DNA from: Spirochaetales bacterium
GTDB taxonomy: Bacteria; Spirochaetota; Spirochaetia; Treponematales; Treponemataceae
DNA: 49,347 bases
Assembly: GCA_003246335.1 (NCBI GenBank)
Contig: QKAR01000150.1
Location: 1-49,347, forward strand
Direction of reading: 5' to 3'
Shown: positions 1 to 49,347 of the stretch, piece after piece
Layout: the number at the start of each line of letters is the position of its first letter
How positions within the stretch are numbered: the stretch's first letter is position 1
Made by a program: the position numbers and the translations under genes
Notes under the pieces: generated by a model
Seen by the model: only the letters and a program-made list of their open reading frames with translations
What the model was told of the DNA's origin: nothing
The model's database searches: none

Positions 1-1019
1 CCGGGTCGCCGAAAATCCCGACGGCGAGAGTCCCCCAAATGCCGGCGACAAGATGCGCGGGTATCGCCCCCACGGCGTCGTCGATATGGAGTTTTTCGAG
101 CAAAAAAGTCGAAATAAGCATTACCGTTCCGCCGACCGCGCCGATAATCACCGATTGCAAGCCCGTCACGCAATGGCAATTCGCGGTTATCGCCACCAGG
201 CCGGCGAGAGATCCGTTCATGACGAAATTGACGTCTGGAATGCCGGTAATAATCCAGCCGATAAAAAGGGCCGCGAGCATTCCCGCCGCGCCGGCGAGGC
301 AAGTTCGAAGAATGATTCCGGGAACCGCGGAGGTCATCGCGAGAGTACTGCCCCCGTTAAAGCCAATCCAACCGAACCACAGCACGATAATGCCCGCGAC
401 TGACATCGGAATGTCCGACCCCTGAATTTTATTCGCGCTACCGTCCTTATTGAACCGTCCCGTACGGGGGCCAATACGCGAGCGCGACGTAGCCCCCGAC
501 GGAATGAACGACGCTCGAGCCCGCGAAGTCGACAAAGCCGATTGCGGCGAGCCAGCCCTTCCCCGTCGCGATTCCCGGGCCGCCCGCCCCACCCCACGCC
601 CAATGGCCGAACACGGGATAAATGACGGCGGAGAGAAAAACCGTACTCACGATGTACGACGAATATTTCATGCGCTCGGCGACGGCGCCGGAGACGATAG
701 TCGCGGAAGTCGAGCAAAACATGGCTTGGAAAAGGAAAAAAGCCGCGAGCGCGTACAAAGAGGACCCGGGAAATTCGGTGAAAAAGTGCGACGTCCCGAA
801 CAATCCCCGAAATGAGTCGCCGAACATGAGGGCAAATCCGGCGCACCAGAATACTATGAGAGACACGCCAAGGTCGGTTAAATTTTTGATCGCGACGTTG
901 ATGCTGTTTTTCGTCCGGGTAAGCCCCGATTCAACCATGGAAAAGCCGGCTTGCATGAAGAACACGAGAGCCGCCGCGACCGCCACCCACAAATAATCCA
1001 ATAATAATTTGTGCTCCAT
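1..1019 (-). pseudogene. amt: Ammonium transporter Amt, frameshifted and cut by the window edge
   Basis: Membrane channel for ammonium/ammonia uptake. From an ATG at 1019 with an AAGGG ribosome site, the frame reads [10 protein letters not shown] and then typical Amt segments: [29 protein letters not shown], and [18 protein letters not shown]. It then runs into an early TAA at 447-449. The family continues in another minus-strand frame from about 476 to position 1 ([64 protein letters not shown]), still open at the edge. The break lies at about 473-480. Compared with my memory of AmtB spacing between the conserved His and the I-G-x-R motif, roughly four residues are missing, which fits a small net deletion of about 11 bases better than a one-base slip. 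It is either a dead gene or an assembly error. A GlnK partner, if present, would lie outside the window. Confidence 0.85.
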
Positions 1020-1238
1020 AGCGAGACCCTTTTCATGTATACTTGAGGTTGAGAGGATGCGTCGGAATACCAAGATGGTTAGCGGAAGGAGGAAGCGCGC
1101 CACCTCGGTATCCCGAAGCGACCTTGCTTGTGATGCAGATTGAATATATATACAATCTATGTGAATAGATAAGCATAATTATGCATTTGTGTAAAGGGGA
1201 TCTGTAATTTTTTTTATGAATTCTTATATAATTATCGT
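1020..1238. promoter_or_regulatory. Divergent control region between amt and the HAD gene
   Basis: AT-rich spacer between two divergent genes. It holds a dyad AGATTG / CAATCT (1137-1142 and 1153-1158) around a ten-base A/T spacer, and a perfect 12-base palindrome GCATAATTATGC at 1173-1184. On the plus strand a TATAAT lies at 1227-1232, six bases before the HAD start. I see no good sigma-54 (GG-N10-GC) site for amt. The dyads are candidate operators; no regulator can be named. Confidence 0.4.
1227..1232 (+). promoter_or_regulatory. -10 element TATAAT, six bases before a start codon
   Basis: A perfect TATAAT followed by six bases (TATCGT) and the ATG at 1239. No purine-rich ribosome site fits between them, and no clear -35 is seen. 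Transcription starting about seven bases downstream would begin at or next to the ATG, giving a leaderless mRNA. Confidence 0.55.
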
Positions 1239-2054
1239 ATGAAATTACCTGTCGCCATCATCGCCATGGACTTAGACGATACGCTTCTCCGGAAAGACCT
1301 TACGATCTCGGAGAGAACCGTTACGACGCTCGCAAAAGCCGCCGAACGAGGCATTGAACTCTGTCTCGCATCCGGGAGAGCGCCAACCGCGATGAGTCCC
1401 TATGCGAAACGAATTGGCATCGATAGCGCGGGAAACTTCCTTATTTGCAACAACGGGTCGCAAATCATAACCGCGGACGGAAAAAAAACCATTCGAGAGC
1501 ATTTTTTGCCCGAAGATATCGCCGTCGAAGCCTATCGGCTTGCGGCCGCTGCGGGCCTTCCCTGCCACGTGTACGACAACGGAACCCTCTACGCCTCGAG
1601 GGAAACTGAATATTCCGCCGAGGACCATCGCCTTTCGGGCTTGCCCATAGTCGTCCCCGACGACTATGAGGCGCTCTTGCGCGCGGGAACCTATAAACTC
1701 GTCATACCCGGACACGAGGAGTTCATCGTCCCGATCGAGGCGGAATTTAAGGTTCACTTCCGGGATCGCGCGACGGTGTTCGTCAGCAAGCCCTATTTTT
1801 TGGAAATCCTTCCTTTTAACGTCGGAAAGGGAGAGGCCTTACGCGAAATTGCCGAAGAAATTCTCGGCATCCCTCGCTCCCGCGTCATGGCTTTCGGCGA
1901 CAGCATGAACGACGAATCCATGATCCGCTACGCCGGCCAAAGCGTCGCCATGAAAAATGGACGAGAGGAAATCATCAAGCTCGCGGCTCATGTCACCGAC
2001 GAGACGAACGACGAGGACGGCATCGCGGATTTTCTCGAAAAATACGTGCTGTAA
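1239..2054 (+). CDS. Cof-type HAD-IIB family phosphatase
   Basis: A soluble Mg-dependent phosphatase of the Cof/YidA group; the substrate is usually a sugar phosphate or cofactor phosphate and cannot be read from sequence. The 271 residues fit the family length. Motif I is MDLDDTLL (nucleophile D11, general acid D13), motif II lies in the LASGRAP stretch near residues 43-49, and motif III/IV is FGDSMNDESMI near the C terminus, with a C2-type cap in between. The gene stands alone, divergent from amt and 54 bases before the CBS-HATPase gene. The start follows TATAAT by six bases without a ribosome site, so it is probably translated from a leaderless transcript. Confidence 0.9.
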   Translation: MKLPVAIIAMDLDDTLLRKDLTISERTVTTLAKAAERGIELCLASGRAPTAMSPYAKRIGIDSAGNFLICNNGSQIITADGKKTIREHFLPEDIAVEAYRLAAAAGLPCHVYDNGTLYASRETEYSAEDHRLSGLPIVVPDDYEALLRAGTYKLVIPGHEEFIVPIEAEFKVHFRDRATVFVSKPYFLEILPFNVGKGEALREIAEEILGIPRSRVMAFGDSMNDESMIRYAGQSVAMKNGREEIIKLAAHVTDETNDEDGIADFLEKYVL

Positions 2055-2096
2055 GCGAGATGGGGCCCGGGTCGGGCGAATGCGATGATTCTAGTG

Positions 2097-2102
2097 TATA
2101 AT
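2097..2102 (+). promoter_or_regulatory. -10 element TATAAT, six bases before the CBS-HATPase start
   Basis: TATAAT then TAGGAC then ATG at 2109. The AGGA is only two bases from the ATG, too close to work as a normal Shine-Dalgarno sequence. The -10 would start transcription at about the ATG. This gives the CBS/DRTGG/PHP genes their own promoter, separate from the HAD gene. Confidence 0.55.
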
Positions 2103-2108
2103 TAGGAC

Positions 2109-3044
2109 ATGCTCGCAATCCCGATTAACCAAGATAATTCCCCAGAAGCCGTCATTGAGGTTCTCTTCCGGCTCAAGGTCAAGGACGTCATGACGAGCCA
2201 CATCCTGACGGCGCGACCGTCGGACACGCTTCGCCAAATCCAGCAAATCATGAAAAAAAACCGGATCACCGGGGTCCCCGTCGCCGACGACCAAAACGCG
2301 CTCTTGGGTATCGTATCCATGGACGATATCGTAAGCGCCCTGGACAACGGGTGGATCGAGGATCCGGCGAGCCTCCACATGACCACGAACGTCATCGTAC
2401 TCGAGGATTCCATGTCCCTCTCGTTTTGCGTTTCGTACTTTAATAAGTTCTCCTACGGGAGATTTCCCGTCCTCGACAAGGAATCGAGACTCGTCGGGAT
2501 CGTGACCGCGTCGGACGTTATCTCGACCCTGCTCGTCGCGCTGAATCGGGAGGTCGATCGGCTCGAGCACGCCGTCCCCTCGGAGCACCTTGAGACCGAA
2601 GCCGGAAGCCCGACGGCCGAACGCGTCATAGAGTTCAAGACCGAACCGTTCAACTTCGAGAACGCGGGCCAGGCGTCCACCGAAATAAAGAAAACGCTCA
2701 AGGGGGCGGGAATCGATCCGTCCATCATCCGCCGCATCGGCATCGCGAGTTACGAGCTTGAGATTAACGAAGTCATCCATTCCGAGGGCGGTTACATGCG
2801 CTATTTCATTTCCGAGGAAAAGCTCGTCGTCGAGGCGGAAGACTTCGGTCCGGGCATACCGGATGTCTCGAAAGCCATGACGGAAGGATTTTCCACGGCG
2901 AGCGAGCGCGTGCGCTCTCTCGGTTTCGGCGCGGGCATGGGGCTCCCCAACGCGAAGCGCGTGTCCGACGCTTTCCACATCGAGTCGAGCGTCGACGGCA
3001 CCATCGTGCGGGCGACGTTTAATTTACGAGGGAGCAAGCAATGA
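2109..3044 (+). CDS. CBS-domain protein with anti-sigma/HPK-type ATPase domain
   Basis: Predicted cytoplasmic signalling protein of 311 residues. Two CBS repeats fill about residues 22-150 (VKDVMTSHILTARPSD, GIVSMDDIV, GRFPVLDKESRLVGIVTASDV) and should bind an adenine nucleotide. A linker leads to a GHKL ATPase domain (about 175-308) with N box YELEINEVIHS, G1 box DFGPGIPD and G2 box GFGAGMGLPNAKR, resembling RsbW-type kinases and lacking a phospho-accepting His domain. It overlaps the next gene by four bases (ATGA). In many anaerobes such genes sit beside DRTGG and PHP genes and [FeFe]-hydrogenase subunits, so a role in sensing energy or redox state for the hydrogenase is a fair inference. 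The target is unknown. Confidence 0.88.
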   Translation: MLAIPINQDNSPEAVIEVLFRLKVKDVMTSHILTARPSDTLRQIQQIMKKNRITGVPVADDQNALLGIVSMDDIVSALDNGWIEDPASLHMTTNVIVLEDSMSLSFCVSYFNKFSYGRFPVLDKESRLVGIVTASDVISTLLVALNREVDRLEHAVPSEHLETEAGSPTAERVIEFKTEPFNFENAGQASTEIKKTLKGAGIDPSIIRRIGIASYELEINEVIHSEGGYMRYFISEEKLVVEAEDFGPGIPDVSKAMTEGFSTASERVRSLGFGAGMGLPNAKRVSDAFHIESSVDGTIVRATFNLRGSKQ

Positions 3045-3373
3045 AAACGAGCGAGCTGGCGATACTGTTAGGGGCTACATGCGTTCAGGGCGACTACGAA
3101 GACCGCGAATTCGCCGGCGTATACACCTCGGACCTTTTGAGCGACGCGATGGCGAACGCCGTCTACGAGGGAATTCTCGTCACGATTCAGGCGCACAAAA
3201 ACACCGTGGCCGTCGGGACTCTCAAGGACCTCGCCGCGATCGTCGTCTGCAACAACCGGCCGATACCCGCCGACATGATCGAGGCGGCCAAGGACGAGGG
3301 AATCGCCCTATTCGTGACGGGCGAGAGCCAGTACGTCGTTTCGGGGAAACTGTACCGCGCGCTCAACCCATGA
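3041..3373 (+). CDS. DRTGG domain protein
   Basis: Small cytoplasmic protein of 110 residues that resembles stand-alone DRTGG domains: MKTSELAILLGATCVQGD, GVYTSDLLSDAMANA, LAAIVVCNNRPIPADMIEAA, and IALFVTGESQYVVSGKLY. The domain also occurs in some phosphotransacetylases and with CBS domains, and is thought to be regulatory; no enzyme activity is implied. Its start overlaps the upstream stop and its stop overlaps the PHP start (ATGA at both junctions), so the three genes are translationally coupled. Such small DRTGG proteins recur near [FeFe]-hydrogenase genes in Firmicutes, Thermotogae and spirochaetes, which suggests a joint function with the neighbours. Confidence 0.8.
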   Translation: MKTSELAILLGATCVQGDYEDREFAGVYTSDLLSDAMANAVYEGILVTIQAHKNTVAVGTLKDLAAIVVCNNRPIPADMIEAAKDEGIALFVTGESQYVVSGKLYRALNP

Positions 3374-4101
3374 CGCTCCGCGCGGACTTTCACCTTCATT
3401 CCTGCCTCTCCCCTTGCGGGGACCTTTCCATGTCCCCATCCGCCATCGCGACGCTGCTCGCCGAGAGGGGCGTTCAACTCGCGGCGCTCACCGACCATAA
3501 TTCCGCGCTGAACTGTCCCGCGTTCGGCGTCGCGTGCGCGAGAGTCGGGATAATCCCGCTGTACGGGATCGAGGCGCAAACCCGGGAGGAATGCCACACG
3601 CTGTGCCTCTTCGCCGAATGCGACGCCGCGCTCGACTTGGGGCAAACGCTGTACGAACTCATGCCGCCGGTCATGAACGTGCCGGAAAAAATGGGCGATC
3701 AAGTTTTCGTCGACGAAAACGACGACATTCTCGGGGAAGTCGAAAAATACTTAATCGCGAGCGCCGATATGGGGATTGAGGACTTAGCTCGCTACGTCGG
3801 AGAGCGGAACGGGATCGTCATTCCGGCCCACGTCGACCGACCGGCGTTTTCGCTGACGAGCCAGTTGGGATTCATCCCCGACGGCCCTTGGGACGCGCTC
3901 GAGGTGGTGCGAATGCCCGGGAAAGGCGGGGTCGACACGCGCGGATACCCGCTCATAACATCGAGCGACGCGCACTATCCCGAGCACGTCGCCCGCAGGG
4001 CTTTTGACCTCGACCTCGCCGACGATTCGCCGCGTAAGACCGACGGCAGCGCCGACGTCGCGGCGATTAGGAGAGCGCTCGCGCGGAGACCGCGCGAGTG
4101 A
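3370..4101 (+). CDS. PHP-domain metal-dependent phosphoesterase
   Basis: A 243-residue PHP-fold protein, probably a phosphoesterase with a multi-metal centre. The metal motifs are DFHLHSCLSPCGD at the N terminus, ALTDHNS around residues 39-45, GIEAQTREECH, PAHVDRP in the middle, and SSDAHYPEH near the C terminus. The start is the ATG at 3370, which overlaps the DRTGG stop; the frame is open further upstream but lies inside the DRTGG gene. The product of the third gene in this coupled set most likely acts on the same small molecule or signal as the CBS and DRTGG proteins. The stop is three bases from the convergent ligase gene. Confidence 0.85.
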   Translation: MTLRADFHLHSCLSPCGDLSMSPSAIATLLAERGVQLAALTDHNSALNCPAFGVACARVGIIPLYGIEAQTREECHTLCLFAECDAALDLGQTLYELMPPVMNVPEKMGDQVFVDENDDILGEVEKYLIASADMGIEDLARYVGERNGIVIPAHVDRPAFSLTSQLGFIPDGPWDALEVVRMPGKGGVDTRGYPLITSSDAHYPEHVARRAFDLDLADDSPRKTDGSADVAAIRRALARRPRE

Positions 4102-4104
4102 CGA

Positions 4105-5832
4105 TCACTTCGCGTACATCCGCTTCACTTTTCGGGTCGTCGTCATTTCAAGCGGCTCGGTAAGCAACGTCAGCTTCGAAATACGCTGATAGGGCTGTAG
4201 GTTTTTGTTCACGCGCTCGACGATCTCGTCGAGCGATTGTCGCACCGGGTCAAATGCCTCGGGAGTTCCGCGCATGACGTCCAGCCTGCGGAACAGGTCG
4301 TCCGCGGGATAGACGAGTGCCTCGATTCCCTCGCTCTTCGTCGACTCGTCCATGATGTAGCCGCGCACGGTGATTTGCTCGATATCGTTGTAAAAAAGCT
4401 GAAACGCGTTCTCGATTTCCTCGGGGAACACGTTTTTTCCGCCTTCGGTAACGATCATATTTTTCGCGCGCCCGCAGAGATAGAGATAATGCTCGGCGTC
4501 GAGCCGACCGAGGTCGCCGGTCTTCAGCCAGCCGTCCTCGGAGAGCACGGCGGCGGTCTCTTCGGGCATCTGGTAATAGCCGCGCATGACCATGGGCCCG
4601 CGAATCGCTACCTCGCCGACGCCTTTCTCGTCGGGATCGAGAATTTTCATTTCCATGAATGGATGGAAGAAACGCCCGACGCTCTCGATCTTGAACCGCT
4701 CTTTCGGGTTTAGCGCGACGATCGGGGAAGTTTCCGTCAGCCCGTAGCCCTGCACGAAGTCGATGCCGAATTCGTTATACATGCGGAAAATGCTCGGCGC
4801 GAGAGGGCCTCCGCCGCAAATGGCGATGCGGACGGTCGCGAGACTCGCTTTTTCGAGCACGGAACCGAACAGGGCCTTGCCCGGGTTGAAGCCGGTCAGT
4901 TTTTTCACGAGATAGGACACGCCCATGAGGAGCTTTATGGCGCCGAACACGATCGGTCCCTTATCCTTAATGCCTTTCATGATGCCCGCGAGCAATTTGT
5001 TAAAGAGAAGGGGAACGCCCAACAGCATCGTGATTCGGCCCTCGCGCAGCTCCTTGAGCATCTTCGAGACCGCCATGCTCTTGCCGAACACGATTTCGGC
5101 GCCGACGGACATCGCCTCGATGAAGACGGCGAGCATCGTGTAGGAATGGTGAATGGGCAACAGCGCGTAAAAGACGTCCGTCTCGAAAATCGAGAGGTTC
5201 GTCTGCGCGATGTAGCAATCGGCGACGAGGTTTTGATGCGTCAGCATGACGCCTTTCGGGTTTCCCGTCGTTCCGGAGGTGAACATGATGGCTGCGAGAT
5301 CCGACTCGACGGCGGGCGCTATCGCGGCGCGTCTATCGGTTCGCAAGTCATACACGTACGTTTCCGGGATTTTCTTATTTAAGGAGAATACTTTCCCCGC
5401 CGAGGGCAGGTCGCGAAAGTGCGCGTATTTTTCCTCGTCGACGAAAAAGACCCGCGGCTTCGCCGTCCTGAGCAAATTCTCGATTTCATGGTCATGGAGA
5501 CCATAGTCGATCGGGATAACGGTCGCGCCGGAAAACAAGGTCGCTAAATAGGCGACGGCCCATTCCGGCGAATTTTTTCCGGAAACGGCGACATGGTCCC
5601 CCCGACCGACGCCTTCGGCCGCAAGCCATGCGGCGAGGATCTCCACTTTTTCGAGAGTTTCCGCGTACGTCAGGGTTACGCGATCCGGCTCAAAGACCGT
5701 AAAGCACGGACGCGCGGGAAACCTCTTCGCGCTTATGCGAAACATCTCAGGAAGGGTTGGCCACTCTCCCGCGAATTCCGAGCCTTTCCATTCGTCGAGG
5801 AACGCCCACGGGGTTCTCCGTTTCAGTTTCAT
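4105..5832 (-). CDS. AMP-forming long-chain fatty acid-CoA ligase family protein
   Basis: An acyl-adenylate/acyl-CoA synthetase (ANL superfamily) of 575 residues that should activate fatty acids with ATP and CoA. Visible motifs are the P-loop FTSGTTGNPKGVMLTHQN (around 188-205), GYGLTETSP, the DGWLKTGDLGRL hinge region, GRAKNMIVTEGGKNVFPEEIE, and a C-terminal TTRKVKRMYAK holding the expected catalytic Lys. An AGAGGT ribosome site precedes the ATG at 5832. The gene is alone on this strand, divergent from the NlpC gene and convergent with the PHP gene. A second ligase lies at 34.4-36.3 kb. Substrate chain length cannot be fixed from sequence. Confidence 0.9.
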   Translation of the reverse strand: MKLKRRTPWAFLDEWKGSEFAGEWPTLPEMFRISAKRFPARPCFTVFEPDRVTLTYAETLEKVEILAAWLAAEGVGRGDHVAVSGKNSPEWAVAYLATLFSGATVIPIDYGLHDHEIENLLRTAKPRVFFVDEEKYAHFRDLPSAGKVFSLNKKIPETYVYDLRTDRRAAIAPAVESDLAAIMFTSGTTGNPKGVMLTHQNLVADCYIAQTNLSIFETDVFYALLPIHHSYTMLAVFIEAMSVGAEIVFGKSMAVSKMLKELREGRITMLLGVPLLFNKLLAGIMKGIKDKGPIVFGAIKLLMGVSYLVKKLTGFNPGKALFGSVLEKASLATVRIAICGGGPLAPSIFRMYNEFGIDFVQGYGLTETSPIVALNPKERFKIESVGRFFHPFMEMKILDPDEKGVGEVAIRGPMVMRGYYQMPEETAAVLSEDGWLKTGDLGRLDAEHYLYLCGRAKNMIVTEGGKNVFPEEIENAFQLFYNDIEQITVRGYIMDESTKSEGIEALVYPADDLFRRLDVMRGTPEAFDPVRQSLDEIVERVNKNLQPYQRISKLTLLTEPLEMTTTRKVKRMYAK

Positions 5833-5879
5833 ACCGACCTCTTTTAAAAAAAGTAGAAGTATATTAGTATGGCACTATT
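5833..5879. promoter_or_regulatory. Short divergent promoter region
   Basis: A 47-base AT-rich gap between the ligase (minus) and NlpC/P60 (plus) starts. Plus-strand -10 candidates are TATATT at 5860-5865 and TAGTAT at 5865-5870, the latter nine bases before the ATG at 5880. No Shine-Dalgarno is seen for the plus-strand gene. The minus-strand gene has AGAGGT before its start. Confidence 0.35.
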
Positions 5880-6908
5880 ATGACACAGGATTCGTCGCGA
5901 AAGTTGCTGAATCGGCGAAAAATTTCCGAGAAGGCGCGCGCGTTCGCGGCGGTCTTGCTTCTCTCGCTCGCGTCCGCGCCCCTGCAAGCCCAGCAGGTCG
6001 CCATGAAAACGGCGGACGAGAAATCCCAAAGAACGCTTTTCATGCAGGCGGCCCGCGAATATTTGGGGACGCCATACCGAACCGGGGGAACCGATCGATC
6101 CGGCATGGACTGCTCGGGACTCGTGTATCGGGCCGCCCTCGACGGACTTGGCGCGGAAGTCCCGCGAACGGCTCGCTCGCTCGCTGCGGCGGCCGAGCGC
6201 ATCGACGACGGCGCCCTTGAGGGCGGCGATCTCGTTTTTTTCAATACCACGGGAACCATTTCGCACGTCGGTATATACCTCGGCGGAGGCACTTTTATAC
6301 ACTCCGCCTCCGACGGCCCCCGAACCGGCGTCATCGTCTCAAGCCTTTCCGAAGCCTACTGGAAACGTACCTACGTTTTCGCCGGCCGCATTCTCTCGCC
6401 GGAAGGCATTAAAATCCCGACCGAACCCGGGGAAACCGCGCCAGCGGTTAACCCTTTCCCGTTTACCGGAAACCTCGGATTTCGCATTAACACGACGGCA
6501 AACGCACTTTGGGATTTATGGCCGGGGGAAATCCCGCTTCGCGGCGCCTCCCTCGGCGCCGAGGCTCAATGGGTTAATGGATCAAACCTCTATCCCGGCG
6601 CCGGCTTCGGTGTCTCTTGGGACGAGCGGGATTCGGCGCTCAGCGTGCCGCTCTATCTTTCGCTTACCGGCATGAGGGGATTCCGTTTTTTCATCGGCAC
6701 TCAGCTACACGTTATCGCGGACAGAGGCCTGAACAAAGACCCGCAGTTTCCCGGCATACTCGGCGGCTCGTGGACGTCGAAACCCACGAAAGTCTTTGGC
6801 CAAAACCTGAGGTTTTACCAAGGAGTGGAATATTCGTGGTTCCCGGATGAAACCTTCGGCCAGGGTTTTCGGTTTAGTACCGGTATAACCGTGACGTTCG
6901 ATATCTAA
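5880..6908 (+). CDS. NlpC/P60 peptidase with C-terminal beta-rich outer-membrane-like domain
   Basis: Exported cell-wall hydrolase of 342 residues. A basic start and a hydrophobic stretch (about 20-37, ending LQAQ) form a signal peptide. The NlpC/P60 domain (about 52-170) has catalytic Cys in MDCSGLV (C78), His in ISHVGIYLG (H129), and a third polar residue in FIHSAS (H141), as in gamma-D-Glu-diaminoacyl endopeptidases. The remaining 170 or so residues hold alternating strands rich in Gly and aromatics (GNLGFRINTTANALW, GAGFGVSW, FRFFIGTQLHVI, LRFYQGVEYSWFPDE) and end in an aromatic/hydrophobic strand RFSTGITVTFDI, like a small outer-membrane beta barrel. That pairing is unusual. The next gene is a lipoprotein 17 bases downstream, so the two probably act together at the envelope. 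Confidence 0.85.
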   Translation: MTQDSSRKLLNRRKISEKARAFAAVLLLSLASAPLQAQQVAMKTADEKSQRTLFMQAAREYLGTPYRTGGTDRSGMDCSGLVYRAALDGLGAEVPRTARSLAAAAERIDDGALEGGDLVFFNTTGTISHVGIYLGGGTFIHSASDGPRTGVIVSSLSEAYWKRTYVFAGRILSPEGIKIPTEPGETAPAVNPFPFTGNLGFRINTTANALWDLWPGEIPLRGASLGAEAQWVNGSNLYPGAGFGVSWDERDSALSVPLYLSLTGMRGFRFFIGTQLHVIADRGLNKDPQFPGILGGSWTSKPTKVFGQNLRFYQGVEYSWFPDETFGQGFRFSTGITVTFDI

Positions 6909-6925
6909 AACTTGAGGAGATTGAT

Positions 6926-7624
6926 TTGAATACGATCGCTGCGAAAATTTCCGCGACTGCGGCGCTTTGCCTGACGGGACTCGTCGCCCTCACATCTTGC
7001 TCGCCCAAAACCGTTCTCACAGTCGGCTCCGGCGCCGAGGGGAAAGCGACGTTCTCATCCGAGATCACCCCGACCGCCGAGACGATCGTTCGGCGCTTTA
7101 CCGGCGCAGACGCGGCCCTGTTCAACAAGGAAGAAATCGTCGCGAGCCTGACGCAAGCGGGCATAAGCGTCGGCGCGGTCACGTTCCCGACGCAGTCGTC
7201 GGTATCGATTAACATGACGCTTCCCAAACTCGACGGCATGCTCGAAAAGGCCGTGAAATACTCGGTTTCGGGAAAAAAAATCAGCGTCTCCCTCTCGCGG
7301 GAATCGGTGCAAGCGGCGATGGCCGTCATGCCCGCCGGCATGAACGATTACCTTGATCTGCTTATGGCGCCGGTCTTTACCGGGGAAACGCTCTCCGCCG
7401 CGGAATACGTCGAGGTCATTCGGTCGGCTTATGGCAAGACCCTGGGAGACGAACTCGAAAAATCCGCGTTCATCCTCACCGTGCGGTGCCCGAGCCCCGT
7501 CACGGCGGTCACCATCGACAAGCCCGGAGCCGCCGCGAAATCAAACGGAGAGGCGACGTTCCGCATCCCGCTCGCGAATCTCTTAGCCATGGAAGACCCG
7601 ATTACCGCGACCGCGCAGTGGTGA
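6926..7624 (+). CDS. Predicted lipoprotein of unknown function
   Basis: A 232-residue exported lipoprotein. The start is a TTG at 6926 behind a strong GAGGAGA ribosome site at 6914-6920. The N terminus has a hydrophobic h-region and the lipobox L-T-S-C (C25), followed by a mature part with no motif I recognise. It looks like a mixed alpha/beta domain (GKATFSSEITPTAETIVRRFTG, VEVIRSAYGKTLGDELEKSA, and a beta-rich end). It follows the NlpC/P60 gene closely and probably shares its transcript. Function unknown. Confidence 0.8.
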   Translation: MNTIAAKISATAALCLTGLVALTSCSPKTVLTVGSGAEGKATFSSEITPTAETIVRRFTGADAALFNKEEIVASLTQAGISVGAVTFPTQSSVSINMTLPKLDGMLEKAVKYSVSGKKISVSLSRESVQAAMAVMPAGMNDYLDLLMAPVFTGETLSAAEYVEVIRSAYGKTLGDELEKSAFILTVRCPSPVTAVTIDKPGAAAKSNGEATFRIPLANLLAMEDPITATAQW

Positions 7625-7683
7625 CGAAAAAAGCCTAAGCGTCGGGACTTTCCTCAACGTCCCGGCCGCGCCGATGTCGCCGT
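7625..7683. other. Short convergent spacer
   Basis: Space between the lipoprotein stop and the convergent MgtC-like stop. A weak dyad CGGGAC / GTCCCG lies near 7643-7664 with no T tract on either side, so it is not a convincing terminator. Confidence 0.3.
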
Positions 7684-8382
7684 TTAAAACTTCTCCCGCA
7701 GATCGACTTTCTCGACTCCGCCGATATCTTTTAGCCTTTTATACAAGTTGGAGGTGTCGACTTCCGTCGGGATGCGGACGAAATAGCGAACGACGGACAC
7801 GCCTTTTTTAAGATTCTTTTCGACGTCGACCGACTGAATCGCGAGTCCTTCCAGCTCGATGACCTTGCGGGCCTTCTCCGGAAAATCCGCGCTGCCGCCA
7901 TAACTTATCACGAGATGCTTGAACCGCTCGCTCGGAAAAAAATACCGCTCGATTGGGTCAAGCACGACGAGGGCGAATAAGCCAAGGCCGAGCGCCACGC
8001 CGCACGGCACGTAGAGGCCAGCGCCGACCGCGAGCCCCAATGCGGCGACGAACCAAAGAGAGGCGGCCGTCGTAAGCCCCTTAATCGTGTTTCCCAGTCG
8101 AATGATCGATCCCGCGCCGAGGAAACCGATTCCCGACACGACCTGGGCCGCGATTCGCCCCGGATCGCCGTTTTTCGCGCCAAGATATTGCTCGGGAATC
8201 CAAATCGAAAGCAGCATGAGGAGGCAGGAACCAAGCGATATCAGGATATGCGTCCGTAAGCCGGCGTATTCGCGCTTCCACGAACGCTCGAAACCCAGCG
8301 CTCCCCCGACCACGAGGGCCAAAAATAAACGAAACGCCGCTACCGGGGCCGTGAGGCTCGCGGTGCCAAATATAACGTCCAT
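7684..8382 (-). CDS. MgtC/SapB family membrane protein
   Basis: A 232-residue inner-membrane protein of the MgtC/SapB family. The N-terminal 140 residues form about five membrane segments with the family signature ALVVGGALGFERSWKREYAGLRTH, QVVSGIGFLGAGSIIRLGNTIKGLTTAASLW and VAALGLAVGAGLY. The C-terminal part (about 150-232) is a soluble ACT-like domain. MgtC proteins are linked to Mg homeostasis and survival at low Mg, but do not themselves seem to transport Mg. The gene begins 10 bases after the ABC ATPase stop and is probably the last gene of that operon. Whether this link to a ferric-type importer is functional is unknown. Confidence 0.88.
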   Translation of the reverse strand: MDVIFGTASLTAPVAAFRLFLALVVGGALGFERSWKREYAGLRTHILISLGSCLLMLLSIWIPEQYLGAKNGDPGRIAAQVVSGIGFLGAGSIIRLGNTIKGLTTAASLWFVAALGLAVGAGLYVPCGVALGLGLFALVVLDPIERYFFPSERFKHLVISYGGSADFPEKARKVIELEGLAIQSVDVEKNLKKGVSVVRYFVRIPTEVDTSNLYKRLKDIGGVEKVDLREKF

Positions 8383-8392
8383 CGGAGAACCC

Positions 8393-9487
8393 TCAATCGT
8401 CAGCGAGCGCCCGCGCGAGATGCTCGCTCACGGACACCGAAACGCGCGAGCCCTCGGGCCACACTTTGCGGTTAGAAGGATCGTCTATCTGCGCGAGTAT
8501 TTCGCCGTACGGCGTCTCGATCCAGCTTTCCACGCTGGAGCCCAGGTAAATGTTCGTCGAAACGGTTCCGTCCACGAGCCCCGCGCCCGCCTCGCCCAAG
8601 CGAAGGGACTCGGGCCGCGCCATCACGACCGCCTGCCCCCCGGCCGCGACTGCCGAGCCCGGGCTCACTTTCGCGGAAACGCGTTTCTCCCCAAGCTTGC
8701 AGAGCGCCACGCCCGAATCGATAGAGTCGACAGACACCGGAAAGAAAGCGACTTTGCCGACGAAGCCCGCGACGAATTTCGAAACCGGGTTTTCATAGAC
8801 CTCGGACGGCGTCCCGATCTGCGCGATGAAACCGTTCCGCATCACGATGACGCGATCCGACAGGCTCATCGCCTCGACGCGATCATGGGTGACGTACACG
8901 GTCGTATTGCCGAGCCGACGCTGAATTCGCTTAATTTCCACCCGCATCTGCTCGCGAAGGAGGGCGTCCAAATTCGAAAGCGGCTCGTCGAGCAGAAGGA
9001 CTTCGGGCTCGACGATGAGGCTTCTCGCGAGGGCGACGCGCTGCTGCTGTCCGCCGGAAAGCCGACCCGGAGAGCGATCGGCGAGATCGGAAAGGCCGAC
9101 CATCTCGAGGGCCGCGGCAACGCGGCGCTCGATCTCCGCGGCGCCAACCTTGCGGAGCCGCAACCCGTAGGCGACGTTATCCCCGACGTTCATGTGCGGG
9201 AAAAGGCCGTAACTCTGGAACACGGTCGCGGTATTGCGCTTGTTCGGCGGCAGGGACGTCACGTCGGAATCGCCGATCTTGATGCTCCCCTTCGTCGGAA
9301 GCTCAAAGCCCGCGATCATGCGAAGCGTCGTCGTCTTCCCGCAACCGGACGGCCCAAGCAAGGTCACTAACTCGCCGGGCTCGATCGTGAACGTCGAGTC
9401 CGCCACGGCGACGACGTCCGATCTCCCCTTCGTATTCGCGTATATTTTCGCCACGCGCTCAAGCGACACGGCAACGCTTTTTCCCAT
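8393..9487 (-). CDS. ABC importer ATPase, ferric/polyamine-type (FbpC/PotA-like)
   Basis: ATP-hydrolysing subunit (364 residues) of a type I ABC importer. It has Walker A LLGPSGCGKTTTLRM, the Q-loop, signature RLSGGQQQRVALARSL, Walker B VLLLDEPLSNLDALLR, and the H-loop VYVTHDRVEAMSLSDRV. A C-terminal TOBE-type domain starts at about residue 240. The start ATG at 9487 has an AAGGAG site; a longer frame upstream lacks one. The gene is third in an operon with the binding protein and double permease. ATPases of the FbpC, PotA, AfuC and phosphonate types look alike, so the substrate is not set by this gene. Confidence 0.92.
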   Translation of the reverse strand: MGKSVAVSLERVAKIYANTKGRSDVVAVADSTFTIEPGELVTLLGPSGCGKTTTLRMIAGFELPTKGSIKIGDSDVTSLPPNKRNTATVFQSYGLFPHMNVGDNVAYGLRLRKVGAAEIERRVAAALEMVGLSDLADRSPGRLSGGQQQRVALARSLIVEPEVLLLDEPLSNLDALLREQMRVEIKRIQRRLGNTTVYVTHDRVEAMSLSDRVIVMRNGFIAQIGTPSEVYENPVSKFVAGFVGKVAFFPVSVDSIDSGVALCKLGEKRVSAKVSPGSAVAAGGQAVVMARPESLRLGEAGAGLVDGTVSTNIYLGSSVESWIETPYGEILAQIDDPSNRKVWPEGSRVSVSVSEHLARALADD

Positions 9488-9500
9488 AATTCGCTCCTTG

Positions 9501-11705
9501 CTACCCAATGATGTTTTTTTCCATATTGCCGGAATCCCGCACGGCAAGACGCATGACGCCGAACGCGGCGAACACGATTAAAATAAGGGCCGTCGAAAGC
9601 ACGCTCGCGAGCCCAAACCGCAAATTTTCCGAAAAGTTGTAAATCTGCACCGTCAAATGGTACCAGCGCGCGGAGATCAGGAAGATGATCGCCGACACCG
9701 CCGTCATAGACCGGACGAAGGTATACGACATGCTTGAGATGAACGCCGGCCGCAAAATGGGCAGGACGACCGTACGGAAAACGGTAACCGAGTCAGCGCC
9801 GAGGTCGGCCGCGGCTTCCTCGATCGAAGGATCTACTTGCCGAAGGTTCGCGACGCCGCCCTCGAGCCCGACGGGAAGCTCGCGCACGACGTAATTGATG
9901 ACGAGAATCGCCGCGGTGCCGACGAGCAACAGCGGAGGCTTATTGAACGCGAGAACGTACGAAATGCCGAGCAGGGTTCCCGGAATCGCGAACGGCGTCA
10001 TGAGCGCCGCCTCGAGCAATCGCTTGAAGGCGAAGGATTTTCGCACGACGATGAGCGCCGCGACCATCGCGATCACGCCGGCGAGCGGCGCGGCCACCGC
10101 GGAAAGCGTCACCGTGTCGACGATAGCGTCCTTGCCGCGCGACAAAGCCTCGACGATATTCTCGAGCGTGAACGAATAGTCGATGCCCCAATTCCGCACG
10201 AAGCAACCCGCGACGATCGTTCCGTACAGCGCGACGATCCCCGCCAGCAGGACGACGACCGTAGCGGCGAGGACCGCGCGCACGGGCCGAGAGGTAAGGT
10301 CGGTAATGCGCCCGGAAGGCTTGCCGGTAACCGTGACGAAACTTCGCTTCGAGACCCAGTACCGCTGCACGAGGAACGTCGTCAGGGTCGGGAGGAGCAA
10401 CATGATCGAAAGCGCCGCCCCGCCGCCGAGGTCGTTTCGCCCGGTCACTTCCATATAAGCCTCGACGGAAAGCACGCGGAAGTTTCCCGCGAGCAGGAGG
10501 GGGTTGGCGAAATCCGCGAGACTGTTCGTGAACACGAGGAGCCAGGCCGATAGGACTCCCGGAATCGCGAGCGGAAACGTGACGGTCGCGAAGGTCTGCC
10601 AGCGATTGGCCGAAAGATCGAGCGCTGCGTCCTCCTGCGTAGAGTCGATGGCCTTGAGCACGCCAGAAATCGTCATGAAGGCGATCGGGAACATGCCGAT
10701 CGTCTGCACGATCACGAGTCCCGACAAACCGTATATGCTAAAGGACGAAAGTCCCAGGAGCTGCTTCGTGATGAGGCCGTTATTTCCCGCAAGGAGAATG
10801 ACGGAAAGCGTCAGCGAGAACGGCGGCGAAATGACCGGCATGGTCGCGAGCGCGGTTATCGCGCCTTTCCCGCGAATCGAGGTTCGGGTCACGACGAAAG
10901 CGAACAGAAACCCCACGACGGTGGAAACGCTCGCCGTAAGAGCCCCGAGCGATACGCTGCCGCCGAAAGCCTTTAGGTAATCCCCGGAGAGAACCCTCCG
11001 CCACACGGCTAGGGAGAATTTCCCCGACGGCATGACGGTTAGCCGAAACGTCTCAAAAAGAGGATAGGCGACGAAGGCGAACGCGAACAACGCGAGCGCG
11101 GCGATAGCGAAAGCGGAGACGCGGTCGCGGGCGAAGGCGCGCACGAGCCAAATGACCGCGAATAGCGCGGCGATCGAGAGCCCGAAAACCCAAAGCAACC
11201 GGTCGAAATTGCGGTATTCGCCGGCTTTCCTTAACACGAGCAGTATCCCCGTGATGTCGCTGCCATCCTCGTTTAAAAGGGGCCGAAAACCCACGGTCGT
11301 CCGAACGCCCGCAAAATCAAACGGCTTCTTGGTAGCGTAGGGTTCAAAGTAATACGCGCTATCCAACCCGGCGGCGAACTCGGGATCGCCGCGGTTTTTC
11401 TGCCAAAACTCGGCCACTTCCGCGTCCGATCCTTCCAAAACGTAATCCCCGCTATCTGAATCGATCCCGATATAGGCGAACCGTTCGTCGGGAAGGGCGC
11501 CCGAGGAAGACTCGAGCCATGCGGGGATTTCGGCGGCGTCGAAAGGCGCCGTTTTCGCGAACAAAGCGATCTGACTCGATTCCATTCGGTCGGCAATCCC
11601 GATAAACGCGGAGCGGATGGTCGCGAAGACCCAAAAATCCGCCGCCGCGAAAATCGCGAACGCCACGGCGAAAACGATCAGTTTCTTCCGTGCGTCCGGC
11701 ATCAC
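9501..11705 (-). CDS. Fused double-module ABC permease (FbpB/AfuB type) with extra N-terminal domain
   Basis: Inner-membrane permease of 734 residues. Two binding-protein-dependent permease modules are fused, each with an EAA loop (QEDAALDLSANRWQTFATVTFPLAIPG and IEEAAADLGADSVTVFRTVVLPILRP), as in FbpB. Normal members have about 500-560 residues. Here the first 190 residues add a membrane segment (about 7-27), a soluble region (about 35-165; FAYIGIDSDSGDYVLEG, FYFEP-like and VGFRPLLNEDGSDITGILLVL stretches) and a second membrane segment, which looks like an extracytoplasmic sensor-like domain. The start is GTG at 11705 or the adjacent ATG at 11702, just after the binding-protein stop and behind AGAGGT. 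The extra domain could bind the solute or the binding protein; that is inference. Confidence 0.88.
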   Translation of the reverse strand: MMPDARKKLIVFAVAFAIFAAADFWVFATIRSAFIGIADRMESSQIALFAKTAPFDAAEIPAWLESSSGALPDERFAYIGIDSDSGDYVLEGSDAEVAEFWQKNRGDPEFAAGLDSAYYFEPYATKKPFDFAGVRTTVGFRPLLNEDGSDITGILLVLRKAGEYRNFDRLLWVFGLSIAALFAVIWLVRAFARDRVSAFAIAALALFAFAFVAYPLFETFRLTVMPSGKFSLAVWRRVLSGDYLKAFGGSVSLGALTASVSTVVGFLFAFVVTRTSIRGKGAITALATMPVISPPFSLTLSVILLAGNNGLITKQLLGLSSFSIYGLSGLVIVQTIGMFPIAFMTISGVLKAIDSTQEDAALDLSANRWQTFATVTFPLAIPGVLSAWLLVFTNSLADFANPLLLAGNFRVLSVEAYMEVTGRNDLGGGAALSIMLLLPTLTTFLVQRYWVSKRSFVTVTGKPSGRITDLTSRPVRAVLAATVVVLLAGIVALYGTIVAGCFVRNWGIDYSFTLENIVEALSRGKDAIVDTVTLSAVAAPLAGVIAMVAALIVVRKSFAFKRLLEAALMTPFAIPGTLLGISYVLAFNKPPLLLVGTAAILVINYVVRELPVGLEGGVANLRQVDPSIEEAAADLGADSVTVFRTVVLPILRPAFISSMSYTFVRSMTAVSAIIFLISARWYHLTVQIYNFSENLRFGLASVLSTALILIVFAAFGVMRLAVRDSGNMEKNIIG

Positions 11706-12710
11706 TTACCTCTTCGACCCAATTTCCGCGTTCCAGCGGTCTTTCAGGCGCGTCACGTTCGTCGGGTCGCCGTCCCAGGCGATATCCTGATTGACGGTCT
11801 TTATCTTATCGATCGCGAAGGCGTTCGGGTTCGGCGTCGCGATTTTTGATACCGGAACGACGTACCAGCTCGCGATCACGGCTTGGGCGTCCTTCCCGAG
11901 CACCCAGTCATAGAGCTTTTTCGCCTGAACGGCGTCTTTACCGCCCTTAATGAGCGACATTGAGGCAAGTTCATACCCAGTTCCCTCCGCGGGAGCGCTG
12001 ATGACGACGGGAGCCTTCGCCTCGACCTTGAGTTTCACTTGGTCGTGCGCGTACCCGATCGCTATCGGGATTTCACCGATCGCGACGCTTTTCGACGGGG
12101 CCGAGCCGGACTTCGTGTATTGATCGATGTTCGCGTCGAGCTTGCGCAGGTAATCGAAGGTCTTGTCCTCGTCACCTCCGTTGATATACCGCATCGTCGT
12201 AATGAGATTGTACGCCGTGCCGGAGGTCAGCGGACTCGCGACGCGGATTTGCCCCTTATACACGGGCTTCAAAAGATCCGCCCAGGAATTCGGGATGGGG
12301 AGCCCTAATTCCTTCGCGCGCGCGGTGTTCGTGACGAAGGTGAGCGGGCCAACGTATAAGCCGATCCAATAATTTTCCGGGTCCCGATACTGAGCGGGCG
12401 TATTCGTCGCGAGTCGGCTCTTATAGGGCTCGGTCAGACCTTTCCCCTTGGCGGTAATGTGATCCAACCCGACGCCGCCCACCCATAGCGACGCCTGAGG
12501 GTTTCCTTTTTCCGCTTCAAGTCGCGCGATTACTTCGCCGCCGGAAAGACGGATAAAATTCACCGATACGCCGGTTTTTTCCTTATACAAGTCAAAAAGA
12601 GCCTTTGCGAGCGGTTCCTCGAGAGTGGTATACACCGATACGGACTCCTCCGCGAACATCGCGCAAGCCACCAATAGCGCTAAAATCCCGGTCATTAATC
12701 GTTTTTTCAC
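11706..12710 (-). CDS. ABC importer periplasmic binding protein, ferric-type family
   Basis: Extracellular or periplasmic solute-binding protein (334 residues) of the AfuA/FbpA-like group. I chose the GTG at 12710 because AAGGAGG stands nine bases upstream and the product begins with a clean signal peptide (KKRLMTGILALLVACAMFA). The mature part has VYTTLEEPLAKALFDLYKEKTG, RLEAEKGNPQASLWVGGVG, and WADLLKPVYKGQIRVASP, all typical of this fold. I do not see the paired tyrosines near the C terminus that bind iron in FbpA, so the cargo may be iron or an organic anion such as a sugar phosphate. It is the first gene of the importer operon. Confidence 0.85.
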   Translation of the reverse strand: MKKRLMTGILALLVACAMFAEESVSVYTTLEEPLAKALFDLYKEKTGVSVNFIRLSGGEVIARLEAEKGNPQASLWVGGVGLDHITAKGKGLTEPYKSRLATNTPAQYRDPENYWIGLYVGPLTFVTNTARAKELGLPIPNSWADLLKPVYKGQIRVASPLTSGTAYNLITTMRYINGGDEDKTFDYLRKLDANIDQYTKSGSAPSKSVAIGEIPIAIGYAHDQVKLKVEAKAPVVISAPAEGTGYELASMSLIKGGKDAVQAKKLYDWVLGKDAQAVIASWYVVPVSKIATPNPNAFAIDKIKTVNQDIAWDGDPTNVTRLKDRWNAEIGSKR

Positions 12711-12829
12711 TCTGTTCCTCCTTACTGAAACATACTTACTAGGGTAAAACCGGTTTTCCATCTCCGCAATGAGAGATTTCTGCTTTTTTGTCGAAAATTT
12801 GAACCGACGCGCCCATCGATATTTCTTTA

Positions 12830-12858
12830 TTGATAAATCTCCGTTCTAATAGTACAAT
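12830..12858 (+). promoter_or_regulatory. Promoter of the hnd hydrogenase operon
   Basis: TTGATA at 12830-12835 and TACAAT at 12853-12858 are separated by exactly 17 bases. Transcription would start near 12865, giving an untranslated leader of about 45 bases before the ATG at 12912, with GGGGG at 12900-12904 as ribosome site. Confidence 0.6.
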
Positions 12859-12869
12859 ACTCGAAGCAC

Positions 12870-12890
12870 TTATCGATATAATTTTATCGA
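12870..12890 (+). repeat. Tandem TTATCGA element in the hydrogenase leader
   Basis: TTATCGA occurs at 12870-12876 and 12884-12890, a spacing of 14 bases, just downstream of the predicted transcription start. This is a position where a repressor would block transcription. The related sequence ATCGATA occurs upstream at about 12815-12821. No known regulator consensus is recognised. Confidence 0.3.
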
Positions 12891-12911
12891 GTAAACATTG
12901 GGGGTTTTTAG

Positions 12912-13382
12912 ATGGCAACTGAGTGCGAGTTCTCGAAGGAACTCAACGCCTTCATCGACGAATGGAAGGCAAAGCCCGGCAACCTGATCATGATCCTGCA
13001 CAGGGTTCAGGAAGAGCAGGGGTATATTTCAAAAGAGGCGGCTATGGAAGTCGCCGATCGGACGGGGAATCCCTTGGCCCGCGTATACGGGACGATGTCA
13101 TTCTACCATTTCTTTAAGACGATTAAGCCGGGAAAAAATAAGATCTCGGTCTGCCTAGGAACGGCTTGCTACCTCAAGGGCGGACAGGATTTGTTTGACG
13201 AGGCGAAAAGCCTTCTCGGCCTCGCCGCGACCGAAATCACGACGTCCGACGGATTATTTTCCGTTGAGCCCGTCCGATGCATCGGCTGCTGCGGACTCGC
13301 CCCGGTACTTTCCGTAAACGGCGACGTGTACGGAAAACTCACGAAAGACCAAATCGACGGCATTATCGCCAAATATCGATAA
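12912..13382 (+). CDS. hndA: NuoE-like [2Fe-2S] subunit of NAD(P)-linked [FeFe] hydrogenase
   Basis: Cytoplasmic electron-transfer subunit (156 residues) homologous to NuoE, HndA and HydC. The N-terminal helical part (LIMILHRVQEEQGYIS) precedes a thioredoxin-like fold with the four cluster ligands C81, C86 (CLGTAC), C123 and C127 (CIGCC). It passes electrons between the flavin subunit and the rest of the hydrogenase. It is the first gene of the operon hndA - HATPase - hndB - hndC - hndD, with a good upstream promoter. The subunit make-up matches electron-bifurcating or NADP-reducing hydrogenases that couple H2 to ferredoxin and NAD(P). Confidence 0.92.
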   Translation: MATECEFSKELNAFIDEWKAKPGNLIMILHRVQEEQGYISKEAAMEVADRTGNPLARVYGTMSFYHFFKTIKPGKNKISVCLGTACYLKGGQDLFDEAKSLLGLAATEITTSDGLFSVEPVRCIGCCGLAPVLSVNGDVYGKLTKDQIDGIIAKYR

Positions 13383-13386
13383 CGCA

Positions 13387-14022
13387 ATGCACTATACCCT
13401 GTGTGACTTATTCAGCGACCTCACGCAAAACGCGATCGAAGCCAACGCTAAAGTCATCAAGGTAGAATTGAGCCAATCAAGCCAAAGCGTCGCTATCTCG
13501 ATTGTCGACGACGGCGCGGGGATGACCCGAGAGACGCTCATGCGCGCGACCGATCCTTTTTATACCGATGGAAAAAAACATCCCGGGAGGAAAATAGGGC
13601 TCGGTTTACCGTTTTTGATCCAAACCGCGGAAACCTGCGGGGGATCGTGGGGCATCAGAACGAAAAAAGACGGCGTTACGGCGATCGCGGGAACTATGTA
13701 TCGGGAAAATCCCGCCGAAAAAAGCGGTCGCCCCTTCGGGGATACCGAAATCGCTACGCCATCCGGCACCGAAATCCGATGCATTTTCGATCTGACGAAT
13801 ATCGACACGCCGCCGATCGGCGACGTACCCGGATACTTCCGCCAGATTCTCACCTTTGACAACGAATACGAACTGATCGCGACGAGGATAACCCCGAGCG
13901 ATACGACCGTCATCAAAAGGTCAGAAATCCTGGAGGCGCTGGGCCTCAGCGACGAAGGCTCGTTTTCCGACGCCAACGCGCTCGCCCTCCTTGGGCAGTA
14001 TCTGGAATCAATGGAGGAATAA
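13387..14022 (+). CDS. Stand-alone HATPase (histidine-kinase-like ATP-binding) protein
   Basis: A 211-residue protein whose first 110 residues are a GHKL ATPase domain: N box LFSDLTQNAIEANA, G1 VDDGAGM, and G2 KIGLGLPFLIQTAETCGG. There is no dimerisation/phospho-His domain and no membrane segment. The C-terminal 90 residues (GTEIRCIFDLTNIDTPPIGDV onwards) resemble no domain I can name. It lies four bases after hndA and two before hndB, so it is firmly inside the hydrogenase operon. Similar ATPase genes accompany hydrogenase genes in other anaerobes; a regulatory or phosphotransfer role on the hydrogenase is inference. Substrate or partner unknown. Confidence 0.85.
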   Translation: MHYTLCDLFSDLTQNAIEANAKVIKVELSQSSQSVAISIVDDGAGMTRETLMRATDPFYTDGKKHPGRKIGLGLPFLIQTAETCGGSWGIRTKKDGVTAIAGTMYRENPAEKSGRPFGDTEIATPSGTEIRCIFDLTNIDTPPIGDVPGYFRQILTFDNEYELIATRITPSDTTVIKRSEILEALGLSDEGSFSDANALALLGQYLESMEE

Positions 14023-14024
14023 GT

Positions 14025-14420
14025 ATGGCTAAAATGTCCCTTGAGGACCTGCGGAAATTACGGGAAAAAACCCAGTCGGAGATAAAGAAACGGGACCTGG
14101 AAGGCAAAACGATCCAGATCATCGTCGGCATGGGAACCTGCGGAATCGCGGCCGGCGCGAAAGACACCCTTGACGCGTTCGTCAAGGCGCTCGACGAGAA
14201 GGGCCTCGGCGGCGACGCGATTATCCGGCAAACCGGATGCATGGGCCTGTGCCAAAACGAGCCGACCGTCGAAATCGTCATGGCCGACATGCCGAACATC
14301 ATTTACGGCCGCGTGGACGCGAAAGTCGCGCGGGATATCGTCGAGAAGCACATCATGAAAAAAGAGCTTCTCAACGACCAAATTCTCGACCGCCCAGCGG
14401 GCGATATCCTCAAAAAATAA
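14025..14420 (+). CDS. hndB: Thioredoxin-like ferredoxin subunit HndB
   Basis: Small hydrogenase subunit of 131 residues resembling HndB: a helical N terminus (SLEDLRKLREKTQSEIKKRD), then IIVGMGTCGIAAGAKDTLDAF and IIRQTGCMGLCQNEPTVEI in a thioredoxin-like [2Fe-2S] fold. Only three cysteines are present in the whole protein (C39, C72, C76), against four in classical ferredoxins of this fold, so either another residue completes the cluster site or the cluster is absent. It sits between the HATPase and hndC genes with normal short spacing (2 and 12 bases) and should be part of the same complex. Confidence 0.88.
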   Translation: MAKMSLEDLRKLREKTQSEIKKRDLEGKTIQIIVGMGTCGIAAGAKDTLDAFVKALDEKGLGGDAIIRQTGCMGLCQNEPTVEIVMADMPNIIYGRVDAKVARDIVEKHIMKKELLNDQILDRPAGDILKK

Positions 14421-14432
14421 GGAGAACCGCAC

Positions 14433-16214
14433 ATGGCATACAACCATTACATACTCGTCTGCGGCGGTACCGGTTGCGAGTCCAGCAACGCCGACGGGAT
14501 CTACAATAACTTAGTGGCCGAGGCGAAAGCCGCCGGCGTCCTCGACAAAGTGCAAATCGTAAAGACCGGATGTTTCGGTTTCTGCGAAAAAGGCCCGATC
14601 GTCAAGGTTCTGCCGGAAGATTCCTTCTACGTCGAGGTAAAGCCCGCGGACGCGAAAGAGATCATCGCCGAGCAAATCGTCAAAGGCCGCGAGGTCACGC
14701 GCCTTCTCTACAACAAAGAGAAAAAGAGCGCGGAGACCGTCGAGGAAATCCAGTTCTATCAAAAGCAGCTCCGCATTGTCCTGCGCAACTGCGGCGTGAT
14801 TAATCCGGAAAACATCGAGGAATACATCGCGCGCGACGGCTACCTCGCGCTCGAGAAAGCGCTGTTCCAGCTCACCCCGCAGCAGATCGTCGACGAGGTA
14901 AAGGCCTCGGGACTCCGCGGCCGCGGCGGCGCGGGATTCCCCACCGGCATGAAGTGGGAAGCGGGACTCAAGGCGCCCGGCGACGTAAAGTACGTCGTGT
15001 GCAACGCCGACGAGGGCGACCCGGGCGCGTACATGGACCGATCGACCATCGAGGGCGATCCCCATTCCGTCATCGAGTCGATGATTATTTGCGGCAAGGC
15101 AATCGGCGCGCATCAGGGCTTCGTCTACATCCGCGCGGAATACCCGCTCGCCGTAGACCGGCTTAAGATCGGCATACAGCAAGCCCGCGACGCGGGCCTT
15201 CTCGGCAAAAACATTCTCGGGTCGGGATTCGATTTCGACATCGAGATTCGGCTCGGCGCGGGCGCGTTCGTCTGCGGCGAGGAAACGGCGCTCCTCCGCT
15301 CAATCGAGGGAAAGCGCGGCATGCCCACGCCGAAGCCCCCCTTCCCGGCCCAAGCCGGCCTTTGGGGAAAACCGACGATCATTAACAACGTCGAAACCTG
15401 GGCGAACATCCCGGTCATCCTCAATAAGGGAGCCGAATGGTTCAGTAAGATCGGAACAACTGATTCTAAGGGAACCAAGGTTTTCGCGCTCACCGGCAAG
15501 GTACAGAACTCTGGCCTCGTCGAGGTTCCCATGGGAACGACGCTCCGCGAAATCATTTTCGAGATCGGCGGCGGCATTAAAAACGGCAAGAAATTCAAGG
15601 GCGTCCAGACCGGCGGCCCTTCGGGAGGCATCATCACCGAGGAAGCCCTCGACACGCCGATCGACTTCGGCGGACTGACGAAGCTCGGCTCGATGATGGG
15701 CTCGGGAGGAATGATCGTCATGGACGAGGACGACTGCGTCGTCGACGTCTCGAAGTTCTACATGGAATTCTGCGTAGACGAGTCCTGCGGAAAATGCTCT
15801 CCATGCCGCATCGGAACCCGACAGATCCACACCCTTCTCGAGAAGATCTCGCGCGGCAACGGCGAGGTCGGCGACCTCGAGAAGATCAAGGAAATCGGCT
15901 TCGCCATGCAGAAGAGCTCGCTGTGCGCGCTCGGGCAATCGGCGCCGAACCCCACGCTCTCCACGATCAGGAAGTTCGAGAGCGAATACCTCGCGCACAT
16001 CAACGACAAGAAATGCCTGACCGGCAAGTGCAAGCATCTCGTGGTGTTCGAGATCAACGAGAAGTGCATCGGTTGCGGCGCGTGCGCCCGCAAGTGCCCC
16101 GCATCGTGCATCGCCGGCGAGAAAAAGACGCGCCACGTGATTGACCAGTCCAAGTGCCTCAAGTGCGGCGAATGCTTTAAGACGTGCAAATTCGGCGCCG
16201 TGGTCAAGGCGTGA
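14433..16214 (+). CDS. hndC: NuoF-like flavin/NAD(P)H subunit of [FeFe] hydrogenase
   Basis: Flavoprotein subunit of 593 residues where NAD(P)H is oxidised or formed. Domain order: N-terminal thioredoxin-like [2Fe-2S] domain (C10, C15, C47, C51); NuoF core with the nucleotide/FMN loops GRGGAGFPTG (163-172) and NADEGDPGAYMDR (191-203); [4Fe-4S] site ESCGKCSPC with C452, C455, C458 and C498; and a C-terminal 2x[4Fe-4S] ferredoxin (C545, C548, C551, C555; C575, C578, C581, C585). The layout is that of HydB/HndC in electron-bifurcating enzymes. An AAGGAG ribosome site precedes the ATG at 14433. Confidence 0.95.
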   Translation: MAYNHYILVCGGTGCESSNADGIYNNLVAEAKAAGVLDKVQIVKTGCFGFCEKGPIVKVLPEDSFYVEVKPADAKEIIAEQIVKGREVTRLLYNKEKKSAETVEEIQFYQKQLRIVLRNCGVINPENIEEYIARDGYLALEKALFQLTPQQIVDEVKASGLRGRGGAGFPTGMKWEAGLKAPGDVKYVVCNADEGDPGAYMDRSTIEGDPHSVIESMIICGKAIGAHQGFVYIRAEYPLAVDRLKIGIQQARDAGLLGKNILGSGFDFDIEIRLGAGAFVCGEETALLRSIEGKRGMPTPKPPFPAQAGLWGKPTIINNVETWANIPVILNKGAEWFSKIGTTDSKGTKVFALTGKVQNSGLVEVPMGTTLREIIFEIGGGIKNGKKFKGVQTGGPSGGIITEEALDTPIDFGGLTKLGSMMGSGGMIVMDEDDCVVDVSKFYMEFCVDESCGKCSPCRIGTRQIHTLLEKISRGNGEVGDLEKIKEIGFAMQKSSLCALGQSAPNPTLSTIRKFESEYLAHINDKKCLTGKCKHLVVFEINEKCIGCGACARKCPASCIAGEKKTRHVIDQSKCLKCGECFKTCKFGAVVKA

Positions 16215-16236
16215 GAAACAAGGAGAGAACACGATT

Positions 16237-17976
16237 ATGCTGAACGTAAAAATAAACGGAAAGGCGATCCAGGTTCCCGAGGGAACGACTATCCTCGCGG
16301 CCGCGAAGCAGGCGAACGTCAAGATCCCGTCGCTGTGCTACAACGCCGACATCCCCGCCTGGGCCTCCTGCGGCATCTGCATCGTCCGCATGGAAGGCAC
16401 GGCGCGAATGATCCGCGCGTGCTGCACGAAAGTCACCGAGGGCATGAGCGTCGTCACGCACGACCCCGAAATCGTGAAGGCGCGCCGAACGGTCCTTGAG
16501 CTCATCCTCTCGAACCACCCGCAGGAATGCCTCACCTGCACGCGCAACAACCAATGCGAGCTCCAGAGCCTCGCGGCGGAATTCGGCCTGCGCAACATCC
16601 GCTTCGACCACTACATCATCGATCGCCCCATCGACAACTCGAACGACGCGATCGTATTCGATCGGAATAAATGCATCAGCTGCGGCCGTTGCGTCGAGGT
16701 CTGCCAGGAAGTGCAGAAAGTCAACGCGATAGAGTATCAGGGCCGCGGCGGCAAGACCGTCATCGCCCCGGCGGCGATGGCCCAACTCGCCGACTCCCCC
16801 TGCGTGCGCTGCGGTCAATGCGCCGCGCACTGCCCGGTCGGCGCCATCTACGAGGCACACTCCCAGCGAAAGGTATGGGACAAACTCGCGGATAAGGATG
16901 TCGTGACGGCGGTGCAGATCGCGCCCGCGGTTCGCGTCGCGATAGGGGAAGAGTTCGGCATGCAGCCGGGCGAGATCTCCACGAAAAAAATCTACGCCGC
17001 GCTCCGCCGCATCGGATTCGACTACGTTTTCGACACGAACTTCTCGGCGGATCTCACCATCATGGAAGAGGGAACCGAATTCCTCGGACGGCTCAAGAAC
17101 AAGGGGGAAATGCCGCTCTTTACCTCGTGCTGCCCCTCATGGGTCGACTACGCGGAGAAAAACTGCCACGACCTTCTGCCGAATATCTCGACGGCGAAGA
17201 GCCCCCAGCAAATGATGGGCGCGATGATTAAGACCTACTGGGCGCAGAAGGCGGGCATCGATCCCGCGAAAATTTTCTCCGTCTCCATCATGCCCTGCAC
17301 GGCGAAAAAATACGAGTGCAAGCGGGACGAGACGATGAAGTCTTCCGGTTTCCAGGACGTCGACTCCGTGCTCACGACGCGCGAGTTTGCGCGCTTCATT
17401 CGTCAATCGGGAATCGACTTCAACCTTCTCGAGGAAGAGGAAGCCGATAACCCGCTCGGGCCCTACACCGGCGCGGGTACGATCTTCGGCGCGACCGGGG
17501 GCGTTATGGAAGCGGCGCTCAGAACGGCGTACGCGGTAGCGACGGGCAAGGAGTTAGGAGACATCAATTTCATGCCCGCGCGCGGCCTTAAGGACGTGAA
17601 GGAAGCGAAAGTCGACGTCGGCGGAACCGAGGTTCGCATCGCCGTCGTGCATCAACTCGGCAACGTCGAGGAGGTCCTGAAAACCGTTCGCGACGCGAAG
17701 GCCACCGGGGCCGAGCCGCCATACCACTTTATCGAGGTTATGGCCTGTCGCGGCGGATGCGTGGCCGGAGGCGGCCAGCCATACGGCGCCACGGACGAGG
17801 TTCGGGCAAAACGGGCGGCAGGTTTGTACACCGACGACATGAAAAGCGCGATCCGCGTCTCGCACAAGAACGCGGCGGTTCAGGCGGTGTACGCAGAATT
17901 CCTCAAAGAGCCTCACTCAGAGAAAGCCCATCACTTGCTGCACACTCATTACGTACCGCTCCCGCTCTATAAATAA
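16237..17976 (+). CDS. hndD: [FeFe] hydrogenase catalytic subunit
   Basis: Catalytic subunit of 579 residues that makes or oxidises H2. The order is: plant-type [2Fe-2S] domain (C34, C45, C48, C62), His-Cys3 [4Fe-4S] site (H94, C98, C101, C107), 2x[4Fe-4S] ferredoxin (C146-C156 and C189-C199), then the H-cluster domain with L1 FTSCCPSW (C298, C299), L2 MPCTAKKYE (C354) and L3 EVMACRGGCVAGGGQP (C504, C508). All active-site ligands and the proton-path Cys are intact, so it should be active given HydEFG maturases, which are not in this window. It ends shortly after the small HydA C-terminal segment (LLHTHY), without the extra [2Fe-2S] tail of Thermotoga HydA. The start at 16237 follows AAGGAGAG. 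Confidence 0.96.
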   Translation: MLNVKINGKAIQVPEGTTILAAAKQANVKIPSLCYNADIPAWASCGICIVRMEGTARMIRACCTKVTEGMSVVTHDPEIVKARRTVLELILSNHPQECLTCTRNNQCELQSLAAEFGLRNIRFDHYIIDRPIDNSNDAIVFDRNKCISCGRCVEVCQEVQKVNAIEYQGRGGKTVIAPAAMAQLADSPCVRCGQCAAHCPVGAIYEAHSQRKVWDKLADKDVVTAVQIAPAVRVAIGEEFGMQPGEISTKKIYAALRRIGFDYVFDTNFSADLTIMEEGTEFLGRLKNKGEMPLFTSCCPSWVDYAEKNCHDLLPNISTAKSPQQMMGAMIKTYWAQKAGIDPAKIFSVSIMPCTAKKYECKRDETMKSSGFQDVDSVLTTREFARFIRQSGIDFNLLEEEEADNPLGPYTGAGTIFGATGGVMEAALRTAYAVATGKELGDINFMPARGLKDVKEAKVDVGGTEVRIAVVHQLGNVEEVLKTVRDAKATGAEPPYHFIEVMACRGGCVAGGGQPYGATDEVRAKRAAGLYTDDMKSAIRVSHKNAAVQAVYAEFLKEPHSEKAHHLLHTHYVPLPLYK

Positions 17977-17995
17977 AAAAACTAAGTAAAAAAAA

Positions 17996-18027
17996 CCCTC
18001 GAAAGAAAATCTTTCGAGGGTTTTTTT
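17996..18027 (+). terminator. Intrinsic terminator of the hnd operon
   Basis: An 11-bp perfect stem CCCTCGAAAGA / TCTTTCGAGGG (17996-18006 and 18010-18020) with an AAA loop, followed by seven T (18021-18027). It lies 20 bases after the hndD stop. Confidence 0.93.
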
Positions 18028-18227
18028 GTCGAAACAGCCCGGCGTGAATCTCTGATTAAATTCGATTTAAAAAAAATTGAACCGGTCCGTATGACTGTTC
18101 GAATACCGACCGGTTCAACAATATATTTTTTTTTACTTGTAGCTTCTTTTTACCTCAGTCCCTCGCGTTTAATAACTAATGAAACTCTACCCCAAGCAAA
18201 AAAAACGCTCAATAGTTTTTCTCGATT
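18028..18227. other. AT-rich intergenic region
   Basis: About 200 bases between the hnd terminator and the convergent effector-binding gene. Apart from the dyad at 18077-18118 and flanking A/T runs I see no gene or RNA in it. Confidence 0.4.
18077..18118. terminator. Dyad, likely terminator of the minus-strand gene at 18.2 kb
   Basis: Arms TTGAACCGGTC (18077-18087) and GACCGGTTCAA (18108-18118) pair perfectly over 11 bp around a 20-base loop. Read on the minus strand the stem is followed by eight T (plus-strand A run near 18069-18076); on the plus strand a T run follows near 18127-18135. It could stop transcription from both sides. Confidence 0.6.
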
Positions 18228-18731
18228 TCAGCTCATGACCTTGGTTATTTCCCCAGGGACAAGGGTTTTTCTGGTCCCGAGGCATAAGGTCACCCGAAAA
18301 TCATCATCCTCTTTGTTAAGAAAAAATTCATTTTCGTAAATTCGGTATATACCGGTAACGGGTTCCCGTCCGCTGTCGCGAATATACTCATACATGGCGT
18401 TTTCCGCCTCCAATAACTCAGAACGAGGGCCTTCATACCGCAAGCTAACGCAATTGCCGATCCGGAGCGCCGGGACGAACGTGTAGGGGGACGGGATGGG
18501 CTCGCCCCGCGTGACGGGAACGAAAAACTCGCTATCGAAAACGACGTCTTCGCCATCTGCGTAGCCGCCGTGAATCAAAACGACGAAAGAGCCATCATCG
18601 CGCAAGCCGGTTTCGTCGAGAGTGCGCACGAAGCCCATAATGGCCTCTCGCTGACGGGAGAAAGCCACGCGGCGCCGAAACGAAACGAGGGACTTTAACG
18701 AATAGTCGCGCGCATCGATTATGGTTTGCAC
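18228..18731 (-). CDS. GyrI-like / AraC effector-binding domain protein
   Basis: A 167-residue protein without a DNA-binding domain. The region FVPALRIGNCVSLRYEGPRSELLEAENAMYEYI followed by PVTGIYRIYENEF resembles the second half of the effector-binding (GyrI-like) fold, which binds small hydrophobic or drug-like ligands in MerR/AraC-type regulators and stands alone in some proteins. The start appears to be a GTG at 18731; a TAAGAT hexamer lies six bases upstream and there is no good ribosome site, so this may be another leaderless gene. Function is not known; ligand sensing or sequestration is a guess. Confidence 0.65.
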   Translation of the reverse strand: MQTIIDARDYSLKSLVSFRRRVAFSRQREAIMGFVRTLDETGLRDDGSFVVLIHGGYADGEDVVFDSEFFVPVTRGEPIPSPYTFVPALRIGNCVSLRYEGPRSELLEAENAMYEYIRDSGREPVTGIYRIYENEFFLNKEDDDFRVTLCLGTRKTLVPGEITKVMS

Positions 18732-18737
18732 GCTTCT

Positions 18738-18743
18738 ATCTTA
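18738..18743 (-). promoter_or_regulatory. -10 element TAAGAT six bases before a GTG start
   Basis: On the minus strand TAAGAT is followed by AGAAGC and the GTG at 18731. A TTGTTT lies 16 bases further upstream as a possible -35. Confidence 0.4.
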
Positions 18744-18863
18744 TTCCGCCGCGGAAAAAAAACAACGTTTATCCGGGGAATTCGGCGCTTTTCGTTGCTT
18801 GACATAACCATCCACATGCTCTTTAATTCCCCTAGTACGAAACTTATATTATGGAGGATACGC

Positions 18864-19481
18864 ATGGCTAATTTATTTCCCGCAGAGATTCTTTCGACCA
18901 TCTCGAGCTCTGGGCTTTTAATGAACGTATGCGAAACAGATTCTTCACAAAAATCGCGAAAATCGCATAAGTTCTCGTCTGAAAATTGGGACCGGATCGT
19001 TTCGATCATGGCGACAACCTATCGGTTCACCGCGACCGAGAGGGAGTCCTTCTCGCAGAATAAAACCGCGAAACTCATGGCGGCAATTCCCTTCGTCGCC
19101 GAGTGCGCGGAAGCGGAACGAACCGCGTTGGCCCACCTGTCCGTCTACCTGATGGCTAGCCTCGGGGGACGAGAGGTTTTCGATCATTCAAAAGATGATA
19201 ATAAAGATTTTTTCGCGAGGCTTCGCCTCATAATGTGCCATAGCGGCGGCGATGAAAAAGTCGTTCGCAAGGGCATGGCCCTCCTCGGCCTGATGATGCT
19301 CAACGGCTATAAGAGAGATCAATCGAAAGATCGGGCGTCCGGTGAGTACAATCCCCTGAATGACGGCTCATGGGACTTTGAAACCCTCAATGAGAAGCTC
19401 CTACAAGAGGCCCGGGTCTCTGACGGCAACGAATTGACCGAGATTCTCTCGGAAGAGGACGCTATCATCACAGTCTGGTAA
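18864..19481 (+). CDS. Hypothetical protein, partner of a membrane LuxR-type regulator
   Basis: A 205-residue, probably soluble and mainly helical protein that I do not recognise. It has no signal peptide or clear membrane segment; the middle (LMAAIPFVAECAEAERTALAHLSVYLMASLGG) is helical and hydrophobic, and the C terminus is acidic (LTEILSEEDAIITVW). The start at 18864 is set by GGAGG nine bases upstream; the longer open frame lacks a site. Its stop TAA shares one base with the next gene's ATG (TAATG), so the two are tightly coupled. It may regulate or be regulated by the membrane HTH protein that follows. Confidence 0.75.
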   Translation: MANLFPAEILSTISSSGLLMNVCETDSSQKSRKSHKFSSENWDRIVSIMATTYRFTATERESFSQNKTAKLMAAIPFVAECAEAERTALAHLSVYLMASLGGREVFDHSKDDNKDFFARLRLIMCHSGGDEKVVRKGMALLGLMMLNGYKRDQSKDRASGEYNPLNDGSWDFETLNEKLLQEARVSDGNELTEILSEEDAIITVW

Positions 19482-20212
19482 TGACGGAACGAAAACTGTG
19501 GCGCATCATAGCGCTGATTACTTTTACTTTTTGCGCCGCAATCGGGATTCTTAACCTTGTCCTGCCCCAAGAAGAGATCACGAAAGAGCTTTTTTCAGGG
19601 AAAATCGTAGGGATCGTCGACTTAATCACGACGATCCCGCTTTTCCTTTTATTTCTTTGGCCTGATAAGCTGTTCCTCTTTTCTATCGTTTGCCTTTCCC
19701 AAGGAATTGCGAATCTCGTAGATATGGGAAATGTCGAGGGCGTCTTGCTCTATATTCTCGGGCTCAGCATCCTCTTTAAAGAAGGTTTTTTCAGAACCCA
19801 CACGAGGACAAAATTCATGGCGATGGCATTCGTCCTGACGAGCGCGATACTGACGAAACTGCGCTTTGGGGTTTCGTCCTTCCTTTATTCGATTAAGCTC
19901 ATCCTTTTTCTATGCATCGTCTTTTGGCTTTTGTTCGTCATATTCCGTCGCTATCTCGTCACGCTCCTGCCCGTATGGAAGGAACGCCCTAAAATATTCC
20001 TTACTGACTATGACCTGATGACCCGCGACTACGATTTCATAAAGCGGGTACGCAATAACGAGAAATATTCGGCTATCGCGATCGACTACAAAATCAGCGA
20101 AAGCGCGATCAAGCAACGCATGGTCTCTATTTATCGCAAGCTCGGCGTCGCCGATCGAAGTGAATTCCTCGTATTTTGCAATTCTGTTGAGCTAATTTTC
20201 CCGGATTCGTAA
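19481..20212 (+). CDS. Membrane-anchored regulator with C-terminal LuxR-type HTH
   Basis: A 243-residue protein with about six predicted membrane segments (around residues 7-27, 42-60, 64-78, 88-99, 112-126 and 137-158) and a cytoplasmic C-terminal tail. Residues 176-232 read TDYDLMTRDYDFIKRV, NNEKYSAIAIDYKISESAIKQRM and SIYRKLGVADRSEF, which match the four helices of a LuxR/GerE helix-turn-helix, including the I-Y-R-K-L-G-V recognition-helix end. So it looks like a one-component regulator that stays in the membrane and binds DNA from there. There is no receiver or known ligand domain. It is coupled to the upstream unknown gene. The target genes are unknown. Confidence 0.75.
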   Translation: MTERKLWRIIALITFTFCAAIGILNLVLPQEEITKELFSGKIVGIVDLITTIPLFLLFLWPDKLFLFSIVCLSQGIANLVDMGNVEGVLLYILGLSILFKEGFFRTHTRTKFMAMAFVLTSAILTKLRFGVSSFLYSIKLILFLCIVFWLLFVIFRRYLVTLLPVWKERPKIFLTDYDLMTRDYDFIKRVRNNEKYSAIAIDYKISESAIKQRMVSIYRKLGVADRSEFLVFCNSVELIFPDS

Positions 20213-20247
20213 GCGCGGATTCGAGCGTTCTGCCCGAGAAACCCATT

Positions 20248-21657
20248 TCATAAAAAAGAATGATCCGGCGACAACTCCCGCGCTCGCGCGGCCGCCGAGA
20301 GAAATACCGGCCCGACGAGCGATGCCTCTTCGGGAGACAACGGCCCGAAACCCACCCGAATCGTCTGGTTGTCGCCGCTGCCGCCAGCCCAATATTCCGG
20401 ACCAGACGTCACGAAGGCGTTCTCGGTCGCGCATTCCGCGATAAAGCGCGACCTATCGACGTCGGAAGGAATTTTACCGATAAGGCAGAGTCCCGCGGGC
20501 GGGTCCTCAAAGGAAAATCCCGAGCTACGAGAGGTTTCCGCAATGGCCGACAGGGACCGCCGAAGGGCTTCCCTCGTGGCGCGGTAGCGCGGTCGCACGC
20601 GCTCAAGATACGCCGCGTACCGCCCATTGGCGATAAACTCCGAGAGTCCCCGCTGTAAAATCGCGGAAGAACCGATGTCGTCGGAGGTTTTCTGCGCGAG
20701 GGCGCGCTCTATGACGGACGGATCCCCGCACAAACCCGCGAGACGCAACGCGGGAAACAGGCTTTTTGAGAAAGTCCTAATCCTCGAGACGCGAACGCCG
20801 GGAAAATCCGCCGCGAGTTCGGCCAAGCGAGGAAGGCGCTCGCCGAGATAGTCGAGATCCCCGAGAAAATCGTCCTCGATGATCAGAAAGCCTCCTTTTC
20901 GCGCCGCGTCAAGCAACCGGAGCCGCTCTTCCACGTCCCAAGAAAAACCGCGCGGGTTTCCGTACGTTGGGCAGCAATACAGCGCGTCCACCGCGCCAGG
21001 TCGCGAAACGGCCCCGAACGCGGGTTTCCCGGCGGCATCGGAGGCTAGGGGCTGAATTTCCGCGCCGGCGTTGGCAAAAGCTATCCGGGCGCCGACGTAG
21101 CAGGGGTTTTCGAAGGCGACGCGCGCGCCGGTTCCGAGAGCGCGCGCGAGAATCGTCAAGGCCTGCTGAGCGCCCGACGTGATAAGCATCCCGGACTCGG
21201 GCTCGCAGGGAATTGATTGCGCGCGGTCAAATTCAGCGATCGCGTCGCGTAGCGCGCGGTTTCCCCGGTAGTCCTCGTAGCCGCAAAGGCCGCGATCGAG
21301 TACCGATAAGCCCGAAAGAATTTTCATGAATTCCTCGACCGGAGCGATCCGTAAATCGGGTTCAATGCGATGCATGGGGAGCGAGAATTGAGGGGAACGA
21401 GAACCAGCGCCTGGACCCGCCACGCAAAACCCCGAGCGTTCGGTCGAGCTCGCGAGCCCGTCGTCCTGAAGCGATCGGTAGGCGGCGACGACTGTCGCCG
21501 GGCTCACGCCAAGGCGGGCGGCGAGTGCGCGAACCGACGGCAATTTCGAGCCGGCGGGGAGTTTACCGTCGCGAATCGCGGTTGCGTACGCGCGCGCGAT
21601 TTGATCGCGAATTGGTTCTGCGCCATCATGCTCAATCTGTATTGATACAGAAGCCAT
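20248..21657 (-). CDS. MocR-type regulator (GntR HTH fused to PLP aminotransferase fold)
   Basis: A 469-residue transcription factor. Residues 1-80 form a GntR winged helix (PIRDQIARAYATAIRDGKLPAGSKLPS, LAARLGVSPATVVAAYRSL), and about 100-465 form a fold-type I aminotransferase domain with the PLP lysine in IRTFSKSLFPALR (K298), plus NPCY and the ENPC/ IIEDDFLGDLDY segments. MocR proteins sense PLP or an amino compound and usually control a divergent neighbour. Here that neighbour is an aminotransferase starting 84 bases away, with ATACAAT repeats between them. The likely target is therefore that gene and itself. An AAGGAT site precedes the ATG. Confidence 0.9.
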   Translation of the reverse strand: MASVSIQIEHDGAEPIRDQIARAYATAIRDGKLPAGSKLPSVRALAARLGVSPATVVAAYRSLQDDGLASSTERSGFCVAGPGAGSRSPQFSLPMHRIEPDLRIAPVEEFMKILSGLSVLDRGLCGYEDYRGNRALRDAIAEFDRAQSIPCEPESGMLITSGAQQALTILARALGTGARVAFENPCYVGARIAFANAGAEIQPLASDAAGKPAFGAVSRPGAVDALYCCPTYGNPRGFSWDVEERLRLLDAARKGGFLIIEDDFLGDLDYLGERLPRLAELAADFPGVRVSRIRTFSKSLFPALRLAGLCGDPSVIERALAQKTSDDIGSSAILQRGLSEFIANGRYAAYLERVRPRYRATREALRRSLSAIAETSRSSGFSFEDPPAGLCLIGKIPSDVDRSRFIAECATENAFVTSGPEYWAGGSGDNQTIRVGFGPLSPEEASLVGPVFLSAAARARELSPDHSFL

Positions 21658-21707
21658 ACAATATCCTTATAAAAACTCTTGATTGTATCATAACACATGC
21701 ATACAAT
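21637..21707. promoter_or_regulatory. Candidate MocR operators and aminotransferase promoter
   Basis: A dyad CTGTATTGATACAG (21637-21650) lies at the mocR 5' end. ATACAAT occurs at 21656-21662 and 21701-21707, and its inverse ATTGTAT at 21682-21688. The last two form an inverted pair with a 12-base spacer. A plausible aminotransferase promoter, TTGATT (21680-21685) and TACAAT (21702-21707) with 16 bases between, overlaps these repeats. Confidence 0.5.
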
Positions 21708-21741
21708 TTAGTCGATTCTTGACGACCAAAGGAGTTCATCA

Positions 21742-22914
21742 ATGGAATATCGATTCGCTACTCGCATGTCGGAAATGAAGCCCTCAACCATCCGAGAAAT
21801 CCTGAAACTGACCGAATCCGCCGACGTTATTTCGTTCGCGGGCGGATTACCCGCGCCGGAGTTGTTCCCGGTTGACGATATCCGCGCGGCAGCGGAGCGC
21901 ACGCTCAAGAGTTTCGGAGCGCAAGCCCTTCAATACGGCGTTTCCGACGGGATAAAATCCCTGCGAGAGCAAATCGCGATCGATATGAAAACCCGCGGGG
22001 TGACCTGCGACGCAGACGATATCCTCATCACGACGGGATCCCAACAGGCGATCGACCTTATCGGAAAAATTATGCTCGATCCGGGCGACGCGATCTACAC
22101 GGAAAACCCGACCTATCTCGCGGCCATACAGGCCTTCCAGAGCTTTCAGGCGAAATTCGTACCGATACCTACCGACGAAGGCGGCATCATTCCCGAGGCG
22201 CTGGACGAGATCGCCGCGACGAAACCCGCGAAATTCCTCTATATTATCTCGAATTTCCAGAATCCCACCGGACGAACGCTCGCGAGCGAGCGACGAGCGA
22301 AAATTTACGAAATCGCGGCGCGCCGCGGTTTCTTGATCGTCGAGGATGACCCGTACGGGCGGCTTCGCTACAAGGGCGAGCATATCCCTCCGATTAAGGC
22401 TATGGACGATAAAGGGAACGTACTCTACCTCAGCACGTTCTCCAAAACGGTCGCGCCCGGGCTTAGGACGGGATGGATCGTCGCGCCCAAGGGCGTACGC
22501 GCGAAACTGCTCGTCGCAAAGCAGGCTTCCGACCTCCACACGTCGAGTTTCGACCAGCTCCTGCTCGACCGATATCTTCGCGATTTCGATAATTCGGTCC
22601 ACGTCGAGCGGATCAGGCGGGCGTACGGGGAGCGCTACGCGGCGATGGACGCGGCGCTCTCGAGGTCGATGGGAAAAGGCTGGTCGTGGACGAAGCCCGA
22701 CGGCGGGATGTTTCTGTGGCTCCGCGGCCCCGAGGGCACGAATACCTCGGAAATTCTTTCGCGCGCGGTGAGGGAAAACGTCGCCTTCGTGCCAGGCGTC
22801 GACTTTTTCCCGAACCATGAGGGATTAAACTACATGAGGCTCAACTTCTCGAACGCGAATCCCGATACGATCCGCGCGGGAGTGTCTCGGCTCGCCGCGA
22901 TATGCGGCGAGTGA
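21742..22914 (+). CDS. PLP-dependent aminotransferase (class I/II, 2-aminoadipate transaminase-like)
   Basis: A 390-residue fold-type I aminotransferase. Visible motifs are SFAGGLPAPELFP, the cofactor-stacking region ITTGSQQAIDLI (97-108), NFQNPTGRT (171-179), DDPYGRLRY (202-210), and the PLP lysine in STFSKTVAPGLRTGW (K235), with R in YMRLNFSNAN near the end to bind the substrate carboxylate. It resembles LysN-like and aromatic aminotransferases, which accept several amino acids; the exact substrate is open. The GGAG ribosome site is good. Divergent to and probably controlled by the MocR regulator. Confidence 0.9.
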   Translation: MEYRFATRMSEMKPSTIREILKLTESADVISFAGGLPAPELFPVDDIRAAAERTLKSFGAQALQYGVSDGIKSLREQIAIDMKTRGVTCDADDILITTGSQQAIDLIGKIMLDPGDAIYTENPTYLAAIQAFQSFQAKFVPIPTDEGGIIPEALDEIAATKPAKFLYIISNFQNPTGRTLASERRAKIYEIAARRGFLIVEDDPYGRLRYKGEHIPPIKAMDDKGNVLYLSTFSKTVAPGLRTGWIVAPKGVRAKLLVAKQASDLHTSSFDQLLLDRYLRDFDNSVHVERIRRAYGERYAAMDAALSRSMGKGWSWTKPDGGMFLWLRGPEGTNTSEILSRAVRENVAFVPGVDFFPNHEGLNYMRLNFSNANPDTIRAGVSRLAAICGE

Positions 22915-22927
22915 CGCCCGTCGCGCG

Positions 22928-23263
22928 CTAGCCAAGCGCGCGGGACAAATCCTGGGGTCCGGGCCGAATCAGCGAGCTTCGGTCGACGCGCAGGATGGGT
23001 TCCGCGAGCAAAGCCGGGTCGCGAAGCAATTCCTCAATCGGGTCGAAATCCATATGCGCGAGCCCGCGATTCGCGTACGCGCGGGATTTCTCGTCGATCA
23101 AGTCCCTGGGTGAGTGCCCGGCCGCGAGATTTTTTAGTTCGCCCTCAGCAGGGGCTTTGTCCGCAACGTCCCGAAACTGAAAGGGAATCCTCCGTTCCTT
23201 GAGCCACCGCTCCAGCTTGCGCGTCTCCGCGTTTTTTTTCGTTCCATACAGCAATACGTTCAT
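22928..23263 (-). CDS. ArsC/Spx-family thioredoxin-fold protein lacking the active cysteine
   Basis: A 111-residue protein of the ArsC/Spx/YffB type: MNVLLYGTKKNAETRKLERWLKE, IPFQFRDVADKAPAEGELKNL, SPRDLIDEKSRAYANRGL, EELLRDPALLAEPILR. Family enzymes carry a Cys in the first loop (for example GxxKCDTxRK); here the position is Asn (KKNAETRK), and the protein contains no cysteine at all. So it cannot work as a thiol-dependent reductase and may be a binding or regulatory protein. Its start lies 24 bases before the promoter of the divergent PTS gene. Confidence 0.8.
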   Translation of the reverse strand: MNVLLYGTKKNAETRKLERWLKERRIPFQFRDVADKAPAEGELKNLAAGHSPRDLIDEKSRAYANRGLAHMDFDPIEELLRDPALLAEPILRVDRSSLIRPGPQDLSRALG

Positions 23264-23286
23264 GCGCGCCCCCGATCACGATTTCA

Positions 23287-23315
23287 TTGACAACGGGAAA
23301 CCGTCGACCTACACT
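23287..23315 (+). promoter_or_regulatory. Promoter of the PTS EIIC gene
   Basis: TTGACA (23287-23292) and TACACT (23310-23315) with a 17-base spacer. Transcription would begin near 23322, about 48 bases before the ATG at 23370. Confidence 0.6.
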
Positions 23316-23369
23316 AATCGAATCAAGGTCGACGCGCAACCCGCGAGAAGCCGCAAAGAGGTCAAGAAA

Positions 23370-24734
23370 ATGAACGAAGCGATCCATTCCCTGTCGGCGG
23401 CGGTCACCGCCTTTTTCTCGTTTAAGGCCTACGTCATCCTTCCGGCGTTCATGCTCATTCTCGCGTTCGCGGCGCGCATGCGGCCGAAGGAAGCCCTGCT
23501 CGCGACCATTCGCATCGGGGCGGGTTTCGCCGGCGTGTTCGTCGTGTTCGGTTTTTTCGTCGCGCAAATCGGCCCGGCGATCGAGTCCGTCATCAAAACG
23601 CGCGGGCTAAACTATCCGGTCATCGATATCGGCTGGCCGCCGCTCGCCGCGATCACGTGGTCATCGGCCCTCACGCCCCCGGTCATCCTGCTGATTCTCG
23701 CCCTAAACATCGTCATGGTGCTCACGAGGCTCACGAAGACGCTCTACGTAGATCTCTGGAACTATTGGCATTTCGCCCTAATCGGGGTACTCCTGCAGAG
23801 CGTGACGGATAACGTCGCCATAGCCCTCGCCGCGACGACGCTGATCGCCGTTTACACGATTAAGGTGACCGAATGGTCGGCTCCCTACGTTAAGCGCGAG
23901 ACGGGCTTGGACGGAATCGCGATCAGCCCGATTTCCGTTTCCGGGTTCCTCCCCTATTCCGTTCTCATGAACGCGCTCTTCGATAAAATACCGGGGTTGA
24001 GAAAACTCTCGTGGGATCCGTCCCGAACGGAAAAAGAATCGAACGGGCCGAAACTATTGAGGGAACCGATGGTAATCGGCGTCCTCGTCGGCCTATTCCT
24101 TTCGCTGCTCGCGGGCTACGACGCGAAGCGGACGCTCGAAACGTCGATTAATATCGCCGCGGTCATGTTCCTTTTGCCCAAGTGCGGAGAGCTCATCGGA
24201 GAGGGAATGGGCGCGGTCTCCCTCGCTTTCAAGACGCTCGTCGAGCGCAAGTTCCCGAAAATGAGCGGACTGTCGATCGCCATGGACACTGGCATCCTGA
24301 TGACGAACCCGTCCGTCATCGCGACCGGACTCATTCTCATCCCGGTCTCGCTCCTCATCGCCTTCGTCATTCCCGGCAACAAGGTCATTCCCCTCGGGGA
24401 CCTGCCGAATCTCATTTCCGTCATTTCGCTGACCGTCCTCATCATGGGCGGGAACGTCGTCAGGGCGACGCTCGCGGGAATACCGATAGTCGCGACGTTC
24501 CTGCTCGTCTCGACGAAAATGGCGAATCTTTTTACGGCCGAAGCCATTAAGGCGGGCATGGAGGGCATAACCCCGGACCGGCCGATCACCGCGTTCACCG
24601 ACGGAGGAAACCAAATCCGCTATTGGTTTTTTTGGCTTTTTCAGGGAAACGTCATCGCCCTCGCGATCATCCCGATCGTCGGCGCGGCTTTATTTTTCTC
24701 GTGGAGAAAGTACCGCGCTATGCTTTTGAAATAA
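23370..24734 (+). CDS. PTS galactitol-type EIIC permease (GatC family)
   Basis: Polytopic membrane protein of 454 residues resembling the galactitol-family EIIC: FVVFGFFVAQIGPAIESV, DIGWPPLAAITW, LWNYWHFALIG, SVTDNVAIALAAT, MTNPSVIATGLILIPV, GDLPNLISVISLTV and DGGNQIRYWFFWLFQGN. It should move a polyol or sugar. The start at 23370 follows AAAGAGG and a well-formed promoter; the longer frame lies upstream of that promoter. No EIIA or EIIB gene is nearby, so the cognate components must be encoded elsewhere, or the protein works without phosphorylation. The last 17 bases overlap the convergent Rsm22-like gene. Confidence 0.85.
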   Translation: MNEAIHSLSAAVTAFFSFKAYVILPAFMLILAFAARMRPKEALLATIRIGAGFAGVFVVFGFFVAQIGPAIESVIKTRGLNYPVIDIGWPPLAAITWSSALTPPVILLILALNIVMVLTRLTKTLYVDLWNYWHFALIGVLLQSVTDNVAIALAATTLIAVYTIKVTEWSAPYVKRETGLDGIAISPISVSGFLPYSVLMNALFDKIPGLRKLSWDPSRTEKESNGPKLLREPMVIGVLVGLFLSLLAGYDAKRTLETSINIAAVMFLLPKCGELIGEGMGAVSLAFKTLVERKFPKMSGLSIAMDTGILMTNPSVIATGLILIPVSLLIAFVIPGNKVIPLGDLPNLISVISLTVLIMGGNVVRATLAGIPIVATFLLVSTKMANLFTAEAIKAGMEGITPDRPITAFTDGGNQIRYWFFWLFQGNVIALAIIPIVGAALFFSWRKYRAMLLK

Positions 24735-25881
24735 CCGTTTCGGGGCCGACACCCCAGCCATTTTCCCGAACTTCGGGTTTTTCGACGCGAATAAGATCGC
24801 CGCGGCGAAGCTCGTCGAATCCTGAGGATACCGCCTCGGGGCTCCCCGCGCGGCACGAGAGGGGAAACCGGCCTTGGCCCCCGCATACGAGCCTGCGCGT
24901 CCTGCCGCCTTTATTGAGGAGCGGGTCGGAGACGACCCAAAACCGCGCGTCCCCCGCGTCCCCCGCGACGGCCGGAGTAAGTCCCTCGTCGCGAGGTTTC
25001 TCGGGACTCGCGGGCGGGCGAAGCGCGAGCCATGTCATCTTGAGCGAGTCTTTGTCGATACCGTTTTTTTTCGCGAGTTCGGCCACCGACGCGGGAGGCT
25101 CCCACGAAATCTCGTCGTGGCACGTCTGCGAAGCCCCGGCGGCAAGCGCCGGGCAGGGAAGCTTCGCGCGGCCGGGACACGGGGCGACCACTGACCAACC
25201 CCGCTCGATGAGTTCGTCGCGCACCGCCAAAACATCCCTACTCGTGGAAAGAAGCGCGGGCTCAATGAGCAAAATGAGGCCCTGCGGAGCGAGCGCCGTC
25301 GCGTAAGACTCGAGCAAGGAGACGCGACGCGCGACGCGATTTTCTTCGCCGGAAAAAAGCTCGTTGAGGGAATGGCCGAAACTCACGCAGTCGGCCGTCC
25401 CCCAAAGCGGCGTAAGCCCCGCAGACGGCGCGGAAATATCAGCGACTGTCGTGGAAAGCGACGCGGAACGCGCGCATCGACGGGGAATTTCAGCGAGCGC
25501 GAGATCGAGCGCCTTCCCGCTTTGGTCCACGAGACAGACTTCCTCGGCTCCGGCGTCAACGAAGGCCGCGGCGACAGGCCCGGGGCCGGAGCCCACGTCG
25601 ATTACGCGAAAGAATTTTTTTCCGAGCGATGCCTCGCGCGTCCAATCGATCGCGCGCCGCGCCTGCTCGCGCGAGACCGGCCAGTAATACGATAAGTAAG
25701 CCGCCAGGTTATCGCGACCGTCGAGATAGGCGGCTCCGACGAGTTCGCGATCCCCGGTAAGGCCGCGCTGAAGGCGGGCGAAGCCCTCCTCGACGCCCAG
25801 GGAGGGATCCTTCCTCCCCTTATTCGCTCGTCGGGAATCCTCTGCAGAAAAGTTCCCGCGATGACCGCTACGGGCGCTCAC
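24718..25881 (-). CDS. Rsm22/METTL17-like methyltransferase with Fe-S cysteine motif
   Basis: A 387-residue Rossmann methyltransferase. SAM motif I is VIDVGSGPGPV (93-103), and CVSFGHSLNELF (165-176) follows as in Rsm22 proteins, which act in assembly of the small ribosomal subunit. Four cysteines, C235 and C243 (CPGRAKLPC), C254 (CHDEISW) and C333 (LVCGGQGR), match the four-Cys metal site of that family, now known in eukaryotes to bind an iron-sulphur cluster. The start is a GTG at 25881, three bases after the ABC exporter stop, so it probably shares that transcript. Role in ribosome assembly is inferred from the family. Confidence 0.75.
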   Translation of the reverse strand: MSARSGHRGNFSAEDSRRANKGRKDPSLGVEEGFARLQRGLTGDRELVGAAYLDGRDNLAAYLSYYWPVSREQARRAIDWTREASLGKKFFRVIDVGSGPGPVAAAFVDAGAEEVCLVDQSGKALDLALAEIPRRCARSASLSTTVADISAPSAGLTPLWGTADCVSFGHSLNELFSGEENRVARRVSLLESYATALAPQGLILLIEPALLSTSRDVLAVRDELIERGWSVVAPCPGRAKLPCPALAAGASQTCHDEISWEPPASVAELAKKNGIDKDSLKMTWLALRPPASPEKPRDEGLTPAVAGDAGDARFWVVSDPLLNKGGRTRRLVCGGQGRFPLSCRAGSPEAVSSGFDELRRGDLIRVEKPEVRENGWGVGPETVISKA

Positions 25882-25884
25882 GCG

Positions 25885-27792
25885 TTACCGCCCGGACTCT
25901 TCCGACGAAGCGTCGAACTGACTGCGATAGAGTCCCGCGTAAAAACCGCCCGCCGCGAGCAGCGATTCGTGAGTTCCCTGCTCGACGATATCGCCCTCGT
26001 TCAAAACTAGGATGACATCGGCGTTTTTCACCGTCGAAAGCCGATGGGCGATGACGAAACTCGTTCGCCCGGACATAAGCGCGTCCATCGCCTTTTGAAT
26101 GAGTATTTCCGTGCGCGTATCGACCGAGCTCGTCGCCTCGTCCAGGATGAGAATTTTCGGGTCGGCAAGGATGACGCGCGCTATCGTCAATAGCTGTTTC
26201 TGCCCGCGGGAAATGTTCGTCGCGTCCTCGTTGAGCTCAAAGTCGTATCCGCGCGGGAGCGTGTGGATAAAATGATCCGCCTGCGCCGCGCGCGCCGCGG
26301 CGATCACTTCATCGTCGCTGGCGCCCGGCCGACCGTACCGAATGTTTTCCCTAATCGACGCGCTATAGAGCCACGTATCCTGCAAAACCATGCCGAAAGA
26401 GGAGCGTACGCCCGCCCGGGTCGCCCGCAGGACGTCGGTGCCATCGACGGAAATAACGCCGGAATCCGGGTCGTAAAACCTCATGAGCAATTTCACGAGC
26501 GTGGTCTTTCCCGCGCCCGTCGGCCCGACGATGGCGACTTTTTGTCCCGGCTCTATTTTCTCCGAAAAATCCTTGATTACCGTCTTCGCTTCCGTATAGC
26601 CAAAGCGCACGTGCGAAAATTCCACGGAACCGCGAACGGCTTTGCCCTCACCCACGGATACGGGAAGGTCGGGGTCGGCGCGCTCGTCCTGTTCCGCAAG
26701 GAATTCGAACACGCGCTCTGCGGCGGCGGCCATCGACTGAAGGATATTCGTCATGTTCGCGACTTGCGTTATCGGCTGGTTGAATTGGCGGACGTACTGG
26801 ACGAAAGCCTGTATGTTTCCCACGGCGAGTTTTCCCGCGATCGCGAGATAGCCGCCGACGACGCACACCGCGACGTAGCCGACGTTCGCGAGGAAGCCCA
26901 TGACCGGGGGCATGAGCCCCGAAAGGAATTGGGCCTTCCATACCGACCGGTAGAGCTTCCCGTTTTCCTCGTCAAAGGCCGCGAGGGCGGCGTCCTCGCC
27001 GTTATAGGCCTTCATGACGATATGGTTGCCGTAAAGCTCCTCGACGAGCCCGTTAATCCGCGCGATGCCCGCCTGCTGAGACTTAAAGTGAGGCTGGGAT
27101 TTCCCGACCGAAAACCGCACGAACAGGAACGAAAGGGGAATCACGACGAGCGACACGACGGTCATCTGCCAGCTGATGGAAAACATCATGACGAGGATTC
27201 CGGTCATCGTCGCGACCGCGGTCACGATTTGGGTTAATCCTTGGTTTAGGCTCTGCGTAACGGTATCCACGTCGTTCGTCACGAGGGATAAAACGTCGCC
27301 GCGGGAACGCGAGTCGAAATACCTAAACGGAAGACGATGCAGCTTCGCCTCAATATCGTCGCGCATGCGCGCGGAAACGCGCATCGCGATGCCGCTCATG
27401 GCGAATCCCTGGACGAAAGCGAAACCGGAGCTGAGCGAATAGAGCGCGAGTAAAACGACGGCTACTTTGCCGATGTAGGCGAAATCGATGCCGCCCGAGC
27501 CGGCGATCATTTTCCTAAATCCGTCGAAAATCGCCGTGGTCGCGAGCCCAAGGATCATCGGGCCGAGAATCGCGAACAGGGATGAGGCGACCGCGCAGGC
27601 GAAAACGGCGACGATGCCGATCCGCTCCTTCCGCAGATACTCGATAAGAGCCTTCAGCGTCTTCCGGAAATTCTTCGCCTTTTCCCCCGGCATCATCGCC
27701 ATGGGGCCGCGGGGGCCGCCGCCCATCATGGGACGTTGCTGCGCCTGGGCGTTCGGATGCGGGGATGTCGATCTTTCGTTGCTCTGGCTCAT
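25885..27792 (-). CDS. ABC exporter half-transporter, subunit 2 (catalytic ATP site)
   Basis: A 635-residue half-transporter: a Met/Pro/Gly-rich N-terminal tail (about 1-30), six membrane helices (about 50-350), and an ATPase domain with Walker A VGPTGAGKTTLVKLL, altered signature ISRGQKQLLTI, and intact Walker B ILILDEATSSVD with catalytic Glu. The altered signature pairs with the neighbour's degenerate Walker B, as in heterodimeric exporters such as TM287/288 or BmrCD. It overlaps the first subunit by four bases (ATGA). The cargo is probably a drug, lipid or peptide; it cannot be told from sequence. Confidence 0.92.
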   Translation of the reverse strand: MSQSNERSTSPHPNAQAQQRPMMGGGPRGPMAMMPGEKAKNFRKTLKALIEYLRKERIGIVAVFACAVASSLFAILGPMILGLATTAIFDGFRKMIAGSGGIDFAYIGKVAVVLLALYSLSSGFAFVQGFAMSGIAMRVSARMRDDIEAKLHRLPFRYFDSRSRGDVLSLVTNDVDTVTQSLNQGLTQIVTAVATMTGILVMMFSISWQMTVVSLVVIPLSFLFVRFSVGKSQPHFKSQQAGIARINGLVEELYGNHIVMKAYNGEDAALAAFDEENGKLYRSVWKAQFLSGLMPPVMGFLANVGYVAVCVVGGYLAIAGKLAVGNIQAFVQYVRQFNQPITQVANMTNILQSMAAAAERVFEFLAEQDERADPDLPVSVGEGKAVRGSVEFSHVRFGYTEAKTVIKDFSEKIEPGQKVAIVGPTGAGKTTLVKLLMRFYDPDSGVISVDGTDVLRATRAGVRSSFGMVLQDTWLYSASIRENIRYGRPGASDDEVIAAARAAQADHFIHTLPRGYDFELNEDATNISRGQKQLLTIARVILADPKILILDEATSSVDTRTEILIQKAMDALMSGRTSFVIAHRLSTVKNADVILVLNEGDIVEQGTHESLLAAGGFYAGLYRSQFDASSEESGR

Positions 27793-29519
27793 GCGAGTTC
27801 CTCCCCGGTAAGCTGGGATTCCGCTATCTCGCGGTACAGCGGGCAGGAATCGAGCAGTTCCCGATGCGTCCCGATTCCCGCAACCCGCCCCTCGTCGAGC
27901 ACGACGATGCGATCTGCGCTCATGACCGTCCCGATTCGCTGCGCGACAACGAGGACGGTCGCGTCCGAAGTGTATGAGCGCAACGCCTTGCGTAAGGCCG
28001 AATCGGTCTTGAAATCGAGAGCCGAAAACGAATCGTCAAAAATATAGATCGAGGGTTTCTTCACCAACGCGCGCGCGATCGCGAGTCGTTGCGCCTGACC
28101 GCCCGAAAGGTTCGCCCCCCCTCCGGCTACCGGCGCCTCAAACGCCCCGTCGAGCCGCTCGATGAAATCAAGGGCCTGGGCCACGCGCGCGGCCTCGCCT
28201 ATTTCAGCGTCCGTCGCGCCCGCATTGCCGTAGCGCAAGTTCGTGGACACGGCCCCCGACATCAACCCCGCCTTTTGGGGAACGAAGCCGATCGCGGAGC
28301 GAAGATCCCCCGTCGACAAGGCGCGAACGTCGACCCCGTCGACGAGAACGGAGCCGGCGGTGGCGTCGTAAAATCGGGGAATTAAATTGACCAACGTCGA
28401 TTTTCCCGAACCGGTCGCGCCGACGAAAGCCGTCGTCTGCCCCGGCAACGCCGTAAACGATATCGAGCGCAGCGCGTCGCCTTCGGCTCCGCTATACCGG
28501 AACGAGACGTCGCGAAACTCGACCAAACCGCGCTTTGACCGATCCCTCGACTCGGGACGGGCCGGATTCGCGATGGAAACCTCGGTGCCCAGGACTTCCG
28601 CGATGCGGTCCGCCGAAACGGCCGCGCGGGGAATCATGATGAACAGGAACGAGACGATCATGAACGACATGACCACGTGCATCCCGTACTGGATATACGC
28701 CATCATGTCGCCGACGAGAAGCCGAGACGCGGCGATTTCCCGCGCGCCAACCCAAACGATCAGGAGGCATATGCCGTTCATGATGAACGACATGGCAGGC
28801 TGCATGACCGTGATAATCCGATTAACGAAAAGGTTTACCGCCGTCAGGTCGGCGTTCGCCTTGCCGAAGCGTCCGCGCTCGAATTCCTCGGTGCCGAACG
28901 CGCGAATGACCATGAGACCGCCCAAATGCTCGCGGGAGACGAGATTGAGCCGGTCGACGAGCTTTTGCACGACGCGGAATTTCGGCATCGCGACGGCGAA
29001 AATCCCGGCGATGATCGCGACGACGATCCCGACCGCGAGGGCAAGTATCCAGCTCATGGAAGGGCAAACGCGCACGGCGAGAATAAGGCTGCCAACTCCC
29101 ATGACCGGGGCGAAACACATCATGCGAAGCGTCATCAGAATGAGGTGCAAAAGCTGATTCACGTCATTCGTCGTCCGGGTAATCAACGACGCCGTCGAAA
29201 AGGAGTCCGTCTCCGCGCTGGAAAACCCGATGACCGAGCTGAATACCGCGCGACGAACGTCCCTCGTCACGCCGGCGGCTACCCGGGAGGCGAAAAAACT
29301 CACCATTATTGAAGATATTCCGCCGACGAGCGCGACCGCGAGCATCGTCGCGCCCAGCCGCGCGATTACCGGGGTTTCGCCGTTTTTTATGCCGACGTCG
29401 ACCATTTTCGCCATCAAATTCGGGAGATTCAATTCCGCGAGCGCTTGCGCGACTAAAAAGAACAGTGAAGCCGCGATAAAAATCGCGTAGGGCTTTAGAA
29501 AAACGGCGAGTTTTCTCAT
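27789..29519 (-). CDS. ABC exporter half-transporter, subunit 1 (degenerate ATP site)
   Basis: A 576-residue half-transporter with six membrane helices and an ATPase domain: Walker A VGATGSGKSTLVNLI, canonical signature NLSGGQAQRLAI, and Walker B IYIFDDSFSALD in which the catalytic Glu is replaced by Asp. The latter marks the non-hydrolysing site of heterodimeric exporters. I chose the ATG at 29519, which has GAGG upstream and begins MRKLAVFLKPY, the usual first helix; the frame stays open upstream but without support. First gene of a unit that continues with subunit 2 and the Rsm22-like gene. Confidence 0.92.
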   Translation of the reverse strand: MRKLAVFLKPYAIFIAASLFFLVAQALAELNLPNLMAKMVDVGIKNGETPVIARLGATMLAVALVGGISSIMVSFFASRVAAGVTRDVRRAVFSSVIGFSSAETDSFSTASLITRTTNDVNQLLHLILMTLRMMCFAPVMGVGSLILAVRVCPSMSWILALAVGIVVAIIAGIFAVAMPKFRVVQKLVDRLNLVSREHLGGLMVIRAFGTEEFERGRFGKANADLTAVNLFVNRIITVMQPAMSFIMNGICLLIVWVGAREIAASRLLVGDMMAYIQYGMHVVMSFMIVSFLFIMIPRAAVSADRIAEVLGTEVSIANPARPESRDRSKRGLVEFRDVSFRYSGAEGDALRSISFTALPGQTTAFVGATGSGKSTLVNLIPRFYDATAGSVLVDGVDVRALSTGDLRSAIGFVPQKAGLMSGAVSTNLRYGNAGATDAEIGEAARVAQALDFIERLDGAFEAPVAGGGANLSGGQAQRLAIARALVKKPSIYIFDDSFSALDFKTDSALRKALRSYTSDATVLVVAQRIGTVMSADRIVVLDEGRVAGIGTHRELLDSCPLYREIAESQLTGEELA

Positions 29520-29745
29520 GCAAATAACCTCAGCTATTAAACATACTGAGCGGCGATGGTTAGTCAACCTAAATTCAAACAAATTTGCCATCATTTATCG
29601 CGGCGAGTACGAATGCTTGCCATGGGCTGGCGTATTCTGTCGGAAATCGCATAAATTATTTAATTAAAAATACATCGATAATTAACACGACGCTCATGAA
29701 TCGGTATACTGCTTCAGTCCCACAAAACCCGACGGAGGATTTTTA
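29520..29745. other. Divergent spacer between ABC exporter and Na/Pi cotransporter
   Basis: An AT-rich 226-base gap that contains the cotransporter promoter at 29682-29710. I see no small gene or structured RNA. Confidence 0.4.
29682..29710 (+). promoter_or_regulatory. Promoter of the Na/Pi cotransporter
   Basis: TTAACA (29682-29687) and TATACT (29705-29710) with a 17-base spacer; start near 29717; GGAGG at 29732-29736 precedes the ATG at 29746. Confidence 0.6.
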
Positions 29746-31416
29746 ATGATCGGACAGTTAGTGTCTATCGCTTTTAAGCTGATGGGTTCCCTTGCCCTTT
29801 TTATGTATGGCATGGAACTCAGCTCAAACGGAATACAGCGCGCGGCGGGAGACCGGCTGCAAAAAACGGTTAACTTGATGACGAAAAACCGCTTCATCGC
29901 GGTAATAACCGGAACCATCATCACCATACTCATTCAATCATCCTCCGCCACGACCGTCATGGTCGTATCGTTCGTCAACGCGGGCCTTCTCAATCTATTT
30001 CAGGCGATCGGCGTCATCATGGGCGCGAACATCGGAACGACGCTTACCGGATGGATAATCGCCGTGGTCGGGATCGGCAAATTCTCGATCGCCCTCGTCG
30101 CCGTGCCGATTTTCGGCGTCGGCTTTTTCCTATCGCTCGTGAAGAATCGCGGCGACTCCGTCATCGGCTACGGCGAGGGACTCATGGGCTTCGCCATGAT
30201 TTTCCTCGGCCTCGACTTTTTGTCCAAGGCGATACCGACTCCTTCCCCCGCGATCATCGCGTGGCTCCAGAATTTCTCGACGGGCGGCGTTTTAACTACG
30301 ATTCTTTGCGTTATCGTCGGCGCGCTTTTTACCATGCTCGTGCACGCCTCGAGCGCCACGCTCGCGGTCGTCATCGGCTTCGCGACGAAAGACGTGCTGA
30401 CCTTCGAGATGGCGGCCGCGATTACGCTCGGCGCGAACATCGGCACGACGATAGACTCCTTCCTCGCCTCTTTTGGGACGAACGTAAACGGTAAGCGAGC
30501 CGCGTGGGCCCACATCCTATTCAATATCGTGGGCACGCTGTGGGTAATCGCGGCGTTTAAGCCGTTCCTGCTTTTGCTTTTCGCGATCACCCCGGGTGAG
30601 CTGACGAAGGAGACCATCGGCCTCCACATCGCCTTGATGCATACCATGTTCAACCTCGCGAACACGATCGTGCTCCTTCCGTTCATACGCCGATACGCGA
30701 ACGCCCTTGAGCGGTTCATCAAGCCCAGCAAAGACGAAAACGAACTTGCTCAGCTCGTGTACCGCCCCTCTCCCCTCCTCGGAAGCCCCGAGCTCAACAT
30801 CGCGAAAGTACGGTCGGACATAGCCCAGCTTACGGGCGTCGCCGAAAACCTTTTCGCCCGATTCCGTGAGGACCTCACCTCGCAATCGAAATGGAGCGAC
30901 GAGGAAATCGAGTATTACCGCCGATACCGCGAGTACTCCGGCTCCATGAAAGACGGCATATCGAAAGCCCTTATAGAAATCGCCCAGCAGGATATCGCCG
31001 ACAAAACCCGCGACAACATCAGCGTACTCCTGCACCTCATAAATGAGTTGGACGCGATTTCGGGCGGCTGCAACTCCATGTCGGGGATGCTCGCGAAAGG
31101 TATGCGTAAAAAAACGATTCTCACCGCGGAACAAGTCGCGCAAATGGAGCCGGTCATGCGGCTCGTCGGCGAATTTCTCGCCTTTATCTCGCCCAAAATG
31201 GGAAAACCCCTGTCGGCGGATGACCTCGCGAAGGCGGAAGAGCTCGAAAACTGCATTGACGCCTGGCGGGCGGAGCTGAAAAAACTCGCGCGAAAAAGAA
31301 TCAAGGCCGGGGCTGAAGTTAAGCTCGAATTGCTGTATATTGATCTGATACGCCACATCGAGAAAATTGGCGATAACGCATGGTCGGTTGCGGTAAACCT
31401 TCGGGAGCTGAAGTAG
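29746..31416 (+). CDS. Na/Pi cotransporter family protein with PhoU-like C-terminal domain
   Basis: A 556-residue protein. The N-terminal 330 residues hold two inverted NaPi-IIb-type repeats with the QSSSAT motif (IQSSSATTVMVVSFVNAGLL, and HASSATLAVVIGFA in the second repeat) and GANIGTT sequences (both repeats), which form the transport core. About residues 345-556 are a helical PhoU-like domain facing the cytoplasm. It should move phosphate with sodium, or keep phosphate balance. slyX follows two bases after the stop and may be co-translated. Confidence 0.92.
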   Translation: MIGQLVSIAFKLMGSLALFMYGMELSSNGIQRAAGDRLQKTVNLMTKNRFIAVITGTIITILIQSSSATTVMVVSFVNAGLLNLFQAIGVIMGANIGTTLTGWIIAVVGIGKFSIALVAVPIFGVGFFLSLVKNRGDSVIGYGEGLMGFAMIFLGLDFLSKAIPTPSPAIIAWLQNFSTGGVLTTILCVIVGALFTMLVHASSATLAVVIGFATKDVLTFEMAAAITLGANIGTTIDSFLASFGTNVNGKRAAWAHILFNIVGTLWVIAAFKPFLLLLFAITPGELTKETIGLHIALMHTMFNLANTIVLLPFIRRYANALERFIKPSKDENELAQLVYRPSPLLGSPELNIAKVRSDIAQLTGVAENLFARFREDLTSQSKWSDEEIEYYRRYREYSGSMKDGISKALIEIAQQDIADKTRDNISVLLHLINELDAISGGCNSMSGMLAKGMRKKTILTAEQVAQMEPVMRLVGEFLAFISPKMGKPLSADDLAKAEELENCIDAWRAELKKLARKRIKAGAEVKLELLYIDLIRHIEKIGDNAWSVAVNLRELK

Positions 31417-31418
31417 GG

Positions 31419-31616
31419 ATGAATGACGAAATCGTCGCGATAGAGACGAAGCTGGCGTATTTAGAGGATTTTGTCGCGAAGCTCCAAAACATCGCCGTCG
31501 AGCACACGGAAGAAATTTCCCGGCTGACGGCGGAAAACCGCGCGTTCCGAGAGAAACTCGCGGAAATTTCGGATAGTACCCGAGATATACCGAACGTTCG
31601 TCCTCCGCACTATTGA
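31419..31616 (+). CDS. slyX: SlyX family protein
   Basis: A 65-residue coiled-coil protein: MNDEIVAIETKLAYLEDFVAKLQNIAVEHTEEISRL then a conserved end VRPPHY, as in SlyX. The role of SlyX is unknown (it was named for a link to lysis protein in E. coli). The start at 31419 follows GTAGGG, overlapping the end of the cotransporter gene's ribosome coverage, and suggests coupling. Confidence 0.85.
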   Translation: MNDEIVAIETKLAYLEDFVAKLQNIAVEHTEEISRLTAENRAFREKLAEISDSTRDIPNVRPPHY

Positions 31617-31630
31617 AAACCGCATATTTC

Positions 31631-31696
31631 TTTGACTAGATCAAATGATTCAGTGTATTTTTCAGCTTGACGATATACAATTTATAGAATTATTAT
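31631..31696 (+). promoter_or_regulatory. Promoter and dyad before the receiver gene
   Basis: An inverted repeat TTTGA-CTAGA-TCAAA spans 31631-31645. TTGACG at 31667-31672 and TATTAT at 31691-31696 (18-base spacer) form a plausible promoter. TTGGAG precedes the ATG at 31719. Confidence 0.4.
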
Positions 31697-31718
31697 TATT
31701 TAACTTTTTGGAGTTTTT

Positions 31719-32099
31719 ATGTATCGAATATTAGTTGTTGAAGATGACATCTCAGTTTCGGAACTCATAAAAACCGTGCTGGAAGAAAGAAAATATACGG
31801 TAGACACCGCCTTATCGGCCGAAGAGGCGAAGGAAATTCTCGCCGCACACAATCCTCAATTGGCCATCATCGATATCATCCTCCCCGGACAGGGCGGAAT
31901 GGACCTGATTCTGGACTTGCACCAGCGTTACCCTAAACTCGGCATCGTTCTCACGTCCGGCAAAATCGACATGACGATGACGGCGTTTAAAACCCTCGCG
32001 CGGCAATTTGGCGTGTCGGGAGTGCTACCGAAACCATTTACCGTCGAAGAGCTCATTAAGAGCGTCGAAAGCGCCATTTCCGAGTTATCTCCCACATAA
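31719..32099 (+). CDS. Stand-alone response-regulator receiver protein
   Basis: A 126-residue CheY-like receiver with no output domain. Acidic pocket VVEDD (D9, D10), phosphorylation site D52 in LAIIDIILPG, switch residue T79/S80 in VLTSGK, and K105 in PKPFTVEE. No kinase gene is adjacent. The last 44 bases overlap the convergent SpoU methyltransferase gene on the other strand. Confidence 0.92.
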   Translation: MYRILVVEDDISVSELIKTVLEERKYTVDTALSAEEAKEILAAHNPQLAIIDIILPGQGGMDLILDLHQRYPKLGIVLTSGKIDMTMTAFKTLARQFGVSGVLPKPFTVEELIKSVESAISELSPT

Positions 32100-32907
32100 T
32101 CACCGAGCCGGCGACCGCTACGTTCAGGGAATCGACTTCATCGCTTACGGGAATTTGTACCGAGGCTGAGCAGGAAGTCGCCCATTCGGCGGGTATGCCG
32201 GAATATTCGTTGCCCAGCACCAGCGCGTGCGCCCCGCGAAATTTCCGCAGATCGGAAAACGTTTCCGGGTCGTCCACGTCCAGAGAACCGTCGCCTAACG
32301 CCGCGGCATAGATGGGAAAGCCCGGTACAGAATGGGCAAGCTCCGCCAAATCGGACGCCGAAGCCTCCCGAAGATCCAGGCTCAAAGCGGCGCCCATGGA
32401 GGCGCGCAGGGCTTTCCGGTTGTATGGATCGCAGGTTTCCTTTCCGACCCATATTTCCCGATAGCCGAACGCAAGCGCCGAACGCAGCAGCGTCCCCAGA
32501 TTTCCGGGATCTACGATAGAAGGAAGGACGAGAATACCGCCGACGGATGCCACCGGTGAGTCCGGACCGAAAAAAGCCCGATAGCCCGAGGCTTCGGCTG
32601 TTTCGCGATTTCGGCGCCGAGCGACGGCGAGCATTCCCCGATGAAACGGAAACCCCGCGACGCGCTCTATATCACGGGGAGAAACGACGGTCACCGGGAT
32701 ATCCCTCCCCGACTGCTCGAACCGCGCCGAGGCGATGCGCCTGGCGTCCGCCGCGCAATCTTCCGAGGAAAAGAGCGAGAGAACCTCATAGCCGGCAAGT
32801 ACCGTCCGCTCGACGAGAAGACGACCTTCGGCGACAAAAAGGCCTTCGCCCCGGAGGTCCCGGTCGCGAAGGCCTAGCGTTTCGATACTGGCGGTCGATT
32901 CGATCAT
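32056..32907 (-). CDS. SpoU/TrmH family RNA 2'-O-methyltransferase
   Basis: A 283-residue RNA methyltransferase of the SPOUT class. The N-terminal part (residues 8-100) is an L30e-like RNA-binding domain (GEGLFVAEGRLLVERTV). The knotted catalytic domain has motif 1 VLPSIVDPGNLGTLLRSA with the key Arg, motif 2 LVLGNEYSGIP, and motif 3 IPVSDEVDSLNVAVAGSVIMWE. The target is a ribose in tRNA or rRNA. The start ATG lies six bases after a TATAGT hexamer without a ribosome site. Confidence 0.9.
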   Translation of the reverse strand: MIESTASIETLGLRDRDLRGEGLFVAEGRLLVERTVLAGYEVLSLFSSEDCAADARRIASARFEQSGRDIPVTVVSPRDIERVAGFPFHRGMLAVARRRNRETAEASGYRAFFGPDSPVASVGGILVLPSIVDPGNLGTLLRSALAFGYREIWVGKETCDPYNRKALRASMGAALSLDLREASASDLAELAHSVPGFPIYAAALGDGSLDVDDPETFSDLRKFRGAHALVLGNEYSGIPAEWATSCSASVQIPVSDEVDSLNVAVAGSVIMWEITRKWRFRRS

Positions 32908-32913
32908 GAACCG

Positions 32914-32919
32914 ACTATA
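32914..32919 (-). promoter_or_regulatory. -10 element TATAGT six bases before the SpoU start
   Basis: Minus-strand TATAGT, CGGTTC, ATG at 32907. It lies in the 30-base gap after cstA, so the methyltransferase likely has its own promoter. Confidence 0.5.
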
Positions 32920-32937
32920 CCACGGAGCGAGACGAAA

Positions 32938-34362
32938 TTAAATCCGCTCTTTCTTTCGCGTAACGATGAGGAAGAACGTGAGGACGGCGAGCGCGAACAC
33001 GATGCCTACGGGATAGGAAATCGAGATGGGCAGCTTAAAGCCTTCCGGCGCCTGCAGGATGTACGTCATCGAGACCGCGCTCATGAACGTCGCGGGAACG
33101 ACGGCGATCCACATGTTCTTTTTCTTAAGATAGAGGTACATGGCGGCGGACCATAGTACGATCATCGCGAGGGTTTGGTTCGACCACGCGAAATAGCGCC
33201 ACACGATGTTGAAGTCCATCTGCGAAAGGAGGGCTCCGACGCCCAGGATGGGAACGGCGAGGGCGAGCCGGATCGGGATTTTCTTCTGATCGATCTTGAA
33301 CCAGTCGGAGACCGTGAGTCGGGCGCTGCGGAACGCGGTGTCGCCCGAGGTGATCGGGCAGAAAATGACGCCGAGGATCGCGAGGACTCCGCCGACTTTT
33401 CCGAGCATATTGATGGAAATGTCGTAAACGACGCCGCCTTGGCCCTTAGTCGCCGGGGCCGCGAGAGCGGCGGCAAGGCCGCCGGTCCCGTGATAGAACG
33501 TCATGCCGGCCGCGGCCCAAATGAGGGCGATAATTCCCTCGCAAACCATCGCGCCGTAGAAAACCCTGCGGCCGTCGCGCTCGCTCTTCAGGCAGCGGGA
33601 CATGATCGGGGACTGCGTCGAATGGAAGCCGGAAATCGCGCCGCACGCGATCGTGATGAACAGGAGCGGCCATATGGGCAAGCCTTTCGGGTGAAGGTTC
33701 GCGAACGCGAATTCGGGAGTGCTCATCTTTCCGGTGAAGTTCCCCAGGATGGTTCCGCCGCCGATGCCGACGGCCATGATGATGAGGACGATACCGAAAA
33801 TCGGATATATCTTGCCGATGAGCTTATCGATCGGAAGCAGGGTCGCGAGGAAATAATACACGAGCACCACGACGAGCCAGAACGTGTAGTTGAGCTTGTC
33901 GGGAGTGAGCTTCGCGAGAAGGCCGGCGGGACCGGTCATGAAAACCGTGCCGACGAGAATCAGGAGAACGACCGAGAAGACGCGCATGACGTTCTTCATG
34001 ATCGGGCCGAGATAAATACCGACGATTTCCGATACGCTCGCGCCCTCGTGGCGCATCGACAGCATCCCGGAGAAATAGTCGTGAACGCCACCGGCGAAAA
34101 TGGTTCCGAAGGTTATCCACAGGAACGCCGCGGGGCCCCACAAGGCGCCGGAAATGGCGCCGAAAATCGGGCCGAGGCCGGCGATGTTCAGAAGCTGGAT
34201 CAAGAAAATATTACCGGTCTTCATCGGAACGAAGTCGACGCCGTCGGTCTTCGTCAGCGCGGGTGTCGCCTCGTCCGTCGGCCCGAAAATTTTGTCCACA
34301 ATTGGAGCGTACAGGAAATACCCGGCGATCAAGATCGCGAGACACACAAAAAAAGTAATCAC
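32938..34362 (-). CDS. cstA: Carbon starvation protein CstA family transporter
   Basis: A 474-residue polytopic membrane protein of the CstA/BtsT family, which import peptides or pyruvate. It has the typical N terminus with a short YFLYAPIVDKIFGP, then TKTDGVDFVPMKTGNIFLIQLLNIAGLGPIFGAI, AGGVHDYFSGMLSMRHEG, STQSPIMSRCLKSERDGR and CPITSGDTAFRSARL. This is the shorter variant (about 470 residues, not 700). The start is GTG at 34362 with AAGGGGG upstream and a promoter at 34386-34415. Confidence 0.92.
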   Translation of the reverse strand: MITFFVCLAILIAGYFLYAPIVDKIFGPTDEATPALTKTDGVDFVPMKTGNIFLIQLLNIAGLGPIFGAISGALWGPAAFLWITFGTIFAGGVHDYFSGMLSMRHEGASVSEIVGIYLGPIMKNVMRVFSVVLLILVGTVFMTGPAGLLAKLTPDKLNYTFWLVVVLVYYFLATLLPIDKLIGKIYPIFGIVLIIMAVGIGGGTILGNFTGKMSTPEFAFANLHPKGLPIWPLLFITIACGAISGFHSTQSPIMSRCLKSERDGRRVFYGAMVCEGIIALIWAAAGMTFYHGTGGLAAALAAPATKGQGGVVYDISINMLGKVGGVLAILGVIFCPITSGDTAFRSARLTVSDWFKIDQKKIPIRLALAVPILGVGALLSQMDFNIVWRYFAWSNQTLAMIVLWSAAMYLYLKKKNMWIAVVPATFMSAVSMTYILQAPEGFKLPISISYPVGIVFALAVLTFFLIVTRKKERI

Positions 34363-34385
34363 TTTTCAAATCCCCCTTGAGGGCA

Positions 34386-34415
34386 AGTATAACCCCGGTT
34401 TTTAAAATCTGTAAA
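34386..34415 (-). promoter_or_regulatory. Promoter of cstA
   Basis: On the minus strand TTTACA (34415-34410) and TATACT (34391-34386) are 18 bases apart, about 23 bases before the GTG start. Confidence 0.5.
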
Positions 34416-34440
34416 ATCAAATATTTAAAAACGGGAGGCC

Positions 34441-36348
34441 TCAGCCAAAGAGAATTTTCATTTCCGCGCGGTATAGGTCGTCGAGGCGGTATCGCATGAT
34501 TTCCTGCTTGGCGGAAAGCTCAACGCCGAGCTCGAAGGGTTTTTCCAAAAGAACGAAACGGTTGATCCTCTCGAAGGCCTTAAAGCCGTTCTTCGCGCTA
34601 ATAAGTGCGGCTATCTCCGATTCGTAGAGCTTACGCGTTTGCTCATGAGCGAAAATATCCGCGAACGAGGCAAACTCGATCGAGTTGTCAACGGCCCACG
34701 AAGAAAGTTCGTCTTTGTTAACAATTATTAGGGCTCCTAAATATCGCTGATCCTGACCGACGACGACCGACTGCGCTACGTACCGAGATTCGTTCAGCTT
34801 GAGCTCGACGGGCAACGGCTCGATGTTCTCGCCGCCGCGAAGGACGATCGTGTCTTTCTTTCGCCCGCGCAAGATGACTTCTCCCGTGTGCGTCTTAAAG
34901 CCAAGATCCCCGGTGTCGAGCCACCCTTCGGGCGAAATCACGCGCGCGGTGAGTTCGGGTTTTCGGTAATAGCCCTTCATCACGTTGCCGCCGCGAACGA
35001 GAACCAAACCCTTCACGCCGGGAGGAAGCTCCCGCCCGGACTCATCGACTATTTTCATCTCGCAGCACGAAATCGGCGTGCCGATCGTTCCGAACACGGG
35101 TCGGCCGAAGGGCCGGACGGCGGTCACGGGCGCAGTCTCCGTGAGACCGTAACCCTCGACGACGTTTACCCCGACGGCCCAGAAGAACTCGTCGATATTC
35201 GGAGGAAGGGCGCCGCCGCCGGAAACTCCGCCGCGAAAGGAATTTCCGAGCTTGAGGCGAATTTTCCTAAATACGAGCAGGCCGCCCAGCGCCTTTACCG
35301 GCCACAAAAGGACGAAAGGCAAAAAGCACGCGATCGCCTCGAAGACTCGCTGACCCCGGGAAAAAACCGGGCTACGGCCGAACACCTTGCGCTGAAAACG
35401 CGATTGCAATATCGCGGCCTCGACGAAAAAATTGAAAATGATCCAGGTCGCGCCGCCGGTTTTCCGCATGAGCCGGTAAATGCCGTCGTAGACCGACTCC
35501 CAAATTCGCGGGACCGAGGGCATGATTTGCGGGTTCATTTTCGCGAAATCGCCGAGCAGGACGCTCCCGATCGGTTTCGAGTAAATAATGGCGGAAGCGC
35601 CGATCAAGATGACGTATTCGCAAAGGCGCTCGAAGGCGTGCCAAACCGGCAACACGCAAAGCGCTCGATCGCCGGGATAAAGAACGATGCGCGAGGGAAG
35701 TTCCTCGAGCTGACAGAGGAAATTTCCGTGGCTCAGCATGACGCCTTTCGGTTCTCCCGTCGTGCCTGAAGTAAAAATTACCGTCGCGATGTCGTCCCAC
35801 GCGCCTGTTTCAAGCTCGGCCTCGACGCGCTCGGGATTTTCGGCGCGATACCCCCGCCCCCGCAGGCGCAACGCCTCAAGGGAGATAATATCGAGTCCCG
35901 CCGATGCGGCCGCAGCGGCGCGCTCGGTTGAGGGGGCGTCGAATAAAACGACAGCGGCAAGGAGCGGCAAGGCGTTTTTATTGTCGAGAACTTTCGCCAG
36001 CTGCGCGTCATTTTCCAGAACCGCGACCCGACATTCGGCGAAAGAAAGGATATAGGTGATCTCGCGCGCGTTCGCGTCGCAGCCGCGGGGAACGTCGGAA
36101 CAACCGATTGCCATGATCGCCATGCTCAGATGGAGCCAATCGGGTCGATTGTCGCCGATTAAGCCGACGCGATCGCCGCGAACCTGACCAAGAGACAATA
36201 ATCCCGCTGCGTAATCAAGAACGAGGGAGTATTCCTCGGCGAAGGAAATCGGGATGAATTCTCCGGATTTAGCCTTATAATATTGTCCGGGAACCTCGGG
36301 ATATTCATTCGCGATTCGCCTCAAAAGCTTGGGCAAGGTTCTGTCCAT
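34441..36348 (-). CDS. AMP-forming long-chain acyl-CoA synthetase (FAA1-like)
   Basis: A 635-residue acyl-CoA synthetase. Motifs are IFTSGTTGEPKGVMLSHGN, GVSGGGALPPNIDEFF, GYGLTETAPV, GWLDTGDLGFKT, and GRKKDTIVLRGGENIEP. It belongs to the longer eukaryote-like long-chain branch and is quite unlike the 575-residue ligase at 4.1-5.8 kb. A GTG at 36369 would extend the N terminus by seven residues, but that codon lies beyond a predicted -10 (36360-36365), so I prefer the ATG at 36348. There is no ribosome site for either. Divergent from pdxA. Confidence 0.9.
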   Translation of the reverse strand: MDRTLPKLLRRIANEYPEVPGQYYKAKSGEFIPISFAEEYSLVLDYAAGLLSLGQVRGDRVGLIGDNRPDWLHLSMAIMAIGCSDVPRGCDANAREITYILSFAECRVAVLENDAQLAKVLDNKNALPLLAAVVLFDAPSTERAAAAASAGLDIISLEALRLRGRGYRAENPERVEAELETGAWDDIATVIFTSGTTGEPKGVMLSHGNFLCQLEELPSRIVLYPGDRALCVLPVWHAFERLCEYVILIGASAIIYSKPIGSVLLGDFAKMNPQIMPSVPRIWESVYDGIYRLMRKTGGATWIIFNFFVEAAILQSRFQRKVFGRSPVFSRGQRVFEAIACFLPFVLLWPVKALGGLLVFRKIRLKLGNSFRGGVSGGGALPPNIDEFFWAVGVNVVEGYGLTETAPVTAVRPFGRPVFGTIGTPISCCEMKIVDESGRELPPGVKGLVLVRGGNVMKGYYRKPELTARVISPEGWLDTGDLGFKTHTGEVILRGRKKDTIVLRGGENIEPLPVELKLNESRYVAQSVVVGQDQRYLGALIIVNKDELSSWAVDNSIEFASFADIFAHEQTRKLYESEIAALISAKNGFKAFERINRFVLLEKPFELGVELSAKQEIMRYRLDDLYRAEMKILFG

Positions 36349-36359
36349 AATTGGTTTAC

Positions 36360-36388
36360 AAAATATCACGACGTGTCATTTTGTGCAA
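36360..36388 (-). promoter_or_regulatory. Promoter of the second acyl-CoA synthetase
   Basis: Minus-strand TTGCAC (36388-36383) and TATTTT (36365-36360) with a 17-base spacer. The -10 lies 11 bases before the ATG at 36348, so the leader would be only a few bases. Confidence 0.5.
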
Positions 36389-36438
36389 GTTTTCGCATTT
36401 CACGACGGCATGCTCTCCCGAAAAAAACCGTAAATCGC

Positions 36439-36444
36439 TATACT
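36439..36444 (+). promoter_or_regulatory. -10 element TATACT six bases before pdxA
   Basis: TATACT, GTGGGA, ATG at 36451. The GGGA touches the ATG and cannot act as a normal ribosome site. Confidence 0.5.
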
Positions 36445-36450
36445 GTGGGA

Positions 36451-37353
36451 ATGAAGAGTCCCTCACACAAACCGAGAATCGGCATCACCGTCGGAGACCC
36501 GGCGGGAATCGGCCCCGAGATCGTCAGGGCGGCGATCCAAGAGCAATCAATATTGGAAATTTGCGAGCCGGTAATATTCGGCATGATAGACCCGGACGAC
36601 ATCGCGCGCGCGGGCATTCAAGCCGGGGCGGTTAGCGCCGCGGGGGGCCGCGCGGCTTTCACGGCGATTGAGTTAGCCGTTCAAGCGGCGGAAAAAGGCG
36701 ATATCGCCGCTTTGGCGACCGCCCCGCTCAATAAGGAGAGCCTCCGCGCCGCGAATGTTCCCTACATCGGTCACACGGAAATACTCGCGGGCCTCACGGG
36801 AAGCGACGACCCGCTCACGCTATTCGAGACGCTCGGACTCCGGAGCTTTTTCCTCTCGCGGCACGTTCCCCTGCGCGTCGCGTGCGATTTGGTCACCGAG
36901 GAACGAATATACGATTATCTCCTGCGCTGCGATCGAGCCCTCCGAGAGGGGCTTGGCCTCGTCGATCCGACGATCGCGGTGGCGGGACTTAACCCCCATT
37001 GCGGCGAACACGGCCTATTCGGCACGGAAGACGCGTGCATCGGGCCCGCCGTCGAGCGGGCGACGCGAATGGGGATTCGCGCGGTCGGACCCATCGGGGC
37101 CGATTCGGTTTTTCATCTCGCGAAAATCGGGAAATTCGACGCGGTCCTCTCGCTGTACCATGATCAAGGGCATATCGCGTGCAAAACCCTCGACTTCGAC
37201 CGGACGATATCGCTTACCATCGGACTGCCATTCCTGCGAACCAGCGTCGACCACGGCACGGCCTTTGACATCGCCGGGAAAGGGCTCGCAAGCCCTATCA
37301 GCATGATCGAGGCGGTAAAAGTCGCCGTGAAATACGGAGTCGCGCGAAAATGA
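36451..37353 (+). CDS. pdxA: 4-hydroxythreonine-4-phosphate dehydrogenase family protein
   Basis: A 300-residue NAD- and metal-dependent dehydrogenase of the PdxA family. It has the N-terminal ITVGDPAGIGPEIV, ATAPLNKESLRAANVPYIGHTEIL (metal-binding His), GLNPHCGEHGLFG, and YHDQGHIACKTLDFDRTISLTIGLPFLRTSVDHGTAFD. PdxA makes a precursor of pyridoxal phosphate, but the PdxA2 branch acts on phosphorylated four-carbon sugar acids. No other pdx gene is present, so the branch is not settled. The start at 36451 fits the family N terminus and lies six bases after a -10. The stop overlaps the HAD gene's start (ATGA). Confidence 0.88.
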   Translation: MKSPSHKPRIGITVGDPAGIGPEIVRAAIQEQSILEICEPVIFGMIDPDDIARAGIQAGAVSAAGGRAAFTAIELAVQAAEKGDIAALATAPLNKESLRAANVPYIGHTEILAGLTGSDDPLTLFETLGLRSFFLSRHVPLRVACDLVTEERIYDYLLRCDRALREGLGLVDPTIAVAGLNPHCGEHGLFGTEDACIGPAVERATRMGIRAVGPIGADSVFHLAKIGKFDAVLSLYHDQGHIACKTLDFDRTISLTIGLPFLRTSVDHGTAFDIAGKGLASPISMIEAVKVAVKYGVARK

Positions 37354-38030
37354 TACGACACTTACTGCTCGACCTCGACAACACGCTGTATCGGGCTTCC
37401 GAGGGCATGGACGAAGGGATCACGCGGCGAATGCTTTTCTTCGTCGCGCGCCACCTCAACGTCCCGTTCGAAGAGGCCGTAACGCTGAGATCTTCGGGAA
37501 TGCCGCGCTACGGCACGACGCTTGAATGGCTTCGGGTAGAGCATGGACCCATCGACGAAAACGATTATTTCGCCGCGGTCCATCCCGAGGAAGAGATCGA
37601 GGAATTGCGCCCCGACCCGAAACTCAGGCCGTTCTTGCAATCGTTGCCGCTGCCGATAACCGTGCTCACGAATTCGCCGATGATTCACGCCCAACGGGTC
37701 TTGCGCTATTACGGGATCGAGGACTTGTTCGTCGGGGTGTACGACATAACGTTCCATAAAGGGGTCGGCAAGCCGCATCCCGAGGCTTTCCAAAACACCT
37801 TGAAAGCCGTGGGCTACTCGGTGGAGGAAACCCTATTCGTCGACGACCTGCCGAAATACGCGCGCGGCTTTCAGGCGATAGGGGGAAAATCGGTTCTCGT
37901 CGACGAAAGCGGCAAACACGCCGAACTCGCGAAAGCCGAGGGTTTCGGCCTCATCCCGTCCATTTACGGCCTCGAGGACTATTTACGGCAAAACTCCGAC
38001 GCCTCGTCCGCTACGAGCCCGCGCGATTGA
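37350..38030 (+). CDS. HAD family pyrimidine 5'-nucleotidase-like phosphatase
   Basis: A 226-residue HAD hydrolase of the SDT1/YjjG-like group. Motif I is LLDLDNTLYRASEGMD (D8, D10), motif II is ITVLTNSP, the Lys is in KPHPEAFQNTL, and motif III is LFVDDLPKYARGF. Relatives dephosphorylate pyrimidine nucleotides or similar phosphates. Translationally coupled to pdxA by a four-base overlap, which hints at a related phosphate substrate or just a shared transcript. Confidence 0.85.
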   Translation: MIRHLLLDLDNTLYRASEGMDEGITRRMLFFVARHLNVPFEEAVTLRSSGMPRYGTTLEWLRVEHGPIDENDYFAAVHPEEEIEELRPDPKLRPFLQSLPLPITVLTNSPMIHAQRVLRYYGIEDLFVGVYDITFHKGVGKPHPEAFQNTLKAVGYSVEETLFVDDLPKYARGFQAIGGKSVLVDESGKHAELAKAEGFGLIPSIYGLEDYLRQNSDASSATSPRD

Positions 38031-38126
38031 CAGCGCGCGGACTCTGGCGGTAAAACTATCGAGCCGGGAAACAGCGCGCGGCGCGTTCCCGCGAAATCAA
38101 CTATTTCAATCTGCAGGAGATCCCTC

Positions 38127-39011
38127 ATGAACCCCAATTCGCTTGCGATCCGTTATCGACACCTTTTCCCCGAGCTTAAGCGACTCGCGAAGCAAGGCTC
38201 CGTCATAACCGAGGACAACGTCTTGCAGGAAGCGAACGTCGAAATCAGGAAAATCATGGATCAGATGTGCGCAGACAACATTCTCCCCACGTCAGAATTC
38301 CGCAACGCGGCGAACGCGAAAGAATTTCTCGAGAAAATCAGATCGGGCAAGCGAGGAATAATCCTCATGGAACACTATAGCAACTTCGACCTGCCCGGCC
38401 TGATGTACCTTCTCGACCGAGCCGGCCCCGAATGCGCCGAGCTCGCGACGAAAATCGTCGCCGTAGCGGGAATGAAACTGAACGAGGATAACCCCTACGT
38501 CTCAGCGTTCGCCGAAGCCTACTCGCGCATCGTAATCTACCCCAGCAGATCCCTCGCCTCCATCACCGACCCTGAAAAATATAAAGAGGAAGACCTGCGA
38601 AGCCGGAAAATCAACCTCGCCTCCATGCGGGCGATGGACAAAATTCGCAAGGAAGGCAGCGCCGTCCTCGTGTTCCCGTCGGGAACCCGGTATCGACCCG
38701 GAAAGCCGGAGACGAAACGCGGCGTTCGGGAAATCGACTCGTATATCCGCCTGTCCGACGTCATGATGCTCATCTCGATCAACGGAAACTGCCTGCGCAT
38801 ATCCGAGGACCCAAAGGACATGATGGGCGACGTGACGTGCGAGGATCGCGTCATCATGACCGCGAGCCCCGTCTATGACTGCGAGGAATTCCGCGCGGAC
38901 GCGAAACGATGGGGCGGCGAGGGAGTCGAGGATAAAAAGCAACTCGTCGTGGATTTCGTCATGCACCGCCTGGAGGAAATGCACGTGGAAAACGAGAAGG
39001 GGCGGCTCTAG
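38127..39011 (+). CDS. PlsC-like glycerolipid acyltransferase
   Basis: A 294-residue acyltransferase, with no evident membrane span, of the 1-acylglycerol-3-phosphate acyltransferase superfamily. Catalytic motif I is MEHYSNFDLPG (H83, D88), and the phosphate-binding motif III is FPSGTRYRPGK (183-193), where the usual Glu of FPEGTR is Ser. It most likely adds an acyl chain to a glycerol or lysophospholipid, and could use acyl-CoA from the ligases. A clear AGGAGA ribosome site precedes the ATG at 38127. Confidence 0.82.
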   Translation: MNPNSLAIRYRHLFPELKRLAKQGSVITEDNVLQEANVEIRKIMDQMCADNILPTSEFRNAANAKEFLEKIRSGKRGIILMEHYSNFDLPGLMYLLDRAGPECAELATKIVAVAGMKLNEDNPYVSAFAEAYSRIVIYPSRSLASITDPEKYKEEDLRSRKINLASMRAMDKIRKEGSAVLVFPSGTRYRPGKPETKRGVREIDSYIRLSDVMMLISINGNCLRISEDPKDMMGDVTCEDRVIMTASPVYDCEEFRADAKRWGGEGVEDKKQLVVDFVMHRLEEMHVENEKGRL

Positions 39012-39044
39012 GAACCGCGAAGGTCGAGGGAAATGGCGCCGCCT

Positions 39045-40241
39045 TCACGCGTACAGCTCGACGCGGTCGCGGCCGTTTTCCTTCGCCCGATACATCGCCA
39101 TATCGGCTTTTTCGATGAATGAGTCCAGCGTCGCCCCGAAGCCCGGGTTCGGGACGCCCGCGTGTATGCCGATGCTCAACGTATAGGAAAAGCCCAAATG
39201 CTTAGGAAAGGATGACAGGGCGACTTCGGAGCGGATGCGGGTCGCTAAGGCCCGCGCCCCCTCAACGGTCGTGTCGGTAAGGAGAATCACGAATTCTTCC
39301 CCGCCCCAGCGGCAAGCAAGGTCGCATCCGCGAACCGTTCGCCGCAAAATACGCCCAAAATCCCGCAAAACCTCGTCGCCAAACGCATGCCCGAAACGAT
39401 CGTTCACTTTCTTAAAATAATCGACGTCGAGAAAAAGAATCGAGAGGCTCGCGCCATAGCGTAAATGCCGGTCGAAGCCGATGGCCCCGTCCTCCAGAAA
39501 ATGGCGACGATTGAGCAAGCCGGTTAAGTGGTCAAGATACGCAAGCTCAAGGATATGGCGATCGTTGGTCTCCTTTACTATGAGCATGAATCCCGCGCTC
39601 CCGACGAAAAGAATGAGCAAAAACGTGAGAAACACCGCGCTTTCGACGACGGTTTTCGGGACTTGCAGAAAGCTGAAGCCTAAGACTTCCTCAAAAAGCC
39701 GCAACAGCGGAAAAATCAACAACGTGAGATAGGCGAAACCAATGAGATAGCGAAGCGGGGATTTTTTTCGGGACAGGAGGCACGCGAAACCCGGAACGCA
39801 AAAAAGGAAGGTGATGGTCGCGAGCACGTTCGCGAAAATGTTAAAGTCGCGCGACGGAAAAAAAGCGAGAAAAAAATTGAAATAAATGAGTATGACGCCA
39901 AAAACTATCCCGTATGCCACCTTGAAGGAAACGCTCATTTTCTTGATGGCGAAAAGCAGCGAGCGAGACTCCACGTAGCAGCCGACGAGCAGGCACGTCA
40001 CGCCGAAATTCGCCGATAGTAAAAACGGAACCCGCCCCATCAAGAGAAAAAGTATCCATCCAACCGACTGCGCGAATTTCGCGCCGCCGAAATTTAAGTA
40101 CGCAGACTGCTGTCCCTGAACCCCGCCGCCGAACACGAATACGAACACGAACAGTCCCGACAAAAAATTTCCCCAAACGAGAATTTTTATTACCGTAAAC
40201 GCGTTCAGGGAAAATAAATCTACTAAAAAATCACTTGGCAT
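39045..40241 (-). CDS. Membrane-bound GGDEF diguanylate cyclase
   Basis: A 398-residue protein with about seven membrane segments (residues 15-225) followed by a GGDEF domain (about 235-398) with LDHLTGLLNRRHF, LDVDYFKKVNDRFGHAFGDE, active-site GGEEF (313-317) and an intact inhibitory I-site RGCD five residues before it (304-307). It should make cyclic di-GMP in response to a membrane signal, and be product-inhibited. The N-terminal membrane part is not one I can name. No EAL domain is attached. The ATG at 40241 is six bases after TATACT with no ribosome site. Confidence 0.92.
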   Translation of the reverse strand: MPSDFLVDLFSLNAFTVIKILVWGNFLSGLFVFVFVFGGGVQGQQSAYLNFGGAKFAQSVGWILFLLMGRVPFLLSANFGVTCLLVGCYVESRSLLFAIKKMSVSFKVAYGIVFGVILIYFNFFLAFFPSRDFNIFANVLATITFLFCVPGFACLLSRKKSPLRYLIGFAYLTLLIFPLLRLFEEVLGFSFLQVPKTVVESAVFLTFLLILFVGSAGFMLIVKETNDRHILELAYLDHLTGLLNRRHFLEDGAIGFDRHLRYGASLSILFLDVDYFKKVNDRFGHAFGDEVLRDFGRILRRTVRGCDLACRWGGEEFVILLTDTTVEGARALATRIRSEVALSSFPKHLGFSYTLSIGIHAGVPNPGFGATLDSFIEKADMAMYRAKENGRDRVELYA

Positions 40242-40247
40242 AATAAC

Positions 40248-40253
40248 AGTATA
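40248..40253 (-). promoter_or_regulatory. -10 element TATACT six bases before the GGDEF gene
   Basis: Minus-strand TATACT, GTTATT, ATG at 40241. A possible -35 TTGCGC lies 18 bases upstream (40277-40272). It separates this gene from hisD. Confidence 0.55.
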
Positions 40254-40289
40254 AGCGGTCGGCTAAAAAATGCGCAAAAAAAGCGACGA

Positions 40290-41639
40290 TTATCGGCCGA
40301 GACGACGCGCGGCGGCGAGCGCGTGGCCGGATAGCCCTTCGGCGTTCGCGAGGTTTTCCGCGGCCTCAAGGGACGCTTTCCAGCCTGAAAGATCGGGCGA
40401 AGAATCGGAACCTTTCCCGCCAACGCGCAACGTGGTTACGGTTTTGAGGAAATGCCGGACCGAAAGCCCCCCGGTGAAAAGGGCGCTTCCCGACGTGGGC
40501 AGCGTGTGGTTAAGCCCCGCGGCGTAATCTCCCAAGACCTCCGCGGATCGGTGCCCGACGAAAAGGGAACCATAGTTGCGCGCCTCGGACTCGAGCGCGT
40601 CCCGTTCCGGGCCGCGCTCAAGCGCGAGCTCTAAGTGCTCGGGCGCCTTACGGTTCGCGATGGCGACCGCCTCGGAGAACGACTTGGCGATAATGATCGC
40701 GCCGTTCCGCGCGAAGCTCGTCCGCGCCGCCGCTCCCTCGGGAAGGCGCGACACGAGGGCCGAAACTTCCTCCCGAACGGCGAGCGCGAGCGCGCGATCG
40801 ACCGTGACGAGAATGGCCTGCGCGTCGGCGTCATGCTCGGCCTGCGCGAGAAGGTCGGCGGCGACCCATGAAGGGCTCGCGGAACCGTCGGCGATTACCA
40901 TCACCTCCGTCGGGCCGGCGACGAGGTCGATGCCGACGTCTCCATACACGAGCTTTTTCGCCGCCGCGACGAATTTATTGCCGGGCCCCACGATCACGTT
41001 CACGCGGGGAATCGATTCGGTGCCGTACGCCATCGCGGCGATCGCCTGTGCCCCGCCGACTGCGAAAACCCGATCTATGCCGCAAATCGACGCGACCGCC
41101 ATTATTCTTTCGTCCGCGTAGGGTGCGCCGTCGCGACCGGGATGCGGGGCTGGAGGGGTGCAGAGAATGACTTCGCCGACTCCGGCGGCCTTCGCGGGAA
41201 CCGAGCCCATGATAACCGACGAAAAAAGGGGAAACCGTCCCGCGGGAACATACACGCCCGCCCGCTCGACCGGTATCGTTCGCTGTCCGGTAACGAGCCC
41301 CGGTGATAGCTCAACCTCAAAGTCGTCGAACGAAGAACGCTGCCGGGAGGCGAACTTCAGCGCGAGATCGCGCGAAAGCAGTAAGGATCGATAGAGCGAG
41401 GGATTTTCGGACTCAAGTTTTTTTTCCGCGCCAAAGAGCTCGGCGCGGGGTATTTCAAAGGATGCCGGATTGGCGCGGTCAAACTTCGCCGCGAACGAGC
41501 GAATCGCCGCATCGCCTTCCGCACGAACGCTCTCGAGAATACCCGGTACGGCGGCGACGTCCGCGGCAAGCCGACGAACGGAATAAAATGACTCAGGAAT
41601 ATCGGCGGACTCAATTATTGCTATGGCGTCGGACGGCAT
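40290..41639 (-). CDS. hisD: Histidinol dehydrogenase
   Basis: A 449-residue cytosolic enzyme that oxidises L-histidinol to histidine with two NAD (last step of the pathway). Family motifs: [95 protein letters not shown] and [25 protein letters not shown], with Zn-binding and catalytic Gln/His/Glu residues in these motifs. An AAGGAG site precedes the ATG. It is 2.7 kb from hisGBA on the same strand, with two other genes between. TATACT at 41666-41661 may be its -10. Confidence 0.94.
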
Positions 41640-41694
41640 GGATTCTCCTTAACGAGTACCAGTATACCCGGATACGGTCCGGTTCTTCCACCAC

Positions 41695-41744
41695 TTGACA
41701 TAACCTTCTCTTTAAAGTTATTTACTAAATTAGTAATTTACTAA
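41695..41744 (+). promoter_or_regulatory. Promoter with repeated TTACTAA operator-like elements
   Basis: TTGACA (41695-41700) is followed 18 bases later by TATTTA (41719-41724). Over and after it lie three copies of TTACTAA: direct at 41722-41728, inverted (TTAGTAA) at 41730-41736, and direct at 41738-41744. The first two form a perfect dyad with a one-base centre, and the two direct copies are 16 bases apart. AAAGGA precedes the ATG at 41756. Confidence 0.5.
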
Positions 41745-41755
41745 AGGACTAGCAA

Positions 41756-42247
41756 ATGAAAATTCCAACATCGCTTAAACACAAGCCGGTTTTCGCATGC
41801 GAAAACTACGCAAATATCGATGGTAGATACGCCTACGAGACGGATGCGCAAGGCCTTTCGCTCGGGCTCGCCCAGTGGAACGACCGGGGAAAAATCGATA
41901 TTTCGGCGAAAGTTTGGCGCTATACCGGCGAAAAATGGTCCCGGCAATCAGAGGAACTCCCGCTCCACCGCGTGCTTGACCTCGCCATACTGATCGCGCG
42001 CGCCGAGCTCCATTTCCGCGAAGCCTATCGATTCCCGAAATTGTACGATGAATCCGCCCCGAACCTGGACCGCATCGGCTTGCAGGGAGACGCGATGACC
42101 GTCGAGATATGCAAAGAAAACCCGATGGTCGACGAGGATATCAAGCTTTTTCGCGACGCGCTGGTGAAAGACGACGAAATACTCTCGGAGCGATTCACGA
42201 CGCTCGCCCGGCTTTTAAGCGAGGCGGGCTATGGACGCCGCGAATGA
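41756..42247 (+). CDS. Uncharacterised protein (DUF6530-like)
   Basis: A 163-residue soluble protein that I match, from memory and only tentatively, to DUF6530: MKIPTSLKHKPVFACENYANIDGRYAYETDAQGLSLG, AQWNDRGKIDISAKVWRYTGEKWSRQSEELPLHRVLDLA. It has alternating strands in the first half and helices in the second. No catalytic motif is seen. It is the first gene of a two-gene unit (four-base overlap with the GIY-YIG-like gene) under a repeated operator. Confidence 0.7.
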   Translation: MKIPTSLKHKPVFACENYANIDGRYAYETDAQGLSLGLAQWNDRGKIDISAKVWRYTGEKWSRQSEELPLHRVLDLAILIARAELHFREAYRFPKLYDESAPNLDRIGLQGDAMTVEICKENPMVDEDIKLFRDALVKDDEILSERFTTLARLLSEAGYGRRE

Positions 42248-42597
42248 GCGAGCATCGGCCTTCAAAAAAAGAACTGCTGAAAAGCTTTCGAGAACAGCGC
42301 GAGGTCGGCGGCGTATACGCGATAAAAAGCACCGTTACGGGCAAGTCACTCGTGATCTCGACGACGACGATATCAAAGGCCGAAAATCAGTTCGCGTTCG
42401 CGCGGCAGACGGGCTCGTGCGTACACCCCGTCATCGCGCGCGATTGGGAAACGCACGGCGCCGGTACTTTCACCCTCGAAATTTTAGAGCGGATGGAACG
42501 AAAGGACGAGCAAAGCGAGGGAGAATTCCGCGAAGACGTTCGAGCGCTCGAAGGGCTCTGGCGAGAGAAAATCGGCCAAGAAAACCTTTACGGCTGA
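42244..42597 (+). CDS. GIY-YIG-like small protein, second motif degenerate
   Basis: A 117-residue protein with the layout of small stand-alone GIY-YIG proteins: EVGGVYAIKSTVTGKSLVIS at the site of the GIY and YIG strands, then helix SKAENQFAFARQTGSC, HPVIARDWETHGAGTFTLEILE, and a Glu/Arg-rich C-terminal helix. The first motif reads GVY, but the second (LVIS) has lost its tyrosine, so nuclease activity is doubtful. The start overlaps the DUF6530-like stop (ATGA). It stops seven bases from a convergent HAD gene. Nothing else suggests an endonuclease or mobile element here. Confidence 0.7.
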   Translation: MSEHRPSKKELLKSFREQREVGGVYAIKSTVTGKSLVISTTTISKAENQFAFARQTGSCVHPVIARDWETHGAGTFTLEILERMERKDEQSEGEFREDVRALEGLWREKIGQENLYG

Positions 42598-42603
42598 CAA
42601 ACG

Positions 42604-43326
42604 TTATTTTCGGGCAAAGCTTGTCCGAGCGGCGGCGCCCGACAAACGAGACCGCGCCCGATCGGGATCGAGTCCCGGCCCGCGAACGATTTCCCACCCG
42701 CGCGCCTTCGCTATCCGGGAAAGCCGAAAGTCGGGATTGACCGCGACCGGCTTGCCCACGGCTTCCAGAAGCGGCAAGTCGTGAATGCTATCGGAATAAA
42801 AAGAGCAATCGGCCAAGTCGACCGCAAGACGCTCGGCGAGAGCGCGCACGCGCCGCAATTTTTCCTTGCCGAACGCGGGAACGCCCCCAAAATACCCGGT
42901 GGATTTTCCGTCGCGAAACTCAAGCTCGCTCGCCACGATCCCGTCGGAATTGAGGGCATCGGCAAGCGGGGCCACGAGAAAGTCCACCGAGGAGGAGGCG
43001 ATCCAAACGGGGACGCCCGCGTCCTTCAGCGACGTGACTCGGGATACCATGCCGGGAAACACCGAGGCGCGAAAGCGCCGTTCCCAGGAATCTTGGGCAA
43101 TGCGCGTAAGGACCTCGCGCGGAACGCCGGCGACGCAGGGTATGGGAGCCTTCCAGGAATCCCAGGATATGTTTTGAAAAATATACTTAAAATAATAAAA
43201 GGGAATGGCCAATAGCCAACGGCGGCGAATGAGTCCCTGCTTTCTGGCCTCAAGCAAAAAACACGCGCAGGAAGAGCGGCGAATCAGCGTATGGTCAACG
43301 TCGAAAAAGGCGACTTTTTCGTTCAT
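42604..43326 (-). CDS. HAD-IB family phosphatase (SerB-like)
   Basis: A 240-residue HAD-IB hydrolase. Motif I FFDVDHTLIRRSS (D9, D11), motif II PVWIASSSVDFL, the Lys of FGKEKLRRVRAL, and motif III CSFYSDSIHDLPLLEAVG. Members dephosphorylate serine phosphate or other small phosphates, and some are linked to lipid synthesis. The ATG at 43326 has AAGGGGAG upstream and overlaps the lipid-kinase-like stop by four bases; a longer frame upstream has no support. Coupling suggests a shared lipid or phosphate pathway, which is inference. Confidence 0.85.
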   Translation of the reverse strand: MNEKVAFFDVDHTLIRRSSCACFLLEARKQGLIRRRWLLAIPFYYFKYIFQNISWDSWKAPIPCVAGVPREVLTRIAQDSWERRFRASVFPGMVSRVTSLKDAGVPVWIASSSVDFLVAPLADALNSDGIVASELEFRDGKSTGYFGGVPAFGKEKLRRVRALAERLAVDLADCSFYSDSIHDLPLLEAVGKPVAVNPDFRLSRIAKARGWEIVRGPGLDPDRARSRLSGAAARTSFARK

Positions 43327-44333
43327 ACCGCGCTCCCCTTCCGCGCCGTTCGGCGGCGCTCCCGAGGCGCCGAGGGAGACAGCGCAGGCGAGGCCGGCAA
43401 ATTCGGGTCGCATATTACCGAAAGGGAACCGTTGAGGCACTCGATCGATACGACGCCCTCGAGGGAGGAAAGGATTTCCCCGTCGATGGCGCACGCGATT
43501 CCGGTAGATGGAGCCGAGATCGAGAGACTTTTTCCCCGAGTCGTCAGCAATCCGCGCGTTTTTGATCGATCACCGCAGGCTCTACGGGCCATCAGCGAAA
43601 GCATTTTCCCGCGTGACAGGGGAATCGTCGAAGCGCGCACGTCGAAAAACCCATCGAGCGTGTCGGCGTCCGGCGCGACCACGAAAGCGCCGTTTTGGCG
43701 AGGGCCGTTCAGCACGGACACGTATTGCGTCTCGCAGGTCGTTTGGCGACCATCGATTGAAAGGCCCACCGATTCGGGGCGCGGATAGGAAACGAAGGTT
43801 TCGAGAGTACCAAAAAAGCGGGGAAGCGAACCGCGGAGACGGCGATAGTGACGCTCATTATTCGCAAGGACGGCGCCGACGCCAAAAACGACCGAGTTGC
43901 CGAAATACCGTCCCTGAGGAAAAACATCCCCGGAAACGAACCCAACGTCGAAGGGGAAAACGCGACCGGCGCGCAGGACCCTGCAGGCGTCATCGATATT
44001 CGACGGTATTCCCATGGCGAAAGCGAAATCGTTTCTCCGCCCAAACGGCAAAACGGAAAGAACCGGGGTTGGCGCGCACTCGTTTTTTTTCGAGCGCATG
44101 AGCCCGTTTATGATTTCATTGCAGGTCCCGTCGCCGCCGGACGCGACGATCGCGGTATACCCCCGAGAACCGGCGTTACGCGCGATTTCCACCGCGTGTC
44201 CGGCGCGCTCGGTCAGTACGACCTCATAATGAAGGGAAAGTTCATCGAATTTTTTCGTCACGGCCGGTAACTGATGCAGAGCTAAACCCCTTCCCGCTAC
44301 AGGATTAACCACTAACACGATTTTATAATGCAT
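43323..44333 (-). CDS. Diacylglycerol/sphingosine kinase-like lipid kinase
   Basis: A 336-residue protein of the DgkB/YegS family that phosphorylates a lipid such as diacylglycerol. Motifs: VVNPVAGRG at the N terminus, VASGGDGTCNEIINGL (ATP-binding GGDGT), VLPFGRRNDFAFAMG in place of the usual GTGNDFA, and FGVGAVL. The C-terminal beta-sandwich ends in a Ser/Pro/Arg-rich tail (SPSAPRERRRTARKG). A promoter (44353-44382) and GGAG site precede the ATG. Confidence 0.88.
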   Translation of the reverse strand: MHYKIVLVVNPVAGRGLALHQLPAVTKKFDELSLHYEVVLTERAGHAVEIARNAGSRGYTAIVASGGDGTCNEIINGLMRSKKNECAPTPVLSVLPFGRRNDFAFAMGIPSNIDDACRVLRAGRVFPFDVGFVSGDVFPQGRYFGNSVVFGVGAVLANNERHYRRLRGSLPRFFGTLETFVSYPRPESVGLSIDGRQTTCETQYVSVLNGPRQNGAFVVAPDADTLDGFFDVRASTIPLSRGKMLSLMARRACGDRSKTRGLLTTRGKSLSISAPSTGIACAIDGEILSSLEGVVSIECLNGSLSVICDPNLPASPALSPSAPRERRRTARKGSAV

Positions 44334-44352
44334 CCACGCTCCGAATACGGGT

Positions 44353-44382
44353 AGTATACGGGGTTTTTTTGAGAGGTGTCAA
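44353..44382 (-). promoter_or_regulatory. Promoter of the lipid kinase / HAD unit
   Basis: Minus-strand TTGACA (44382-44377) and TATACT (44358-44353) with an 18-base spacer, 19 bases before the ATG at 44333. Confidence 0.6.
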
Positions 44383-44398
44383 TTTTTTACTCATTTCG

Positions 44399-44429
44399 GG
44401 GCGTTCGCGAAAAAATAGCGCGAACGCCC
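44399..44429. terminator. Strong hairpin after the his operon
   Basis: Perfect 11-bp stem GGGCGTTCGCG / CGCGAACGCCC (44399-44409 and 44419-44429) with a nine-base loop. It lies just after the hisA-hisIE stop on the minus strand. No T tract follows directly on either strand, so it may be a transcript-end stabiliser or a weak terminator. Confidence 0.5.
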
Positions 44430-44439
44430 ATGGGAATCG

Positions 44440-45726
44440 CTACTTTTTATGCCGTCGGTCGAGTTCGTTCAAGACGTCTTGCCAGGAAACACCCTCTCGA
44501 TGCATCAAAACGTTAATAAAATAGAGCAAATCGGCCGTTTCCCATATCACTTCGTCGCGGCCGTCCGCCTCGACGAGCTCCTCGGACTCTTCCTCGATTT
44601 TCTCCCGCACGCGCTCTGGAGTGAGCGTCGCGGTGTAGGAGCCGGGGCGCGGATTCGCGAACCGGTCGGAAATGACCGAGGCGAGGTACGGAAGGCTATA
44701 GGGACGGTCTTGAGTAGTCTGGAAGCAGGTCCAGGCGCCGGTGTGGCAGGTCGGTCCTTTCGGGCGTACCGTCGCGAGCACGGTGTCGCGGTCGCAGTCG
44801 ACGCGCAGGCGAACGACCTCGAGCGTGTTTCCCGAGGATTCGCCCTTCGTCCAAAGCTTTTCGCGCGTGCGGCTCCAAAACGTCAAAAGCCCCGACGAGA
44901 ACGTTTTCGCGAACGCCTCTTTATTCGCGTAACCGACCATTAAGACCTCGCCGGTTTCCGCCTGCGCGACGACGGGCACGAGATCGACTTTCGACCAATC
45001 GAGGCAGGAAACGAACGCGTCCGCGAGGCCGATTTTCCCGGTATACAGGGCCATGCCGAGCTGGACGTCGCAGCCGAGCCGCTCGAGAGCGATCACTTCC
45101 TCCAACGTCGAGACTCCGCCGGCCACGACAAGGCGACATTGTACCGCCGCGCGCAGGCGTTTCACGAGATCCATGTCGATTCCGGTCATCGTGCCTTCCC
45201 GCTCCACGCAGGTAAACAAGAGCTCCGAGCAATACGGCTCGACGGCCGTTGCGCCCTCGATCACGTCGATTCCCGCGCTTTCAGTCCAGCCCTTCACGGC
45301 GATTTTCCCGTCGCGGGCGTCTACCGACACGATGAGGCGTTCCTTGCCGACGGCTTGCGCGAAACTTTCGAGGAAGGCGGTATTGACGCCCGGCGCGCCA
45401 TCGGGAAGCGTAAAGGCGGCCGAACCGACAATCACTTTTTCGGCGCCGAGCGAAAGCAGTTCTTTCGCCTTTTTCGCGTCGCGTATTCCGCCGCCCACGC
45501 GGACGCTCCCCTTGCGGAGCAGGGATTTCAGAAGGGCGGTATTCGCCGTCGTCCCGTCGCTCTTAACGTTGCGCAACGCCTGGTCAAGATCGATGACCGC
45601 GACCTCGCCGAATTTGTCGAACTCCGCGATGAGTCCGTCGGGATCGTCTCGCTCGAGGACGAGGTCCTTTCCCTGGCGGAGCTGAACCACTTTACCGTCT
45701 TTAAGGTCGATGGAAGAGATTATCAT
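44440..45726 (-). CDS. HisA-HisI-HisE three-activity fusion
   Basis: A 428-residue enzyme. Residues 1-240 are HisA (ProFAR isomerase), a TIM barrel with catalytic D8 in SIDLKDG, the second phosphate half VGGGIRDAKKAKEL and VAGGVSTLEEVIAL. Residues about 245-340 are HisI (phosphoribosyl-AMP cyclohydrolase) with the metal motif VDCDRDTVL (D310, C311, D312, D314) and CHTGAWTCF (C327, C334). Residues about 343-428 are HisE (phosphoribosyl-ATP pyrophosphatase) with EEESEELVEADGRDEVIWETADLLY. It thus covers steps two to four of histidine synthesis. HisIE fusions are common, but with HisA in front is unusual. It overlaps hisB by four bases. HisF/HisH are not in the window. Confidence 0.93.
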   Translation of the reverse strand: MIISSIDLKDGKVVQLRQGKDLVLERDDPDGLIAEFDKFGEVAVIDLDQALRNVKSDGTTANTALLKSLLRKGSVRVGGGIRDAKKAKELLSLGAEKVIVGSAAFTLPDGAPGVNTAFLESFAQAVGKERLIVSVDARDGKIAVKGWTESAGIDVIEGATAVEPYCSELLFTCVEREGTMTGIDMDLVKRLRAAVQCRLVVAGGVSTLEEVIALERLGCDVQLGMALYTGKIGLADAFVSCLDWSKVDLVPVVAQAETGEVLMVGYANKEAFAKTFSSGLLTFWSRTREKLWTKGESSGNTLEVVRLRVDCDRDTVLATVRPKGPTCHTGAWTCFQTTQDRPYSLPYLASVISDRFANPRPGSYTATLTPERVREKIEEESEELVEADGRDEVIWETADLLYFINVLMHREGVSWQDVLNELDRRHKK

Positions 45727-46340
45727 TTCGTCAACGTTCCTTTCGTGCTGGGGATGGCGCCGGCCGCGCGCGGGTCAATGGCGACCGCCGCGCGCAGCGC
45801 GCGCGCCGTTGCCTTAAAAATGGCCTCGATTTTATGGTGATCGCTCCGGCCCCGGAGTACGTCGATGTGCAGGTTGCATTTCGCGCCGGACGCGAACCCT
45901 TGCCAGAAATCCTCGACCGTGTCGGTCTGGAACGCCGACGAGGGCTCTCCGCCCGCGACGAGGGGGACGCCGGAAACCGCCGACTCGCAGACGAGATAGG
46001 GCCTGCCGCCGAAGTCCACGGCGGACCGCGCGAGCGTCTCGTCCATCGGGTATACGAAAAATCCCGCGCGGAAAATTCCCGCCCGGTCGCCAAGCGCGCG
46101 ATCGAACGCCTGCCCGAGGGCGATTCCCGTATCCTCGACGAGATGGTGCTGATCGACCTCTAGGTCGCCCGAAAGCGAGCCCGAAAGGTCGAAGAGCCCG
46201 TGCTTGCAAAATGCGGCGAGCATGTGGCCGAGGAAACCGATGGGGCAAGTGACGCCGCAAGTCCCCGTCCCGTCAAGATTGAGGGAGAGGGAGATTTGAG
46301 TCTCGCCCGTCACCCGTTCTACCGTCGCGATTCTACTCAT
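45723..46340 (-). CDS. hisB: Imidazoleglycerol-phosphate dehydratase
   Basis: A 205-residue metal-dependent enzyme for the sixth step of histidine synthesis. Internal repeat motifs are DQHHLVEDTGIALGQA and RSDHHKIEAIFKATARAL, plus FLGHMLAAFCKHG, where most homologues have FLDHML, and VDFGGRPY. It lacks the histidinol phosphatase domain of E. coli HisB, so a separate phosphatase is needed (the HAD genes of this window are candidates only by fold). AAAGGA precedes the start; the stop overlaps the hisA fusion start. Confidence 0.93.
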   Translation of the reverse strand: MSRIATVERVTGETQISLSLNLDGTGTCGVTCPIGFLGHMLAAFCKHGLFDLSGSLSGDLEVDQHHLVEDTGIALGQAFDRALGDRAGIFRAGFFVYPMDETLARSAVDFGGRPYLVCESAVSGVPLVAGGEPSSAFQTDTVEDFWQGFASGAKCNLHIDVLRGRSDHHKIEAIFKATARALRAAVAIDPRAAGAIPSTKGTLTK

Positions 46341-46366
46341 ACCTGATTCCTTTTTTCCCCGGAAGT

Positions 46367-46383
46367 CCTCCGCGAATCGGAGG
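46367..46383 (-). other. Small hairpin between hisG and hisB
   Basis: A CCTCCG / CGGAGG stem (six bp, five-base loop) right after the hisG stop, 26 bases before the hisB start. It is not followed by a T tract and could affect mRNA processing or expression ratio. Confidence 0.3.
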
Positions 46384-46384
46384 C

Positions 46385-47239
46385 TTACATCATGACCTTT
46401 CGGAGTTCGTATTCGATGATGTCGGTCGCGCCGAGAGCCTTCAGCTTCGGCATGAGGTTCGGCACCTCGCTTTTCTTGACGACGGTCTTTACCGCGTAGC
46501 CGTCGTCGCCGTACAGCGGCGCGACGGTCGGGCTCTTCATCGACGGGATTCCGGCGACGAGCTCGGGGAACCGAGCCTTCGACACGTTCATCTCGAGCAT
46601 GACGCGACTGCGGGCGGCCAAAGCCGCCTCGAACAGCATTTTAAGCTCTTGGATTTTTTTCGCCTTCTGCGGGTCGGCGAGCGCGCCCTTCGAGGCGAAC
46701 ATGCGCGTAGAGCTTTGCATGATGGTGTCAACGATGCGGAGGCCGTTTTCCTGAAGCGTGCGCCCCGTCGCGGTGTTGTCGATGATCATGTCGGCATCGT
46801 CCGGGGGAAAGACCTCGGTCGCGCCGTACGTTCGGACGATGAGATAATTAAGCTTCTGCTCTTTCAGCCATTTCTCGGCGTTGTGCACGTATTCCGTCGC
46901 GACGATCATGCGCTTGCTCCGCAGGAGCGCGTCGTCGATCTCGTTCGGCACGGCCGCGACGATGCGGACTTTATCGAAGCCGAGATCGAGTATCTCGACG
47001 ACGTCCGCCTCGGTCTCGCGAATCCAGTCGATGCCCGTGAACCCGACGTCGTGGGCGCCAAGCTCAAGCAATTTGCCGATGTTCTGCGGCTTCATGACTT
47101 TCGCCTCAAGATCGTCTTGATTGACGGTCGGGCGATAGGCGCGCTCGGGAAGGTAAATCCCGATTCCCGCCTCGGCGAAAAGGGCGGCGACGCTGTCGTA
47201 AATGCGGCCCTTCGGCAATAAAATCTTGAGTTTGTCCAT
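46385..47239 (-). CDS. hisG: ATP phosphoribosyltransferase, long form
   Basis: A 284-residue enzyme for the first, rate-setting step of histidine synthesis (ATP + PRPP to phosphoribosyl-ATP). Motifs are LKILLPKGRIYDSVAALFAEAG, DVGFTGIDWIRE, the PRPP loop near DADMIIDNTATGRTL, and the C-terminal ACT-like regulatory domain (about 210-284) that binds histidine in the long form, so it does not need HisZ. The ATG at 47239 follows GGAGG at six bases. Expression is preceded by a His attenuator. Confidence 0.95.
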   Translation of the reverse strand: MDKLKILLPKGRIYDSVAALFAEAGIGIYLPERAYRPTVNQDDLEAKVMKPQNIGKLLELGAHDVGFTGIDWIRETEADVVEILDLGFDKVRIVAAVPNEIDDALLRSKRMIVATEYVHNAEKWLKEQKLNYLIVRTYGATEVFPPDDADMIIDNTATGRTLQENGLRIVDTIMQSSTRMFASKGALADPQKAKKIQELKMLFEAALAARSRVMLEMNVSKARFPELVAGIPSMKSPTVAPLYGDDGYAVKTVVKKSEVPNLMPKLKALGATDIIEYELRKVMM

Positions 47240-47275
47240 CTTATCCTCCAAAACGTTCGTTCTTAGTATCGGCAG

Positions 47276-47314
47276 AAAAAAAAAGCCGCTTGAAACCCGG
47301 AGGGTTTCAGCGGC
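47276..47314 (-). terminator. Attenuator terminator of the his operon
   Basis: On the minus strand GCCGCTGAAACCC (47314-47302) pairs with GGGTTTCAAGCGGC (47298-47285; one bulged A), followed by nine T (47284-47276). It lies between the leader-peptide stop and hisG. The 3' segment of an alternative fold, GGTTGAGC around 47351-47344, can pair in part with GCTGAAACC of the terminator, which would serve as antiterminator. That pairing is inference. Confidence 0.88.
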
Positions 47315-47345
47315 CGTAAACTACTTCATAAACGCCACCAACTGC

Positions 47346-47411
47346 TCAACCGGGAATTTTGAACGGGCTCGAGTGGTGATGGTGATGAAAACGCGCGACA
47401 AAGGTAAACAT
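47346..47411 (-). CDS. hisL: His operon leader peptide with five consecutive His codons
   Basis: A 21-residue open frame starting at the ATG at 47411 and ending with TGA at 47346. It begins MFTFVARF, then reads CAT CAC CAT CAC CAC (His5, 47387-47373), and ends SSPFKIPG. It lies between a strong promoter and an intrinsic terminator upstream of hisG, the classic plan of enteric HisL attenuation: when charged His-tRNA is scarce the ribosome stalls on the His codons and an antiterminator can form. The ATG is only eight bases after the -10 and has no Shine-Dalgarno, so the mRNA is probably leaderless. Found by reading, as it is too short for most gene callers. Confidence 0.9.
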   Translation of the reverse strand: MFTFVARFHHHHHSSPFKIPG

Positions 47412-47419
47412 CTTACGGG

Positions 47420-47448
47420 ATTTAACCATGAATCAACCGAGGTGTCAA
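47420..47448 (-). promoter_or_regulatory. His operon promoter
   Basis: Minus-strand consensus TTGACA (47448-47443), exactly 17 bases, then TTAAAT (47425-47420), eight bases before the leader-peptide ATG. It lies right after the stop of the upstream membrane-protein gene. Confidence 0.85.
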
Positions 47449-47456
47449 GGCAAGGG

Positions 47457-47855
47457 TCACGGGCGATCGGTCGGTTTTTCGCCGTTGGCGTCTTTCTCGG
47501 AATCCGATGACGTCTCCGTCGCCGCGGGGGCGGAGGGATCGCGAGGTCCGTCGGCGGTTCCGTCCGCCTCGATAGCCCCCTCCGCGCCCGAATCGTCCAC
47601 GGACGCGACGCGCGCCTCTTCCGCCTCAAGATCCTCGTTTCGCGCCGCGGCGGCCTCTTCCTTGCCGAGTTTGCGCGACCACATCCAAAGGACTAATGCC
47701 AAAAAGAAAACGGCGTTGGTCCCTTTCTGGAGCTTCGCGTCGTCGGTTACGAAATGGAAAATCGCGTTAACGATCCCAAATACGAGCAACCCGATGGCGA
47801 GGGTCAAAACGATATACATAACGCGCTTAGAGGTAAGCTTTGGAAAGTTTTTCAA
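47457..47855 (-). CDS. Small membrane protein with acidic tail
   Basis: A 132-residue protein with two membrane helices (about 12-36 and 45-60), a short basic loop (WSRKLGKEE), and a long Glu/Asp/Ala/Thr-rich disordered C-terminal tail (NEDLEAEEARVASVDD onwards). No known domain recognised. It overlaps the phosphoglycolate-phosphatase-like stop by four bases (ATGA) and is followed at once by the his promoter. Confidence 0.7.
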   Translation of the reverse strand: MKNFPKLTSKRVMYIVLTLAIGLLVFGIVNAIFHFVTDDAKLQKGTNAVFFLALVLWMWSRKLGKEEAAAARNEDLEAEEARVASVDDSGAEGAIEADGTADGPRDPSAPAATETSSDSEKDANGEKPTDRP

Positions 47856-48526
47856 GCAAGGCTCCTTTCAATCAAAATATCGGGAAGGGACGCGCGCAAG
47901 GCGTCCTCGTCCCCCAAACCGCCCGTAAGGCCGCACGTCAAGACGCCGGCGTTTCTGCCCGTTTCCACGTCGACGCTCGAGTCTCCGATCATGACGGTTC
48001 GCGCGGGATCGGCGTCAAAACGGCGAATAATCGCATGGAGTCCCGAGGGATTCGGCTTTAGCGCGCCGTGGGTCTCGGGACCGGCGATCTCGTCGAACCG
48101 CGAAGCCACGCCGAGCGCCGTCAAAAGTTTTTCGGCCGCGGCCGCGGGCTTATTCGTCAAAACAGCGAGCAGACAGCCGCGCGCGCGCAGGTCATCAATC
48201 CATTTTTCCGTGCCCGGGTAGAGGCGGGCGGAGTCGGCGCACGTCTGCTCGTAGCGGTCCCGGTAGCGCGCGAGGATACCGTCGAAGCGGTCGCCGGTCG
48301 GAACCGCCGCCGCGCCGCCCGACGCCGTAAAGCAGCGGATCATCAGGTTTCGCGCGCCGTTCCCGACGCCACGACGCACCGTTTCCCGGTCGACGGGATC
48401 GAATCCCTCCGAGGAAAGAGCCCAATTGACGGAGCGGTATAAATCTTCGAGCGTGTCGACCAACGTACCGTCGAGGTCGAAGATGCAAAGGTCGAAGTCC
48501 AAGGGAATGTATTGCGCGTAATCCAC
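47852..48526 (-). CDS. Phosphoglycolate phosphatase-like HAD hydrolase
   Basis: A 224-residue HAD-IA phosphatase resembling Gph. Motif I FDLDGTLVDTLEDLY, motif II LAVLTNKP, Lys in ALKPNPSGLHAI, and motif III MIGDSSVDVETGRNAG, with a helical cap in between. The GTG at 48526 is the only upstream start that fits; it lies six bases after a TAGTAT hexamer, and no ribosome site is visible. Coupled with the membrane-protein gene downstream. Confidence 0.85.
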   Translation of the reverse strand: MDYAQYIPLDFDLCIFDLDGTLVDTLEDLYRSVNWALSSEGFDPVDRETVRRGVGNGARNLMIRCFTASGGAAAVPTGDRFDGILARYRDRYEQTCADSARLYPGTEKWIDDLRARGCLLAVLTNKPAAAAEKLLTALGVASRFDEIAGPETHGALKPNPSGLHAIIRRFDADPARTVMIGDSSVDVETGRNAGVLTCGLTGGLGDEDALRASLPDILIERSLA

Positions 48527-48532
48527 GCGCCA

Positions 48533-48538
48533 ATACTA
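48533..48538 (-). promoter_or_regulatory. -10 element TAGTAT six bases before a GTG start
   Basis: Minus-strand TAGTAT, TGGCGC, GTG at 48526; TTGTGC lies 18 bases further upstream as a weak -35. Confidence 0.45.
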
Positions 48539-48567
48539 CCAGAAATCCCAACGCAAGCACAACCGCG

Positions 48568-48588
48568 GCGAAATTTCGAGTATTTCGC
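48568..48588. repeat. Dyad in the 48.5 kb divergent region
   Basis: GCGAAAT (48568-48574) and ATTTCGC (48582-48588) pair perfectly around a seven-base spacer, between two divergent genes. Possible operator. Confidence 0.3.
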
Positions 48589-48642
48589 GGCAAAACGGGT
48601 TATCATGTATTTTAACGATAGAGGAGCACGGGATGATGGGCG

Positions 48643-49347
48643 ATGAATAAAAAAAGTCTGTCCTGCGTAATCGGGTTAGCACTACTACTTTTCTCAACGA
48701 CGCGCGCGCATGCCGACGGGAAACCCGCTCGCGCGCTTTTCTTGAGCTCCTACGCCGAGAGTTTCATGACCGTGCCCGAGCAGCTTAAGGGGATTAACGA
48801 GGTATTCCTCCCGAACGGGGTAGCGGTCGACGTCGAGTACATGGACACGAAACGCCTGGGCGACGCCGAAAGCGTTAAAAAATTCCGGGACTATCTCGCG
48901 TATAAACTTTCCCGCGTTCCCCGCTACGACGTAATCCTCGCCGGAGACGACGCCGCGACGCAACTCGTCATGGACGAGAGAAAAACGCTCTTCGCGGGCA
49001 TACCGATCGTCTTTTTTTGCGTCAACGACGTTGACCGCGCGCGCGAGGCGATTCAAGACCCGCTCATGACCGGCATCGTCGAGGGGGTTTCGCCGGCGGA
49101 CACCATCTCGCTCGCGCTGTCTTTCAACCCGGACGCTACCCGCGTCGCGGCAATCGTCGACGGGACGCCGACGGGTATCGGGGACCGAAAGCAATTCCTC
49201 GATCTGCGTCAGTTGTTTCCCTCGTTGTCGTTCGAGGTATTCGACTCTTCCAACGAGACGTTCGAGCAAATGGGAAAGCGGGTCGCGGAACTCGGGAACG
49301 AGTCGATACTGATTTATCTCAGCATGTTCGAGGACTCGACCGGCGCG
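48643..49347 (+). CDS. Periplasmic sensor/ABC-substrate-binding-like protein, 3' end beyond window
   Basis: The first 235 residues of a longer protein. A signal peptide (MNKKSLSCVIGLALLLFSTTRAHA) leads into a domain like the periplasmic-binding-protein-like sensor of PF04392 type: ALFLSSYAESFMTVPEQL, VDVEYMDTKRLGDAES, YDVILAGDDAATQLV, GIPIVFFCVNDVDRAR, and TRVAAIVDGTPTGIGDR. In many bacteria this N terminus is followed by a membrane segment and a kinase, PAS or GGDEF output; that part is off the edge. The frame has no stop before 49347. The GAGGAG site lies 16 bases upstream, further than usual, and serves an overlapping five-codon ORF (48633-48650). Confidence 0.75.
   Translation, partial: MNKKSLSCVIGLALLLFSTTRAHADGKPARALFLSSYAESFMTVPEQLKGINEVFLPNGVAVDVEYMDTKRLGDAESVKKFRDYLAYKLSRVPRYDVILAGDDAATQLVMDERKTLFAGIPIVFFCVNDVDRAREAIQDPLMTGIVEGVSPADTISLALSFNPDATRVAAIVDGTPTGIGDRKQFLDLRQLFPSLSFEVFDSSNETFEQMGKRVAELGNESILIYLSMFEDSTGA

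Follow-up and report, generated by a model that had tools for sequence, protein, structure and literature searches.

The window analyzed here, a stretch of 49,347 nucleotides of spirochaete DNA, very probably carries on its minus strand a ribosome-mediated attenuator of the his operon, with a leader peptide that would be read from a leaderless mRNA (a 5′ UTR of 0 to about 2 nt). Leaderless-peptide his attenuators of this kind are most likely widespread in Spirochaetia. Control by ribosome stalling had been proposed by an earlier reading of this DNA, made from the sequence alone (the sequence-only reading), and it is supported as the best reading by a His run, a terminator and a promoter geometry that recur in relatives.

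The leader and the his genes in the window

The elements of the proposed attenuator and the genes that follow it are listed below in the order in which RNA polymerase would meet them.

47443–47448, minus strand: −35 hexamer TTGACA (read from the sequence; TTGA[CT] spacing in relatives)
47420–47425, minus strand: −10-like hexamer TTAAAT, weak, without A at position 2 (read from the sequence)
47346–47411, minus strand: leader peptide ORF MFTFVARFHHHHHSSPFKIPG, 21 codons, ATG at 47411, stop TGA at 47348–47346
47373–47387, minus strand: five His codons CAT CAC CAT CAC CAC, the putative sensor, belonging to segment 1 of the 1:2 pairing
47334–47341, minus strand: segment 2, TTGGTGGC, predicted to pair with the His codons when no ribosome is present, and with the 5′ arm of the terminator in the antiterminator (folding)
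47307–47314, minus strand: segment 3, GCCGCTGA, the piece of the terminator 5′ arm taken by the predicted antiterminator (folding)
47284–47315, minus strand: intrinsic terminator hairpin, 32 nt, 14 pairs, one bulge, −22.1 kcal/mol (folding and relatives)
47276–47284, minus strand: run of nine Ts (read from the sequence)
47245–47249, minus strand: GGAGG, Shine-Dalgarno of hisG (read from the sequence; SD-like 4-mers in relatives)
46385–47239, minus strand: hisG, long form, ATP phosphoribosyltransferase, the presumed regulated gene (TIGR00070 and C-terminal TIGR03455)
45723–46340, minus strand: hisB, imidazoleglycerol-phosphate dehydratase (profile match)
44440–45726, minus strand: hisA-hisI-hisE fusion, one 428-aa protein (PF00977, PF01502, PF01503)

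A spacer of 17 nt separates TTGACA from TTAAAT, which in turn lies 8 nt from the leader ATG; at the other end, hisG follows the T-run after only 36 nt. Re-reading the sequence confirms the order given before, that is, promoter, frame with five His codons, stop, stem, T-run, GGAGG and hisG, all on the minus strand. The TTGACA and the 17-nt spacing also stand, but to call both promoter hexamers consensus was to overstate the −10. Indeed, a consensus promoter scan of the window does not list the leader promoter, because TTAAAT has no A at its second position. As expected of an attenuator, the biosynthetic genes are preceded by a short frame with consecutive codons for their end product, and the leader RNA is more stable than dinucleotide shuffles (z −2.36).

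The hisA-hisI-hisE fusion shares 4 nt with the end of hisB, and locus L003 has at the same place an ORF of equal length and near-identical start. Immediately past the his genes there is a lipid-kinase-like gene (TIGR00147) with its ATG at 44333, and the promoter scan reports a promoter-like TTGACA-18-TATACT at 44382–44353 (minus strand), ending 20 nt 5′ of that ATG. Between the terminator and the hisG Shine-Dalgarno, at about 47272–47267 (minus strand) and 33 nt 5′ of hisG, we also observe a CCGAT. It is found 33–40 nt 5′ of hisG in the window and in six of ten close relatives (L004–L007, L009 and L011). Overall, only 9 of the 80 regions have a CCGATA at most 90 nt from hisG.

Occurrence of the leader in relatives

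Among the best 80 of 200 matches, the closest relatives of this hisG are from Treponema and Spirochaetales MAGs (89% identity), and a His leader is present 5′ of hisG in 43 of these 80 loci. Most of the 43 leaders were picked by rule; seven, which start with GTG or have fewer His codons, were picked by hand. No leader is found in 36 of the same 80 loci, and one further match, L045, is doubtful. Two isolates, Brucepastera parasyntrophica RmG11 (L010) and Breznakiella homolactica RmG30 (L054), are among the carriers. The frame of the leader stays open through the hairpin in L060 and L067.

A family search reports hisG in 308 of 392 genomes of the phylum and in 118 of 146 genomes of the order. 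Further upstream regions were taken from 60 genomes (for L194, 400 nt only) and from 23 of the 30 loci listed from the order search, leaving out the 30 loci listed from the phylum search; 20 genomes of f12, a family of the same class, were added later. An automatic rule, requiring at least three His in six codons and an in-frame ATG, finds 67 distinct leaders in 164 regions, and 87 with the 20 added f12 genomes, whose leaders were not de-duplicated. At least five family groups of spirochaetes are represented among the 87.

Counted by family, and admitting also GTG starts and two-His ORFs at the right spacing, leaders are present in 10/10 regions of f2, 8/8 of f4, 25/25 of f12 and 12/32 of f3, in 3/12 further regions of f1 (the window's own family), and in 0/16 single representatives of other families. 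Since the layout is found again in 43 of the 80 related hisG loci and in further genomes, it is more than a chance arrangement. The sequence-only reading would have been contradicted by a lack of conservation in relatives; we find instead that the His run, the terminator and the promoter geometry are kept, with 36 of 80 loci having no leader.

The leader start codon and the promoter

In 82 of the 87 leaders, TTGA[CT] is found 34–40 nt (observed 35–40) 5′ of the in-frame leader ATG. Eleven other 7-nt distance windows hold it in only 2–11 of the 87 leaders each, and when the 60 nt upstream are shuffled 300 times, the 34–40 range is occupied in a mean of 13.8 and a maximum of 18 leaders. The window together with its 43 related leaders behaves in the same way, with TTGA[CT] 35–39 nt upstream in 43 of 44, the remaining one being cut by the contig end. 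The spacing is constant across at least five family groups although the surrounding sequence diverges.

If the spacer is 17 nt long, an ATG 35 nt from TTGA[CT] falls at +1. In the window the distance is 37 nt, which predicts 0 to about 2 nt before the leader ATG. As 82 of 87 leaders fall in the 34–40 range, an ATG at the predicted start of the transcript, or close to it, would be the general case.

Sequence logos of 65 leaders, rows that were themselves selected by the TTGA[CT] spacing, show A as the sixth base in 82% and C as the base before in 72%. The −10 region is T/A-rich, there is no G-rich tract 5′ of the ATG, and position +4 is A in 86% (but not in the window).

We define an SD-like 4-mer as GGAG, GAGG or AGGA within −20 to −4. 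In the 36 loci where both starts were compared, the window among them, every hisG has such a 4-mer before it and none of the leaders does. Among all 65 aligned leaders, only L167, L174 and L187 have one. A leaderless message is expected to lack a Shine-Dalgarno before its start codon, and that is what these leaders look like. The promoter geometry predicts a leaderless leader mRNA, and the earlier suspicion of one gains strong support from the spacing together with the Shine-Dalgarno contrast.

A survey of 63 starts around hisG is indecisive: ten have the motif at 33–38 nt, nine of these ten without an SD-like 4-mer, but nine others have it at 27–32 nt, and two genes are counted twice. As a side observation, L002, L003 and L011 carry on the minus strand an ORF of about 440–500 aa divergent from hisG, which by eye we take to be acetylglutamate kinase/synthase-like. 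A TTGAC[AT] lies 34–38 nt before its ATG, which has no SD-like 4-mer, so that this ORF may also be leaderless. A search of the same genome for the TTGA[CT] spacing with a short ORF gave no convincing leader in nine loci with leuA-like, trpE-like, pheA-like and homoserine dehydrogenase genes; the flanks covered were about 1.5 kb per match, shorter where a contig ended, and may not reach the starts of the operons.

Exceptions within one genus

Five leaders fall outside the 34–40 rule. One is L074, cut by the end of its contig; the other four, L185, L221, L223 and L225, all belong to genus g51 of f12. In L185, L221 and L223, TTGAC is 57–65 nt upstream, and the ATG is preceded by an SD-like motif at the rather long distance of 14–18 nt. 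In L225, TTGAC is 49 nt from the inner ATG and 28 nt from the middle ATG, with an SD-like motif 12–13 nt before the inner one. L214, also of g51, has the leaderless spacing. That is, within this genus, where the promoter-like site is more distant an SD-like motif appears, and leaders of both start types keep the His run and the T-run hairpin. These exceptions suggest that the TTGA[CT] spacing does reflect the kind of translation start. Having leaderless and Shine-Dalgarno-led attenuators in one genus would provide a natural set for questions about the timing of translation versus transcription.

Could the window simply have an ordinary his attenuator with a true 5′ UTR, transcribed from an unseen promoter further upstream and translated from a weak SD or independently of one, with an incidental TTGACA spacing? 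We consider this improbable, given that the spacing persists in 82 of 87 leaders and at least five family groups despite diverging surroundings, that the logo preferences for A (82%) and C (72%) go beyond the TTGA[CT] by which the rows were chosen, and that none of 36 leaders has an SD-like 4-mer where hisG has one. The weakness of the −10 in the window does speak for an ordinary 5′ UTR, as do the four g51 relatives, in which TTGAC is further away and an SD-like motif is present.

Terminator and predicted antiterminator

Between the leader ORF and the first gene, where an attenuator should have an intrinsic terminator, a T-run hairpin is found in 62 of the 65 leaders. We find no such hairpin in L174, L177 and L178 among these 65, and the hairpins of L181, L184, L186 and L187 are long and less certain. 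The evolutionary signal supports the hairpin: in an alignment of the window with ten close relatives, all six basal pairs form in 11/11 sequences, and three of the six have changed on both sides in a compensatory way, above shuffled and slid controls.

The main predicted antiterminator helix pairs TTGGTGGC (47341–47334) with GCCGCTGA (47314–47307). The sequence-only reading had proposed GGTTGAGC:GCTGAAACC, which by duplex and state folding is not the preferred helix; its GGTT:AACC is retained in the best duplex, and the rest is not.

We folded the window RNA with and without the His segment covered, as the sequence-only reading had suggested, assuming a ribosome footprint of 12 nt downstream of an A-site His codon and of 10 nt downstream of the stop. 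The probability of 2:3 pairing when the polymerase is just past segment 3 (early P(2:3)) is 0.003 without a ribosome. It is 0.98 when the first His codon occupies the A site, 0.97 for the third and 0.65 for the fifth, and it drops to 0 once the ribosome is at the stop, which is the expected switch. For the full-length RNA at equilibrium, the terminator is favored even in the stalled state (0.79–0.997), so that the antiterminator must act kinetically.

How general is this switch? For 60 loci (two more were skipped for geometry), which are related and hence not statistically independent, the mean sequestration of segment 3 is 0.74 in the stalled state; shuffling the spacers lowers it to 0.56, and it is 0.38 with the ribosome at the stop and 0.59 without a ribosome. 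The stalled state exceeds the stop state by 0.2 in 44 of the 60 loci and the no-ribosome state in 19, with both in 10. By this cruder measure the states of the window differ little (0.48 without a ribosome, 0.58 stalled, 0.33 at the stop). Over 59 loci, antiterminator duplexes are on average more stable than their shuffles (mean z −0.80), with p < 0.05 in 11. The antiterminator of the window taken alone is not better than shuffles (duplex z −0.72; sequestration 0.58 vs. 0.63), and the 11-sequence alignment shows no covariation of the 2:3 helix above shuffles. Support across relatives for the antiterminator switch is thus mixed. In the folding models, the stalled and stop states are supported across relatives; a protective role for 1:2 pairing finds support in the window but not in general.

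It is very unlikely that a T-box, a riboswitch or an RNA-binding protein governs this terminator, with the His ORF being secondary. Such a regulator would fit the conserved element 3′ of the leader stop, where the GTG core of segment 2 is invariant in the window and ten relatives. Yet no Rfam family reaches its gathering score anywhere in the window, RF00514 (His_leader) and the T-box models included, and every leader counted has His codons, although these were the search criterion. Restricting the Rfam search to 47200–47500 and allowing E-values up to 10 gives five matches, none of them RF00514 and all far below their gathering scores; among them, a Trp_leader match at E-value 8 is at chance level. 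Least credible of all is that the hairpin terminates an upstream gene, the His run being due to chance and hisG being transcribed from elsewhere: the ORF at 47855–47457 does read in the same direction (with no family match), but relatives have the leader, the spacing and the terminator in combination, and the 36 nt between T-run and hisG contain no promoter listed by the scan, which admittedly also misses the leader promoter.

A proposed ribosome-mediated switch on a leaderless message

Returning to the ribosome-mediated attenuator, the layout with its conservation, the spacing, the missing Shine-Dalgarno, the terminator and the computed folds let us infer where the transcript begins, that the peptide is translated, and that ribosomes stall and polymerase reads through, in the following way. 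RNA polymerase would start at the leader ATG or at an adjoining base, leaving no room for the usual ribosome landing site, and the ribosome would initiate on the 5′ AUG without a Shine-Dalgarno. With charged tRNA-His plentiful, the ribosome would reach the stop and cover segment 2, and the terminator would form before hisG. A ribosome stalled on the His codons would cover segment 1 instead, TTGGTGGC would pair with GCCGCTGA in the terminator 5′ arm, and transcription would continue. In the case of no translation, the His codons would pair with segment 2, and the terminator would form.

We can go one step further, tentatively, with a proposal that we would sooner doubt than believe: leaderless initiation may have been selected as a functional component of the switch and may be the ancestral state of his attenuators in Spirochaetia, with some members of one genus having later acquired a Shine-Dalgarno start while keeping the attenuator. 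If true, the ribosome would load as the 5′ AUG leaves the polymerase, which would time translation relative to transcription without a Shine-Dalgarno, and his expression would also be tied to conditions that favor leaderless translation.

Comparison with known systems

Histidine attenuation is a textbook switch, best known from enteric bacteria. The enteric hisL has a leader peptide with a run of His codons, 1:2, 2:3 and 3:4 pairings, an intrinsic terminator, and hisG as the first gene of the operon. The window shares the His-run peptide, the intrinsic terminator, the hisG-first operon and, as predicted by folding, the alternative pairings; it differs in its lineage and in that the spirochaete leader ATG is at the predicted transcript start, with no Shine-Dalgarno. 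The best reading is of a mechanism like that of enteric hisL, in a family that is not the Rfam His_leader, as that model has no match. The window would gain annotation of a his leader that the Rfam model misses. An older survey (Vitreschak, 2004) is said to have covered proteobacterial attenuators.

For Firmicutes, an excerpt of PMC9413887 describes candidate his attenuators with three to five consecutive His codons in the leader peptide, and his operons with a terminator and an antiterminator upstream, in a phylum where RF00514 finds nothing. The likeness is in the short His-run leader, the terminator and the antiterminator, which in the window is a predicted one; the difference is in the phylum and in the leaderless start, which that excerpt does not mention.

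Leaderless leader peptides have precedents too. In Streptomyces lividans, according to an excerpt of PMC8079986, leaderless transcripts are common (17%) and the leader peptides leuL1, leuL2, trpL1, trpL2, ilvL, metL and thrL are leaderless. As predicted for the window, the leader peptide of an amino-acid attenuator is transcribed without a 5′ UTR; the organism belongs to the Actinobacteria, and no His leader is among those the excerpt names. The trpL attenuator transcript of Sinorhizobium meliloti likewise starts with the leader peptide ATG, as stated in part of PMC7298713, for tryptophan and in an alphaproteobacterium. The leaderless start had been put forward as a departure from the enteric system; it would indeed be one, but leaderless leader peptides are already reported for Actinobacteria and Sinorhizobium.

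According to an excerpt of PMC3160421, leaderless genes occur in 6 of 18 Spirochaetes genomes, with a mean share of 3.9% in these six, and because leaderless genes are such a minority there, the near-fixed geometry of the his leaders is notable. An excerpt of PMC8632094 has Spirochaetes only within a genome list. Both leaderless leader peptides and attenuators with a His leader have been described in other bacteria; searches of open-licence papers gave no report of a his leader in spirochaetes, nor of the two features combined there. What emerges appears to be a widely conserved spirochaete his attenuation, with the leader start codon at the predicted transcript start.
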